The notes under the pieces: generated by a model | What the model was told of the DNA's origin: nothing | The model's database searches: none | What the model saw: the letters and a program-made list of their open reading frames with translations, nothing else | Assembly: GCF_027023865.1 (NCBI RefSeq) | Contig: NZ_JALVUC010000019.1 | Location: 1-46,385 of the forward strand | Origin: Thermococcus sp. | Lineage (GTDB): Archaea; Methanobacteriota_B; Thermococci; Thermococcales; Thermococcaceae | DNA: 46,385 nt | Reading direction: 5' to 3' | Position numbers and translations under genes: made by a program | Part shown: in pieces, positions 1 to 46,385 of the stretch | Layout: every line of letters starts with the position of its first letter | Numbering within the stretch: position 1 is the stretch's first letter

Positions 1-532
1 CGGTAAGGCTAACGTGAGCGTACCACTTCCGCTTTACCGCATCGTAAGTTATCTCCAGTCTTCCATGCTTGCCTTTCAAGTGTATTCTGCCTTTAAACTG
101 GATTTCCAAGCGTTTGAACTTTCCAAGGCCTTTGAGGATTAGCTTGTTGTTTTTGATTTCGTATTGGTCGTTCCTGAGGACGATTAAGGGTTTTCTCTTC
201 ACTTCGTCCTTCAAGTAGTTTGGTGGTTTCGGCTTGAGCCACTTGGGCAGTTCTTCGTTTCTTTTGCTCCTTAAGAGCGAGAAGAAGCTCCGCCAAGCTT
301 CAGCATTCTTTCTGGCTATTTGCTGGACTGTTGCGGAACCGATTTCCTTCTTGAATTCTTCGTAAACTATCTTTTCGGTTTTGTTGAAGTCCACTATTTG
401 CTCTTTGAAGAATTCTTGTCGTCTTAGATAGTTCACTCGGTTCCAGGCTTTGGCTCCAGTGTCGGCTAACTCGAAAAGAATTTTCTCTTGTTCCTTTGAG
501 GGTTGGAGTTTTACTGTTACTACCCGCTTCAT
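1..532 (-). CDS. tnpB: IS200/IS605-family TnpB (OrfB) protein, N-terminal part, cut by the window edge
   Basis: The minus strand reads open from an ATG at 532 to the window edge, about 177 residues with no stop. The protein begins MKRVVTVKLQPSKEQE and continues with a helical, basic region (WNRVNYLRRQEFF, then ARKNAEAWRSFFSLL), which is the N-terminal helix-turn-helix of TnpB/OrfB. The RuvC nuclease half lies outside the window. There is no clear Shine-Dalgarno, but an A/T-rich TATA-like stretch lies about 30 bp upstream, so the message may be leaderless. TnpB proteins are RNA-guided nucleases that help keep IS200/IS605 elements in place. No tnpA is visible on the upstream side, so this may be a tnpB-only (IS1341-type) element. 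Family call is firm; whether the gene is intact is unknown. Confidence 0.85.
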   Translation of the reverse strand, partial: MKRVVTVKLQPSKEQEKILFELADTGAKAWNRVNYLRRQEFFKEQIVDFNKTEKIVYEEFKKEIGSATVQQIARKNAEAWRSFFSLLRSKRNEELPKWLKPKPPNYLKDEVKRKPLIVLRNDQYEIKNNKLILKGLGKFKRLEIQFKGRIHLKGKHGRLEITYDAVKRKWYAHVSLT

Positions 533-574
533 TTCAAAGTAGGGTATGGTTTTTTGGCTTTAAAATAGTTTGCT

Positions 575-660
575 TTCCCGCTTAATGGTTGTTGGGGGGT
601 TTACTGCATCCCCGCCCTAAAGGACTAGGCTTTCAAAAGAAAAAAGTAAAAGTTCGATGC
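575..660. mobile_element. Possible terminal region of the tnpB element
   Basis: Upstream of tnpB there is a G-run/C-run pair (GGGG then CCCC about 11 bases later) followed by the GC-rich stretch CCGCCCTAAAGGACTAGG, which contains CCTA/TAGG inverted arms, and then an A-rich tract. IS200/IS605 elements end in small imperfect hairpins rather than inverted repeats, and this fits one end. The exact boundary cannot be set without an empty site from another strain. Confidence 0.35.
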
Positions 661-749
661 CAGAACCAATAAACTTTTTCTAAAGATTTTCAACTTCTAA
701 TTCGAAAGATTTTTAGTGAGTGAATAGAACAATAAAAGGCAAGGTAAAC

Positions 750-914
750 ATGCTCGAGCGCCTGTTGAAGTCGAAATACAGGGGGTACATTGTTTCAATG
801 AAAAAGTTTGGTAGGAATGAAGTTCGTCCCCGTGCTGAAGCGTGGGAGAGCCTTCATCTCAATGACATTGTTAAGTTTCTCGACCTCCTTGTCCTCAACT
901 ACTACTGGACTTGA
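750..914 (+). CDS. Possible small protein, 54 aa, or gene remnant
   Basis: An ATG at 750 opens 54 codons ending in TGA at 912-914; a GTG start at 720 would give 64. The product is basic at the N terminus ([19 protein letters not shown]) with a hydrophobic C terminus ([17 protein letters not shown]). The ribosome binding site is weak (AAGGTAAAC). The frame overlaps the 3' end of moaC on the opposite strand by 13 bp. I do not recognise a family. It may be the remains of a gene damaged when the neighbouring transposon arrived. Confidence 0.3.
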
Positions 915-1375
915 GCCTTTACCTTCTCAACGACGTGGATGTTCTCTATCCTCGTCACAGGATACTGCCCGCTCTCGTCCTTTTCAACGGCCTTGACCAT
1001 ATCCCATATCGTCAGCAGAGCGACGCTAACTCCGGTTAGGGCCTCCATCTCAACGCCAGTCTTATAAACCGCGCGAACCTCGCAGGTGGCCTCTATGTAA
1101 TCCTCGCCAAACTCAAAGGTTAAGTCAACGCCGGTCAGTAGTATCGGGTGGCAGAGGGGGATGAGTTCCGGCGTTTTCTTCACGGCCAGAATCCCGGCTA
1201 TCTGGGCCGCTGCTATAACGTTGCCTTTCTTCGTCTTTCCGGCCCTTATAAGCTCAATGGTTTCAGGCCTTAGGTGAATCCTGCCCTTTGCTATAGCCTT
1301 CCTGAAGACCTCGCCCTTGTGGCCGACCTCAACCATCTTGACACCATTCTCATCGACGTGGGTAAGTTCTCTCAT
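902..1375 (-). CDS. moaC: Cyclic pyranopterin monophosphate synthase MoaC
   Basis: A 157-residue protein, the usual MoaC length. It converts 3',8-cH2GTP, made by MoaA, to cyclic pyranopterin monophosphate in molybdopterin/tungstopterin synthesis. Family motifs are clear: [12 protein letters not shown] in the middle, and [23 protein letters not shown] near the C terminus, where the DMVK carries the catalytic Asp and Lys. A GGAGG lies just before the ATG. It starts 24 bp after rtcB stops, so the two are probably co-transcribed. The pterin product is needed by tungsten enzymes such as the AOR-family protein at 27.3 kb. Confidence 0.95.
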
Positions 1376-1399
1376 GGTCCAAACCTCCTGTGGAAAGAT

Positions 1400-4213
1400 T
1401 TATCCCTTTGCAACCCCCATGGGACGCATTCTCGCAACGAGGTTCGCTATGCCCGCCTCGTGGACTACGTTGACGACGTTGTCAACGCTCTTGTAAGCAC
1501 CGGGCGCTTCTTCAGCAACGACCCTCATCGAGGCGGCCCTCACGTAGATGCCCCTCTGAGCGAGCTCGTTCTTCAGCCTGTCGCCGCGGTACTGTCTCGT
1601 TGCGGCCTTCCTACTGAGTAATCTTCCGGCACCGTGGCACGAACTGCCAAATGTTTCGCGCATTGAGCCTTCTGCTCCAGCCAAGACGTAGCTCGCGGTT
1701 CCCATCGAGCCGGGGATAAGGACTGGCTGGCCGACGTCGCGGTAGGCTCTGGGAACGTCCGGATGTCCTGCAGGGAACGCCCTCGTGGCTCCCTTTCTGT
1801 GGACAACCACCTTAACCTTCTTCCCGTCGACCTCGTGCTCCTCGACCTTCGCTATGTTGTGGGCGACGTCATAGACGATGCTCATCTCCATGTCCTCCGC
1901 CTTCCTCTTGAAGACCTCCTCGAAGCTCTCCCTGACCCAGTGGGTTATCATCTGCCTGTTGGCCCAGGCGAAGTTGGCGGCTGCCTTCATTGCACTGAAA
2001 TATCTCTGCCCTTCTTCGGTCTGGAAGGGGACGCTGACAAGCTCGCGGTCAGGCCACGGCACGTTGTACTTCCTATTGGCTTTTTCCATTATCCTGAGGT
2101 AGTCGCTCGCAACCTGGTGGCCGAGCCCCCTGCTCCCTGTGTGAACCATCACAACTACCTGCCCCTCGAAGAGGCCGTATGCCTTCGCGATTCTCTCGTC
2201 GAAGATTTTATCAACGACCTGAACCTCTAGGAAGTGGTTTCCCGAACCGAGGGAGCCGAGCTGGGGCGCTCCACGCTGTTTTGCCTTCTGGCTAACCGCG
2301 TTGGGATCGGCCCCTTCCATCCTCCCGCCTTCCTCGAGGTGCTCAAGGTCTTCTTTCCAGCCATAGCCGTTCTCAACTGCCCACTTTGCACCGTCCGCTA
2401 AAACATCGTCGAGTTTACTCCAGTGGAGCCTTACCCTGCCTTTGCTCCCAAGGCCAGACGGCACGTTCTTGAAGAGCGTGTCAACAAGTTCTTTGATGTG
2501 CGGTCTGACCTCCTTCTCCGTTAGGTTCGTTCTGATGAGACGGACGCCGCAGTTGTGAACAACGAGACCGTTGGCTATGAAGTTGTGGGCCTCGTGGTAA
2601 ACACCAATGTCATAGAGCTTTTTGGAGTCACTTTTTATCCTCTCGACTTCAATTACCGGGTCGAGCACGAATCCACCTTCGAGCCCATAGGTTTTTAGGA
2701 AGCTCTGGAAGTCGGGTAGAAGTTCTCTCATCTTTCTGTTCCTCTGGACTAAGTTGCTCTCCGAGATGTTCTCCCCTATCACGATTTTTCTCCTTAAGTA
2801 TTCCGCGAAGATCAATGCGTAGGGTTTCTGGGCAGTGTACTCGTAGCCAATCTTGGAGAGGAAGTTGTATATCTCCCTTGTGTTGGAGTATATTACAAGC
2901 CTGTACATTACCCGATTGTCATACTCTTTGACTTTTCTTACATGCGAGGTGACGTCAAACTCTGCCAGCAGTTCCTTAATTGAATTTAGAAATCTCACGA
3001 GACTTTCTTCGAGTTCTTTAGTCTTAACTGCAGTGAGGGATATGGAATTTGGTGTGTACTTGTGCTTATCTGAAATCAATCTTGGCTTGCTTCCATCTGC
3101 ACCGAAAAGCCCCGCCAGGAAGTTCCTCTTAACCCATTTGGGAGCCTTTTTAATCCACTCCGGAACATCGAAGTCAACGTTAGTTTTCTTGCCCACTGGG
3201 GCACCCAGCTTGATAAGGAGTTTTGAAAACGCCTTTGATGTGGTCTTTATTGAGTACTTGGTTCCCGTGGTCTCAAACTCTTCCCATGCAGTCCTGACAT
3301 TTCCCTTTCTGGTCCTCTTATAAACCTTGGAAGCCCTGATGTTAAAGTAGAACTTAATGTCTTTCCTAAGGGATTCCAGCCCTCCTTCGTCTCCATAGAA
3401 AAAGGTGATTATCCTCTCCCTTCCGTTACTCTCGCTGTAAATGTCAAAGGATCCATCGCCTATGAAGTATCCCAGTATCCTTGCCAGAATTCCAATCCTT
3501 GGGTCGTCCATCCTCAGCGGGAGCAGTCCCCTCTCTTCCAAGTACTTCACCAGTTGTCTGTCTTCGTCTTTGAAATCCTTGCGAGTTAAAAGGACCCTCA
3601 CCTCAGGCTCTTCGTACTCGATTCCCTCGAATGGGTAGACGGCAACTAAATCACCGGGCCTTATATCTTTTGCCATTATGTACCCGTTCTCCGTTAGTAC
3701 GGGATGATCTCCTGAGGCCTTAAGAACCCTCCCACTTGCGAGCTTTATCTCGTATATTTCTTCATCACTGTCCCTCTCCGCGACCAGCATTATTCTGGAG
3801 TGATCGTTGTGACCTTCCTTCGCGTTATAGACCTTTAGTGGAATCCTTTTGAATGCTTTAGGAAGATCCTTTACCTGAATCCTGAATCCCAAATCGCTTA
3901 TAACCTCAGTCTCTTCGTGAAGGCAATTCACATCGTAGCCCACACCTCCAGGGCTTATTACACCCTCCTTTGCGTCAAAGGCGGCAACTCCTCCTATCGG
4001 GAAGCCGTAGCCTTGGTGTCCGTCGGGCATGACTATTGAGTACTTGTAGATGCCCGAGAGCATAGCGACGTTTGCCGCCTGCTCAAGCGTCTTATCATTC
4101 TTCATCTTTTCTATAAGCTGGTCGTCTGCGTAGACCCTCCCAGGGACGCGCATTCTCTTATCAAACTCCGGTATCTCCCACCGGATCCTGTCTATCCTCC
4201 TCAGAGGTACCAT
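1400..4213 (-). CDS. rtcB: tRNA-splicing ligase RtcB precursor, containing an intein
   Basis: RtcB is the GTP- and Mn2+-dependent RNA ligase that joins 2',3'-cyclic phosphate and 5'-OH ends in tRNA splicing and RNA repair. After removal of the intein (see separate entry) the host protein is about 479 residues, the normal archaeal length. Visible host motifs are [45 protein letters not shown], and [10 protein letters not shown] followed by [12 protein letters not shown], which contains the His that is guanylylated. I chose the ATG at 4213 ([15 protein letters not shown]) because GGAGGGTG lies 6 bases before it; an earlier in-frame start at 4246 would add 11 residues not typical of the family. 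Its activator archease is encoded 3 kb away on the same strand. Confidence 0.95.
2552..3925 (-). other. Intein in RtcB with LAGLIDADG homing endonuclease domain
   Basis: A 458-residue in-frame insertion starts at Cys ([11 protein letters not shown], block A) and ends NGLVVHN just before Cys of CGVRLIRT. Block B is visible as SGDHPVLT. Two dodecapeptide motifs of a homing endonuclease are present, [13 protein letters not shown] and [11 protein letters not shown], both with their acidic residue, so the nuclease could be active. The frame is undamaged. The insertion sits directly before the Cys of the DVNCGVR motif, which is a manganese ligand of RtcB (Cys98 in the Pyrococcus horikoshii enzyme). 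Ligase activity should therefore depend on splicing. Confidence 0.95.
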
Positions 4214-4288
4214 GCTCTCACCCTCCTTACGGTCGTTTTCAACCAATATAATTTTTATTACCTTGCCAAAAGACAGATGGGATGGTAA

Positions 4289-5714
4289 ATGGGAAACCTG
4301 TTCCGCAACATAGAGCAGTTGATAGCCGGGAACTTTGCCAGGAGCACCGTGATGACACTGCTCACCCTCTACATAATCCGAGAAACGAGCGTCAGTAACT
4401 TTGGTGTTTACTCAACCGTTCTCGCGTTTTCCTCGATTACCATGGCCTTTGTGAATTTTGGGCTCGACACCTATCTTACTCGGGAGGCCAGCCGGAACCT
4501 CAAGGCCTTCTTCCCCCTCTTGAAGGGGGTTACCAAGGCGAGGGTTCTGCTCTTTGTCCTTTCGGAGGTCATTCTCTACCTCACCCTTACACTGCTTGAG
4601 TATCCCAAGGCCGTCGTCGTTCTGACCCTGATTTTCGCCTTCGACCCCCTGCTGAGCTTTTTCCTTGACTCCCTCTACTCCCTTCGCTACATAGAGGAGA
4701 GAACCCGAATAGTACCCCTGGCGGAGTTCGGGAGACGGACGCTCCTGTTTGCGCTAGTTTTGCTGGTTGCCGACGGTAACCTCATGAGGATCGTGCTTTC
4801 ATACCCGGTGGCGGATACCGTAGTGTTAGCCGCTGTTCTGGGTGTTTGTGCTGGACGCCTCAGGGAGCTGAAGGCCGTTTCGGAGGGTGAGGAGCCCGAC
4901 CTCTGGAATCTCCTAAGGAAAAACCTCCCCTTTTCACTCTAGACCCTGACGGGCCTTTTCTTCTGGAACGTAGATGTGATGATGGTCTCAAAGCTACTGG
5001 GGGCAATGGAGACCGGTTTTTACAACGTTGGTGCCACGATTTTCAAGGCGATATACTTCCTTCCCCAGTCCTTCGGCTCGGTTCTCCTCCCAAAGGTAAG
5101 TAAAGCCTACCACGATGGGAATCTCTGGGGTGTGCGCAATCTGCTGCTGGAATCGGCGAAGACCCTCCTCCTAATTGCCATTGGCATCGTAGTGTACTCG
5201 CAAACGAGTCTGCCGTACTACGTCCCCCTGCTCTTCGGGGACAAGTACTCCCCCGCGATGAAGATTATTGGGCCGATGTCGCTGATAGTCCTCTTCTACT
5301 TCCCGGCCTTCCTTGGACAGAACCTGCTCGTGGCAATAAACAGGGAGAAGAAAGCCGTGAATTCGCTGGTCATTGCCAACGCAACGAACTTCGTCCTGAA
5401 CCTCGTGTTCATCAAAATGTACGGTATCCTTGGCGCGGTCTACGGTACCGTGCTGAGTCAGGTGGTGTTTTTTTATCACCACCGCCTACTACCTCCGCGA
5501 TGTTATTAGCTGGATGTCTCCGCTTGGGGATATATGGAAGGACTTGACCATAGGAAGTGCCGCGTGGGTAGCAACAGGGCTCGTTGTCTCATGGCTGAAC
5601 GGGGTAACGAGGCCGTATCTAGCCGACAATTTGTACCTACTGACGTTTTTCCTGCTGTACAGGGAGTTGATAAAGGGGGAGAGGTTTACCCTGCATGGGT
5701 ATTCTATCCATTAG
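4289..5714 (+). pseudogene. Polysaccharide flippase (Wzx/MATE-like), interrupted by a stop and a frameshift
   Basis: Three consecutive frames make one multi-spanning membrane protein of about 475 residues, like flippases that move lipid-linked sugars across the membrane. It starts [19 protein letters not shown] and has many hydrophobic helices. An in-frame TAG at 4940-4942 breaks it after KNLPFSL; the frame then continues with TLTGLFFWNVDVMMVSKLLG. A second break is at the T7 run 5468-5474: with six Ts the frame would read through SQVVFFITTAYYLRDVIS into the last segment, ending TLHGYSIH. The homopolymer break could be a sequencing error, but the TAG is a base substitution, so I call it a pseudogene. 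Its end overlaps the convergent PUA gene by 11 bp. Confidence 0.8.
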
Positions 5715-6180
5715 AAGGCCTGCATCTCCTCTCCTTGGGAACGTAGTTTATCAGCTTTCCCTCTCTGGCCTTCGCGGAGCCAAGGAAATAGGAGCGCCAC
5801 TTTACTATCATCCAGCCATGAAGGCTTTCGTTGATCTCGACGCTCTTTCCTGCTAAATAGTGCCTCGCCCTTTCATCGTCCAGCTCAACGACGTTCTTCG
5901 TCGCCTTTGGCCCTACTAGGAAACTCCCCTCAATGCTGAGCCTTATCCCGTCGCTCTCAATCCTCGCAAAGTAGATTCCCTGCCTGTCCGGTCCCTTAAC
6001 CTCAAAGGGGCAGGGCTTCCAAGCGTAGACCTTGTGGTATCTACCCCGTATCTCGTAGACCAGCTCGGGTGCGTAGCCGTAGTTTTCAACGAGAAGCCTC
6101 TTCACAAGCTCGATATCGTCCGTCCTTCCAACCTCTTCCCTCGGGTTAGTGGTAGCCTTTTCATTGCTCTCCTCGCTCAT
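5704..6180 (-). CDS. Stand-alone PUA-like domain protein, RsmF C-terminal type
   Basis: 158 residues. The C-terminal half (RARHYLAGKSVEI, LHGWMIVKWRSYFLGSAK, then LINYVPKERR) matches the pattern of the RNA-binding PUA-like domain found at the end of bacterial RsmF (Methyltranf_PUA): a hydrophobic strand, a GxxK turn and an N-Y-x-P-K-x-x-R ending. Its ATG overlaps the stop of the RNA m5C methyltransferase gene (ATGA), so the two proteins are probably made together. I infer that it supplies RNA binding for that enzyme, which lacks a PUA domain of its own. Confidence 0.75.
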   Translation of the reverse strand: MSEESNEKATTNPREEVGRTDDIELVKRLLVENYGYAPELVYEIRGRYHKVYAWKPCPFEVKGPDRQGIYFARIESDGIRLSIEGSFLVGPKATKNVVELDDERARHYLAGKSVEINESLHGWMIVKWRSYFLGSAKAREGKLINYVPKERRCRPSNG

Positions 6181-7112
6181 TCGCCTCCCTCCGGCTTGGC
6201 TATCTTCGCTATGAAGAACGCCTCCGTGTCGTTGTCATTCGGGTGTATGCGCAGGGCCTTCTTTAGCTCGAGCGAGTAGGTTCTCCCCTCCCATTCGAGG
6301 ACCGGTTCACTCGTCCTCACGGGCAGGTCAATCCTCTCGAGCCTCGCGTCGGTCTTCCTGAGGAGATAATCAACGACCTCCTCGTTCTCAAGGGGGTCTA
6401 TCGTACAGGTGGAGTAGACGAGCGTCCCGCCCGGTTTTAAGGCCCCGTAAGCCACCCTGATAAGCCTCTTTTGGATGTTCATGTAGCGGATGACGGTTTT
6501 CATTCTCCACTCTTCCAAGAACTTCCACTTCTTCCGTATCATTCCAACCGAGGAGCACGGTGCGTCGAGGAGGATTCTATCAAAGGTATCCTTGAAGCGA
6601 GCGAAGTAGGCACCGTCCCTCGTGGTCACGCGCGCTATCAGAACCCCCATCCTATTGAGGTTTGCCATGAGGACGTTGGCCCTGCTCAGTTTCGGGTCGT
6701 TCGCTATGATACACCCCTCGTTTCCCATGTACTGGGCAATCTGCCCGGTTTTGGAACCGGGTGCCGCCGCCATGTCAAGCACAAGTTCGCCCGGCTTTGG
6801 CTCAAGAACAACCGGCGGAATCATCGAACTCGCTTCCTGACCGAATATCAGTCCCAAACTGTGCTCTGGGACTTCCACGAGGTTGTCGACGTTGATGAAG
6901 AAGCCCTCGCGAACCCAGGGAATTGGCTCAAGCTCAAACTCTTCTCTCAGCCTCTCCACCACTGACTCCAGCGGCGCCTTGAGCGTGTTCACCCTTATGC
7001 TCTGCCTGAGCGACCTTATCAAGAACTCCCAGAACTCGTCGGTGTCTTCGAGCCTTGAGTAGCGCTCATAGAATCCAGGGTTTGTCTCCCTGACTCTGTC
7101 CCTCGCGCTCAT
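6177..7112 (-). CDS. RsmB/NOP-family RNA (cytosine-5-)-methyltransferase
   Basis: 311 residues. It transfers a methyl group from SAM to C5 of cytosine in RNA. The SAM-binding motif DMAAAPGSKT is at residues 113-122. The two catalytic cysteines are in DAPCS (183-187) and STCT (234-237). The gene lies between archease (upstream, 9 bp gap) and the PUA protein. In Pyrococcus abyssi the archease-adjacent homologue (PAB1947) is a tRNA m5C methyltransferase whose specificity is changed by archease. The same order here supports a tRNA role, although I cannot exclude rRNA. Confidence 0.9.
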   Translation of the reverse strand: MSARDRVRETNPGFYERYSRLEDTDEFWEFLIRSLRQSIRVNTLKAPLESVVERLREEFELEPIPWVREGFFINVDNLVEVPEHSLGLIFGQEASSMIPPVVLEPKPGELVLDMAAAPGSKTGQIAQYMGNEGCIIANDPKLSRANVLMANLNRMGVLIARVTTRDGAYFARFKDTFDRILLDAPCSSVGMIRKKWKFLEEWRMKTVIRYMNIQKRLIRVAYGALKPGGTLVYSTCTIDPLENEEVVDYLLRKTDARLERIDLPVRTSEPVLEWEGRTYSLELKKALRIHPNDNDTEAFFIAKIAKPEGGE

Positions 7113-7121
7113 GGAACCACC

Positions 7122-7547
7122 TCATATGTCAGGAACCAGCTGGGCCATCCACCTGCCGTCGGGAAGCTGTTTTATCTCCATTTCGTGGTAGGTTATCGCC
7201 TTCACTTCCTCCTTCGGCCCCTGTTTCTCGCTCAGCAGTTCACCGCAGGCCCTCGCCTTGATCTTGTAGCCATCTCCGCTCTTCTCGATCTCAATCCTAA
7301 CGTCGCCGAAGACAAGTCCCTCCACATCATGGATGACGAGAAGCTCCTCAAGGAAATTATACAAGAGCGCCATCAGATCCTCTCCTTCCGCCTCAACTTC
7401 CCTGCACTCTTTGGGGTCAACCTTCCTCACGTCAACCATAACGTCGAAGAGCGCCAGTGCAACGGCCTCAAAGGCTTCCTCAAGCGTTGAACCGTACCCC
7501 CTGATGCCTATGTCAGCGGTGTGCTCGTAGTGCTCCCATTCCCTCAT
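7122..7547 (-). CDS. Archease, RtcB activator and methyltransferase chaperone
   Basis: 141 residues with the archease signature at the N terminus ([15 protein letters not shown]) and the C-terminal metal-site segment ending [14 protein letters not shown]. Archease promotes guanylylation and turnover of RtcB and also modulates the neighbouring m5C methyltransferase. I chose the ATG at 7547 (MREWEHYEH) because GGGGGTGG precedes it; the earlier TTG at 7562 sits inside that site. It starts about 2 bp from the end of the vapC gene, so the whole minus-strand run vapB-vapC-archease-methyltransferase-PUA is probably one transcript. Confidence 0.93.
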
Positions 7548-7548
7548 C

Positions 7549-8010
7549 TCAGCCACCCCCAAGGAGTACCGAGTTTAGATCCTCCTCTATCGCCGCCCGA
7601 TGGAGCCTCTTGTCAGCAGTATAGAAGCTTCTTGCCTCGACGTACTTTGCCGAGACTATCTGAAGGGCATCAGCTTGATACAAATGGTATCTCTCGATCA
7701 GCTTCCAGGCATCTGCCAAGATCAGGGAGTGGACCGGAACCATCTCTAAGACGCCCAGCCTCGTGAACCGCTTTACCTCCGCTAAAAAGCCCTTTTTCAG
7801 GAAGTCAAACTCATCTCTGCTGAGCTGTCCCCGTCTCAGCCGTTTATCGAGTGTGCCGATAACCTCTCCGATGTTCCAGAAGCTGAAGGCCAGCTTCACC
7901 TCCCCCCTGTAGGCGTCCCTGAATAGCTCCTTTACGACATCGCTGCCCTCTTCGTCCAGGTATCTCTTCAGAATTGCATTAGTATCCAAGTAAACGCTTC
8001 TCCCTGTCAT
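7549..8010 (-). CDS. vapC: PIN-domain ribonuclease toxin, VapC family
   Basis: 153 residues. The PIN-domain acidic residues are visible: Asp9 (YLDTN), Glu49 (WNIGEV), Asp114 (YQADALQ) and Asp133 (YTADKRL). These bind Mg2+ and cut RNA. The start overlaps the end of the upstream antitoxin gene by 32 bp, the normal antitoxin-first layout. The toxin's RNA target is not predictable from sequence. It lies directly upstream of archease. Confidence 0.88.
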
Positions 8011-8239
8011 CTCTCATCTCCCTCACAAGCTTCTCACTGCTCTCTCCTTTGACTCTCAGGGGTTCAAACCACAGGGGCACCTCGGAGTCGTCGACGTCCT
8101 TCAAAACTTCGTTTATGAGGTAGTTCATCAGCGCCTCTTCAAGGAGCTTGCTGACCTCGCTCTTCTCCCGCTGGGCCAGCTCTTTAAACTCCTTCCACAG
8201 TTCTTCATCCAGATAAACGCTGGTCTTCACCTTCCCCAT
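7979..8239 (-). CDS. vapB: Ribbon-helix-helix antitoxin, VapB-like
   Basis: 86 residues. The N terminus (MGKVKTSVYLDEELWKEFKELAQ) is a ribbon-helix-helix DNA-binding domain; the charged C-terminal tail ([13 protein letters not shown]) would bind the toxin. I chose the ATG at 8239 because GGTGGTACA precedes it; an earlier in-frame start at 8266 would fall inside the TATA region. The 3' end overlaps vapC. Such pairs usually repress their own promoter, and the TATA box shared with panB lies just upstream. Confidence 0.85.
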   Translation of the reverse strand: MGKVKTSVYLDEELWKEFKELAQREKSEVSKLLEEALMNYLINEVLKDVDDSEVPLWFEPLRVKGESSEKLVREMRDDREKRLLGY

Positions 8240-8268
8240 TGTACCACCATCGGTAATTACCTGCATTG

Positions 8269-8278
8269 GTATATAAAC
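8269..8278. promoter_or_regulatory. Nearly symmetric TATA box serving vapB (minus) and possibly panB (plus)
   Basis: GTATATAAAC reads as a TATA element on both strands. On the minus strand it is about 30 bp from the vapB ATG; on the plus strand it is about 50 bp from the panB ATG, which would leave a 20-25 nt leader with GGTGGTGAA. A 10 bp palindrome, TCGACGTCGA, at 8300-8309 lies near the expected panB transcription start. Confidence 0.5.
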
Positions 8279-8327
8279 CCATCGAAACCGTTAATTAGAT
8301 CGACGTCGAAATGGCATCGGTGGTGAA

Positions 8328-9182
8328 ATGAGAGAGATAACGCCGAGGCGCATAATCGAGATGAAGGGGAAGGAAAAGATAGCGATGGTGACCGCTTACG
8401 ATTATCCATCGGCGCTGATAGCGGACAAAGCCGGGATGGACATAATATTCGTCGGTGATTCCCTCGGCATGGTCGTCTACGGGGAGCAGAACACGCTGAA
8501 CGTCTCGATGGAGCAGATGGTATTCCACACGAAGGCCGTCTCCAAGGTGGTAAAGCGCGCGCTCGTTCTGGCGGACATGCCCTTCGGGAGCTACGAGATA
8601 GACACCGACGAGGGCATGGAAAACGCGGTGAAGTTAATCCAGGCCGGAGCGGATGCGGTTAAGATAGAGGGTGGCTACGACCACAGAAAGCTCGTGAGAA
8701 AGCTCGTTCGCATGGGCATCCCTGTGATGGGTCACACCGGGTTAACACCGCAACGCTACCTACGCTTGGGTGGCTATAGATTGATGGGCGAGACAGAGGA
8801 AGAGATCGAGGAGATACTCCGCGATGCAAAGGCCCTTGAAAAGGCCGGTGCCTTCGCCGTCGTTCTGGAGTTCACATTGGCGGACGTTGCAAAGCTCGTA
8901 ACCGAGGAAATCTCCGTCCCAACTATAGGAATCGGCTCCGGTCCGTGGGTCGACGGGCAGGTTTTGGTGTGGCACGACCTTCTTGGAATCTACGAGGAGA
9001 CCCCGCCCTTCGTCAAGAAGTACGCGGACATTGGGGGGATGATCAGACTGGCCCTCGAAAACTACCGTGAAGAGGTCAAGACAGGGGAGTTCCCGGGGAA
9101 GGAACACTACTGGGAGTTCCTTGACAAGGACGACTTCAGGAGAAAGGCCGGAAAGGCCCTTGAGAGGCTGGAGGACGACTGA
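8328..9182 (+). CDS. panB: 3-methyl-2-oxobutanoate (ketopantoate) hydroxymethyltransferase PanB
   Basis: 284 residues. It adds a hydroxymethyl group from methylene-tetrahydropterin to 2-oxoisovalerate, the first committed step towards pantoate and coenzyme A. Metal ligands and catalytic residues are in place: Asp44 (FVGDSLGM), Asp83 (LADMPFGSY), Glu114 (VKIEGG) and Glu181 (VVLEFTL). The central MGHTGLTPQ motif is also present. GGTGGTGAA precedes the ATG. The stop overlaps the start of the next gene (TGATG), so the glycosyltransferase remnant is in the same transcript. Confidence 0.96.
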
Positions 9183-9844
9183 TGCTGAGGGGGAAGGAGA
9201 TCAGCGTTATCATTCCTGCTTATAACGAGGAGAAACTCCTCCCTGGGGTGCTGGAGAAGATCCCGAATTTCGTTGATGAAGTGATAGTGGTCGATGACGG
9301 CTCCTCGGACGGGACTTATCCCTTAGCACTCTCCTTTTCCAAAAAAGACTCAAAGGTTAAGGCCTTCAGGCTTGAAAGGAACTGCGGCAAGGGCTGTGCA
9401 ATGCGGGAAGGCATCAAATACGCCAGTGGGGACGTCGTTGTCTTCATGGACGCCGACGGTCAGCACAGGCCGGAGGATGTAATCAAGCTCGTCGAACCCG
9501 TCATAGATGGAAAGGCCGATGTGGTGATAGGGGCGCGGAAGGGAGACTTAAAATCCCGCCCACCCCACAGGAGGCTGACTATCATCACGACGAAGCTCAT
9601 ATGATTCAAGTTGAGGAGGTACGTTTATGACACACAGAGCGGCTTTCGGGCGTTCAGGCGGGAGTTCCTGCCGGGGATAGAAAGCGACCGCTATGAGGTC
9701 GAGACGGAGATGCTCTTCAAATCCGCCAAAATGGGAGCGCGGATAGAAGAAGTGCCCGTTGAACTCATATACGATCCCAACCGAGAAGGGCGTTTTGGAA
9801 TTGGAGATATCCTCAGGTTTCTCCATGCGTACGTTAGATTTTGA
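9182..9844 (+). pseudogene. GT2 dolichyl-phosphate-mannose-synthase-like glycosyltransferase, interrupted by an in-frame TGA
   Basis: The start (ISVIIPAYNEEKLLPGVLEKI, then VVDDGSSDGT and VFMDADGQHRPED) is a GT-A fold sugar transferase with the DDGS and DAD nucleotide-sugar and metal motifs. An in-frame TGA at 9602-9604 stops it after TTKLI. The same frame then continues with the family's conserved DTQSGFRAFRREFL and a C-terminal tail ending LRFLHAYVRF. No frameshift is needed, so one base change explains the break. The full protein would be about 220 residues. It starts within the panB stop codon and has GGAGG in front. The N-terminal 140 residues might be made but lack the DTQSGF segment. 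Confidence 0.82.
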
Positions 9845-10064
9845 TTTTCTCATAACCCCTAATGATAGCCACTACATGAGGGATATCATACCGTTGGTTG
9901 AGACAGACGTTATTCAGCTGGTATACCCATCCTTTAGTATATTATCCAACGCCCATCACCATAGTTAAACACACAACGATCCGCTGATATATGTTGTGGA
10001 TAATCCACCAATCCTCCGGATTTTTGGTAAAGTTTATATAACAGAACTGGGAACTTATTAATGG
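9845..10064. other. Intergenic stretch, AT-rich, no gene seen
   Basis: About 220 bp between the glycosyltransferase remnant and the next ORF. It is AT-rich with no long frame or RNA gene that I can recognise. A TATA element, TTTATATAA, lies at 10033-10041 and would start transcription at about 10060-10065. Confidence 0.5.
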
Positions 10065-10466
10065 GTGTCCAGAATACTAGTGGCGACATTGAACTCCCGG
10101 CATCAGAGAAGGCTTTGGACTGCAACGTTTGCAATGGCAATCTCAGTGGTTCTGCTGGCCGGGGCCTACATTGGAGCATACGTGACGGGAAGCGCTAGAA
10201 CGTTAAATCAGACCTTTACGGCCCACAGGGGGGTTCTACACATCTACAGTGTTGAGATGCTGAAGAATGGACATAACAGCATGTGCTTTTTTCATGGCGA
10301 ATGGAGTGACCGAAGTGGAGAAGGTCTGATGCCTTTCAAAAACGGCCTTATGTACCCCATAATCATCCCGGAACATGATATTTGGGTGAAAATGGGGTTA
10401 AAACAGGGCTTTTTACCCCCGGTGAAACCCGCCAAGCGGTTTAATGGTTCAAAGTTTGCCTCATAG
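10065..10466 (+). CDS. Hypothetical membrane-anchored protein, 133 aa
   Basis: It opens with GTG at 10065, about 25-30 bp after a good TATA box, which suggests a leaderless message. The N terminus is basic (SRHQRRLW) followed by one hydrophobic helix (FAMAISVVLLAGAYIGAYVTG), so it is an anchored or secreted protein with its remaining part outside the cell. The C-terminal half is of mixed composition and resembles no family I know; a frameshift near residue 65 is possible. An alternative ATG at 10061 in another frame gives only 44 codons. Low confidence that the full length is real. Confidence 0.4.
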   Translation: MSRILVATLNSRHQRRLWTATFAMAISVVLLAGAYIGAYVTGSARTLNQTFTAHRGVLHIYSVEMLKNGHNSMCFFHGEWSDRSGEGLMPFKNGLMYPIIIPEHDIWVKMGLKQGFLPPVKPAKRFNGSKFAS

Positions 10467-10527
10467 AAGATGTCATTTTGGCGGGGCTCTCTTCTAAAGT
10501 GGTCCTTTTAGAAGCGGAGGATGGTTG

Positions 10528-10604
10528 TGGAGCCGGGACCGGGATTTGAACCCGGGACCTGCGGATTACGAGTCCGCCGCCCTACCGAGCTAGGCTACCC
10601 CGGC
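10528..10604 (-). tRNA. tRNA-Thr (anticodon CGU), CCA encoded
   Basis: On the minus strand the acceptor GCCGGGG pairs with TCCCGGC. The anticodon arm is GCGGA-CTCGTAA-TCCGC with anticodon CGT, and the T-arm carries GGTTCAAAT. The discriminator base is U, as in archaeal tRNA-Thr, and the 3' CCA is encoded. There is no intron. G15 is present, the position changed to archaeosine by TgtA, whose gene is at 29.7 kb. Confidence 0.97.
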
Positions 10605-10628
10605 ACCGTTTTTAAACTCCCTGCCGGG

Positions 10629-10637
10629 TTTATAAGT
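10629..10637 (-). promoter_or_regulatory. TATA box of tRNA-Thr
   Basis: The minus strand reads ACTTATAAA with a purine-rich stretch before it, 25-33 bp upstream of the mature tRNA 5' end, the standard archaeal spacing. Confidence 0.7.
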
Positions 10638-10716
10638 TTTTCTCAGATGCCCAGTTCTCATGGGGCAGTTGTTTAATCCTTAAAAACCCATTGCCCAACT
10701 ACAACCCGGTGAGAAC

Positions 10717-11163
10717 ATGGAGATACCAAACTATGGGAAAGTTGAGTTTAAAGCGGTTCTCTTCGACCTGAACGGGACACTGGGCGAACACGGAAGGGTA
10801 AGCGAGGAAGTGAAACGTCTCCTCAAGGAACTCGCCGAACGGTACACGATAGTAGTTCTGAGTGCAGACACCTTTGGGACCCTTGAAGAGGAGTTCAAAG
10901 GGCTTCCCGTCAGGGTTGAGAGGGTCTCAAGCGGGGCCGATAAGGCCGAGATAGCGAAGGGGTACGTTCCCTACGCGGCCGTGGGGAACGGCAACAACGA
11001 CGTGGCGATGCTCGAGGGGGCAGAACTGGCCTTCTGCGTGGTTGGATCCGAGGGGGCGTCAGTTGACACCCTTCTTGCCAGTGACATAGTGGTGAGAGAC
11101 GTTAGGGATGCGATAGCGATGCTCCTGGACGAGAAGAGGCTCATCGCGACGCTGAGGGGATGA
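10717..11163 (+). CDS. HAD-family hydrolase, soluble P-type-ATPase-like phosphatase
   Basis: 148 residues. HAD motif I is FDLNGTLG, with Asp then Asn-Gly-Thr; motif II is VLSADT; motif IV is GNGNNDVAML. There is no membrane part and no cap domain, matching the small soluble relatives of P-type ATPase catalytic domains (COG4087). Second Asp of motif I (DxD) is replaced by Asn, as is common in this subgroup, so phosphatase activity may be weak. GGTGAGAAC precedes the ATG. The next gene starts 4 bp after its stop. Confidence 0.82.
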   Translation: MEIPNYGKVEFKAVLFDLNGTLGEHGRVSEEVKRLLKELAERYTIVVLSADTFGTLEEEFKGLPVRVERVSSGADKAEIAKGYVPYAAVGNGNNDVAMLEGAELAFCVVGSEGASVDTLLASDIVVRDVRDAIAMLLDEKRLIATLRG

Positions 11164-11167
11164 AGGA

Positions 11168-11785
11168 GTGGATTACAGAACGTTGAAGGATACTGGAACG
11201 GCCAGACTTGTCGTGAAAAAGTCGGTCTTCATAGGCTACGCCTCACCGGCCAGCACGGAGGGGAAAGCAAAGCTCTTCATAGAGAAGATAAAAGCACACC
11301 ACAGCGACGCCAACCACAACGCCTACGCTTACATCATCAACGACGGAAGGAACTTCGCCGTTCGCTACGATGACGACGGTGAGCCAAAAGGCTCGGCAGG
11401 GAAGCCGGTCCTCAAGGTCATCCAGAATAGAGGGTTAAGCAACGTTGTGGTCGTTGTTACACGCTACTTCGGCGGGATAAAGCTCGGCTACGGCGGCCTT
11501 GCCAAGGCCTATGGAGACGCGGCAAGCCTAGCCATCGAGAACGCAGGAGTCGTTGAGGTTTACGAAACAGAGCGCTTTGAGGTTGCCTTTCCCTACAGCC
11601 TCTTTCACGCGGTTAAAGAAACCGTTGAAAATGCCGGTGGAAAGGTTCTCAGAGAGGAATACAACCAGCTGGTAAAGTTCACGGTCGAGGTCAGGAAGGA
11701 TGAAGCTGAAAAGCTGATGGCACTTTTGACCGAGAAAACGAGGGGAAGGGCGAGGCTAAAGCCCCTGTTTATGCAGGAAGTTTGA
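11168..11785 (+). CDS. YigZ/IMPACT family protein
   Basis: 205 residues, starting with GTG. The N-terminal IMPACT domain has its signature segments: HSDANHNAYAYII, DDDGEPKGSAGKPVL and TRYFGGIKLGYGGL. The C-terminal ferredoxin-like domain (about 135-205) is typical of bacterial YigZ. The biochemical role is unsettled; eukaryotic IMPACT regulates translation through GCN1. It is immediately downstream of the HAD gene and probably co-transcribed. Confidence 0.88.
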   Translation: MDYRTLKDTGTARLVVKKSVFIGYASPASTEGKAKLFIEKIKAHHSDANHNAYAYIINDGRNFAVRYDDDGEPKGSAGKPVLKVIQNRGLSNVVVVVTRYFGGIKLGYGGLAKAYGDAASLAIENAGVVEVYETERFEVAFPYSLFHAVKETVENAGGKVLREEYNQLVKFTVEVRKDEAEKLMALLTEKTRGRARLKPLFMQEV

Positions 11786-11801
11786 GAGTGGCTTTTATCT
11801 T

Positions 11802-11848
11802 TTACACCCCGTGTAATTTACATGGGGTGTAACTTACATGGTATGTAA
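11802..11848 (+). promoter_or_regulatory. Array of three 15 bp palindromic operators overlapping an ATPase start
   Basis: Three units fit TTACA-N5-TGTAA at a 16 bp period: TTACACCCCGTGTAA (11802-11816), TTACATGGGGTGTAA (11818-11832) and TTACATGGTATGTAA (11834-11848). The last contains the ATG of the decayed ATPase gene. A TATA-like GCTTTTATCTT lies just upstream at 11791-11801. A repressor bound here would block TATA access, the transcription start and the start codon. I infer autoregulation by the ATPase's own winged-helix domain. Confidence 0.65.
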
Positions 11849-12962
11849 AAAGTTCTTCACGACCAAGCCACCATAGAAAGGGGATGTCTCTGGGGAACGG
11901 AGCATGGGAAGGCCGTTGATTCCCTTTTAGATGCCAGTTCACAGGGGGAACGCATCCCTCCTTCTCGGGCCAAGGCGCGTCGGAAAAACGAGCGTGGCCA
12001 GTGTAATGGCTGAGAAGCTCCAAAAGCAGAGGAGACACCACTACGTCTATTTCAACTTCTCCCGCTTTTCTTGGCGCCAAAGCCATCTCAATAGCAGATA
12101 TAGAACCGAAGAGAACGTCTCTGAAGCTTATAATCACCAGCAAAAGCTACACACTGTCCCTGAAGGGGCTGAGCGTCGAGGTCAGGAAGACCAGCATCGA
12201 GGAGTTCTCCTCGGACTTTTCAGCCCTTGTGAGGGTTCTCTCTCAAAACGCGAAGCTCGGCGTTCTGATATTCGACGAGGCTCATGTGCTGGCGAGGCTG
12301 AAGAACTTCGACTTCCGCGGCCTGCTCCAGGAGATAACCGACAGCTATCCAAACATCTCTCCCTCGTCTTCACCGGATCAATGCCCGGAATGCTGATGAA
12401 CTACCTCAACCCCAATTCGAAGAAGCCGAACTTCATGCGCTCTGCTGAGATCCCCACGCTCCGACGCTGGACCCCGGAGGAGGGCTTGGAATAAGGAGGG
12501 CTTTGAAAGCTATGGACTCATTATAAGGGATGAACTGGAGCTTTTAAGGGCGGTGAAAGAGCTTGGAGGGGTTCCCGGCTTCATAGCGTACTACGGCTTA
12601 ACCGCCGTGAACCTAGTCCGCGGGGGGAAGAGAGTGGAAGAAGCCCTCCCGCTTGCCCTTGAGGAGAGCAGGAAATATGCACTGGATGAGTGGAAGAAGG
12701 ACATAAAGGCTTTCCTTAACGTTTACAGCAGTCCAATCTACGTGGCCGTCCTCAAGGTGCTGGCAAATGCATATCCCAGCGCGCTTAGAGGGGCTGAGGT
12801 TTACAGGCAACTGGAGTCACTTGGGACTGCACCAACGAGGTTCAACATGTCTATAAATATATCGAGACCCTCGAGAGGGCAGGCTTTATACGCTCCTCTG
12901 AAAGAAAGTATTGGATTGAAGACCCGCTCCTCAGGAAGGCCGTGAGGAATTTCAACTCTTAA
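11838..12962 (+). pseudogene. Archaeal-type ATPase (COG1672-like), decayed
   Basis: The reading begins MVCKKFFTTKPP and is stopped by in-frame TAGs at 11874-11876 and 11928-11930. The same frame then gives the P-loop LLLGPRRVGKTS. After about 12070 the sense moves to another frame containing Walker B LGVLIFDEAHVL (about 12255-12290), then back for LVFTGSMPGMLMNYLNP. A C-terminal winged-helix region follows, with another shift near 12845 before YIETLERAGFIRSSERKYWIEDPLL, ending at TAA 12960-12962. Two stops and at least three frameshifts exclude function. Intact relatives are P-loop NTPases of unclear role that are expanded in Thermococcales. Confidence 0.85.
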
Positions 12963-13014
12963 TGTCATTCTACGGCACGTTAAGGAATCACCAACACAAA
13001 AGAAGCTTTATTAT

Positions 13015-13194
13015 CTAGAGGAGCATCTCGCCGTTTGCCTTCGTGTATGTCCGCTCCACCTCGCCGATGGGAAGCCTGAAACGGGCGCGGTCATCAAAGA
13101 GGGCGAGTTCAACTTTTCCGGTGCAGATCCTCTCAAGGATTCCGGCCTCGCTCTCAACAAAGGCCTCAAACCGCTTGTAAACCTTCACGGCCAT
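13015..13194 (-). CDS. Small hypothetical protein, 59 aa
   Basis: I start at the ATG at 13194 (MAVKVYKRFEAFVESEAG) because GGTGAGAAA lies directly before it; the longer frame to 13242 overlaps the upstream ORF. The protein is soluble, with alternating charged and hydrophobic strands (KVELALFDDRARFRLPIGEVERTY). No family recognised. It probably forms a two-gene unit with the small ORF upstream. Confidence 0.6.
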   Translation of the reverse strand: MAVKVYKRFEAFVESEAGILERICTGKVELALFDDRARFRLPIGEVERTYTKANGEMLL

Positions 13195-13238
13195 TTTCTC
13201 ACCTTCCGTGCTCGTCCCAAAGGGACAAAAAGAAAAAA

Positions 13239-13463
13239 TCATTCGAGCAGGGCCATTATTTCACCCTCGCCCAGGGTCTTCTCTACGAACCTCGAGAGAA
13301 CGTAGGTCACCGCGAGGAGGTTCTTTGGGGTGAGCTTGAAGATCCACATGATCGAGCCTTTGGAGATTACGGCCCTGTTGCCGTCGAAGTAAAGCTCAAG
13401 GGTCGTTTTTTCATCGGATGTTTCTAACTCGAAGATATAGTAATCCAAATCCCGTGCATACAT
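13239..13463 (-). CDS. Small hypothetical protein, 74 aa
   Basis: Start chosen at MYARDLDYYIFELETS (ATG 13463), preceded by GGTG at about 7 bases. The N-terminal half looks like a beta-sheet (YIFELETSDEKTTLELYFDGNRAVIS) and the C-terminal half is helical (KNLLAVTYVLSRFVEKTLGEGE). No family recognised. It is followed by the 59-residue ORF on the same strand and is divergent from ABCE1. Confidence 0.55.
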   Translation of the reverse strand: MYARDLDYYIFELETSDEKTTLELYFDGNRAVISKGSIMWIFKLTPKNLLAVTYVLSRFVEKTLGEGEIMALLE

Positions 13464-13595
13464 ACAAATCACCACGCAGAAGAGCCAGATTATACAAGTA
13501 ACCGTAGAACAGGTAGAAGGGCATAATCTTTATCTCCACGAATCGGCCCCGCAACCCTTTAAAACCCTCACCCTCAGCCTAACCCGGTGGTGAGG

Positions 13596-15368
13596 ATGAG
13601 CAGGATAGCGGTCATCGATTACGACAGGTGCAACCCGGATAAATGCGGGCACTTCCTCTGCGAGCGAGTCTGCCCGGTCAACCGAATGGGCGGCGAGGCG
13701 ATAATCATAGATGAGGAGAACTACCGGCCGGTTATACAGGAGGCGAGCTGTACCGGCTGCGGAATCTGCGTGCATAAATGCCCATTCGGCGCGATAACAA
13801 TAGTCAACCTCCCGGAGCAGCTGGATGAAGACTGCGTCCATCGTTATGGAATAAACTCCTTCGTCCTCTACCGCCTTCCTGTCGTCAAGGACGGCATGGT
13901 CGTCGGAATCCTCGGGCCTAACGGAACCGGTAAAACTACGGCCGTCAAAATCCTCTCGGGTCAGATTCTCCCGAACCTCTGCTCCGACAACGAGGACTGG
14001 GACGCCCTTATAAAAGCCTTCCGCGGCAATGAGCTTCAGAACTACTTCGAGAGGCTGAAGAACCGCGAGATAAAACCCGTTGTTAAACCACAGTACATCG
14101 ACCTCATTCCGAAGGCCGTTAGGGGCAAGGTTCGCGACCTCCTCAAGAAGGCCGACGAAAGTGGGAAGTTTGATGAGGTGGTCAAGGGACTTGAGCTTGA
14201 AAACATCCTCGACAGGGACATACGACAGCTCTCCGGCGGTGAACTCCAGCTCGTTGCGATAGCGGCGGCCCTCCTCAGGGATGCACATTTTTACTTCTTC
14301 GACGAGCCGTCAAGCTACCTCGACATAAGGCAGCGCCTTGAAGTCGCGAGGATCATCAGAAGCCTTGCCGACTCCGGGAAAGCTGTTCTCACGGTGGAGC
14401 ACGATTTGGCCGTCCTAGACTACCTCAGCGACGTAATACACGTCGTCTATGGTAAACCCGGCGCCTACGGTATCTTCTCCAAGCCAAAGAGCACAAGAAA
14501 CGGGATAAACGAGTTCCTAAAGGGTTACCTCAAGGATGAGAACGTCCGCTTCAGACCCTATGAGGTCAGCTTCACGAAGAAGAGCGAGAGGAAGAGCCAA
14601 GAGGGTGAGATACTCGTCCAGTATCCAAGGCTGGTGAAGGACTACAACTCATTCAGACTCGAGGCCGAAGGGGGAGAGCTTTACATCGGCGAGGTCGTTG
14701 GAATTGTCGGACCGAACGGAATAGGGAAGACCACCTTTGTCAAGATGCTCGCCGGGGTTGAGAAGCCAACTGAGGGGGAGGTCGACTGGTCGCTGATGGT
14801 CTCCTACAAACCGCAGTACATCAAAGCTGACTATGAGGGGACGGTTTACGAACTCCTCAGTAAGATTAACGGGAGCAAACTCGTGAGCAGTTTCTACAAG
14901 AGCGAACTCCTGAACCCCCTAGGAATACCAGAACTCTACGACAAGAGAATCAGCGAGTTGAGCGGAGGCGAACTCCAGCGCGTCGCGATAACCGCCTGCC
15001 TGATAAGGAACGCGGATCTCTACCTCTTGGACGAGCCTTCCGCGCATCTCGACTCAGAGCAGAGGCTGGCCGTTTCAAAGGCAATCCGCTCCCTTATGGC
15101 AAAGGACGAGAAGACGGCCCTAATAGTCGAGCACGACGTGATGATGGTGGATTACCTCAGCGATAGGCTCATCGTCTTTGAGGGTGAACCTGGGAAGCAC
15201 GGTAGGGCACTGCCCCCAATGGGAATGCGCGAGGGCATGAACCGCTTCCTTGCTTCAGTGGGTATAACCTTCCGCAGGGATCCGGACAGTGGCAGGCCCA
15301 GGGCCAACAAGGAAGGCTCGGTCAAGGACAGGGAGCAAAAGGAGAGGGGCGAGTACTACTACGCCTGA
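13596..15368 (+). CDS. Ribosome-recycling ATPase ABCE1 (Rli1)
   Basis: 590 residues, the normal archaeal length. It splits post-termination ribosomes. An N-terminal ferredoxin region carries two 4Fe-4S Cys sets (Cys12, 17, 22, 26 and 52, 55, 58, 62). Two ABC domains follow: Walker A1 GPNGTGKTT (107-115) with signature LSGGELQ and Walker B YFFDEPSSYLD; Walker A2 GPNGIGKTT with LSGGELQR and LYLLDEPSAHLD. There are no membrane segments. The ATG at 13596 follows GGTGGTGAGG; a GTG three codons earlier is inside this site. A TATA-like CTTTAAAACC lies about 30 bp upstream. Confidence 0.97.
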   Translation: MSRIAVIDYDRCNPDKCGHFLCERVCPVNRMGGEAIIIDEENYRPVIQEASCTGCGICVHKCPFGAITIVNLPEQLDEDCVHRYGINSFVLYRLPVVKDGMVVGILGPNGTGKTTAVKILSGQILPNLCSDNEDWDALIKAFRGNELQNYFERLKNREIKPVVKPQYIDLIPKAVRGKVRDLLKKADESGKFDEVVKGLELENILDRDIRQLSGGELQLVAIAAALLRDAHFYFFDEPSSYLDIRQRLEVARIIRSLADSGKAVLTVEHDLAVLDYLSDVIHVVYGKPGAYGIFSKPKSTRNGINEFLKGYLKDENVRFRPYEVSFTKKSERKSQEGEILVQYPRLVKDYNSFRLEAEGGELYIGEVVGIVGPNGIGKTTFVKMLAGVEKPTEGEVDWSLMVSYKPQYIKADYEGTVYELLSKINGSKLVSSFYKSELLNPLGIPELYDKRISELSGGELQRVAITACLIRNADLYLLDEPSAHLDSEQRLAVSKAIRSLMAKDEKTALIVEHDVMMVDYLSDRLIVFEGEPGKHGRALPPMGMREGMNRFLASVGITFRRDPDSGRPRANKEGSVKDREQKERGEYYYA

Positions 15369-15376
15369 GTTCTGAT

Positions 15377-15390
15377 CTTTTTATTTCCTG
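15377..15390 (+). terminator. T-rich terminator after ABCE1
   Basis: CTTTTTATTTCC begins 9 bp after the stop codon. Archaeal intrinsic termination needs only such T-runs. Weak but well placed. Confidence 0.4.
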
Positions 15391-15550
15391 CGCTTTTGTA
15401 GTATCCCAGACCATTATATCTCCCGTCTCAACCCAGTATAAACGTAGCTAAACGAGGGCTAACGTTTTTTAACGCAGGAAATTCCAGGAAGGACCAGTCA
15501 ATCTTCCGGCTTAACGAAAGAAAATTTAAGAACACGATTTCGTGAAAAAA

Positions 15551-15560
15551 GCTTAAATAG
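15551..15560 (+). promoter_or_regulatory. TATA box for the CWB2-like secreted protein gene
   Basis: GCTTAAATAG preceded by an A-rich BRE-like stretch, about 40 bp before the ATG, leaving a short leader with GAGGTGAAAAGCC. The rest of the 230 bp gap from 15369 shows nothing else I can assign. Confidence 0.6.
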
Positions 15561-15595
15561 GAGTTTTTGGAGATAAACAACCGAGGTGAAAAGCC

Positions 15596-16801
15596 ATGAT
15601 GTGGAAAAAAAGCGTAGCACTGCTCTTTGGTTTGATGCTGATTGCCACGGGAATGGCCTTCAGCGATGTTTCAGCGGCCAAAAGCAGTAGCGTTACGGTA
15701 ATACTCGTCAGTGACAGTGTGGCCGACAGCGCTCTCGCCAATTACATAGCAAACATGACGGGAGCCTTCGTCGTGACGACTCCCTGGGGTGTTTACAACC
15801 CAAACGTTACCGCTGAGGTCATGGCCTACGCTCCAGATAAGGTCATCATAATAGGTGGCCCAGTGGCGGTGCCCGAGCAGTACGTGTCGGACCTCCAGAG
15901 CCTTAACATAACGGTGGAGCGCTGGTGGGGTGAAAACAGATATGAAACGGATGTGGCCGTCATAGGCAACGCTACCGTTAAGCTTCACCTAAAGTTCCAA
16001 GGGAACGCGATAATCGCTCCGGGCAACGACAGCGCCGCGATAAAGAAGGCCTTCATGGAAGCCGTTAAGGCAAGGGGAGTAATAATCTACGCCAACAATA
16101 CCACAGACCCGATAAGGATACTTGGAAGGTTCGGGATCACGCCAAAGAACATAACGGTAGTTCAAACTGCAGTAATGAAGGGAGCAATGCTGAAGATAAT
16201 CCAGAAAATAAAGCGCGATGACTCGATGGTTAAAGTCACGGAGATAGGAATCAACATCACTCGGGAGATGGCTCTCAATGCGATAAATAAGACCAAAGAG
16301 CGCATAGCCTATGCAGAAAAGCTCCTCAAGAACGCAACGCTAAGCCAGCACGAAAAGCACATGGCCGAGAAGATGCTCAACATTTCCGAGGAGGAGCTTC
16401 AGCGCGCCGAAAAAGCGCTCAACGAGGGCAAGTACGGTGAGGCGTATGGACTTGCCATTGCAGCCGATGCACACGCCGACTTCGTGGTGAGGATTGCATC
16501 CGATGGATGGATGGAGAAACTCCGCGTGGACCCAGGAATGGGACTTAGAATGGGCCTGGTGCGCATTGAAGCCCAGCTTATGATCATGCAGAAGGCGGGA
16601 ATAAACGTTACCCAGCTAAAAGCCCTTACAGAGAAGCTTGACAAAGCAATAAAGGAAGGCAACTATGAACTTGCAAGAACCCTCATGAAGAAGATAAGGT
16701 TCGAGATAATGAAGCTCTACGCCACGGAGAAACTCAAGTTCCGCGATCACATTGTCTTCCCGCTTGGCAAAAAACACAGAGGAAACCCCTGGATGCCGTG
16801 A
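15596..16801 (+). CDS. Secreted protein with cell-wall-binding repeat 2-like domain
   Basis: 401 residues. A classical signal peptide (MMWKKSVALLFGLMLIATG) ends near the AFSDVSAA segment at about residue 28. Residues about 34-200 carry a CWB2-like pattern: VTVILVSDSVADSALANYIA, VIIIGGPVAVPEQYVSDL and WWGENRYETDVAV. In bacteria such modules anchor proteins to the cell surface; here the anchor would be the S-layer or glycans. Many NxT/NxS sites fit extracellular N-glycosylation. The C-terminal 200 residues are helical and rich in Lys/Glu/Ala. The function is unknown; export is well supported. Confidence 0.8.
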   Translation: MMWKKSVALLFGLMLIATGMAFSDVSAAKSSSVTVILVSDSVADSALANYIANMTGAFVVTTPWGVYNPNVTAEVMAYAPDKVIIIGGPVAVPEQYVSDLQSLNITVERWWGENRYETDVAVIGNATVKLHLKFQGNAIIAPGNDSAAIKKAFMEAVKARGVIIYANNTTDPIRILGRFGITPKNITVVQTAVMKGAMLKIIQKIKRDDSMVKVTEIGINITREMALNAINKTKERIAYAEKLLKNATLSQHEKHMAEKMLNISEEELQRAEKALNEGKYGEAYGLAIAADAHADFVVRIASDGWMEKLRVDPGMGLRMGLVRIEAQLMIMQKAGINVTQLKALTEKLDKAIKEGNYELARTLMKKIRFEIMKLYATEKLKFRDHIVFPLGKKHRGNPWMP

Positions 16802-16824
16802 GATGAGTCCTTCCCCCTCCTATC

Positions 16825-16843
16825 CTGTTTTTCCTTTTTTGTT
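16825..16843 (+). terminator. T-rich terminator after the CWB2-like gene
   Basis: TGTTTTTCCTTTTTTGTTCC, two T-runs about 25 bp after the stop codon on the coding strand. Confidence 0.55.
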
Positions 16844-16892
16844 CCTCCGGAAAGCTTCTTAAGGGACGATTCGACAATTAACCGGTGGTGAC

Positions 16893-17885
16893 ATGCTGGC
16901 ACCGGGCAAAATACCCCCTGAAAAGCTCAAAGAGATAGTCTTCAACCGCCTCGGCACCCCTGATGAGAGGGTTTTAGTCGGGGCCGACCTTGGAATTGAC
17001 GCTTCTGCGATAGACTTCGGTGGAAGAGTTCTCGTTGCCTCAACGGACCCGATAACGGGAGCGGAAGAAAGGGTAGGCTTCTACGCCGTCAACGTAAACG
17101 CGAACGACGTTTCCACCTTCGGCGCGAGACCAAAGTGGTTTCTCGTGAGCATCCTCCTTCCGGAGAACTCCGACGAGAAGACGCTCGAGCGGATAATGGA
17201 CGACCTCCACGCGAGCGCCTCAAAGCTCGGGATTGCAATTGTTGGGGGCCATACCGAAGTCACACCGGGCCTGAAGAGGCCGATAGTCGTTGGAACGATG
17301 CTCGGTGAGGTGGAGAAGAGTAAGCTGGTAACCTCTAACGGTGCGAAGCCAGGTGATGCAATAATCCTGACGAAGTGGGCAGGCCTCGAGGGAACATCCA
17401 TAATAGCGAGCGAAAAAAGTGGAGAGCTTGAGAAGGCCTTCGGAAGGGAGTTCGTGAAGAGTGCGAAGTCGTTCATAGAGGTGATAAGCGTCGTTGAGGA
17501 TGCTCTAACGGCCGCCGAAATAGGCGTCCATGCGATGCACGACCCGACGGAGGGAGGAGTTGTCAACGGCCTCCACGAGATGGCTGATTCAGCCGGCCTT
17601 GGCTTCGTGATTCACAGTGAGAGGATACCGTTGAGGGAGGAGACGCTTAGAATATGCAAGTTCTTTAGCCTCAACCCCCTTGCGCTGATAAGCTCGGGAG
17701 CGCTCCTCATAGCTTCCCCCCGAGAGAAGGCGAACGAAATCCTAAGGGCGCTCGCTGAGAAGAGCATAAACGCCTCCGTAATAGGTGAGTTCGTTGGAGA
17801 CCCTACGAGAAGGGCGATCGTTGAGGGCGGCTCGGAGAGGTTGCTTAAGAGGCCCGAAAGCGACGAGCTGTGGAAGGTGGTTTAA
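16893..17885 (+). CDS. AIR synthase-related (PurM/HypE-like) protein
   Basis: 330 residues. The N-terminal ATP-binding half has GADLGIDASAIDFG, STDPITGAEERVG and NVNANDVSTFGARPKWF, the PurM superfamily pattern (PurM, PurL, SelD, ThiL, HypE). The C-terminal half has MHDPTEGGVVNGLHEMA, the HypE/ThiL-like conserved segment. It lacks HypE's C-terminal Cys tail (it ends ELWKVV), so it is not a hydrogenase cyanide donor. Its substrate is unknown. GGTGGTGAC precedes the ATG. Its stop overlaps the stop of the convergent nuclease gene by 4 bp. Confidence 0.85.
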   Translation: MLAPGKIPPEKLKEIVFNRLGTPDERVLVGADLGIDASAIDFGGRVLVASTDPITGAEERVGFYAVNVNANDVSTFGARPKWFLVSILLPENSDEKTLERIMDDLHASASKLGIAIVGGHTEVTPGLKRPIVVGTMLGEVEKSKLVTSNGAKPGDAIILTKWAGLEGTSIIASEKSGELEKAFGREFVKSAKSFIEVISVVEDALTAAEIGVHAMHDPTEGGVVNGLHEMADSAGLGFVIHSERIPLREETLRICKFFSLNPLALISSGALLIASPREKANEILRALAEKSINASVIGEFVGDPTRRAIVEGGSERLLKRPESDELWKVV

Positions 17886-18751
17886 ACCTCAACGGAGACT
17901 CTAAGGTTTTCCTCTTCACCGAGCTTTTTGAGAACCCTAAGAGCCGTCTCCGAATCGAGTTGTATCCTTCTGAGGTGCTCGTAGGCCCTCTTTGCCTCTT
18001 CCCTCTTGGGGCCGGAGGAACGATTCTCGATGTAGAGCAGCACTGACAAAAGGGCACCTTTGATGCTCTGCTCCTGAAGTGGAAGGAGCTTCCAACCATC
18101 CTCGTAAACGTAAACGGCCCTTGGCCTTTCACCAGCATCTAGTTCTTCAAGGGGGGTTAAGCTGAGGCCCCCCTTCGCCGTGAGGTATGACACCAGAGCC
18201 TCCTCAGAATAACCCTCCGCCTTCAGCCCGGAGAAGCTCAGTTCAAGAGCTTTCAGGAGGGATGAGAGCCTTTCGATTTCTAATATCCTGGACTTAGCGA
18301 GGGGAGAGAGCTTCAAAACGGCCCTCTCGGTGGGTTCACTCAGAAGGTCCGTGGAGATGAGTATCCTGTCCCTGAGGGGTGAGCCTTCTTCAAATGCCTT
18401 GATTGCTATCCAGACGGCACCGTTTGTGAGAATGCCATATTTAACGCCGGAGTTGAAGCAGTAGCGAGCGAGCTGGCGCAGAGGCTCATCCCGTTTGAGA
18501 ACGTTGACGCTGAGGTTCTTCGCCTCAACGTAGGCGAAAACCGAACCGTTGATCACAAGGGCGTCGGCCCGACCGTCCTCCGTCCTCTCCTCCGGTCGAA
18601 CTTCCTCTGGATTGTTCCAGTCCCAGCCGAGGGCCTGGAATATCTCCCCAATGAGATGCTGTTTTACCGCTTCCTCGTTCTTCTCATAGAGATTCCTGTG
18701 GGAGGCTATCCTCCTCCTGACCTTCGTAACCGCGGCCCTGAGTTCCTCCAT
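17882..18751 (-). CDS. Orphan nuclease resembling the HsdR N-terminal domain
   Basis: About 289 residues. Residues 20-130 look like the type I restriction enzyme R-protein N-terminal nuclease: LIGEIFQALGWDWN, then GRADALVINGSVFAYVEAKN with the PD-(D/E)xK residues Asp63, Glu76 and Lys78, and YGILTNGAVWIAI. The C-terminal half is helical, with no helicase motifs. There is no hsdM, hsdS or helicase nearby, so it is not a restriction system as such. I chose Met at 18751 because AAGGGG sits 6 bases before it. It is divergent from the amidotransferase gene. Its substrate is unknown. Confidence 0.72.
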   Translation of the reverse strand: MEELRAAVTKVRRRIASHRNLYEKNEEAVKQHLIGEIFQALGWDWNNPEEVRPEERTEDGRADALVINGSVFAYVEAKNLSVNVLKRDEPLRQLARYCFNSGVKYGILTNGAVWIAIKAFEEGSPLRDRILISTDLLSEPTERAVLKLSPLAKSRILEIERLSSLLKALELSFSGLKAEGYSEEALVSYLTAKGGLSLTPLEELDAGERPRAVYVYEDGWKLLPLQEQSIKGALLSVLLYIENRSSGPKREEAKRAYEHLRRIQLDSETALRVLKKLGEEENLRVSVEV

Positions 18752-18831
18752 GGGCATCCCCTTGGGCTATAATCGGGAGGGTGACCTAAAAGCTTTTGGG
18801 AGCTTTGAACAAAGGTAGTGCGGTGAAACTG

Positions 18832-19629
18832 ATGTGCAGGGTTCTCTTTGCAGTTGGAATGGGGGAGGAGATGGCTCCCCTTGTCGATGCCTTCGTGAAG
18901 GCCTCCAAGAACGACCCTTACAAGGCCGCCCGTGGGAAGAAGCCTTACCACGGGGATGGATGGGGCTACGTTCTCCTAAAGGATGGGAGCGTGAGCCACT
19001 ACCGCTCGCTCAAGCCGGTCTTTAAAGACGGCAGTGCCGTTGAACGGCTCAAGGACAACCTTGAGGGCTTCATCGTTCTTATGGCCCATTCACGGGCGGC
19101 CTCACAGGGAAAGAAAAGCCTCTTTAACGTCCAGCCCTTCGCCTTCTCAACTAGGAGGGGCTTTTCCTTCTGGCTCTATCACAATGGCGACCTTGACAAA
19201 GGAAGGATAATAAGGATGGCCGAGTTCGAGGGGGAGAGCTTCGAAGGGGTCTCAGACAGCTACGCAATGGGCGCTTACATGTGCAGGAAGCTCGAGTCTC
19301 CAGAACCAGGAAAAGTTCTAGAGCACTACTCGCGGATGATGGATGCAACAAACACGAGCCTCAACACTGGAACGCTGTTCCTACGCCCCGATGGAGTTTC
19401 CGCCTTCGTAACGGCCTACTCAACGCCCCTTCACATAATGAACCCAAAGAACTGGGACTACGTGAAGCAGATGGTTCTGAGAAAAAAAGGCCTCTTCGCA
19501 GTTGCGTCCTCCACACTGGAACTCTACCTCCAGGGGGAGTGGAAGCCAGTCCTCAACGGGACGGCCTTTCACGTCAAGATACTACCTGAAGAGGAGAGGT
19601 TTGACGTAACGAAGATGGTTATGGGGTGA
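18832..19629 (+). CDS. Class II glutamine amidotransferase-like protein
   Basis: 265 residues. The ATG at 18832 puts Cys at position 2 (MCRVLFAVG), which after Met removal is the N-terminal nucleophile of class II amidotransferases; an earlier start would destroy this. GGTGAAACT precedes it. Other family segments are HGDGWGYVLL, MAHSRAASQG and FWLYHNGDLD. No synthase domain is attached, as in YafJ-type GATase_4 proteins, so the ammonia acceptor is unknown. The CBS gene begins 4 bp after the stop and the phosphoesterase follows, so the three form an operon. Confidence 0.85.
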   Translation: MCRVLFAVGMGEEMAPLVDAFVKASKNDPYKAARGKKPYHGDGWGYVLLKDGSVSHYRSLKPVFKDGSAVERLKDNLEGFIVLMAHSRAASQGKKSLFNVQPFAFSTRRGFSFWLYHNGDLDKGRIIRMAEFEGESFEGVSDSYAMGAYMCRKLESPEPGKVLEHYSRMMDATNTSLNTGTLFLRPDGVSAFVTAYSTPLHIMNPKNWDYVKQMVLRKKGLFAVASSTLELYLQGEWKPVLNGTAFHVKILPEEERFDVTKMVMG

Positions 19630-19633
19630 GTTT

Positions 19634-20041
19634 ATGGAGACGAAGGCCCCGGTTAGGATCTACATGACCAGGAAGCTGATAGGGGTCAGCCCCGATGACA
19701 CGGTGAAGAAGGCCTGTGGGATAATGGTGGACTTCGACATCGGCTCCCTCGTCGTCGTGGAGGACGGGAAGGTGGTTGGTTTCTTCACGAAGAGCGACAT
19801 CATAAGGCGCGTCGTCATTCCTGGCCTTCCGAACGATACCCCAGTTAAGGAGATAATGACGAAAGACCTCGTGGCGGTGGATGTCAACGCGCCCCTGCGC
19901 GAGGTTCTCGACCTCATGGCAAAGAAGAGCATCAAACACATGCTCATAGAGGAAAACGGCGAGATTGTAGGAGTCTTCAGTCTCACGGACCTGCTGACTG
20001 CCAGCAGGAGGAAGCTTGAAACCGCGATAGCCGCGGAGTGA
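19634..20041 (+). CDS. Two-CBS-domain protein
   Basis: 135 residues forming one CBS pair: VRIYMTRKLIGVSPDDTVKKACGIM, GFFTKSDIIRRVV, then VKEIMTKDLVAVDVNAPL and GVFSLTDLL. CBS pairs bind adenine nucleotides and act as sensors. No effector domain is attached. The gene overlaps the downstream phosphoesterase frame at the stop and follows the amidotransferase by 4 bp, so it may regulate one of these enzymes. Confidence 0.9.
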   Translation: METKAPVRIYMTRKLIGVSPDDTVKKACGIMVDFDIGSLVVVEDGKVVGFFTKSDIIRRVVIPGLPNDTPVKEIMTKDLVAVDVNAPLREVLDLMAKKSIKHMLIEENGEIVGVFSLTDLLTASRRKLETAIAAE

Positions 20042-20046
20042 GGGCC

Positions 20047-21546
20047 ATGCTAAGGATAGCTCACATAAGCGACACACACATAACGGGGGGCGAGGCCTAC
20101 AAGAGCTACGCCTACGACCTTATAGTCAACGAGATAAACCGCGGGAGCTTCGACTTTGTCATCCACACCGGTGATATTACCAACCAAGGTTTGCGAGAGG
20201 AGTACGAGAGAGCCTCATACGAGCTGAAGAAGATTCAAAAGCCTCTCATCGTTCTCCCTGGGAATCATGATGTGAGGAACGTGGGATATGAGCTTTTTGA
20301 GGAGCTCATAGGGCCGAGGAACGGCGTCTTCGAGTTCAAGGATGGAGTCGTTATATGGGTTGACTCAACGATACCCGACCTGAGCGACGGCAGAATTGGC
20401 GGCAGGAAGTTTCGATGGCTGAAGGAGAGGCTTGAGGAGCACTCCGACCGGAGGTTCAAGATAGTCGCGGCTCATCATCACCTCGTCCCGCTCCCGAATA
20501 CTGGACGGGAAAGGAATGTTCTCTTCAACGCAGGGGACGTGCTCGACCTCCTCATCCGACACGATGTTGCACTCTACACCTGTGGACACAAGCACGTGCC
20601 CAACGTTTACCGCGTTGAAGACCTTATAGTTGACAACGCCGGCTGTACTTCCTGTCGGAAAACCCGTAGGGGGGATGTGAACAGCTACAATATCATCACG
20701 CTACACGACGACGGGCGCATAGGGGTAAAGATAAGGCGCGTCACCGGCGATGAGGCGAGGAAGGAGCACAGACCGATAAGACCGAAGATTTTCGTGCCCT
20801 CCGGAAGGAGGCTCCTCAGGATAGTCCAGATGAGCGAGAGCAACGTCTCCGACAGGATATATTTCAGAAGACGGGTTCTGGAAAATGCGATACGGATGAT
20901 AAACCACCTTAAGCCGGATCTCGCCGTCCACAACGGTGATGTGGTCGATATGGGTATTGAACGCTACTACGAGAAGGCCATCGGCTTCTACAGGAGGGTT
21001 AAGGGACGGAAGCTCGTCGTCCCGGGCCACAACGACATAACTTACCTCGGCCACGATCTCTTCACGGAGTACTTTGGTGAGCCTCGAGAGGTGGAGATGG
21101 GAAACTTTCTTGTAATCCCTGTTGTCAGCGCCCAGTACGAGACGCCGATTGGGGTCGTCGGGAGAATGGGTCAGAAGAAGCTTGCTGAGAAGCTGAAAGA
21201 GAATGAGGATAAGTTCAAGATAGTGGTGCTCCATCACAACATCGTCCCTATTCCAAGGAGCAGGGAACTTGGCTTCCTCGAGGACGGAGGGGATGTCCTC
21301 CACGTCTTAACGAAAGGGGGAGCGGACCTTGTCCTGACTGGCCATGGGGGAAACGCCTTTGGCGTTAAGGTTGAGGACACGCCGATAGTCAACGCGGGCT
21401 CGGTGAGCTGGGAGCTTCACAGGAACCCCTTCGGGAACAGTTTCAACGTGATAGACATCTACCGCGATATGATAGTCGTCTTCGAGGTACAGGCGACGTG
21501 GGGAAGTGGCAGACTGCTGGGGATATGGAAGGTGAAGAGACCATGA
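20047..21546 (+). CDS. Double metallophosphoesterase, second domain degenerate
   Basis: 499 residues made of two calcineurin-like domains. The first has all metal motifs: HISDTHI, HTGDIT, LPGNHDV, AAHHHLVP and CGHKHVPN. The second, from about residue 260, keeps the layout but not the residues: VQMSESNVS for DxH, VHNGDVVD, VPGHNDIT for GNHD, VLHHNIVP and LTGHGGNA for GHxH. It is probably a non-catalytic partner domain. Both are followed by an N-A-G segment (VDNAGCTS, VNAGSVSW), which supports duplication. The ATG at 20047 follows GAGTGAGGG. Substrate unknown; the operon partners are a GATase and a CBS protein. Confidence 0.85.
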   Translation: MLRIAHISDTHITGGEAYKSYAYDLIVNEINRGSFDFVIHTGDITNQGLREEYERASYELKKIQKPLIVLPGNHDVRNVGYELFEELIGPRNGVFEFKDGVVIWVDSTIPDLSDGRIGGRKFRWLKERLEEHSDRRFKIVAAHHHLVPLPNTGRERNVLFNAGDVLDLLIRHDVALYTCGHKHVPNVYRVEDLIVDNAGCTSCRKTRRGDVNSYNIITLHDDGRIGVKIRRVTGDEARKEHRPIRPKIFVPSGRRLLRIVQMSESNVSDRIYFRRRVLENAIRMINHLKPDLAVHNGDVVDMGIERYYEKAIGFYRRVKGRKLVVPGHNDITYLGHDLFTEYFGEPREVEMGNFLVIPVVSAQYETPIGVVGRMGQKKLAEKLKENEDKFKIVVLHHNIVPIPRSRELGFLEDGGDVLHVLTKGGADLVLTGHGGNAFGVKVEDTPIVNAGSVSWELHRNPFGNSFNVIDIYRDMIVVFEVQATWGSGRLLGIWKVKRP

Positions 21547-22422
21547 TTACTCCCCCAGCTCCCTCATGAGCCTCTCTATCACGCCCTCCATAACCCCCCC
21601 GACCGTTTTTTCAAGCTCGACGTTCTCTATAATTGGAACACCGTGTTTTCTGGCCATTTTAACTATGTACTCCTGTACCTCAATAATCGAATCTATGTGC
21701 TCGAGGTAGTACTCCGCTGAGCGGGTACTGTAGAGAGAGCGCTCGTAGAAATGAGCCTCAAGGGCCTCTCTACTCCCCACGGTTATTACGTACATGAAGT
21801 CATGCTCGTCGGGTTCCACAAAGCCTGGGACTAGGTGTATCCCCTCCAAGACAGCGTTGAAGCCCTCCCTGTGGGTCCGCTCGAGAACCGCGTTGACGCC
21901 AACGGCCACGTGCCTCACTTGCTCCTCAAAGCCCCGAATCAGCGGCTTCCCTCCACTCACGGGGCCAACAGTTTTCCAGGCCAAAAAAGAGGATGTGTGA
22001 AGGTCTGGAAGCAGTTCAGGCGCTATTATCTTCCTCATTACCTCCCGTATTGTGTCCGTTCCTATGACACTCCTTATGCCAAGGCGAAAGGCAAGTTCCG
22101 TCGCGAGTGTTGACTTTCCAACTCCCGTCGCTCCTCCAAGGAGTATCGTTATCGGCACCTTCAAGCGTCTTAGCTGGCGCCAGAACAGATACCTCCGTGC
22201 TGCCTCTTTGAGGCCATGGTTCAGCAGGCTCCCATAGGTAAGCCCCCTTATCTCCTCTGTGGTTACCACGTGCGCCTTCCGTCCCTCGAGCGCCTTCTGG
22301 ACTTCAGTGGCGATTATGTATGCAACGCCGACATCCACCCCGGCAAGGGTTATGGAGCGCGTGAGGATTCCACGCGAGAAGGGCAGCTTGATCCTCCTTT
22401 CAGGGTCTGTAACGACTATCAT
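21547..22422 (-). CDS. pgk2: 2-phosphoglycerate kinase
   Basis: 291 residues. It phosphorylates 2-phosphoglycerate to 2,3-bisphosphoglycerate, the first step of cyclic 2,3-diphosphoglycerate (cDPG) synthesis. An ATP-cone-like N-terminal part ([30 protein letters not shown]) precedes the P-loop [15 protein letters not shown] and the [13 protein letters not shown] segment, then [10 protein letters not shown]. Its start overlaps the stop of the cDPG synthetase gene (ATGA), so the pathway is co-transcribed. It converges with the phosphoesterase gene, stop to stop. Confidence 0.93.
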
Positions 22423-23717
22423 CTCCTTCCCCCCAGGACAGACTTTCCAAGCTTGAGAACGGCTGTGCGGAGGTCCTTCCCGTCGATGTTCATGGGCTCG
22501 TTGTCCATGTATATAACCTCAAGATCTTTCTCAAGCGCCCACCTCGTCACAACGTCAACGGCGGCCGCTTTAAGCTCCACCGCAACCGCATCGAGACTGG
22601 TGAATCCCCTCAAGTCACGGAGAAGGGCAGGTCTGTTCGAGAGGTTTCCCGAAACAGCGACAACCTCCGCCCCGAGGGCTTCAATCCCATCCTTTGCCCT
22701 CTCAACAGCCCTTCCAGAGGTCATGACGAGACCGAGCCGCTTCCCGCTGACGTCCCCTAAGGGCCTCGGTCTAAAGGCTGTGAGGTGGATATCCGCCGAT
22801 GGATTGATTCTCCCAATTGTCCCCAACAGCTCAGCTCTCTTTCTTTCGTCAGCAAGGTCAGCCATGGTGACAACGACGATATCGGCTAAAGAAAGCCTAA
22901 AGGGACCAAAGTACCCCCTGAGAAAGTCTATCCTCTGAAGTGCACCCACCGCCAGGATGTAGCCGTCAGCCCTGTAAGCGGGAAACGTCGCACCGCTTCC
23001 CTCGAAGATTACGAGATCGTTGGGCAGGCTCTCGGCGAGCTTGACGCCTTCATCGATGACATCGAAGAAGGGAAATCCCGCCATCCCCCCACCACAGCGC
23101 CTGCACCCTATCGTGGTCACCCTCGCAGTGAGGGCATCCTCGATATGGTCTGAGGCGGCATGCCTTCCACTCCCGGCGAGTTCGAGCAAAAATTCCGGGG
23201 TTATCCCAGTTCTCCCCCTTATTATCTCCGGCTTCTCCGGGCCGCCGCGGCTCATGGTTACCACGACGGGGTTTGCAATCTTCCTCAGTACTCTAGCCAC
23301 AAAGCCGCCGATGGCCGTTTTTCCAACGCGCTTCCCCGTGCCTATGACGGCAAGGCTCGGCTTTCTAGTTCTCTTCAGCGGCTTTGGCTTGAACTCAAAG
23401 TCCGCCCCCCTATATGCAACGCCGTGGAGCATGCAGAGCGTCGCTATCTTAAATCTGTCCTCATAGGTCAGAACAGGCTCGTCGCTCAGGTCAACCACCT
23501 CATCAATGTCGTTCTCTTGGAGTGCCCTTGTGAGGGCCTCAGAGTAATCCGTGCCAGTGTAGAATGGAACGCCAAGCCTCGCTTCGATCTCGCCAACGCT
23601 TCCTATCTTCTCGCTCCCTCCTAAGAAGACGACGCAACAAACCCCTCCAAGCATCTCAACGGCCCAAGTTGTAACATCTGGATAATGTTCGCCGTCGATG
23701 AGGACGAGTCTCCTCAT
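22419..23717 (-). CDS. cpgS: Cyclic 2,3-diphosphoglycerate synthetase
   Basis: 432 residues. It closes 2,3-bisphosphoglycerate into cDPG with ATP. The start is [14 protein letters not shown]; the P-loop-like segment is [16 protein letters not shown]; and [25 protein letters not shown] and [10 protein letters not shown] are family segments. I chose the ATG at 23717, preceded by GGTGAT; the longer frame to 23780 runs into the promoter region shared with the divergent histone-fold gene. cDPG is a thermoprotectant and phosphate store in hyperthermophilic methanogens; its level in this organism is unknown. Confidence 0.93.
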
Positions 23718-23804
23718 ATCATCACCGCTCATATTACCACAAGGAGGCTTTAACCTTTTGGAGTGCAAAGCACTACCCATCAGCGCAGGGAGGATGCAGG
23801 AAAG

Positions 23805-23853
23805 GTTATAAACCCCAAGGATGGTAAGTTATTGGCGGTCGCACGGTGCGACC
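23805..23853 (+). promoter_or_regulatory. Promoter and 17 bp palindrome of the small histone-fold gene
   Basis: A TATA element, GTTATAAAC, lies at 23805-23813. GGTCGCACGGTGCGACC at 23837-23853 is a perfect 8 bp inverted repeat around a single G, starting about 24 bp after the TATA box, at the expected transcription start. It is either an operator or the first hairpin of the leader; GGAGGTG follows before the ATG. Confidence 0.6.
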
Positions 23854-23875
23854 CGTCTACAAGGAGGTGTGTGAA

Positions 23876-24055
23876 ATGGCCGAGATGGTAGTCAAGAGTA
23901 AGGTTAAGGAGGCCGTTAAGGCTGTCGACCCGGGAATGAGGGTCAACCCGGAGTTCTACGACGCCCTTGAGGCGGAACTCAAGGTTCTCGTCGAGAAGGC
24001 CGTCAAGAGGGCGCAGGCCGAGGGCAAGAAGACCCTCTACCCGAGACACATCTGA
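23876..24055 (+). CDS. Small histone-fold-like protein (DUF1931 type)
   Basis: 59 residues, ATG at 23876 after AAGGAGGTGTGTGAA, a strong site. The sequence (VKEAVKAVDPGMRVNPEFYDALEAEL, VEKAVKRAQAEGKKTLYPRHI) has the helix-strand-helix pattern of histone-fold proteins, including the R-x-x-P-x-F-Y-D-A-L segment and a final strand. It is shorter than and distinct from the 67-residue archaeal histones HpkA/B. Strong promoter signals and a palindrome over the transcription start suggest high, regulated expression. DNA binding is inferred, not shown. Confidence 0.75.
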   Translation: MAEMVVKSKVKEAVKAVDPGMRVNPEFYDALEAELKVLVEKAVKRAQAEGKKTLYPRHI

Positions 24056-24125
24056 TTCCCTTCTCTTTCCTTACCTTCCATCGGTGCCCTTTTATGAGGA
24101 AGTGCCTATTCTTCACGGTGGTTAT

Positions 24126-25004
24126 ATGGGACTGAGAAAGCTTAGTGATTCTGCTTACCTGTATCCTGGAAGCCCATCAACTTTCATCAGGGTTTTTGAT
24201 GATGGGGCCGTTCTAATCGACCCCGGCCACGGAAAGGGTCGGCACAAGGATCTGGGGAGGGAAGTGCGAAAGCTCGGGCTCGAGATAAAAGCCCAATTAG
24301 CGACCCACGGGCACGCTGACCATGTGGCTGTGGCACCAAGAATAAGCGCGCCGCTCTTCATACACCGCTTCGAGTTCTCGGTGGCAGAAAGCCCGCTGAA
24401 CAGAGAGCTACTCACCTTTGGCTCAAAGGCTCCAGGAGGTTTCTTGGTCTTCCAGTTCCCGGAGGGGGTGAGGGTTCACACGGTCTTTGAGTGGGGTGAT
24501 GAGCTCTTCGACCTGAAGGCTATCAGGCTCAACGGCCATTCACCGGGGATGACAGGCTTCTTGGACGGGGAGAACGGAATAATCTACGCCGGTGACTCCT
24601 TCTTTGGCGAGAGGGTCATCCAATCGGTTGGACTGCCCTATCTCGTTGACCCAGAATTATTCAAAACTTCAATTAAAGAATTACAGAATTATGTGGAAAA
24701 GAGCTACTTACTCATTCCATCACACGGGAAGCAGGTTAATGGAGAGGAAGCGACGGAACTGCTTGAGTTCAACCTCACACGAGTGGAAGAAACCAAATCC
24801 CTCATTCTGGAGCTTCTGAAAACTCCCATGCCAATGGACAAGTTGGCCTTCAGGATAATGAAGCACTACAGCGTCCAAATAACTCCCCAGAAGCTTGCCC
24901 TTAACCTCGTTCCAGTGAGGGCATTCATAGCGGAGCTGTACAATCAAGGGAGGATAGATGCTGTGGTGGACGAAGGGCTTAAGTGGGTGGTGAAAAAGGG
25001 GTAG
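24126..25004 (+). CDS. MBL-fold metallo-hydrolase
   Basis: 292 residues. The metal-binding motif is THGHADH (His61, His63, Asp65, His66), followed by NGHSPGMTG, YAGDSFFG and IPSHGKQV, the ordered metallo-beta-lactamase set. The C-terminal 80 residues (MDKLAFRIMKHYSVQITPQKL, AFIAELYNQGRIDAVVDEGLKW) look like a winged helix of the LACTB2-like group. The start at ATG 24126 (MGLRKLSDSAYLYPG) follows CGGTGGTTAT. The substrate is not evident; LACTB2-like members include RNases and thioesterases. Confidence 0.85.
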   Translation: MGLRKLSDSAYLYPGSPSTFIRVFDDGAVLIDPGHGKGRHKDLGREVRKLGLEIKAQLATHGHADHVAVAPRISAPLFIHRFEFSVAESPLNRELLTFGSKAPGGFLVFQFPEGVRVHTVFEWGDELFDLKAIRLNGHSPGMTGFLDGENGIIYAGDSFFGERVIQSVGLPYLVDPELFKTSIKELQNYVEKSYLLIPSHGKQVNGEEATELLEFNLTRVEETKSLILELLKTPMPMDKLAFRIMKHYSVQITPQKLALNLVPVRAFIAELYNQGRIDAVVDEGLKWVVKKG

Positions 25005-25060
25005 CTTTGTGGATAGAACCCCAAAATTTTCCCAATCTTCGTGATTGGCGACCACAAAAA

Positions 25061-25699
25061 TCACTCCTCATCGGGATAACACAGGTACCTGTAGGGGCAG
25101 AACTTGCAGGCGTAGGAGTACTCACCCCTCGGCGGCTTCCCCCGTTCGTAGGCCTTTTTGACCCTGTAAAAGTGTCTCAGCGTCTCCTTGAACAACCTAT
25201 CGTCGTAGGGCACCTCAAAGGCCTTAAAGTTCGGTCCTTTGACTATGGGAAAGCGAGAGAAGTCGATTTTGCTTATGATCTTCATCGGCTCGTCGTGGAG
25301 CTTGATGTAGTAGAGGTAGCCGTATTCCGCCTCGGCCCAGCGCATATAGATGTTTAGCTGAGCCATGTGATAGTCGTAGGGCTTACCTGGGAGGCTGGTC
25401 TTTCCCTTAATTTCGATAGGGAAGTCACCTATGGCGTCTATCCTTCCGTGTATCTCAAAGCCTAGTCTGTTGGATCTCAGTATTAAATGCTTCTCAAGCT
25501 CGAAGCCGAAGCGCTTCTTCAGGATATCCCCGAGGACATTGTGGGTGTTGATGCCCTGGTTTAACCTGATTTTGACGAACTCGGGCCACCTCTCGGGATA
25601 ACCCTTGAGCCTGAAGTATACCCTCCTTGGACATATTAAAGCCTCGCTCGCGTAGAACTCCAGGAATCCGTCGTTTTCATTGTTCCCGTTGCCGCTCAT
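25061..25699 (-). CDS. Cas4-like PD-(D/E)xK nuclease with Fe-S cysteines
   Basis: 212 residues. Cys23 (LICPRRVYF) and the C-terminal triple CKFCPYRYLC give the four cysteines of the Cas4/RecB 4Fe-4S site. The nuclease core shows HGRIDAIGDFPIEIKGK (Asp, then Glu-x-Lys) and HMAQLNIYMRWAEAEYGYLYYI, the QxxxY motif. Start at ATG 25699 after GGAGGGAAATCG. There are no cas1, cas2 or CRISPR repeats in the window, so it is a solo Cas4-family protein, probably in DNA repair or acting for a remote array. Confidence 0.8.
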   Translation of the reverse strand: MSGNGNNENDGFLEFYASEALICPRRVYFRLKGYPERWPEFVKIRLNQGINTHNVLGDILKKRFGFELEKHLILRSNRLGFEIHGRIDAIGDFPIEIKGKTSLPGKPYDYHMAQLNIYMRWAEAEYGYLYYIKLHDEPMKIISKIDFSRFPIVKGPNFKAFEVPYDDRLFKETLRHFYRVKKAYERGKPPRGEYSYACKFCPYRYLCYPDEE

Positions 25700-25751
25700 C
25701 GATTTCCCTCCAGGAACGGGGCGGGTCATCGGCCCGCGAACCTCGCCACCC

Positions 25752-25810
25752 CTGCGTCAGCTAATACCGACGTCATCACCCATCAGACTGGGCAAGGGTC
25801 GTCATCCGCT
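25752..25810 (-). ncRNA. C/D box sRNA guiding 2'-O-methylation
   Basis: The minus strand has all four boxes at canonical archaeal spacing. Box C is ATGACGA (one change from RTGATGA), then 12 nt, D' CTGA, 3 nt, C' GTGATGA (perfect), 12 nt, and D CTGA. GCG before box C can pair with CGC after box D. The D' guide is CCCTTGCCCAGT, predicting methylation of the G in target ACUGG*GCAAGGG. The D guide is CGTCGGTATTAG, predicting the U in CUAAU*ACCGACG. I could not assign the targets to rRNA or tRNA positions from memory. It lies between cas4 and a hypothetical gene. Confidence 0.85.
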
Positions 25811-25872
25811 TGGGGAGTTAAGCCTAACCCGGCATTTAAACCTTTGGGAGAAACGAGGGGAGAAAATGAATA

Positions 25873-26217
25873 CTAGAGAATCGGTCTTCTCCTCCTTTTG
25901 AGCGAGTAGCTCAGCCCGTAGGCTGGCCAGAGACTCGGGGGCTGCTCATAGTGGTGCAGGTTCCTCAGTATCTTCTCCGCGGTCTTGAGATTCTTCGCTC
26001 TGACCCTCAAAACACCCTCATTGAGTTCAACAATTCCCTCCGAGAGGCGCAGACGGAGCTTCGAGCCCTCCACCTCAGGACGGGCCTTCATGAGAAGCTC
26101 ATGGTATTCCTCGTATGCCTCCCTGCTGAGCCTCTGCTCGAGAAGTACGGGTTTTTCACGCGGTTTAAACAGGCGGGAGAACCAACTATTCGGTGGTTCA
26201 TCATCCATACCCTTCAT
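25873..26217 (-). CDS. Hypothetical protein, 114 aa
   Basis: A basic, soluble protein (MKGMDDEPPNSWFSRLFKPREKP; C terminus SLKRRRRPIL) with a predicted mixed core (LRLRLSEGIVELNEGVLRVRAKNLKTAEKILRNLH is helix and strand). Met4 is an alternative start. GGAGG precedes it. No family recognised. It is divergent from taw2. The Arg-rich tail may bind nucleic acid; this is a guess. Confidence 0.6.
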   Translation of the reverse strand: MKGMDDEPPNSWFSRLFKPREKPVLLEQRLSREAYEEYHELLMKARPEVEGSKLRLRLSEGIVELNEGVLRVRAKNLKTAEKILRNLHHYEQPPSLWPAYGLSYSLKRRRRPIL

Positions 26218-26334
26218 CTACCTCCAGGTATCTCTTAATTCAAACTCCGTTCATAAGTTTTTAAGGCTTTCCCATCGATTTTTGACGAAACGGCGGGAGG
26301 AACGCTTTTAAGGGGTTTGGAAGGATTATCACCG

Positions 26335-27183
26335 ATGCCACGGAAAAGCAGAACGCAGCTCATAAAGCCGCGCATAAGGGAAATCCTCTCCCAGGAACTT
26401 CCAGAAGGGCTAGTTCAACTACTCCCAAAGCACTGGGTTCAGATAGGAGACGTTCTCATCCTTCCGCTCAGGGAGGAGCTTGAACCGTACAAGCGCCGCA
26501 TCGCCGAGGTCTACGCCGAGGTTATAGGTGCCAAAACCGTTCTCAGAAAGGGTCACATCTCCGGCGAGTTCCGCGAGACAAACTACGAGCTTCTCTACGG
26601 CCGTGATACGGTAACGATCCACGTCGAGAACGGGATCAAATACAAACTCGACGTTGATAGGGTCATGTTCTCACCGGCCAACGTCAAGGAGCGTGTCAGG
26701 ATGGCAAAAGTGGCAAAGCCGGGGGAGCTGGTCGTTGACATGTTTGCTGGAATAGGTCACCTTAGCCTCCCGATGGCAGTTCACGGAAAGGCCCGCGTTA
26801 TAGCGATAGAGAAGAGCCCATACACCTTCAGTTTTCTGATTGAAAACATCGAACTCAACGGAGTGCAGGACAGGATGACAGCCTATAACATCGATAACCG
26901 CGACTTTCAGGGTGAGAACATCGCGGACAGGGTTTTAATGGGCTATGTTATCAAAACGGCAGAGTTCATACCGAAGGCTTTAAGCATAGCGAAGGACGAG
27001 GCGGTGATCCACTACCACAACACTGTCCCTGAGAGATTGAGGCCAAGGGAACCCTTCGAAACCTTCCAAAGGATAGCAAAGGAGCACGGCTACGAGGCGG
27101 AGAAGCTCAACGAGCTGGTCATTAAACGCTATGCCCCTGGGGTCTGGCATGTGGTCGTTGATGTGAGGGTGTTCAAACAGTAG
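26335..27183 (+). CDS. taw2: tRNA(Phe) wyosine-pathway aminocarboxypropyltransferase Taw2
   Basis: 282 residues. Taw2 transfers the 3-amino-3-carboxypropyl group of SAM to 4-demethylwyosine at G37 of tRNA-Phe. The SAM-binding segment is VVDMFAGIGHLSLP; downstream are VIAIEKSPYTFSFL, NIDNRDF and HYHNTVPE, all close to the Pyrococcus horikoshii Taw2 sequence as I remember it. A Trm5-like protein is the alternative; Trm5 has a different N-P-P-Y catalytic motif, which is absent here. ATG at 26335, about 25 bp after a TATA-like CTTTTAAGG, so the mRNA may be nearly leaderless. Confidence 0.88.
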   Translation: MPRKSRTQLIKPRIREILSQELPEGLVQLLPKHWVQIGDVLILPLREELEPYKRRIAEVYAEVIGAKTVLRKGHISGEFRETNYELLYGRDTVTIHVENGIKYKLDVDRVMFSPANVKERVRMAKVAKPGELVVDMFAGIGHLSLPMAVHGKARVIAIEKSPYTFSFLIENIELNGVQDRMTAYNIDNRDFQGENIADRVLMGYVIKTAEFIPKALSIAKDEAVIHYHNTVPERLRPREPFETFQRIAKEHGYEAEKLNELVIKRYAPGVWHVVVDVRVFKQ

Positions 27184-27240
27184 CAGATAACAGTTGAGCT
27201 TAACTCGGCTCTAATGTGAAACGCTTCCTTTTGCGAAGAC

Positions 27241-27248
27241 CTTATATC
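27241..27248 (+). promoter_or_regulatory. TATA box for the AOR-family gene
   Basis: CTTATATC, 35-42 bp before the ATG, leaving a leader of about 15 nt with GAGGTGAT. I see no known Thermococcales operator (TGM or SurR type) next to it. Confidence 0.6.
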
Positions 27249-27282
27249 CCTCAACCCGAAGGATTTTCGAGGTGATTCTGAT

Positions 27283-29184
27283 ATGGAGGCGAAAGGCGGT
27301 TATTGGGGTAGGATTCTAAGGGTCAACTTAACTACTAAAGAGGTCAAGGTCGAGCCACTCCCAGAGGAGTTCCCTAGGAGATACCTCGGGGGCGTAGGTT
27401 TCGGAACCAGGGTTCTCTACGATGAGGTTCCAGCTAAAACTGACCCGCTTGGTCAGGAGAACAAGATGATAATCACGCCGGGTCTCTTCGTTGATACTGG
27501 CATAGGAACCGGCTCAAAGACGGCCTTTAACTTCAAAAGCCCGCTTACCGGCGGTTACGGCAGATCTATGGCCGGTGCACAGCTTGGTGTTCAACTTAAG
27601 AGGGCCGGCTACGACATGCTCATCATCGAGGGGAAGAGCGACGAGTCAATGATGATTGTCATCGAGGATGACGATGTCAAATTCGCCCCCGCTGATGGTT
27701 ACTGGGGCCTCACCACAGGAGAGGCCAGGGCCAAAGCAAAAGAGGAATACCCGGGGTTTGCAACGGCCTTTATAGGTCCGGCCGGCGAGAGGCTGAGTTT
27801 TATCTCAACGATCGAGACCGATGAGAGGCAGGCTGCTAGGGGCGGCCCCGGAGCCGTCCTTGGGAGCAAGAAACTCAAAGGCATACTCGTAAAGGGAAGC
27901 AAGAAGGTCCCGATAGCCAACCCCAAGAAGCTCCGTGAACTTATCAGGGAGTGGGCGATGGTGTTTAAGGATCACCCCGCCACCAAGGCCGACATGGGGT
28001 ACGGAAGCGGCGAATTCCTCGACTGGATGAACCGTGAGCGCGGCACCTTCCCTGTTAGGAACTGGCAGATGGGCTTCTTCAAGAAGGCCTACGAAAAGGC
28101 CAAGGAGGAGGGAAGAGAGCACATAGGCATCGATCCCTACTTCTGGGCGCCGAGATACCGGGCCGGCAGGAGGCCATGCCCGATGTGCAACAAGCCGTGC
28201 AGCCAGTACGTTCACGTTGAGAGCGAGAAGTGGGGTACCTTCGAGGTCGACGGACCGGAGTACGAGACCCTCTACTCCTTCGGCGGCGTCCTTGAACTGG
28301 ACGACTTCGAGACCGTTGCTTACCTCAACAAACTCGCTGATGAATACGGACTTGACACCATCTCGGCCGGCGTTACAATAGCCTGGGCTATGGAGGCCTA
28401 CGAGCGCGGTCTCCTCACCAAGGAGGATACAGATGGCATTGAGCTCACCTTCGGCAACGGCGACGCGGCCGTTCAGGCCCTCAGGAAGATGGCGCTACGC
28501 GAGGGCAACCTCGGAAAGCTCCTTGCAGATGGTGTCAAGAGAGCCAGCGAGCGCTTGGGTAAAGACAGCTGGAAGTTCGCCATGCACGTTAAGGGCATGG
28601 AACCGCCAGCCTACGACGTCCGCGGCATAAAAGGAATGGCCTTAGCGTTCGCCGTCAATGTCCGCGGTGCCGACCATCTCACCAGTGGTGCCTATGGGGC
28701 AGAGCTGGTCGGCAAGTGGTGGAAGTTCGACAACATCGACAGAACCAAGGGGGAGAACAAGGGATTCGAGATTGCCTTCCACGAGAATCTCATGGCCGTC
28801 TACGACGCCACCGGCACGTGCAAGTTCTCAAGGCACATGTACTTCCTTGAGGGCTTCCCACCGCTGATTGAGGCCGTCACCGGCATGAACATCGACGAGG
28901 CCGAGCTGATGGTCATTGGCGAGAGAATTATGAACATCGCCCGCGCTTTCAACGTCCGCGAGGGCTTCAGCAGGAAGGACGACACCCTACCGTACAGGGT
29001 CATGTGGGAGCCAATACCAGAGGGAGTTAGCAAGGGACTCCACGTCCCGCCGTGGGAGCTCGACAGGATGCTGGACGAATATTACCAGGCCCGTGGCTGG
29101 AGCAGAGACGGCATCCCGACCAGGGTCAAGCTAATAGCTTTGGACCTCCCAGACATCGCGGAGGACATTGGGGCGGGGATCTGA
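27283..29184 (+). CDS. Aldehyde:ferredoxin oxidoreductase family tungstoenzyme
   Basis: 633 residues. It oxidises aldehydes to acids with ferredoxin at a tungsten bis-pterin centre. The N-terminal domain is typical (GYWGRILRVNLTTKEVKV, KSPLTGGYGRSMAGAQLGVQL, FIGPAGE). 4Fe-4S ligands are Cys299, Cys302 and Cys306 (CPMCNKPC) and Cys513 (ATGTCKF), as in P. furiosus AOR. MEPPAYDVRGIKG is another conserved segment. Of the five AOR-family paralogues of P. furiosus I cannot tell which this matches; it is not GAPOR, whose N terminus differs. A monocistronic layout with its own TATA is likely. Confidence 0.92.
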   Translation: MEAKGGYWGRILRVNLTTKEVKVEPLPEEFPRRYLGGVGFGTRVLYDEVPAKTDPLGQENKMIITPGLFVDTGIGTGSKTAFNFKSPLTGGYGRSMAGAQLGVQLKRAGYDMLIIEGKSDESMMIVIEDDDVKFAPADGYWGLTTGEARAKAKEEYPGFATAFIGPAGERLSFISTIETDERQAARGGPGAVLGSKKLKGILVKGSKKVPIANPKKLRELIREWAMVFKDHPATKADMGYGSGEFLDWMNRERGTFPVRNWQMGFFKKAYEKAKEEGREHIGIDPYFWAPRYRAGRRPCPMCNKPCSQYVHVESEKWGTFEVDGPEYETLYSFGGVLELDDFETVAYLNKLADEYGLDTISAGVTIAWAMEAYERGLLTKEDTDGIELTFGNGDAAVQALRKMALREGNLGKLLADGVKRASERLGKDSWKFAMHVKGMEPPAYDVRGIKGMALAFAVNVRGADHLTSGAYGAELVGKWWKFDNIDRTKGENKGFEIAFHENLMAVYDATGTCKFSRHMYFLEGFPPLIEAVTGMNIDEAELMVIGERIMNIARAFNVREGFSRKDDTLPYRVMWEPIPEGVSKGLHVPPWELDRMLDEYYQARGWSRDGIPTRVKLIALDLPDIAEDIGAGI

Positions 29185-29615
29185 TTCTTGGCCCCTTTTT
29201 CTATAACCCTGCCAAGCAAAGTTTCACCGAAGGTTGCGATTTTCCGCTAAAACGTCCCCCTGTTTAAGGATTTCATGTTGTTAACCACGGGGTTAACTTC
29301 CCCCTGACGCCCTACAAGCTTTCCGTCAACGCTTTGCGAAGCAAGCAAACTTTGCAGTGCAAAGTTTGGTCAAAGAACAAACTTCCGCCAAAACCTCCCG
29401 GAAGGAGTTTGCATGTCTTCTAAGATTGCAGGCCCAAAGTGGGTCTGTATCTGAAAAGGCAAGCTAAATTTTGCTTCAACTTCTCTCAACGCTAGGAGGG
29501 TGCTTTATAGAGTGAGACTCTCATCAGAGAGTAAGTGAGTAAAAACCCTCTCAGAAACGTAACTTGTAGAAAGGCACCTCATTTTTCCACCAGCGCTTGC
29601 TCTGCAAGGGCTAAA
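29185..29615. other. 430 bp non-coding region with several hairpins
   Basis: No credible gene on either strand. It contains a perfect 10 bp inverted repeat, CAAACTTTGC-AGT-GCAAAGTTTG (29346-29368), a smaller TTGC-GAA-GCAA just before it, and an ACTCTC/GAGAGT hairpin near 29515-29530. A plus-strand TATA-like GCTTTATAGAG lies at about 29500. It ends at tRNA-Val. It may hold an unrecognised RNA or the remains of a mobile element. Confidence 0.45.
29346..29368. repeat. Perfect 10 bp inverted repeat with 3 nt loop
   Basis: CAAACTTTGC, loop AGT, GCAAAGTTTG. It lies in the non-coding gap between the AOR-family gene and tRNA-Val. No T-run follows, so it is not an obvious terminator. Confidence 0.8.
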
Positions 29616-29693
29616 TGGTGGGCCCGCGGGGATTCGAACCCCGGACCTCCACCTTGTAAGGGTGGCGTCATAACCAGTCTAGACCACGGGCCC
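29616..29693 (-). tRNA. tRNA-Val (anticodon UAC), CCA encoded
   Basis: On the minus strand the acceptor GGGCCCG pairs with CGGGCCC. The anticodon arm is CCACC-CTTACAA-GGTGG with anticodon TAC, and the T-arm contains GGTTCGAAT. The discriminator is A and the 3' CCA is encoded. No intron. G15, the archaeosine site, is present. It lies 38 bp downstream of tgtA on the same strand with its own TATA box. Confidence 0.97.
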
Positions 29694-29718
29694 GCCCGAT
29701 ATAAGAGAAAGAGGGAGA

Positions 29719-29727
29719 GTTATAAAA
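29719..29727 (-). promoter_or_regulatory. TATA box of tRNA-Val
   Basis: The minus strand reads TTTATAAC after an A-rich stretch, 26-34 bp from the tRNA 5' end. It overlaps the end region of tgtA, so the tRNA can be transcribed independently. Confidence 0.65.
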
Positions 29728-29731
29728 TTTT

Positions 29732-31474
29732 CTACTTTTCCACCCCCCTCCTCACCTTCACGGCCAGTCCACTCTGGAAGACCTTCAGCTCCTCGCCGCT
29801 GAGGAGCGTTTGGCCTGTCGCGAGGAGTTCGTCCCTCTCGCTTACCACCAGAACCTCGTCGTAGGGCCGTATATTTGGATCGGCATCGACGATGAACTTG
29901 GCGAAGACATTCTTTCCCTTCCTCGCGAAGGGATCAGCATCCTCGTTGACAACGACGCGCATCTTTGGGTATGGCAGGATCTCGTGAAGCCTCCTTGCCC
30001 CTTCAATGCCAAGCGTTAGAAGGCCGTCCTCCGCGCGGAAGGTTGCAAGGTGCTTGCCATTGACCTTTATCTGTCTTGGCATTCCTGTCTTCCTTGAAAG
30101 CTCAACGAAGGCATCTCTAAACGCCTCGCCGGCCCCTTCTCCAAATTGATATTCGGCAATGATCATAATGTAGTTCCTCGCCTCCCCCTTTCTGGGCTTC
30201 TCTATCATGAAATCCTCCTCGCCTTCGCTCTGGGCGAAGGGGTAGCTCAAGCTGAGATACTTTGGAATCTCCCCGAATATCGGATGCTCTACCGTCTCCG
30301 GGAACTTACCCTTAACCCGCTCGGCCCTCTCCCTTGCCCTAACAGCCGTCGGCCACCTCATGGATTCCTCGCTCACCTTGAAGAACGCACTGGCTTTAGT
30401 TGCGGGCTCGTTCTTCTCGAGGTAATCTCGATACTCAAGCAAGCGCTTGTAAGCGGCATAAAGCTTGGGGTGGGAGCGGGCGCGCTCATCAACTAGCTCC
30501 CAGAGGGTTCCCTCTTTTATCGCCTGTTTCACGCGGTTGAGCTCCTCACGAAGTACCCAGAGGTTGTGGATTGCCAGAAGCCTCGCCCTCTCCTCCTTTG
30601 GCATCTCCATGAGTTCCCCCGGGGTGTAGCGGGAGCAGACGGGGCAGGAGCAGGGGAAGTATTCAAGTTCATCCAAGCGCTTCGTCCCCTCAGGAGTTAA
30701 ATACCGGTCGTCCTTGGCGTAGAGGGCGTAGCTGGCCGAGTCAAAGAGGTCTATCCCCATCGCCACTGCCAGGGCAAAGATCATCGGATGACCAGCACCA
30801 AAGAGGTGAACCGGTCTGTCCGGCCTCAGCCCCTGCTTTGAGGCAATAATGACATCGACCAAATCACGGTATCGGTAGCTCTCCATCAGCGGGACGACGG
30901 CGCCAATCGGGTGGATTTCAAAGTTCATCTCACCCAGTTCCCTCGCGGCGTAGGTTCTCAGATCAGGGTAGGTAGAACCCTGAACGGCCGCGTTCATAGC
31001 TATCTCCCTTATCTCCTCGGCCTCTCTAGCCCTCTCCAGCGTTATTCTGAGGTCCTCCTCCGCCTTCTCCCGCGGAGCGTCCGGAGGGGTTGGTACGTCG
31101 AGGAAAGTTCCCACGTCAACACCAATGTCATGCTGAAACTGAACTATCTCGCGATTAGTAACTTCAACGTCTCCGTAGCGCATGAGCTGGAAGGAACCGG
31201 AATCCACCTCGATTATCCCACCATAGCTGAGTAGCTTATGAATCCCTTCTTCCAGCGCCCTCTCCCTCAGCTCGGGCGTCTTGTAGATGATGTAAGAGTT
31301 CGTGATGATCATCCCAAAACCCATCTCTTTGAGTTCTTTCGGGGTTACCATGAGCTGCTTCGGGTTGACCACGGGCATTATGACTGGTGTTTCCACGGTT
31401 TTTCCGTTGATGGTAAGCTTTCCTATTCTTCCGGCGGCGTCCCTCGCCTTGACCTCGAACTTAAAATCAACCAT
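29732..31474 (-). CDS. tgtA: Archaeosine tRNA-guanine transglycosylase
   Basis: 580 residues. It replaces guanine 15 in the D-loop of archaeal tRNAs with preQ0, the precursor of archaeosine. The TIM-barrel part has VDSGSFQLM with a catalytic Asp, TFLDVPTPPDAP, and LFGAGHPMIFALA followed by GIDLFDSASYALYAKDDRYLT with the second Asp. The zinc ligands are in CSCPVCSRY. The C-terminal 150 residues include the PUA domain (MRVVVNEDADPFARKGKNVFAKF, DEVLVVSERDELLATG). ATG after GGAGGTG. tRNA-Val follows downstream. Confidence 0.97.
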   Translation of the reverse strand: MVDFKFEVKARDAAGRIGKLTINGKTVETPVIMPVVNPKQLMVTPKELKEMGFGMIITNSYIIYKTPELRERALEEGIHKLLSYGGIIEVDSGSFQLMRYGDVEVTNREIVQFQHDIGVDVGTFLDVPTPPDAPREKAEEDLRITLERAREAEEIREIAMNAAVQGSTYPDLRTYAARELGEMNFEIHPIGAVVPLMESYRYRDLVDVIIASKQGLRPDRPVHLFGAGHPMIFALAVAMGIDLFDSASYALYAKDDRYLTPEGTKRLDELEYFPCSCPVCSRYTPGELMEMPKEERARLLAIHNLWVLREELNRVKQAIKEGTLWELVDERARSHPKLYAAYKRLLEYRDYLEKNEPATKASAFFKVSEESMRWPTAVRARERAERVKGKFPETVEHPIFGEIPKYLSLSYPFAQSEGEEDFMIEKPRKGEARNYIMIIAEYQFGEGAGEAFRDAFVELSRKTGMPRQIKVNGKHLATFRAEDGLLTLGIEGARRLHEILPYPKMRVVVNEDADPFARKGKNVFAKFIVDADPNIRPYDEVLVVSERDELLATGQTLLSGEELKVFQSGLAVKVRRGVEK

Positions 31475-31508
31475 CTCACAACACCTCCCATGGAGTATGG
31501 TTGGGGCT

Positions 31509-32438
31509 TTAAAAGCCTGCGGAGGAGAAGAGGTTTATGAGGATGAATGCTAGGATCCCTGCAAAGAGGGGTGCCTCAACCCAGCTCTTGACGATGTCCG
31601 TAAGAACCTTTTTGTTGACCTTTTCCCCCTTATAGACGCTCAATCCGCTGATAGCGCCGACGACGGCCTGGCCCGAGCTGACTGGAAGTCCAAAGAGGTT
31701 GGCTGTGTTAACGGCTATCGACGCCCCGAACTGACTTGAAAACGCCGAGGTAGGGCCAAGGGGAGCGATGTCCTTCCCGATCGTCATCATAACCTTATAG
31801 CTGAAGGTGAGGGTTCCAAAGGCCATTATGAGGGCCAGGAGGGCGTTGGGGTTTGACATTCCACCGGCCTTCGCAAGCCCTATAACGTTTGAAACCTCGT
31901 TCGTTCCCAAGTTGAAGGCAGAGTACGCGGAGGCCAGAAATACGAGCCACTTCTGGGTAAGTTCAAGGTTCTTGAGGCATTTTATCCGCTTGAGAAGGGG
32001 GTTGTAAATCTTGTATACTGCTATAGCCAGAAGGGACGCAAAGACCGGCGAAAAAAACCAGGCAGAGATTATCTTGCCTATCATCCACCAGTTCACGGGG
32101 AGGCCGAGGGCCAGCGCCGAACCTATCAGGGCACCGATTATGGACTGGGTTGTTGATATAGGCATGCTGATGAGACTTGCAAGCGTCACCGCGGAGGCAG
32201 CGCTAAAGAGGGCCAGGGCAACCTGGGCCGTTGTTAAACCTTCAGCCAGTCCCGTTATAGTCCCCGGAACCGCGGAATGACCTATGACCGCCCCGAGCGT
32301 CGTGAAGACCGCTATTATGAGCACTGCCCTTTTGAAGCCAACTATACCGGAACCGACGGCGGTTCCAACGGCCTTTGCGCTGTCATTGGCACCAACGGCC
32401 CATGCCATAAAGAAAGCCGTTGCGATGACCGCTATCAT
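31509..32438 (-). CDS. PiT-family inorganic phosphate permease
   Basis: 309 residues, largely hydrophobic. The duplicated PiT signature is clear: WAVGANDSAKAVGTAVGSG near the N terminus and FNLGTNEVSNVIGLAKAGG in the second half, each in a membrane-dipping segment. It brings phosphate in with H+ or Na+. I chose the ATG at 32438 (MIAVIATAFFMAW) since a TATA box (CTATATAG, 32459-32466) lies 24 bp upstream, implying a leaderless message; a longer frame to 32516 would include the promoter. No PhoU-like partner is adjacent. Confidence 0.9.
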   Translation of the reverse strand: MIAVIATAFFMAWAVGANDSAKAVGTAVGSGIVGFKRAVLIIAVFTTLGAVIGHSAVPGTITGLAEGLTTAQVALALFSAASAVTLASLISMPISTTQSIIGALIGSALALGLPVNWWMIGKIISAWFFSPVFASLLAIAVYKIYNPLLKRIKCLKNLELTQKWLVFLASAYSAFNLGTNEVSNVIGLAKAGGMSNPNALLALIMAFGTLTFSYKVMMTIGKDIAPLGPTSAFSSQFGASIAVNTANLFGLPVSSGQAVVGAISGLSVYKGEKVNKKVLTDIVKSWVEAPLFAGILAFILINLFSSAGF

Positions 32439-32458
32439 TCCCCGTCCCTCTATATTCT

Positions 32459-32466
32459 CTATATAG
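32459..32466 (-). promoter_or_regulatory. TATA box for the phosphate permease gene
   Basis: CTATATAG on the minus strand, 24 bp from the chosen ATG. This distance leaves essentially no leader and decides the start codon. Confidence 0.55.
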
Positions 32467-32509
32467 TCTATGTAGCACATGATTGGACATTTAAAAGGGT
32501 TTCGGTGGA

Positions 32510-33556
32510 TCAACACCTCTCAAGAGGCAACTTTGTATATCCATAGATGTGGAGGGAGAGATAAAAAGCTGCCCAGAACCAGACGATTAGCGGAAAAAGC
32601 AGGGCGTTTAAAAACCCCCCGCCTTCAACCACTGTTGGGACTAGCATCGTGAAAGTCTCAAAGCCCCACCATAGAACAAAGAACCACCAAAGGCCCGTTA
32701 AAAGAAGCACCGGCGGAACCAGTACATCTAAAAGTGCCACCGCATCTCCTATGAGCAGAAAACCCCAGTTCTTGGTGAAGCCCCCACCGAGGTTCCGCAA
32801 ATCGCCGAGGAACCAGCGCTTCCTCTGCTGCCAGAGGGCAGGAAAGGAACGCGGCATTTCCGTCCAGACTCTGGCCTTTGGGCTGTAAACCACCCTCCCG
32901 AGTCCTTTCATGGCCTTAGTCGTCGCATAGTCCTCCACGCTGTCCTCCACGAATCCATTTATCCTCCCAAGGGCTTCCCGCCGGAAGGCCGCTATCGGGC
33001 CGGGGGCGAGACTCAGGTTCTCAAGCTCTTTTGCCCTGCGGAACATGGCTATCCTCAAATGCTCGACATCCTGTGCCCTCTCAATGAAAGAGTCACCCAG
33101 AACGCGGACCTGTCCGCCGACAGCCACAATCTCATCCGAGTAAAAGCGCCTCACGAGTTCTTTAACGGCGTCTCGCTCAAGGACGCTGTCCGCGTCCGTT
33201 GTGACTATGATCTCACCCGAGGCCTTTGAGAGGCCGAAGTTCAGGGCCTTCGCTTTCCCGCCGTGCTCAATCCCGTAAACCTTCAGGCGGGGATCTCGTA
33301 CAGAGGATGTTACCTCAAAAGTCCCGTCCTCGCTCCCGTCGTCAACTGCGATGACTTCAAAATTAGGGTAGTCCTGCTCAAGGGCTGAGTTCACTGCCTT
33401 CAAAACCCCCTTCTCCTCGTTGTAGGCGGGGATGATTACCGAGACCCGAGGGCACCATTTTGAAATCCTGTAATCACCGAAGAGACCGATTATATAATTG
33501 ACGAAGAAGTAGCCATCCCAGAAGAGGATAATTCCCAGGGCAACCAGCAACCACAT
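32510..33556 (-). CDS. Membrane-bound GT2 glycosyltransferase
   Basis: 348 residues. One N-terminal membrane helix (WLLVALGIILFWDGYFFVNYI) is followed by a cytoplasmic GT-A domain: VSVIIPAYNEEKG, VDDGSEDGT, TTDADSV, VEDYATTKAM and the acceptor motif QQRKRW. Two or three C-terminal helices end the protein. This is the layout of processive synthases such as those for cellulose or poly-N-acetylglucosamine. The product sugar cannot be told. A TATA (GGTTAAAAGCC) about 25 bp upstream suggests a near-leaderless start. Unlike the GT2 gene at 9.2 kb it is intact. Confidence 0.88.
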   Translation of the reverse strand: MWLLVALGIILFWDGYFFVNYIIGLFGDYRISKWCPRVSVIIPAYNEEKGVLKAVNSALEQDYPNFEVIAVDDGSEDGTFEVTSSVRDPRLKVYGIEHGGKAKALNFGLSKASGEIIVTTDADSVLERDAVKELVRRFYSDEIVAVGGQVRVLGDSFIERAQDVEHLRIAMFRRAKELENLSLAPGPIAAFRREALGRINGFVEDSVEDYATTKAMKGLGRVVYSPKARVWTEMPRSFPALWQQRKRWFLGDLRNLGGGFTKNWGFLLIGDAVALLDVLVPPVLLLTGLWWFFVLWWGFETFTMLVPTVVEGGGFLNALLFPLIVWFWAAFYLSLHIYGYTKLPLERC

Positions 33557-33580
33557 GGGTGGGGATTGTCGGGGAGGCTT

Positions 33581-33889
33581 TTAACCGTTGTCCCCTACTG
33601 AGAGAGCAGGTCTTTCTCCGAGTTTATACCTAACAACGTAGCGCCCGTGTTCAAACCCGTCTTCCTCCGCTTCAAGAACATCAATCGGCTCAAGCTCAAC
33701 TCCGAGCTCTATTGCCTCCCACTTGATGTCTTCGAAGTAGTCGTAAAGACCGCAAGTGGCGCAGAAGGAGCCTTCAAACTCAATGATGACCTCATTGCCC
33801 TCCAAGTTCAAAATCCTCACCTCCGCCTCGCTGCCGTGGAGCCTGTTGAACTCGAAAAGAACCCTCTCAAGATTCTCCCTCGTGTTCAT
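33581..33889 (-). CDS. Small CxxC protein, NifU-C-like
   Basis: 102 residues from the ATG at 33889, with GGTGAGAGA before it. The segment VRILNLEGNEVIIEFEGSFCATCGLYDYFEDI resembles the fold pattern of the NifU C-terminal domain: two strands, then a CxxC at the head of a helix. The acidic C-terminal part (ELEPIDVLEAEEDGFEHGRYVVRY) is distinct. The real function is unknown; metal or Fe-S binding is an inference. It is divergent from the Lhr helicase gene, with about 90 bp between. Confidence 0.65.
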   Translation of the reverse strand: MNTRENLERVLFEFNRLHGSEAEVRILNLEGNEVIIEFEGSFCATCGLYDYFEDIKWEAIELGVELEPIDVLEAEEDGFEHGRYVVRYKLGERPALSVGDNG

Positions 33890-33980
33890 TCTCTCACCGG
33901 TTTGAGTTTCAACACACCACTTAAAAAGTTTGTTAAGGCAACCGAATAGTTTAAAAATCCAAGCCAGAGAATGGAGATCG

Positions 33981-36900
33981 ATGAGTGAGAGGGGGATAAG
34001 ACGGGCAGAGAGAGAATACACAGACGGGGAGATATTTTCTATCCTCAGCGAGCCTGTTAGAGAGTGGTTTAAGCGGAAGTTTGGAACCTTTACCCCACCA
34101 CAACGCTACGCGGTAGTGGAAATACACAGGGGGGAGAACGTTCTAATCTCATCGCCAACGGGCTCCGGGAAGACCCTATCCGCTTTTCTCTCGGCAATAA
34201 ACGAGTTGATTCTCCTTGGAAAGGATGGAAAGCTTGAAGACAAAATTTACGTCATCTACGTTTCACCCCTTAGAGCGCTCAACAATGACATCAAGAGAAA
34301 CCTTGAAGGTCCACTGGCGGAGATAAAGGAGGTGGCAGGAGAACTTGGCTATGATTTACCCGAAATCCGCGTTGGCATAAGGACGAGCGACACCTCAAGT
34401 TACCAGAAGAGCAAGATGGTGAGGAAGCCCCCGCACATTCTCATCACAACGCCGGAGAGTCTGGCAATAGCACTGAACGCCCCAAAGTTCCGTGAGAGGC
34501 TTAAGACTGTAAAGTACCTCATCATTGACGAGGTCCACTCCTTAGCCGAGAACAAGCGCGGAACTCATTTGGCTCTCAGTATTGAGAGGCTTCAAGAGAT
34601 GGCGGAAAGAAACTTCATTAGAATCGGCTTGAGCGCGACAATACACCCTCTCGAGGAGGTCGCAAAGTTCGTCTTCGGATTTGAGGATGGAAAGCCGAGA
34701 CCGGGTCTCGTCGTTGACGTCAGCTTTGCCAAACAGACCAGGATAAGTGTGGAAAGTGCCGTCGAGGACCTGATATACACTCCGGCTAACGTTTTAAGTG
34801 ACGCCCTTTACTCCAGACTGGCGGAGCTTATACGGGCCAACAGGACGACGCTCATCTTCACCAACACGAGGAGCGGTGCAGAGAGAGTCGCCTTCAACCT
34901 GAAGAAGCGTTATCCTGAGTTTGAAGGGTTGATAGAGGCCCACCATTCGAGCCTCTCACGCGAGGTTCGCCTTGATGTTGAGGAGAAGCTGAAGAGGGGC
35001 GAGCTTAAGGCAGTCATTTGCGTCTCTGGAGACTCGAAAATTCTAACCGAAGAAGGCCCCGTTGAGATTAGGGAGCTAAACGCCTCGGGAATTACTGGGG
35101 TGGATTCCCTCAGGACGAAGTTCGTGAAATTCAAGGAGCCACATAAAGTCCCCTACAACCGCAAAGGCCTCAGGATTAAAACCCGGCTTGGCTTTGGGAT
35201 AGTGGCAACTAGGGAGCACAGGTTCCTCACCGTGAGAGACGGGGGCTCAAGTGGATTCAGGCTGGAGAGCTTAGAGAAGGGGACTACCTCGCTGTAGTTA
35301 GGAGGCTTCCAAGTCCGGGGAGGGAAGTCTCGATTTTTGAAGTCCTTCCCGATGCAGCTTACCTCCATCTCAAAGGGGGCTTTCTTCAGGAGCTTAAACT
35401 CTCGATACGGGCAAAGTTTGGCTCGGTTAGGAACTATGCACGCCACAGAGGATGGGATACCTCTTATCTCACCAAGCAACTCAACGGCGTTTATCCCTTT
35501 AGATGGAGCAGGTTGAAAGCCATTATAAAGGATGCAGGGCTTGAAATAAGCGGAGAAGACGTTGAGAGAATAACCTCCGGCAAGGATCGTTACACCCTGC
35601 CCCTTACCTTCACTCCAGGAATGGCCAGACTGTTGGGCTTCTGGATGGCCAATGGTTCGTGGAAAAGCGGAACCCTGACCCTGTTCTCGACTGATAGGAG
35701 AATGCTCGAAAAGTACGGGGTGCTGAGTAAAGCAGAATTCGGCGTCGACGGGATTATAAGGAAGCAGAACGAAAGCACATGGGCGCTTGAGATTCCCTTC
35801 GTCCTGCTTCCAAGAATTTTCAAGGCCTTAACGGGGAACTCGAGAAAGAAGTCAAAGAGGGGAGTTTTCCCCTCAATAGTTTACGTTCTCCCAGAGGAGC
35901 ACAAGAGGGAGTTTTTGGCAGGCCACTTCGACGGAGACGGCTACCTTAAGGTCAAGGATGGACGGATCTATTCGGCAGGCTTTTCGACGTTCAACAGGAA
36001 CTTCGCTGAGGGGATCAGAGACGTCCTCCTTCAAGCCGGAGTGGTCTCTTCTATCAGGGTCAGAGATTACGATGAGGTTCAACATTTCAAGGGCAGGGAG
36101 ATAGCGAAGAAAGGGGCCGCTTATACGGTGGCCGTCATCGGAGGGGAGTACCTCGGACGGTTCTTCGGGAAGATACGGCCCTGGAGGAGCGACCTCTCCA
36201 ACTGGGAGGAACTCTATTCTAAAGGGTACTCAAACCTCGACGTCATTCCTGGAATTGGAGAGCGCCTGAGGAAACTCCGGAAGAGGCTTGGGATAAGCTC
36301 ATACCACCTTCAGAAGACGGGACTCTACAACCCAATAAGAGTTAAGCTTGGAAAGCGAGAAATCAGCAGGAGAAATCTCCTAAAGCTCCTTGAAGCGTAT
36401 GAAAAAGAGGCAAAGGATAAAGGGATGTATGAAGTTCTGGGAGAGATTGAGGAACTGAGAAAACTCGCCGAGGGTGACGTATTCTTTGACAGGATCACAT
36501 CACTTGAACCCGCTTACATTGATTATGCCTACGGAATAATAAACTCCGAGACCGGGAACTACGTCGTGAACGGCTTTATCTCGAAAAACAGCTCAACAAG
36601 CTTGGAGTTAGGGATTGATATCGGAACTATTGATCTCGTTGTCCTCATCGGTTCGCCAAAGAGCGTGAACCGTGCGTTACAGCGCATCGGGAGGGCCGGT
36701 CACAGGCTCCACGAAGTCAGCAGAGGGGTGATAATAGCGCTTGACAGGGACGACCTCGTCGAGGTTACTGTTTTAGCACACAACGCCAGGAATCGGCGGC
36801 TCGACAGGGTTAAGATACCAAAGAATCCCCTCGATGTACTGGTGCAACACCTCTTAGGTATGGCACTTAACAAGGTGTGGGATGTAGAAGAAGCCTATCA

Positions 36901-38183
36901 CGTTGTAAGGCGCGCTTATCCCTACTGCGAGTTACCCTTTGAGGACTTCATGAGCGTCCTCAAGTACCTCTCCGGCGGTTATGAGGGTCTTGAAGACAGG
37001 AAAGTCTACGCAAAAATATGGCTTGAGGACGGTCGTTTCGGAAGGCGCGGCAAGATGACGAGGACGATTTATTACATGAACGTTGGAACCATCCCCGATG
37101 AGGCTAAGATTCGCGTCTACACGATGGACAAGCAGATGATCGGGACCGTTGAGGGGGAGTTTGCCGAGAGGTTAATGCCCGGTGACGTCTTCGTCTTAGC
37201 CGGGAGAACTTACGAGTTTGTGAAGAGCAGGAGAAACAGGGTATACGTAATCCCGCGCGAAGGTGTGAAACCGACCATCCCAGCCTGGTTCTCGGAGATG
37301 CTTCCGCTCAGCTTCGACCTTGCCCTTGACATACAGCGCTTTAGAGGGGAGGTCAAGGGACTCATTAACAGAAAAGATAACAGAAAAGACACGGTTAAGG
37401 TGCTCATGAGGAGATACAACATAGACGAGAAAGCGGCGAGGGCGATTATTGCTTATTTCCGCGAGCAGACAAGGTATTCAACCGCCCCGGATGACGAGAC
37501 GGTTCTAGTTGAGGAAGTCGAAAAGGAGGAAACCTGGGAGTACTTCTTTCACACCCTTATTGGAAGGAGGGCAAACGATGCATTGAGCAGGGCCTTCGCC
37601 TACGCTATAAGCAAATGGAAAGGCTGCAACATCGGGATAGCGATAAACGACAACGGCTTTCTCCTGAGGGTTCCGAAAGAGGCGAGGCTCTCAGAGGGGG
37701 GAGGTGAGGGAGCTTTTCCAGATTGAGAATCTAAGGGAAACCCTCCGGAGGGCGCTGGACAACACCGAGCTTTTGAAGAGGCGTTTCAGGCACGTGGCCA
37801 ACCGCGGATTGCTGATCCTGAGGCGCTACGTTGGGAGAAGTAAACGGCTCGGAAGGCAGCAGGCCATGGCAGTTACGCTCCTCAGGGTTCTCAAGGAGAA
37901 CCATCCAGACTTCCCGCTCCTCAGGGAGGTCTACCGCGAGATTATGGAGGACAAGATGGACGTTGAAAGCGCCGAGCTATTTCTGGGCTGGGGTAGGGAG
38001 GGTAAGATTGGGATGGTTTTTGAGAGGAACGAAGTTCCAAGCCCGTTCGCCTTTAATCTAGAGGCGATTGGAGCGAGTGACGTGGTTCTAATGGAGGATA
38101 TGAGGGAGCTGATAAAGGCCCTTCACAGAAAGATAATGAGGATGATAGCAGTGGAGGATCAAGGACAGGCGGAAAAGCAGTAG
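33981..38183 (+). pseudogene. Lhr-type superfamily 2 helicase, intein-containing, with two frameshifts
   Basis: Host protein about 877 residues without the intein. It opens MSERGIRRAEREYTDG (ATG 33981). Helicase motifs are SSPTGSGKT, TPES, DEVH, GLSATIHP and, after the intein, SSTSLELGIDIG and QRIGRAGHR; the Lhr-type winged helix and C-terminal region follow. Two breaks are present. A 4-G run at 35279-35282 needs a fifth G to read EKGDYLAVVRR (inside the intein). A 6-G run at 37696-37701 needs one fewer to read EGEVRELFQIENLRETL and reach the stop at 38183. Both lie in G-tracts, so base-calling error is as likely as real decay. Read through, it would be a complete enzyme. Confidence 0.85.
35019..36589 (+). 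other. Intein in the Lhr helicase, endonuclease possibly inactive
   Basis: The insertion begins with Cys (CVSGDSKILTEEGPVE, block A), has block B VATREHRFLT and ends NYVVNGFISKN before Ser of SSTSLELG. Removal gives AVI-SSTSLELGIDIG, the normal helicase motif. Length is 1571 nt; one added G makes 524 codons. The second endonuclease motif (FLAGHFDGDGYL) is normal, but the first reads LLGFWMANGSW, with Ala-Asn where Gly-Asp is expected. The loss of this acidic residue would be expected to kill DNA cutting while leaving splicing intact. Confidence 0.9.
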
Positions 38184-38184
38184 T

Positions 38185-38886
38185 TCACGGGAGGGTAAGA
38201 ACGCGGTCGTGGTAGACCACTATGCCGTGGTCGGTTATCTCGTAGGGACGGACGGTGGGGTCGAAGCCGCTCCCGCGGAACTTCGTTATCCTTATGCCCC
38301 TCGTTAGCTTCCCCTGGATCTCGAACATGCGCATCTTAATAACACCGTTGACGAGGTATTCCTCGACGTCCGTCCTCTGAAGCTCGGAGGTTATCAGAAC
38401 CGTGGTTTTTAAGTGCCCCATGGTTTTGACAAACGTCAGAAAGGCACGCCTGTAGTCCAGTTCCTTGGTGGTCGTGAGCTTCAGCATGGTGATTGGATCG
38501 AGGATAACACGGTGGTAGTAGCGCTGTCTAAACTGCTCCTTTATCGCCGTCAGCATCTTATCCATCCCTTCCGCGAAGGACTCAAAGAAGTTCTCCATCA
38601 GGACATAGCGCTCGGCGGCCGGTGTTGCGTCAATTATCGTGAGGTTGGAGTTCGAGAGATTGAAGCCAAGCCGACTCATGTCCGTTCGTAGGTTCTCGGA
38701 AGGTTCCTCAAGAGTGACGTAGAGAACGTTCTCACCGTTGGCTATCCCGGCCATTGCGAAGTGCATTGCAAGCGTTGTTTTTCCGGTTCCAGGAGAACCC
38801 TTTACCAGGTAGACCCTGCCGGGGATTAAACCGCCTCGTGTCATTGAATCCAGCCCTGGAACGCCGGTTGATACCCTATCACTCAT
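38185..38886 (-). CDS. KaiC-like RecA-superfamily ATPase
   Basis: 233 residues with a single RecA-like domain. RVSTGVPGLDSMTRGGLIPGRVYLVKGSPGTGKTT gives the typical start and Walker A (29-37), followed by LYVTLEEP and RVILDPITML (Walker B). The C-terminal segment, IKMRMFEIQGKLTRGIRITKFRGS, is the usual KaiC/RadA-type strand set. These proteins are abundant in Thermococcales, with roles in signalling or archaellum regulation; this copy's partner is unknown. It converges on the Lhr gene and is divergent from a 95-residue ORF. Confidence 0.88.
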   Translation of the reverse strand: MSDRVSTGVPGLDSMTRGGLIPGRVYLVKGSPGTGKTTLAMHFAMAGIANGENVLYVTLEEPSENLRTDMSRLGFNLSNSNLTIIDATPAAERYVLMENFFESFAEGMDKMLTAIKEQFRQRYYHRVILDPITMLKLTTTKELDYRRAFLTFVKTMGHLKTTVLITSELQRTDVEEYLVNGVIKMRMFEIQGKLTRGIRITKFRGSGFDPTVRPYEITDHGIVVYHDRVLTLP

Positions 38887-39001
38887 TGCGGGTTTCCCTC
38901 GTTAGTCTAATATCAGTATTAACATATAAGAACTTTTTGCATAACCTTTGAGTTTCAGATAATCTTAAAGGAATGTTGAACAAAAATATTCCGTGGTGTC
39001 G

Positions 39002-39289
39002 ATGAAGGAGGAGAAAAAACTTCGCCTGATAATTGAGGGGGACGCCCTGAAGGTAGTCGACTGCACACAGGACGAGATCCTCTGCGAGTTCACCTCAGAC
39101 GAGCTGGCGGAGATAATACAGTTCAGGTATGCAACACCCTGGAACAAAAGTAAAGACATCATGGAGAAGCTGACGTACATCCTCGACGACATTCTCAATG
39201 CTTATGTTAACTCTGAGGATATCCCTCTTAAAAAAGAGGACATCATGAAGAGGGTCAAGTTCCGCGTTCATAGCCAGACGGAGGAATAA
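39002..39289 (+). CDS. Hypothetical protein, 95 aa
   Basis: Start at ATG 39002 (MKEEKKLRLIIEGDALKVVDCTQDEI), preceded by GTGGTGTCG; a GTG at 38993 would add three residues. An N-terminal beta-hairpin is followed by long helices (SDELAEIIQFRY, MEKLTYILDDILNAYV). Acidic and soluble, with two Cys. No family recognised. It is divergent from the KaiC-like gene with about 115 bp between, so they may share a regulator. Confidence 0.6.
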   Translation: MKEEKKLRLIIEGDALKVVDCTQDEILCEFTSDELAEIIQFRYATPWNKSKDIMEKLTYILDDILNAYVNSEDIPLKKEDIMKRVKFRVHSQTEE

Positions 39290-39327
39290 CTTAAAAGCTC
39301 CTTGAAGTTCTCCCAACCGGTGAGAGA

Positions 39328-40254
39328 ATGAGGAACAAGCTCGTAGTTGTTACGGGGGGGGCAGGGTTCATAGGCTCTCACATCGCCTGGGAACTCGTTA
39401 AGGACAACGATATAGTCGTGATCGACAATCTCCAAACCGGAAAGGAGGAGAACGTTCCAGCGGGGGTGAAGCTCGTAAAGGCGGACATAAGGGACTACGG
39501 CGCGATAGTCGACCTAGTAATGCAGGCGGACTACGTCTTCCACGAGGCAGCCCAGGTGAGCGTCGTTGAGAGCATCAAAGACCCTCTCCTTACTGAGGAT
39601 GTCAACGTCGTAGGCACGCTCAACATCCTCAAAGCCCTCCTTGAGGGCCACGGGAAGCTGGTCTTTGCGTCTTCCGCGGCAATCTACGGAGACAACTCCC
39701 ACCTCCCGCTTGTGGAGACAGAAAAGCCGAGGCCGCTCTCACCCTACGGCGTCACGAAGGCAACCGCTGAGGAATATTTAAGGGTCTTCCACGAACTCTA
39801 CGGCCTGCCGGTCGTTGCGCTCCGCTACTTCAACGTCTTCGGTCCGAGGCAGAGCGCCAACCAGTACGCCGGAGTGATAAGCATCTTTATAAACCGCGCC
39901 CTGAAGAACGAGCCGTTGATAATCTTCGGCGACGGGAGGCAGACACGCGATTTCATCTACGTAAAGGACGTTGTTAAGGCAAATATCCTCGTCGCGGAGA
40001 GCAGAAGGGCGAACGGACGGGTATTTAACGTTGCCACCGGAAAGCAAACGAGCATCCTTGAGCTTGCCCAGAAGGTTGTGGAAATAACCGGCGCAAACTC
40101 ACCGATAACCTTTGACAAGCCCAGACCCGGCGACATAAAGCACAGCCTCGCTGATATAAGGGAGATCAGGAAGCTCGGCTTCGAGCCGGAGTGGTCGCTG
40201 GAGGATGGACTGAAGAAGACGGTGGAGTGGTACGCTGTGAAGCGTGAAGGTTAG
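39328..40254 (+). CDS. NAD-dependent sugar epimerase, UDP-glucose 4-epimerase (GalE) like
   Basis: 308 residues of the extended SDR family. The Rossmann motif is VTGGAGFIGSHIA; the catalytic set is SSAAIYG with YGVTK (Tyr-x-x-x-Lys). RYFNVFGPRQ and GDGRQTRDFIYVKDVVKA bind the nucleotide sugar. It interconverts UDP-glucose and UDP-galactose or the N-acetyl forms; the exact substrate is unclear. It fits with the envelope sugar genes of this window (GT2, flippase). GGTGAGAGA precedes the ATG. Confidence 0.9.
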   Translation: MRNKLVVVTGGAGFIGSHIAWELVKDNDIVVIDNLQTGKEENVPAGVKLVKADIRDYGAIVDLVMQADYVFHEAAQVSVVESIKDPLLTEDVNVVGTLNILKALLEGHGKLVFASSAAIYGDNSHLPLVETEKPRPLSPYGVTKATAEEYLRVFHELYGLPVVALRYFNVFGPRQSANQYAGVISIFINRALKNEPLIIFGDGRQTRDFIYVKDVVKANILVAESRRANGRVFNVATGKQTSILELAQKVVEITGANSPITFDKPRPGDIKHSLADIREIRKLGFEPEWSLEDGLKKTVEWYAVKREG

Positions 40255-40263
40255 TTTTGGGGA

Positions 40264-40288
40264 GGAGAGACATAAATCCAGTCTCTCC
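40264..40288 (+). terminator. Hairpin after the epimerase gene
   Basis: GGAGAGAC, 9 nt loop, GTCTCTCC, a perfect 8 bp stem starting 9 bp after the stop codon. No strong T-run follows, so it may stabilise the mRNA end rather than terminate. The remaining gap to 40489 holds no gene I can see. Confidence 0.5.
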
Positions 40289-40474
40289 CCACCGTAAACA
40301 GCAAGACTTTCAAAAGGAAAATGTAAATATCAAAAACCAGCTATTGGAGAAAATCAGCTTAACCAAAACGTCGTTGCCAGGGATGTAAGAATCGTAAGCA
40401 AGGAAAATAACTGGTAGTTCACTCTTTTATTTCACGTAAACTTGAGTTTGAGGCTCAAAAACCATTCTATACCA

Positions 40475-40489
40475 TCAAAAGGAAAAATA
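40475..40489 (-). terminator. T-rich terminator of the prefoldin alpha gene
   Basis: The coding (minus) strand reads TATTTTTCCTTTTGATGG directly after the TGA stop. Confidence 0.6.
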
Positions 40490-40933
40490 TCAACGGCCAA
40501 CACTGAATCCCGTTCCGCTCTTCTCCTGGAGGGCTTGCGCCTTCTTAGCTAACTCACCGAGCTGGGCTTCGAGCTTCTTAAGGCCCTCCTGGGTCTTTGC
40601 TATGGCCTCATCGTACTCCCTTATGCGCTCCTCAAGGTAAACCACCGCATCGTCGAGGTTCTTCTCAACAGCATAGCCCGCTCCAACGCTCACTATTGCG
40701 TTCTCTCTGTCGAGGATGAACCCCCTGAGGAACGAGCCTGCCCCTATTGGAACCAGTATCTCGGGCTTCTCATCTTTGACCTTCTTGAGGCCCTCAATGG
40801 TTTCCTTAACGGCCTGGAACTCGTTTCTTCCCATCGTAAGCAGATCAAGGTTCTGGGCCAGGAGCTGGGCCTGGGCCTGGAGGAGCTGGTACTCGTAAGC
40901 AAGCCTCTCAAGCTGTTCATTTGCCTCCGCCAT
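40490..40933 (-). CDS. pfdA: Prefoldin alpha subunit
   Basis: 147 residues. Two long coiled coils ([21 protein letters not shown] at the start; [24 protein letters not shown] near the end) flank the beta region [16 protein letters not shown] and [13 protein letters not shown], which is the prefoldin alpha pattern. With beta subunits it forms a jellyfish-shaped chaperone handing unfolded proteins to the thermosome. Start at ATG 40933; the GTG three codons earlier is inside the GGTGGTTGAA binding site. A T-rich terminator follows the stop. Confidence 0.95.
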
Positions 40934-40995
40934 TTCAACCACCGGGAGAACTTGGTAGGGGTGCTTTTAAGGTTTGGGTTGGAAAAGGGAGAGAG

Positions 40996-41886
40996 TCAGC
41001 CGAGTATCTCTTCCCTTATCCGTCCGGCTATTTCGCGCAGGGCTTCAGCCGCTCTTGAATCCGGGAAGGTCTCGACAACGGGTTTCATCAGGGTCATGCT
41101 CTTTGGAATGGCTTTATCGTAGGGCACCTCGCCGAGTAGGGGAATCCCCTCGCTCTCCGCCCACTCATTCAGCGCGGTGAAGCCGGGGTTGAGATCAGCC
41201 TTGTTGACTATCAGGTAAGCCGGTTCCATGAAGTGCTGGACGATCTTGTAAGCCCTCTGGACGTCGGAAAGGGAAGCGGGGGTTGGCTCGGCGATGAGTA
41301 TCGCGATGTCCGCACCTCCAAGGCTTGCTATTACCTGACAGCCAATTCCGGCTGCTGAATCGACGATCATGTGCGCGAGGTTAAACTCGTCCATTATCTT
41401 CTTGGCCCACTCTTTCTCTTCTGTGACGAGCTTACCGCTTTCAGGTCTACCGACGTCGAGTTGGGCTGAGATTATCGGAAAACCATAGGGGGTGGTCGCC
41501 TTTTTGATGACTCCCGAGCGAACCTCCTCAAGGGTTATCGTACCAGCAACAGGACAGACGAGGCCGCAGACGTTGCAGCCCTCACAGGTTAGCTCGTTGA
41601 CAACGTAGTTGCCCTTATCGTCGATGTAGATGCAGCCGTAGGGGCACCTGTCCTTGCAGATTCCACACCTAATGCAACTCTCCGTGTTTATTCTTGCAAC
41701 CTTAGCTCCTATGTGCTCCCTCTCCTCTTCCCACTCATTAACGCCGAGGAGAAGGCCAAGGTTGGGTGCTTCAGCGTCAGCATCAACGGCGATAAAGCTG
41801 TAATCATCCTTGAGTAGGTAGAGTAGTGAAGCAGTTATGCTGCTCTTCCCAACACCGCCCTTACCGCTCGCTATCGCCACCTGCAT
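40996..41886 (-). CDS. MinD-superfamily ATPase with inserted ferredoxin, second of a pair
   Basis: 296 residues. Deviant Walker A ASGKGGVGKSS at the N terminus, then two 4Fe-4S sets inserted at about 70-115 (CIRCGICKDRCPYG and CEGCNVCGLVCP), then IVDSAAGIGCQV (Walker B-like) and the NKADLNPG nucleotide motif. The ATG shares its A with the TGA of the upstream gene (TGATG). Homologues (COG1149) are widespread in anaerobes; a role in Fe-S cluster or electron transfer coupled to ATP is inferred, not proven. Confidence 0.88.
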   Translation of the reverse strand: MQVAIASGKGGVGKSSITASLLYLLKDDYSFIAVDADAEAPNLGLLLGVNEWEEEREHIGAKVARINTESCIRCGICKDRCPYGCIYIDDKGNYVVNELTCEGCNVCGLVCPVAGTITLEEVRSGVIKKATTPYGFPIISAQLDVGRPESGKLVTEEKEWAKKIMDEFNLAHMIVDSAAGIGCQVIASLGGADIAILIAEPTPASLSDVQRAYKIVQHFMEPAYLIVNKADLNPGFTALNEWAESEGIPLLGEVPYDKAIPKSMTLMKPVVETFPDSRAAEALREIAGRIREEILG

Positions 41887-42761
41887 CACTCACCACCTCC
41901 TAGGAACGAGAGAACTCTCTCAGCAAGTTCCCCAAATATTTTCGCCTCTTCCGAGGTCGAGAGTGCTATAGGCCTACCCTCAACGTAGCTCCTAACAATG
42001 GACTCGCTGTATGGAATCTCTGCAACGACCTCGGCGCCGTACTCCTTAGCCAGCTTGTAGACCTTCTTCCTGTCTCCGAGGTCCGCCCTGTTGATCACGA
42101 TCCAGGTCGGGATGTTCATCAGCCTCCCGAGTTCGAGGATAAGCTCCGTGTCGTGAATTCCGAGGGGAGTCGGCTCGGTAACGGCTATTAAGAGATCCGA
42201 GAACTCAACGGCCTTGGAAACGGTGTTTCCCGTTCCCGCGGCGGTGTCAACAAGGAACAATCTTCCACTGTGAACCTTCAAGGCCCTCTTCTTTGCCTCA
42301 ACAACGAGGGGCATGGAACGCTCTTCACCCTCCCTCAGGACGCCGGTAATGAGCATGAAGCCGTAGGGCGTTGGGGTAGCGTACGTGTGGCCAATCAGCC
42401 TCTGACCCTCAAGTATCGCGCCCGGAGCGGGACAGATTATCTCACATGCACGGCAGCCGGAACAGAGGTTCGGCATTAGGAACGGTGTCCCGTCCTTCAG
42501 CGTTATAATCGCGTGCTCCTCGCAGACTTCGGCGCACTTTCTACAGCGGGTGCACTTGGAGTAGTCGAAGCGCGGCATGAACTGCATGACCGGCTCCTCG
42601 CTGGCCAGCTCGACCCCAAGGAGAAGGTGGTCATTGGGAGCCTCAACATCAAGGTCGGCCATCGTAAGTTGAACGCCAAGCTTTCTGAGCGCAACGGCAA
42701 GGTTAACGGCCACAGTTGACTTTCCGGTTCCGCCCTTTCCACCACTCACCGCTATCTGCAA
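41886..42761 (-). CDS. MinD-superfamily ATPase with inserted ferredoxin, first of a pair
   Basis: 291 residues, paralogous to its downstream neighbour. Walker A is SGGKGGTGKST; the ferredoxin insert has CTRCRKCAEVCEEH and CSGCRACEIICPAP; then LVDTAAGTGNTVSK and INRADLGDRKK. The start codon is a TTG at 42761, preceded by GGAGGTGAGAAC at good spacing; no ATG fits. The stop overlaps the ATG of the second gene, so the two subunits are made in step and may form a heterodimer. Confidence 0.88.
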   Translation of the reverse strand: MQIAVSGGKGGTGKSTVAVNLAVALRKLGVQLTMADLDVEAPNDHLLLGVELASEEPVMQFMPRFDYSKCTRCRKCAEVCEEHAIITLKDGTPFLMPNLCSGCRACEIICPAPGAILEGQRLIGHTYATPTPYGFMLITGVLREGEERSMPLVVEAKKRALKVHSGRLFLVDTAAGTGNTVSKAVEFSDLLIAVTEPTPLGIHDTELILELGRLMNIPTWIVINRADLGDRKKVYKLAKEYGAEVVAEIPYSESIVRSYVEGRPIALSTSEEAKIFGELAERVLSFLGGGE

Positions 42762-42869
42762 GTTCTCACCTCCGGAGTTAGGGAAGCCGAATTCCTTTTA
42801 AGGTTTGTGCATAAGCACAGAAGCTCAACGGCAGGCCACCATTTCCCACCTTAACGGTTAAGACTCTCA

Positions 42870-42886
42870 GAAGGAAAAGTAAAAAT
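42870..42886 (-). terminator. T-rich terminator of the radical SAM gene
   Basis: The minus strand reads TTTTTACTTTTCCTT, about 10 bp after the stop at 42896. Confidence 0.6.
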
Positions 42887-42895
42887 GGGGGGATT

Positions 42896-43849
42896 TCAGG
42901 GTTTTTCCCTGCTCTTCAACCTGCGCATGTAAAACTTCCTCCCGTTGTATTCAAGCTCTATGAGCTTCCCCTCGTGTACGAGCTTCTCAACGACGTTCCA
43001 GTCAGCTTTAGCTTTTCTCAAGAACTCTTCAACGGCATCTTCCCTCATGGGATGGACTGAAGTAATGCTCAACAGGTCCTCCTCAACGTTTCCGGTGAAG
43101 GCGAAGGCATTGCCCTCGTAGCCTATTAGGTATTCAATGTGTTCCTCACCGAGCTTCTCGACAAAGGTCTGGAATGCGTGGTTTATCGTCTCTTCACTCG
43201 CCGGTTTAACCCAGCTTTCAGCTGGAGGTCTCGTGGGTATGGCTATGTAAGCAATGTCCGGCTTAAGCTCCGCCAGGAAATCCGCTATCCTCTCGAACTC
43301 GTCGCCGTAGTCTATTCCGTCTATGAGCATCGTCTCGGTGACCACCTTCCCCTTAAATGCCCTCCTGAACTCGAGCATTCCGTTCAGGATTTCCTCAAGG
43401 CGGAGGCTCTTGTGAGGCCGGTCTATCCTACGCCAAAGACCTTCATTGACGGTATCAACCTTCAGTGAGACGAAATCGAGCTTCAACAGGTCTTCCCCAA
43501 CGTCCTCGCGCCAGATGAGTGATGCGTTTGTTAAGGTTGCCAGCCTTATCCCAAGCTCCCTGAGGAGGTCTATTTCCCTCCCAAGGTTTGCATCAAGGGT
43601 TGGTTCTCCATCGGGGACGAAGGTGATGTAGTCGATTTCCTCCCCTCTGTTAATGGCCTCGTTGACCTTCTCCTTAACCTCCCTGAATATCAGCTCCGGC
43701 TCGTAGAAAGGCTTTCTCTCAATTTCCATCCTGAGGGTTCTTCCTATCTGGCAGTAAACGCAAGCATAGGTGCAGACCTTGTCCGGGATGTTGTTTACCC
43801 CAAGGCTTTTCCCAAGTCTCCTCGACGGAACGGGTCCGAAGGCTATCAT
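42896..43849 (-). CDS. Radical SAM protein (COG0731-type Fe-S oxidoreductase)
   Basis: 317 residues. CTYACVYCQIG gives the Cx3Cx2C radical SAM cluster motif. YITFVPDGEPTLDANL and LTNASLIWREDV follow the usual barrel pattern. The C-terminal 100 residues (ITSVHPMREDAVEEFLRKAKADW) resemble a winged helix. It lacks features that would assign it to Taw1 or another named enzyme; substrate unknown. ATG after GGTGATAGT. It is divergent from the aspartate decarboxylase-like gene. Confidence 0.85.
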   Translation of the reverse strand: MIAFGPVPSRRLGKSLGVNNIPDKVCTYACVYCQIGRTLRMEIERKPFYEPELIFREVKEKVNEAINRGEEIDYITFVPDGEPTLDANLGREIDLLRELGIRLATLTNASLIWREDVGEDLLKLDFVSLKVDTVNEGLWRRIDRPHKSLRLEEILNGMLEFRRAFKGKVVTETMLIDGIDYGDEFERIADFLAELKPDIAYIAIPTRPPAESWVKPASEETINHAFQTFVEKLGEEHIEYLIGYEGNAFAFTGNVEEDLLSITSVHPMREDAVEEFLRKAKADWNVVEKLVHEGKLIELEYNGRKFYMRRLKSREKP

Positions 43850-43930
43850 ACTATCACCAGAATTAGGTCAGCCTAAAAGCGTATAAGGTTTTGGGGCATC
43901 TTTATATTGAAAGCGGAGGACTTAAGATGG

Positions 43931-45577
43931 GTGTTCAAGATGGTGGGGTACGGTGTAAACGAGGACGTTCTCAAGAACCTGAAAAAGCTTGATGAGCTCA
44001 GCCCCTTCGAGTTCAAAGACCTGCTCATAAAACTCGCAGGGAGAAACTCCGATAAGATAATGCTAAACGCCGGCAGGGGAAACCCCAACTTCCTGGCCTT
44101 GGAGCCAAGGCATGCTTACCTCCAGCTCGGCAAGTTCGCCCTGAGCGAGTCGGAAAGGCACTTCGGTTATATGGGGGAGCTCATAGGTGGCCACTGTGAA
44201 GAGGAAGGAATAGAGGCACGCTTTGAGATATTCACCCGGAATCACTGGAGAGAGCGGGGCACTAAATTCCTGAACTCTGCGGTGAGCTATGTGAGGGATT
44301 ATCTTGGCCTTTCGGCCGGTGAGTTCCTTTGCGAGATGGTTCAGGGTTACCTTGGATGTGATTATCCGTCTCCGCCGAGGATGTTACCATTGGCGGAGCA
44401 AATCGTGAAGAGGTACCTCATGAAGGAGATGGGGGCAGGCTATGACCTGGGCTACTCTATAGTTGATGAAACCCAGCTTTTCGCGGTTGAAGGTGGAACT
44501 GGGGCGATGGCGTATCTCTTTGAGTCCTTCAAGGCCAACCGTATCCTCAACCCGGGTGATAAAATAGCCATAGCGGTTCCGATATTCAGCCCCTACCTTG
44601 AGATACCAAAGCTTGACCAGTATCAGCTTGAGATCGTGGAGGTTAAGGCCGATCCCGAGTCGGGTTATCAAATACCTGACGAGGAGCTTGACAAGCTGAG
44701 AAACCCGGAAATAAAGGCATTCTTCCTCGTTAACCCCGGAAACCCAACGGCTGTGAAGCTTGAGGAAGAAACCCTCAAGGGGATGAGGGAGATAGTTAAA
44801 AAGGCGAGGAAAGACCTCATCATAATAACCGACGACGTTTATGCCACGTTTGCTGAAGACTTCAAGTCAGTCTACTCCATCCTGCCCCACAACACGATAC
44901 TGGTGTACTCCTTCTCCAAGTACTTTGGGGCGACGGGCTGGAGGCTCGGCGTCATAGCACTCCACAGGGATAACGTCGTCGATAGGTTAATAGCAAACCT
45001 TCCTGAGGAGACAAAGGCTGAGCTGGACAAGAGATACGAAACCATAACCCCCAACCCGAGAGAGTTAAAGTTCATGGACAGGCTCGTCGCGGACAGCAGA
45101 AACGTGGCTCTGAGGCACACCGCTGGCCTGTCAACACCACAGCAGGTTCAGATGGTTCTCTTCGCACTCTACGGCCTGATGGATGAGGAGGAACACTATA
45201 AGAACGCCGTGAGGAGAATTTTAAGACGCCGCTACAGAGCCCTCTACCGCGGCATTGGCCTCAAACCCCACGAGAATTCAGACTGTACCTACTATTATAC
45301 GCTCATTGACATGGAGGAGCTTAGCGAGAGACTCTATGGAAAAGAGTTCTCGAAGTGGTTTATGAAAAACTTCCCGCCCGAGGAGTTTATGATAAGGCTC
45401 GCAAAGGAGGCGGGGGTTGTCCTACTGCCGGGTAGGGGCTTCGAGGTTCCGCATCCCTCGGCGAGGATCTCGCTGGCGAACCTGAGGGAGGTTGACTATC
45501 TCACTATAGGGGGGACGATAAGAAGGATCCTCGACGAGTACTACGAGGAGTTCGTGAAGAGGAAGGGGGAGGAATGA
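43931..45577 (+). CDS. Aspartate 4-decarboxylase / aspartate aminotransferase-like PLP enzyme
   Basis: About 548 residues, longer than a normal class I aminotransferase (about 400) but typical of AspD/Asd. Diagnostic segments are LSPFEFKDLLIKLA and LNAGRGNPNFLA at the start, MVQGYLGCDYPSPPRML, AVEGGTGAMAYLFESF, ITDDVYATFADD-like ITDDVYATFAED, SFSKYFGATGWRLG (PLP Lys), and ADSRNVALRHTAGLSTPQQVQM. AspD turns L-aspartate into L-alanine and CO2. Start uncertain: GTG at 43931 is 10 bp after GGAGGA; ATG 43940 and TTG 43907 are alternatives. It overlaps neither neighbour; the methyltransferase follows directly. Confidence 0.85.
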   Translation: MFKMVGYGVNEDVLKNLKKLDELSPFEFKDLLIKLAGRNSDKIMLNAGRGNPNFLALEPRHAYLQLGKFALSESERHFGYMGELIGGHCEEEGIEARFEIFTRNHWRERGTKFLNSAVSYVRDYLGLSAGEFLCEMVQGYLGCDYPSPPRMLPLAEQIVKRYLMKEMGAGYDLGYSIVDETQLFAVEGGTGAMAYLFESFKANRILNPGDKIAIAVPIFSPYLEIPKLDQYQLEIVEVKADPESGYQIPDEELDKLRNPEIKAFFLVNPGNPTAVKLEEETLKGMREIVKKARKDLIIITDDVYATFAEDFKSVYSILPHNTILVYSFSKYFGATGWRLGVIALHRDNVVDRLIANLPEETKAELDKRYETITPNPRELKFMDRLVADSRNVALRHTAGLSTPQQVQMVLFALYGLMDEEEHYKNAVRRILRRRYRALYRGIGLKPHENSDCTYYYTLIDMEELSERLYGKEFSKWFMKNFPPEEFMIRLAKEAGVVLLPGRGFEVPHPSARISLANLREVDYLTIGGTIRRILDEYYEEFVKRKGEE

Positions 45578-46207
45578 ATGCCCAAGACGGAGCCCTTTGA
45601 AAGACACAGGGACAGGTACGAGAACTGGTTCAAGAGGCACTCCTACGCGTACCTTTCGGAGCTTGAGGTGGTCAAGAGACTCCTACCGAAGGAGGGAAAA
45701 GGGGCTGAAATTGGCGTTGGAACTGGAAGGTTCGCTTCACCCCTTGGAATAAAGCTCGGGGTTGAACCTTCAAGGGCAATGGCTGAGATCGCTAGGAAAA
45801 GGGGAATTGAGGTTATCGAGGGCACTGCTGAGGCCCTTCCCTTCCCAAACGAGAGCATGGACTACCTCCTGATGGTTACCACAATTTGCTTCGTCGACGA
45901 CCCAGAAAGGGCACTGCGCGAGGCCTACCGCGTCCTGAAGCCAGGAGGGGCTTTGATAATAGGCTTTGTCGATAGAAATAGTCACATCGGGAAGCACTAC
46001 GAGGAACACAGGGAGGAGAGCCTCTTCTACCGCGACGCAAGGTTCTTCTCGACGGAGGAGCTCCTCGAACTGCTCAGGAAAGCTGGTTTCAGGGAGTTCA
46101 AGATGGTACAGACCCTCTTCCACAGGCTCGATAAAGTGAAAGAGGTCGAACCCGTCAAGCCAGGCTACGGTGAGGGGAGCTTCGTAGTCATAAAGGCCGT
46201 GAAATAG
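45578..46207 (+). CDS. Class I SAM-dependent methyltransferase
   Basis: 209 residues. Motif I is GAEIGVGTGRFASPL, motif II LGVEPSRAMAEIA, and the post-I region is MDYLLMVTTICFVDDPE with LREAYRVLKPGGALIIGFVDR. This is the UbiE/small-molecule methyltransferase pattern; the substrate cannot be told. The ATG is directly after the stop of the aspartate decarboxylase-like gene, with GGGGGAGGAATGA in front, so both are one operon. Confidence 0.87.
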   Translation: MPKTEPFERHRDRYENWFKRHSYAYLSELEVVKRLLPKEGKGAEIGVGTGRFASPLGIKLGVEPSRAMAEIARKRGIEVIEGTAEALPFPNESMDYLLMVTTICFVDDPERALREAYRVLKPGGALIIGFVDRNSHIGKHYEEHREESLFYRDARFFSTEELLELLRKAGFREFKMVQTLFHRLDKVKEVEPVKPGYGEGSFVVIKAVK

Positions 46208-46385
46208 TGGCAATAATTTTATTCAATGAAAACGTTCCTTTAATGTAAGTTATTTATAACTTAAGTAGGGATAGTGTATCATCCGTGTAATATGGAGTGG
46301 TGGAACCATTCATCCTTAAAAGGGGAGAAGTTTGGGGGAGAGTCTCAGGGCCGATAAATAGGGAATTCTGGAGTTTGTCATTTAC
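46208..46385. other. End of window, AT-rich intergenic with a palindrome
   Basis: TAAGTTAT-TT-ATAACTTA at 46246-46263 is a perfect 8 bp inverted repeat around TT that also contains a TATA-like TTTATAA. A second TATA-like GATAAATAG lies near 46354. Both could be promoter elements for a gene beyond the window. No ORF of significance. Confidence 0.45.

Follow-up and report, generated by a model that had tools for sequence, protein, structure and literature searches.

The window, a stretch of 46,385 nucleotides from Thermococcus sp. (contig NZ_JALVUC010000019.1), encodes on its minus strand a C/D box sRNA with two guides that are predicted to direct methylation of two nucleotides in helix 18 of 16S rRNA, and that is probably transcribed within the leader of a Thermococcus cas4 mRNA. 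We assign this reading a probability of roughly 0.9. Judged by its letters, the segment at 25754–25809 (GCGGATGACGACCCTTGCCCAGTCTGATGGGTGATGACGTCGGTATTAGCTGACGC) is a genuine C/D box guide RNA of archaeal type, a kind that Rfam already contains. Its four boxes follow in order on the minus strand: the 5' arm of the terminal stem, GCG (25809–25807), the C box AUGACGA (ATGACGA; 25799–25805) with one departure from RUGAUGA (U to C), the 12-nt D' guide CCCTTGCCCAGT (25787–25798), the D' box CUGA (CTGA; 25783–25786), the 3-nt D'-C' spacer TGG (25782–25780), the C' box GUGAUGA (GTGATGA; 25773–25779), the 12-nt D guide CGTCGGTATTAG (25761–25772), the D box CUGA (CTGA; 25757–25760) and the 3' arm CGC (25756–25754). 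The initial annotation had described these boxes at 12-3-12 spacing with a short terminal stem, and each element is read directly, with guide, spacer and guide measuring exactly 12, 3 and 12 nt. The terminal stem GCG/CGC is of the form required for a C/D kink-turn, and some few relatives have a weaker stem. The free sRNA is predicted to fold onto its own guides.

Rfam family RF00095 (snoPyro_CD) matches the full length of 25754–25809 on the minus strand with 46.5 bits (E=1.1e-6 over the window; gathering cut-off 45 bits), which ranks first among the seven sites resembling RF00095 in this 1.92 Mb genome. Together with the pairing of both guides to the genome's own 16S rRNA and the conserved boxes, the match bears out the proposed archaeal C/D sRNA. 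Because Rfam finds it, the accompanying remark that genes of this kind are often missed in annotation is weak here. A chance arrangement of box-like words is conceivable insofar as short degenerate motifs are common, but it is practically negligible in view of the Rfam match and the paired targets, and it is refuted by the conservation across genera described below. The genes for L7Ae, Nop5 and fibrillarin are all present in this genome. Other C/D sRNAs found in the same genome are sR23, snoR9, sR46, sR34, and sR60 and sR1, which lie 90 nt apart; in the literature we found no sR number for exactly the sRNA described here. The boxes, guides, targets, conservation and linkage of this sRNA, and the core protein genes, can all be read from sequence.

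We compared both guides with the single 16S and the single 23S rRNA genes of the genome and predicted the modified nucleotide by the N+5 rule. The D' guide forms 11 consecutive pairs (10 Watson-Crick and one G-U) with positions 444–454 of its own 16S rRNA, predicting Gm448, and the D guide forms 11 consecutive pairs of the same composition with positions 474–484, predicting Um477. In our own alignment, counted from the invariant GGUAAUAC, these nucleotides correspond to G505 and U534 of E. coli. They are exactly the G and the U that the initial annotation had named, and its check for a match of at least 9 bases in rRNA or tRNA was passed with 11 pairs per guide. Neither 12-mer is perfect: the D' guide has a mismatch at its far end and a G-U pair beside the box, and the D guide has one G-U pair and an unpaired first base. 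In the genomes of genus g3, probably Pyrococcus as inferred by us, the D' guide is commonly GCCTTGCCCAGC, which is a perfect 12-base complement of the 16S target in the present genome. The best rRNA matches of both guides fall in 16S rRNA, only 29 nt apart, and the next best rRNA matches have at most 8 Watson-Crick pairs. In 23S rRNA, neither guide has a match comparable to those in 16S rRNA; among 30 of the 45 tRNAs nothing exceeds 8 Watson-Crick pairs, one higher score falling in a flank. In 8.3% of trials for D' and 1.8% for D, a shuffled guide gave a match as strong as the observed one, so that the D' match on its own is not rare (8% of shuffles). Two matches of this strength within 100 nt of each other occurred in 2 of 20,000 shuffling trials.

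G505 and U534 flank the 530-loop pseudoknot of helix 18, and because G505 belongs to the 530-loop pseudoknot strand, the two duplexes are expected to bracket the pseudoknot. Predicted archaeal C/D targets are known to cluster in helix 18 (PMC4644070). One alternative is that the sRNA serves chiefly to chaperone the folding of helix 18 and that methylation is incidental; the guide duplexes span both sides of the pseudoknot, and such double guides have been proposed as chaperones (PMC4644070). We consider this unlikely: the D and D' boxes are intact, both duplexes conform to the N+5 geometry, and a chaperone role has no separate support. In the 3.2 Å cryo-EM model of the P. abyssi 30S subunit, helix 18 carries no listed ribose methylation, and the list of ribose-methylated nucleotides comprises only Am373, Cm1376 and ac4Cm250 (PMC7005279); under-detection in this model is likely because so few ribose methylations are listed. 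For Thermococcales 16S rRNA, the sRNA would bring two further predicted methylation sites, both in the helix of the decoding centre.

The same sRNA is located directly 5' of a cas4-like gene in 85 genomes from five of six genera, and the sixth has it elsewhere. Thermococcus leaders were located by DNA similarity, and for the other genera, designated g2 to g6, the sequence upstream of cas4 was fetched. The sRNA leader was recovered from 57 of the 61 Thermococcus genomes; the remaining four either lack the cas4 gene itself or have it truncated at a contig end. All loci of g3 (9/9, one cut by a contig end), g4 (11/11), g5 (7/7) and g6 (1/1) carry the sRNA upstream of cas4, and three g2 genomes possess it away from cas4. 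The linkage of the sRNA to solo cas4 is conserved across most of the Thermococcaceae genomes checked. When all bacterial and archaeal species were scanned for the pattern, the sRNA turned up only in records of Thermococcus, Thermococcaceae, Thermococcales or Thermococci. Among 22 distinct sRNA sequences from five genera, the C-box core, the guide cores and the C' and D boxes show no or almost no variation, and the D'-C' spacer and the base adjoining D' vary. Invariant boxes and guides, maintained in the other genera, next to a drifting spacer are the constraint pattern to be expected of a working guide.

Some loci have features of their own. At three g3 loci (L105, L106 and L113) the H/ACA RNA HgcF (RF00058) lies on the opposite strand, a short distance upstream of the sRNA. 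At the g2 loci L184, L185 and L186, the sRNA is followed by a perfect GC hairpin, different from the Thermococcus hairpin described below but at the same spacing. L067, L068 and L069 represent a second, related C/D sRNA with the guide CCCTTCCCCTCC and a D-like box CCGA upstream of another gene, and the copy L069 also matches RF00095.

The downstream gene (25061–25699, minus strand) encodes a Cas4-like nuclease of 212 amino acids from an ATG preceded by the Shine-Dalgarno (SD) sequence GGAGGG (25706–25711, minus strand), which is read directly. The protein scores 101 bits against TIGR00372 (cut-off 65 bits) and 26 bits against PF12705, and RecB-like and cysteine motifs are visible in its sequence. 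None of the neighbouring genes tested, which encode a metallo-beta-lactamase fold protein, Taw2, AOR and TGT, is a cas gene, and in this respect the designation "solo" given in the initial annotation fits. All 74 good-quality Thermococcaceae genomes have a Cas4-like gene. We rejected a longer cas4 reading frame from the ATG at 25729, which would overlap the hairpin described below, because several relatives have lost this upstream extension or have it out of frame; a protein-coding reading of the hairpin was dismissed on the same grounds. Elsewhere in the window, two adjacent ORFs at 21547–23780 on the minus strand resemble a 2-phosphoglycerate kinase and a cyclic 2,3-diphosphoglycerate synthetase; no Pfam or NCBIfam model matches the latter.

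A TATA-like box, TTTAAA at 25835–25840 (minus strand) with a BRE-like AAAG before it, is a consensus match only. In 53 of the 57 Thermococcus loci such an element precedes the C-box region, counted from the first G of GGATGA, by 28–34 nt, and a TATA-like word in the spacer between the sRNA and the start codon was found in none of the 57. The Thermococcus cas4 mRNA therefore most probably starts at the 5' end of the sRNA or close to it. This deduction of a shared start does not hold for g4, because a TATA-like word is found inside its sRNA-cas4 spacer. A study on T. kodakarensis detected 54 C/D RNAs and places 11 potential snoRNAs in 5' UTRs (PMC4247193).

We propose that a promoter at the 5' end of the sRNA drives transcription, that in Thermococcus the sRNA would form part of the solo cas4 mRNA's 5' leader, and that a mature RNA of about 56–60 nt would have to be processed out of this leader. 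The sRNA would assemble with L7Ae, Nop5 and fibrillarin, and the resulting C/D sRNP would direct 2'-O-methylation of 16S G448 (G505) and U477 (U534); simultaneous binding of both sites may keep helix 18 open during assembly. The transcription start, processing, methylation and chaperone action of the sRNA are what we infer here.

Downstream of the sRNA, outside the coordinates of the initial annotation, we identified a 35-nt hairpin (GGGGTGGCGAGGTTCGCGGGCCGATGACCCGCCCC; 25718–25752, minus strand) between the sRNA and the SD. Neither this hairpin nor the conservation of the cas4 linkage figured in the initial annotation. The hairpin is composed of a 7-bp NC stem, C.C at 3b.3n, GA/GA, the bulge GAU and a 2-bp C stem, and with its 3-nt bulge, tandem G.A pairs and C and NC stems it is by pattern a kink-turn. 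The hairpin is present in 56 of the 57 Thermococcus loci and, according to our model of it, absent from the other five genera. The sole Thermococcus locus without it (L066) has a tRNA gene directly preceding the sRNA. Across the loci GA/GA is invariant, the 3b.3n position is free, the bulge reads NAU, the C stem is short and the NC stem covaries. Among 32 distinct sequences, 97.9% of the stem cells pair and three pairs change on both sides, and the covariation score was reached by none of 500 shuffles. The kink-turn pattern searched in the window alone was found once against 0.27 expected, which is not significant; it is conservation and covariation that make the case for the kink-turn. With the model, each genome yields a single strong copy, in every instance at the sRNA-cas4 locus, and this is the sole strong copy in the present genome; we therefore discarded the idea of a multi-gene regulon. 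An H/ACA reading of the hairpin was likewise rejected on inspection, with no Rfam H/ACA match, no room for a lower stem and a variable 3' flank.

L7Ae represses its own mRNA through a kink-turn in the leader (PMC5539422, PMC6298567), and L7Ae bound to the additional kink-turn in Thermococcus might couple C/D sRNP maturation, as the state of ribosome assembly, to translation of the solo Cas4, one transcript then having two outputs that L7Ae could couple. We put this forward as a tentative idea with modest odds. The hairpin has a strong 7-bp GC stem and is predicted to need no protein for its stability, and the SD (25711–25706) is 6 nt downstream of the stem and is not sequestered within the hairpin. 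Because the SD is outside and the stem is strong by itself, we do not file the hairpin as an L7Ae switch. The hairpin could instead be a processing or stability element of the sRNA, for example a 3' boundary marked by L7Ae, rather than a regulator of cas4. Its near-fixed spacing directly after the sRNA stem is consistent with such a role, as is the different GC hairpin at the same spot in g2, whose sRNA is not next to cas4. However, g3–g6 retain the sRNA without such a hairpin, and the g2 hairpin has no kink-turn features, is at an apparent convergent gene end and may be unrelated. We hold a processing element to be a minority possibility, and about as likely as an L7Ae switch.

A further reading would make the whole leader mainly cis-regulatory, with L7Ae on the C/D kink-turn and on the hairpin near the SD repressing cas4 translation and the guide role secondary or lost. 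The conserved position directly upstream of cas4, the conserved kink-turn 6 nt from the SD and the analogous repression by L7Ae of its own mRNA (PMC5539422, PMC6298567) are compatible with it, and Jager et al. propose that some 5' UTR "snoRNAs" are cis elements (PMC4247193). A pure cis element, however, needs neither invariant guide cores nor guides matching rRNA, the three g2 genomes keep the sRNA apart from cas4, and the SD outside a hairpin predicted to be stable without protein differs from the l7ae switch. We regard this reading as improbable and favour a guide RNA that is carried in the cas4 leader.

The sRNA itself is ordinary in kind and belongs to a known family; its linkage to cas4 and the Thermococcus-specific kink-turn are less ordinary, and for both we found no description in the main texts consulted. 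The conserved coupling of sRNA and cas4, with the lineage-specific kink-turn between them, offers a lead both on how solo Cas4 may be expressed and on how L7Ae may control mRNAs outside its own protein set. Compared with RF00095 snoPyro_CD, the Pyrococcus C/D box sRNA, the present sRNA has the same box order, length and terminal stem, whereas its C box has the U to C change and its score is barely over the cut-off. The 5' UTR snoRNAs of T. kodakarensis also are C/D RNAs within an mRNA leader, and the main text of that study names neither cas4 nor a second kink-turn in the leader (PMC4247193). The l7ae mRNA leaders have, as here, a kink-turn with a GAU bulge and tandem GA near the SD (PMC5539422, PMC6298567), whereas the hairpin in Thermococcus precedes solo cas4, follows a C/D sRNA and has a strong 7-bp GC stem with the SD outside. 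The crenarchaeal double guides Tte sR114, Pca sR28 and Sac sR115 place two guides on nearby helix 18 sites as in our sRNA, with A535 and G515 as the paired targets (PMC4644070). The sRNA described here is predicted to target U534 and G505 instead, the likeness drawn here being one of target layout.
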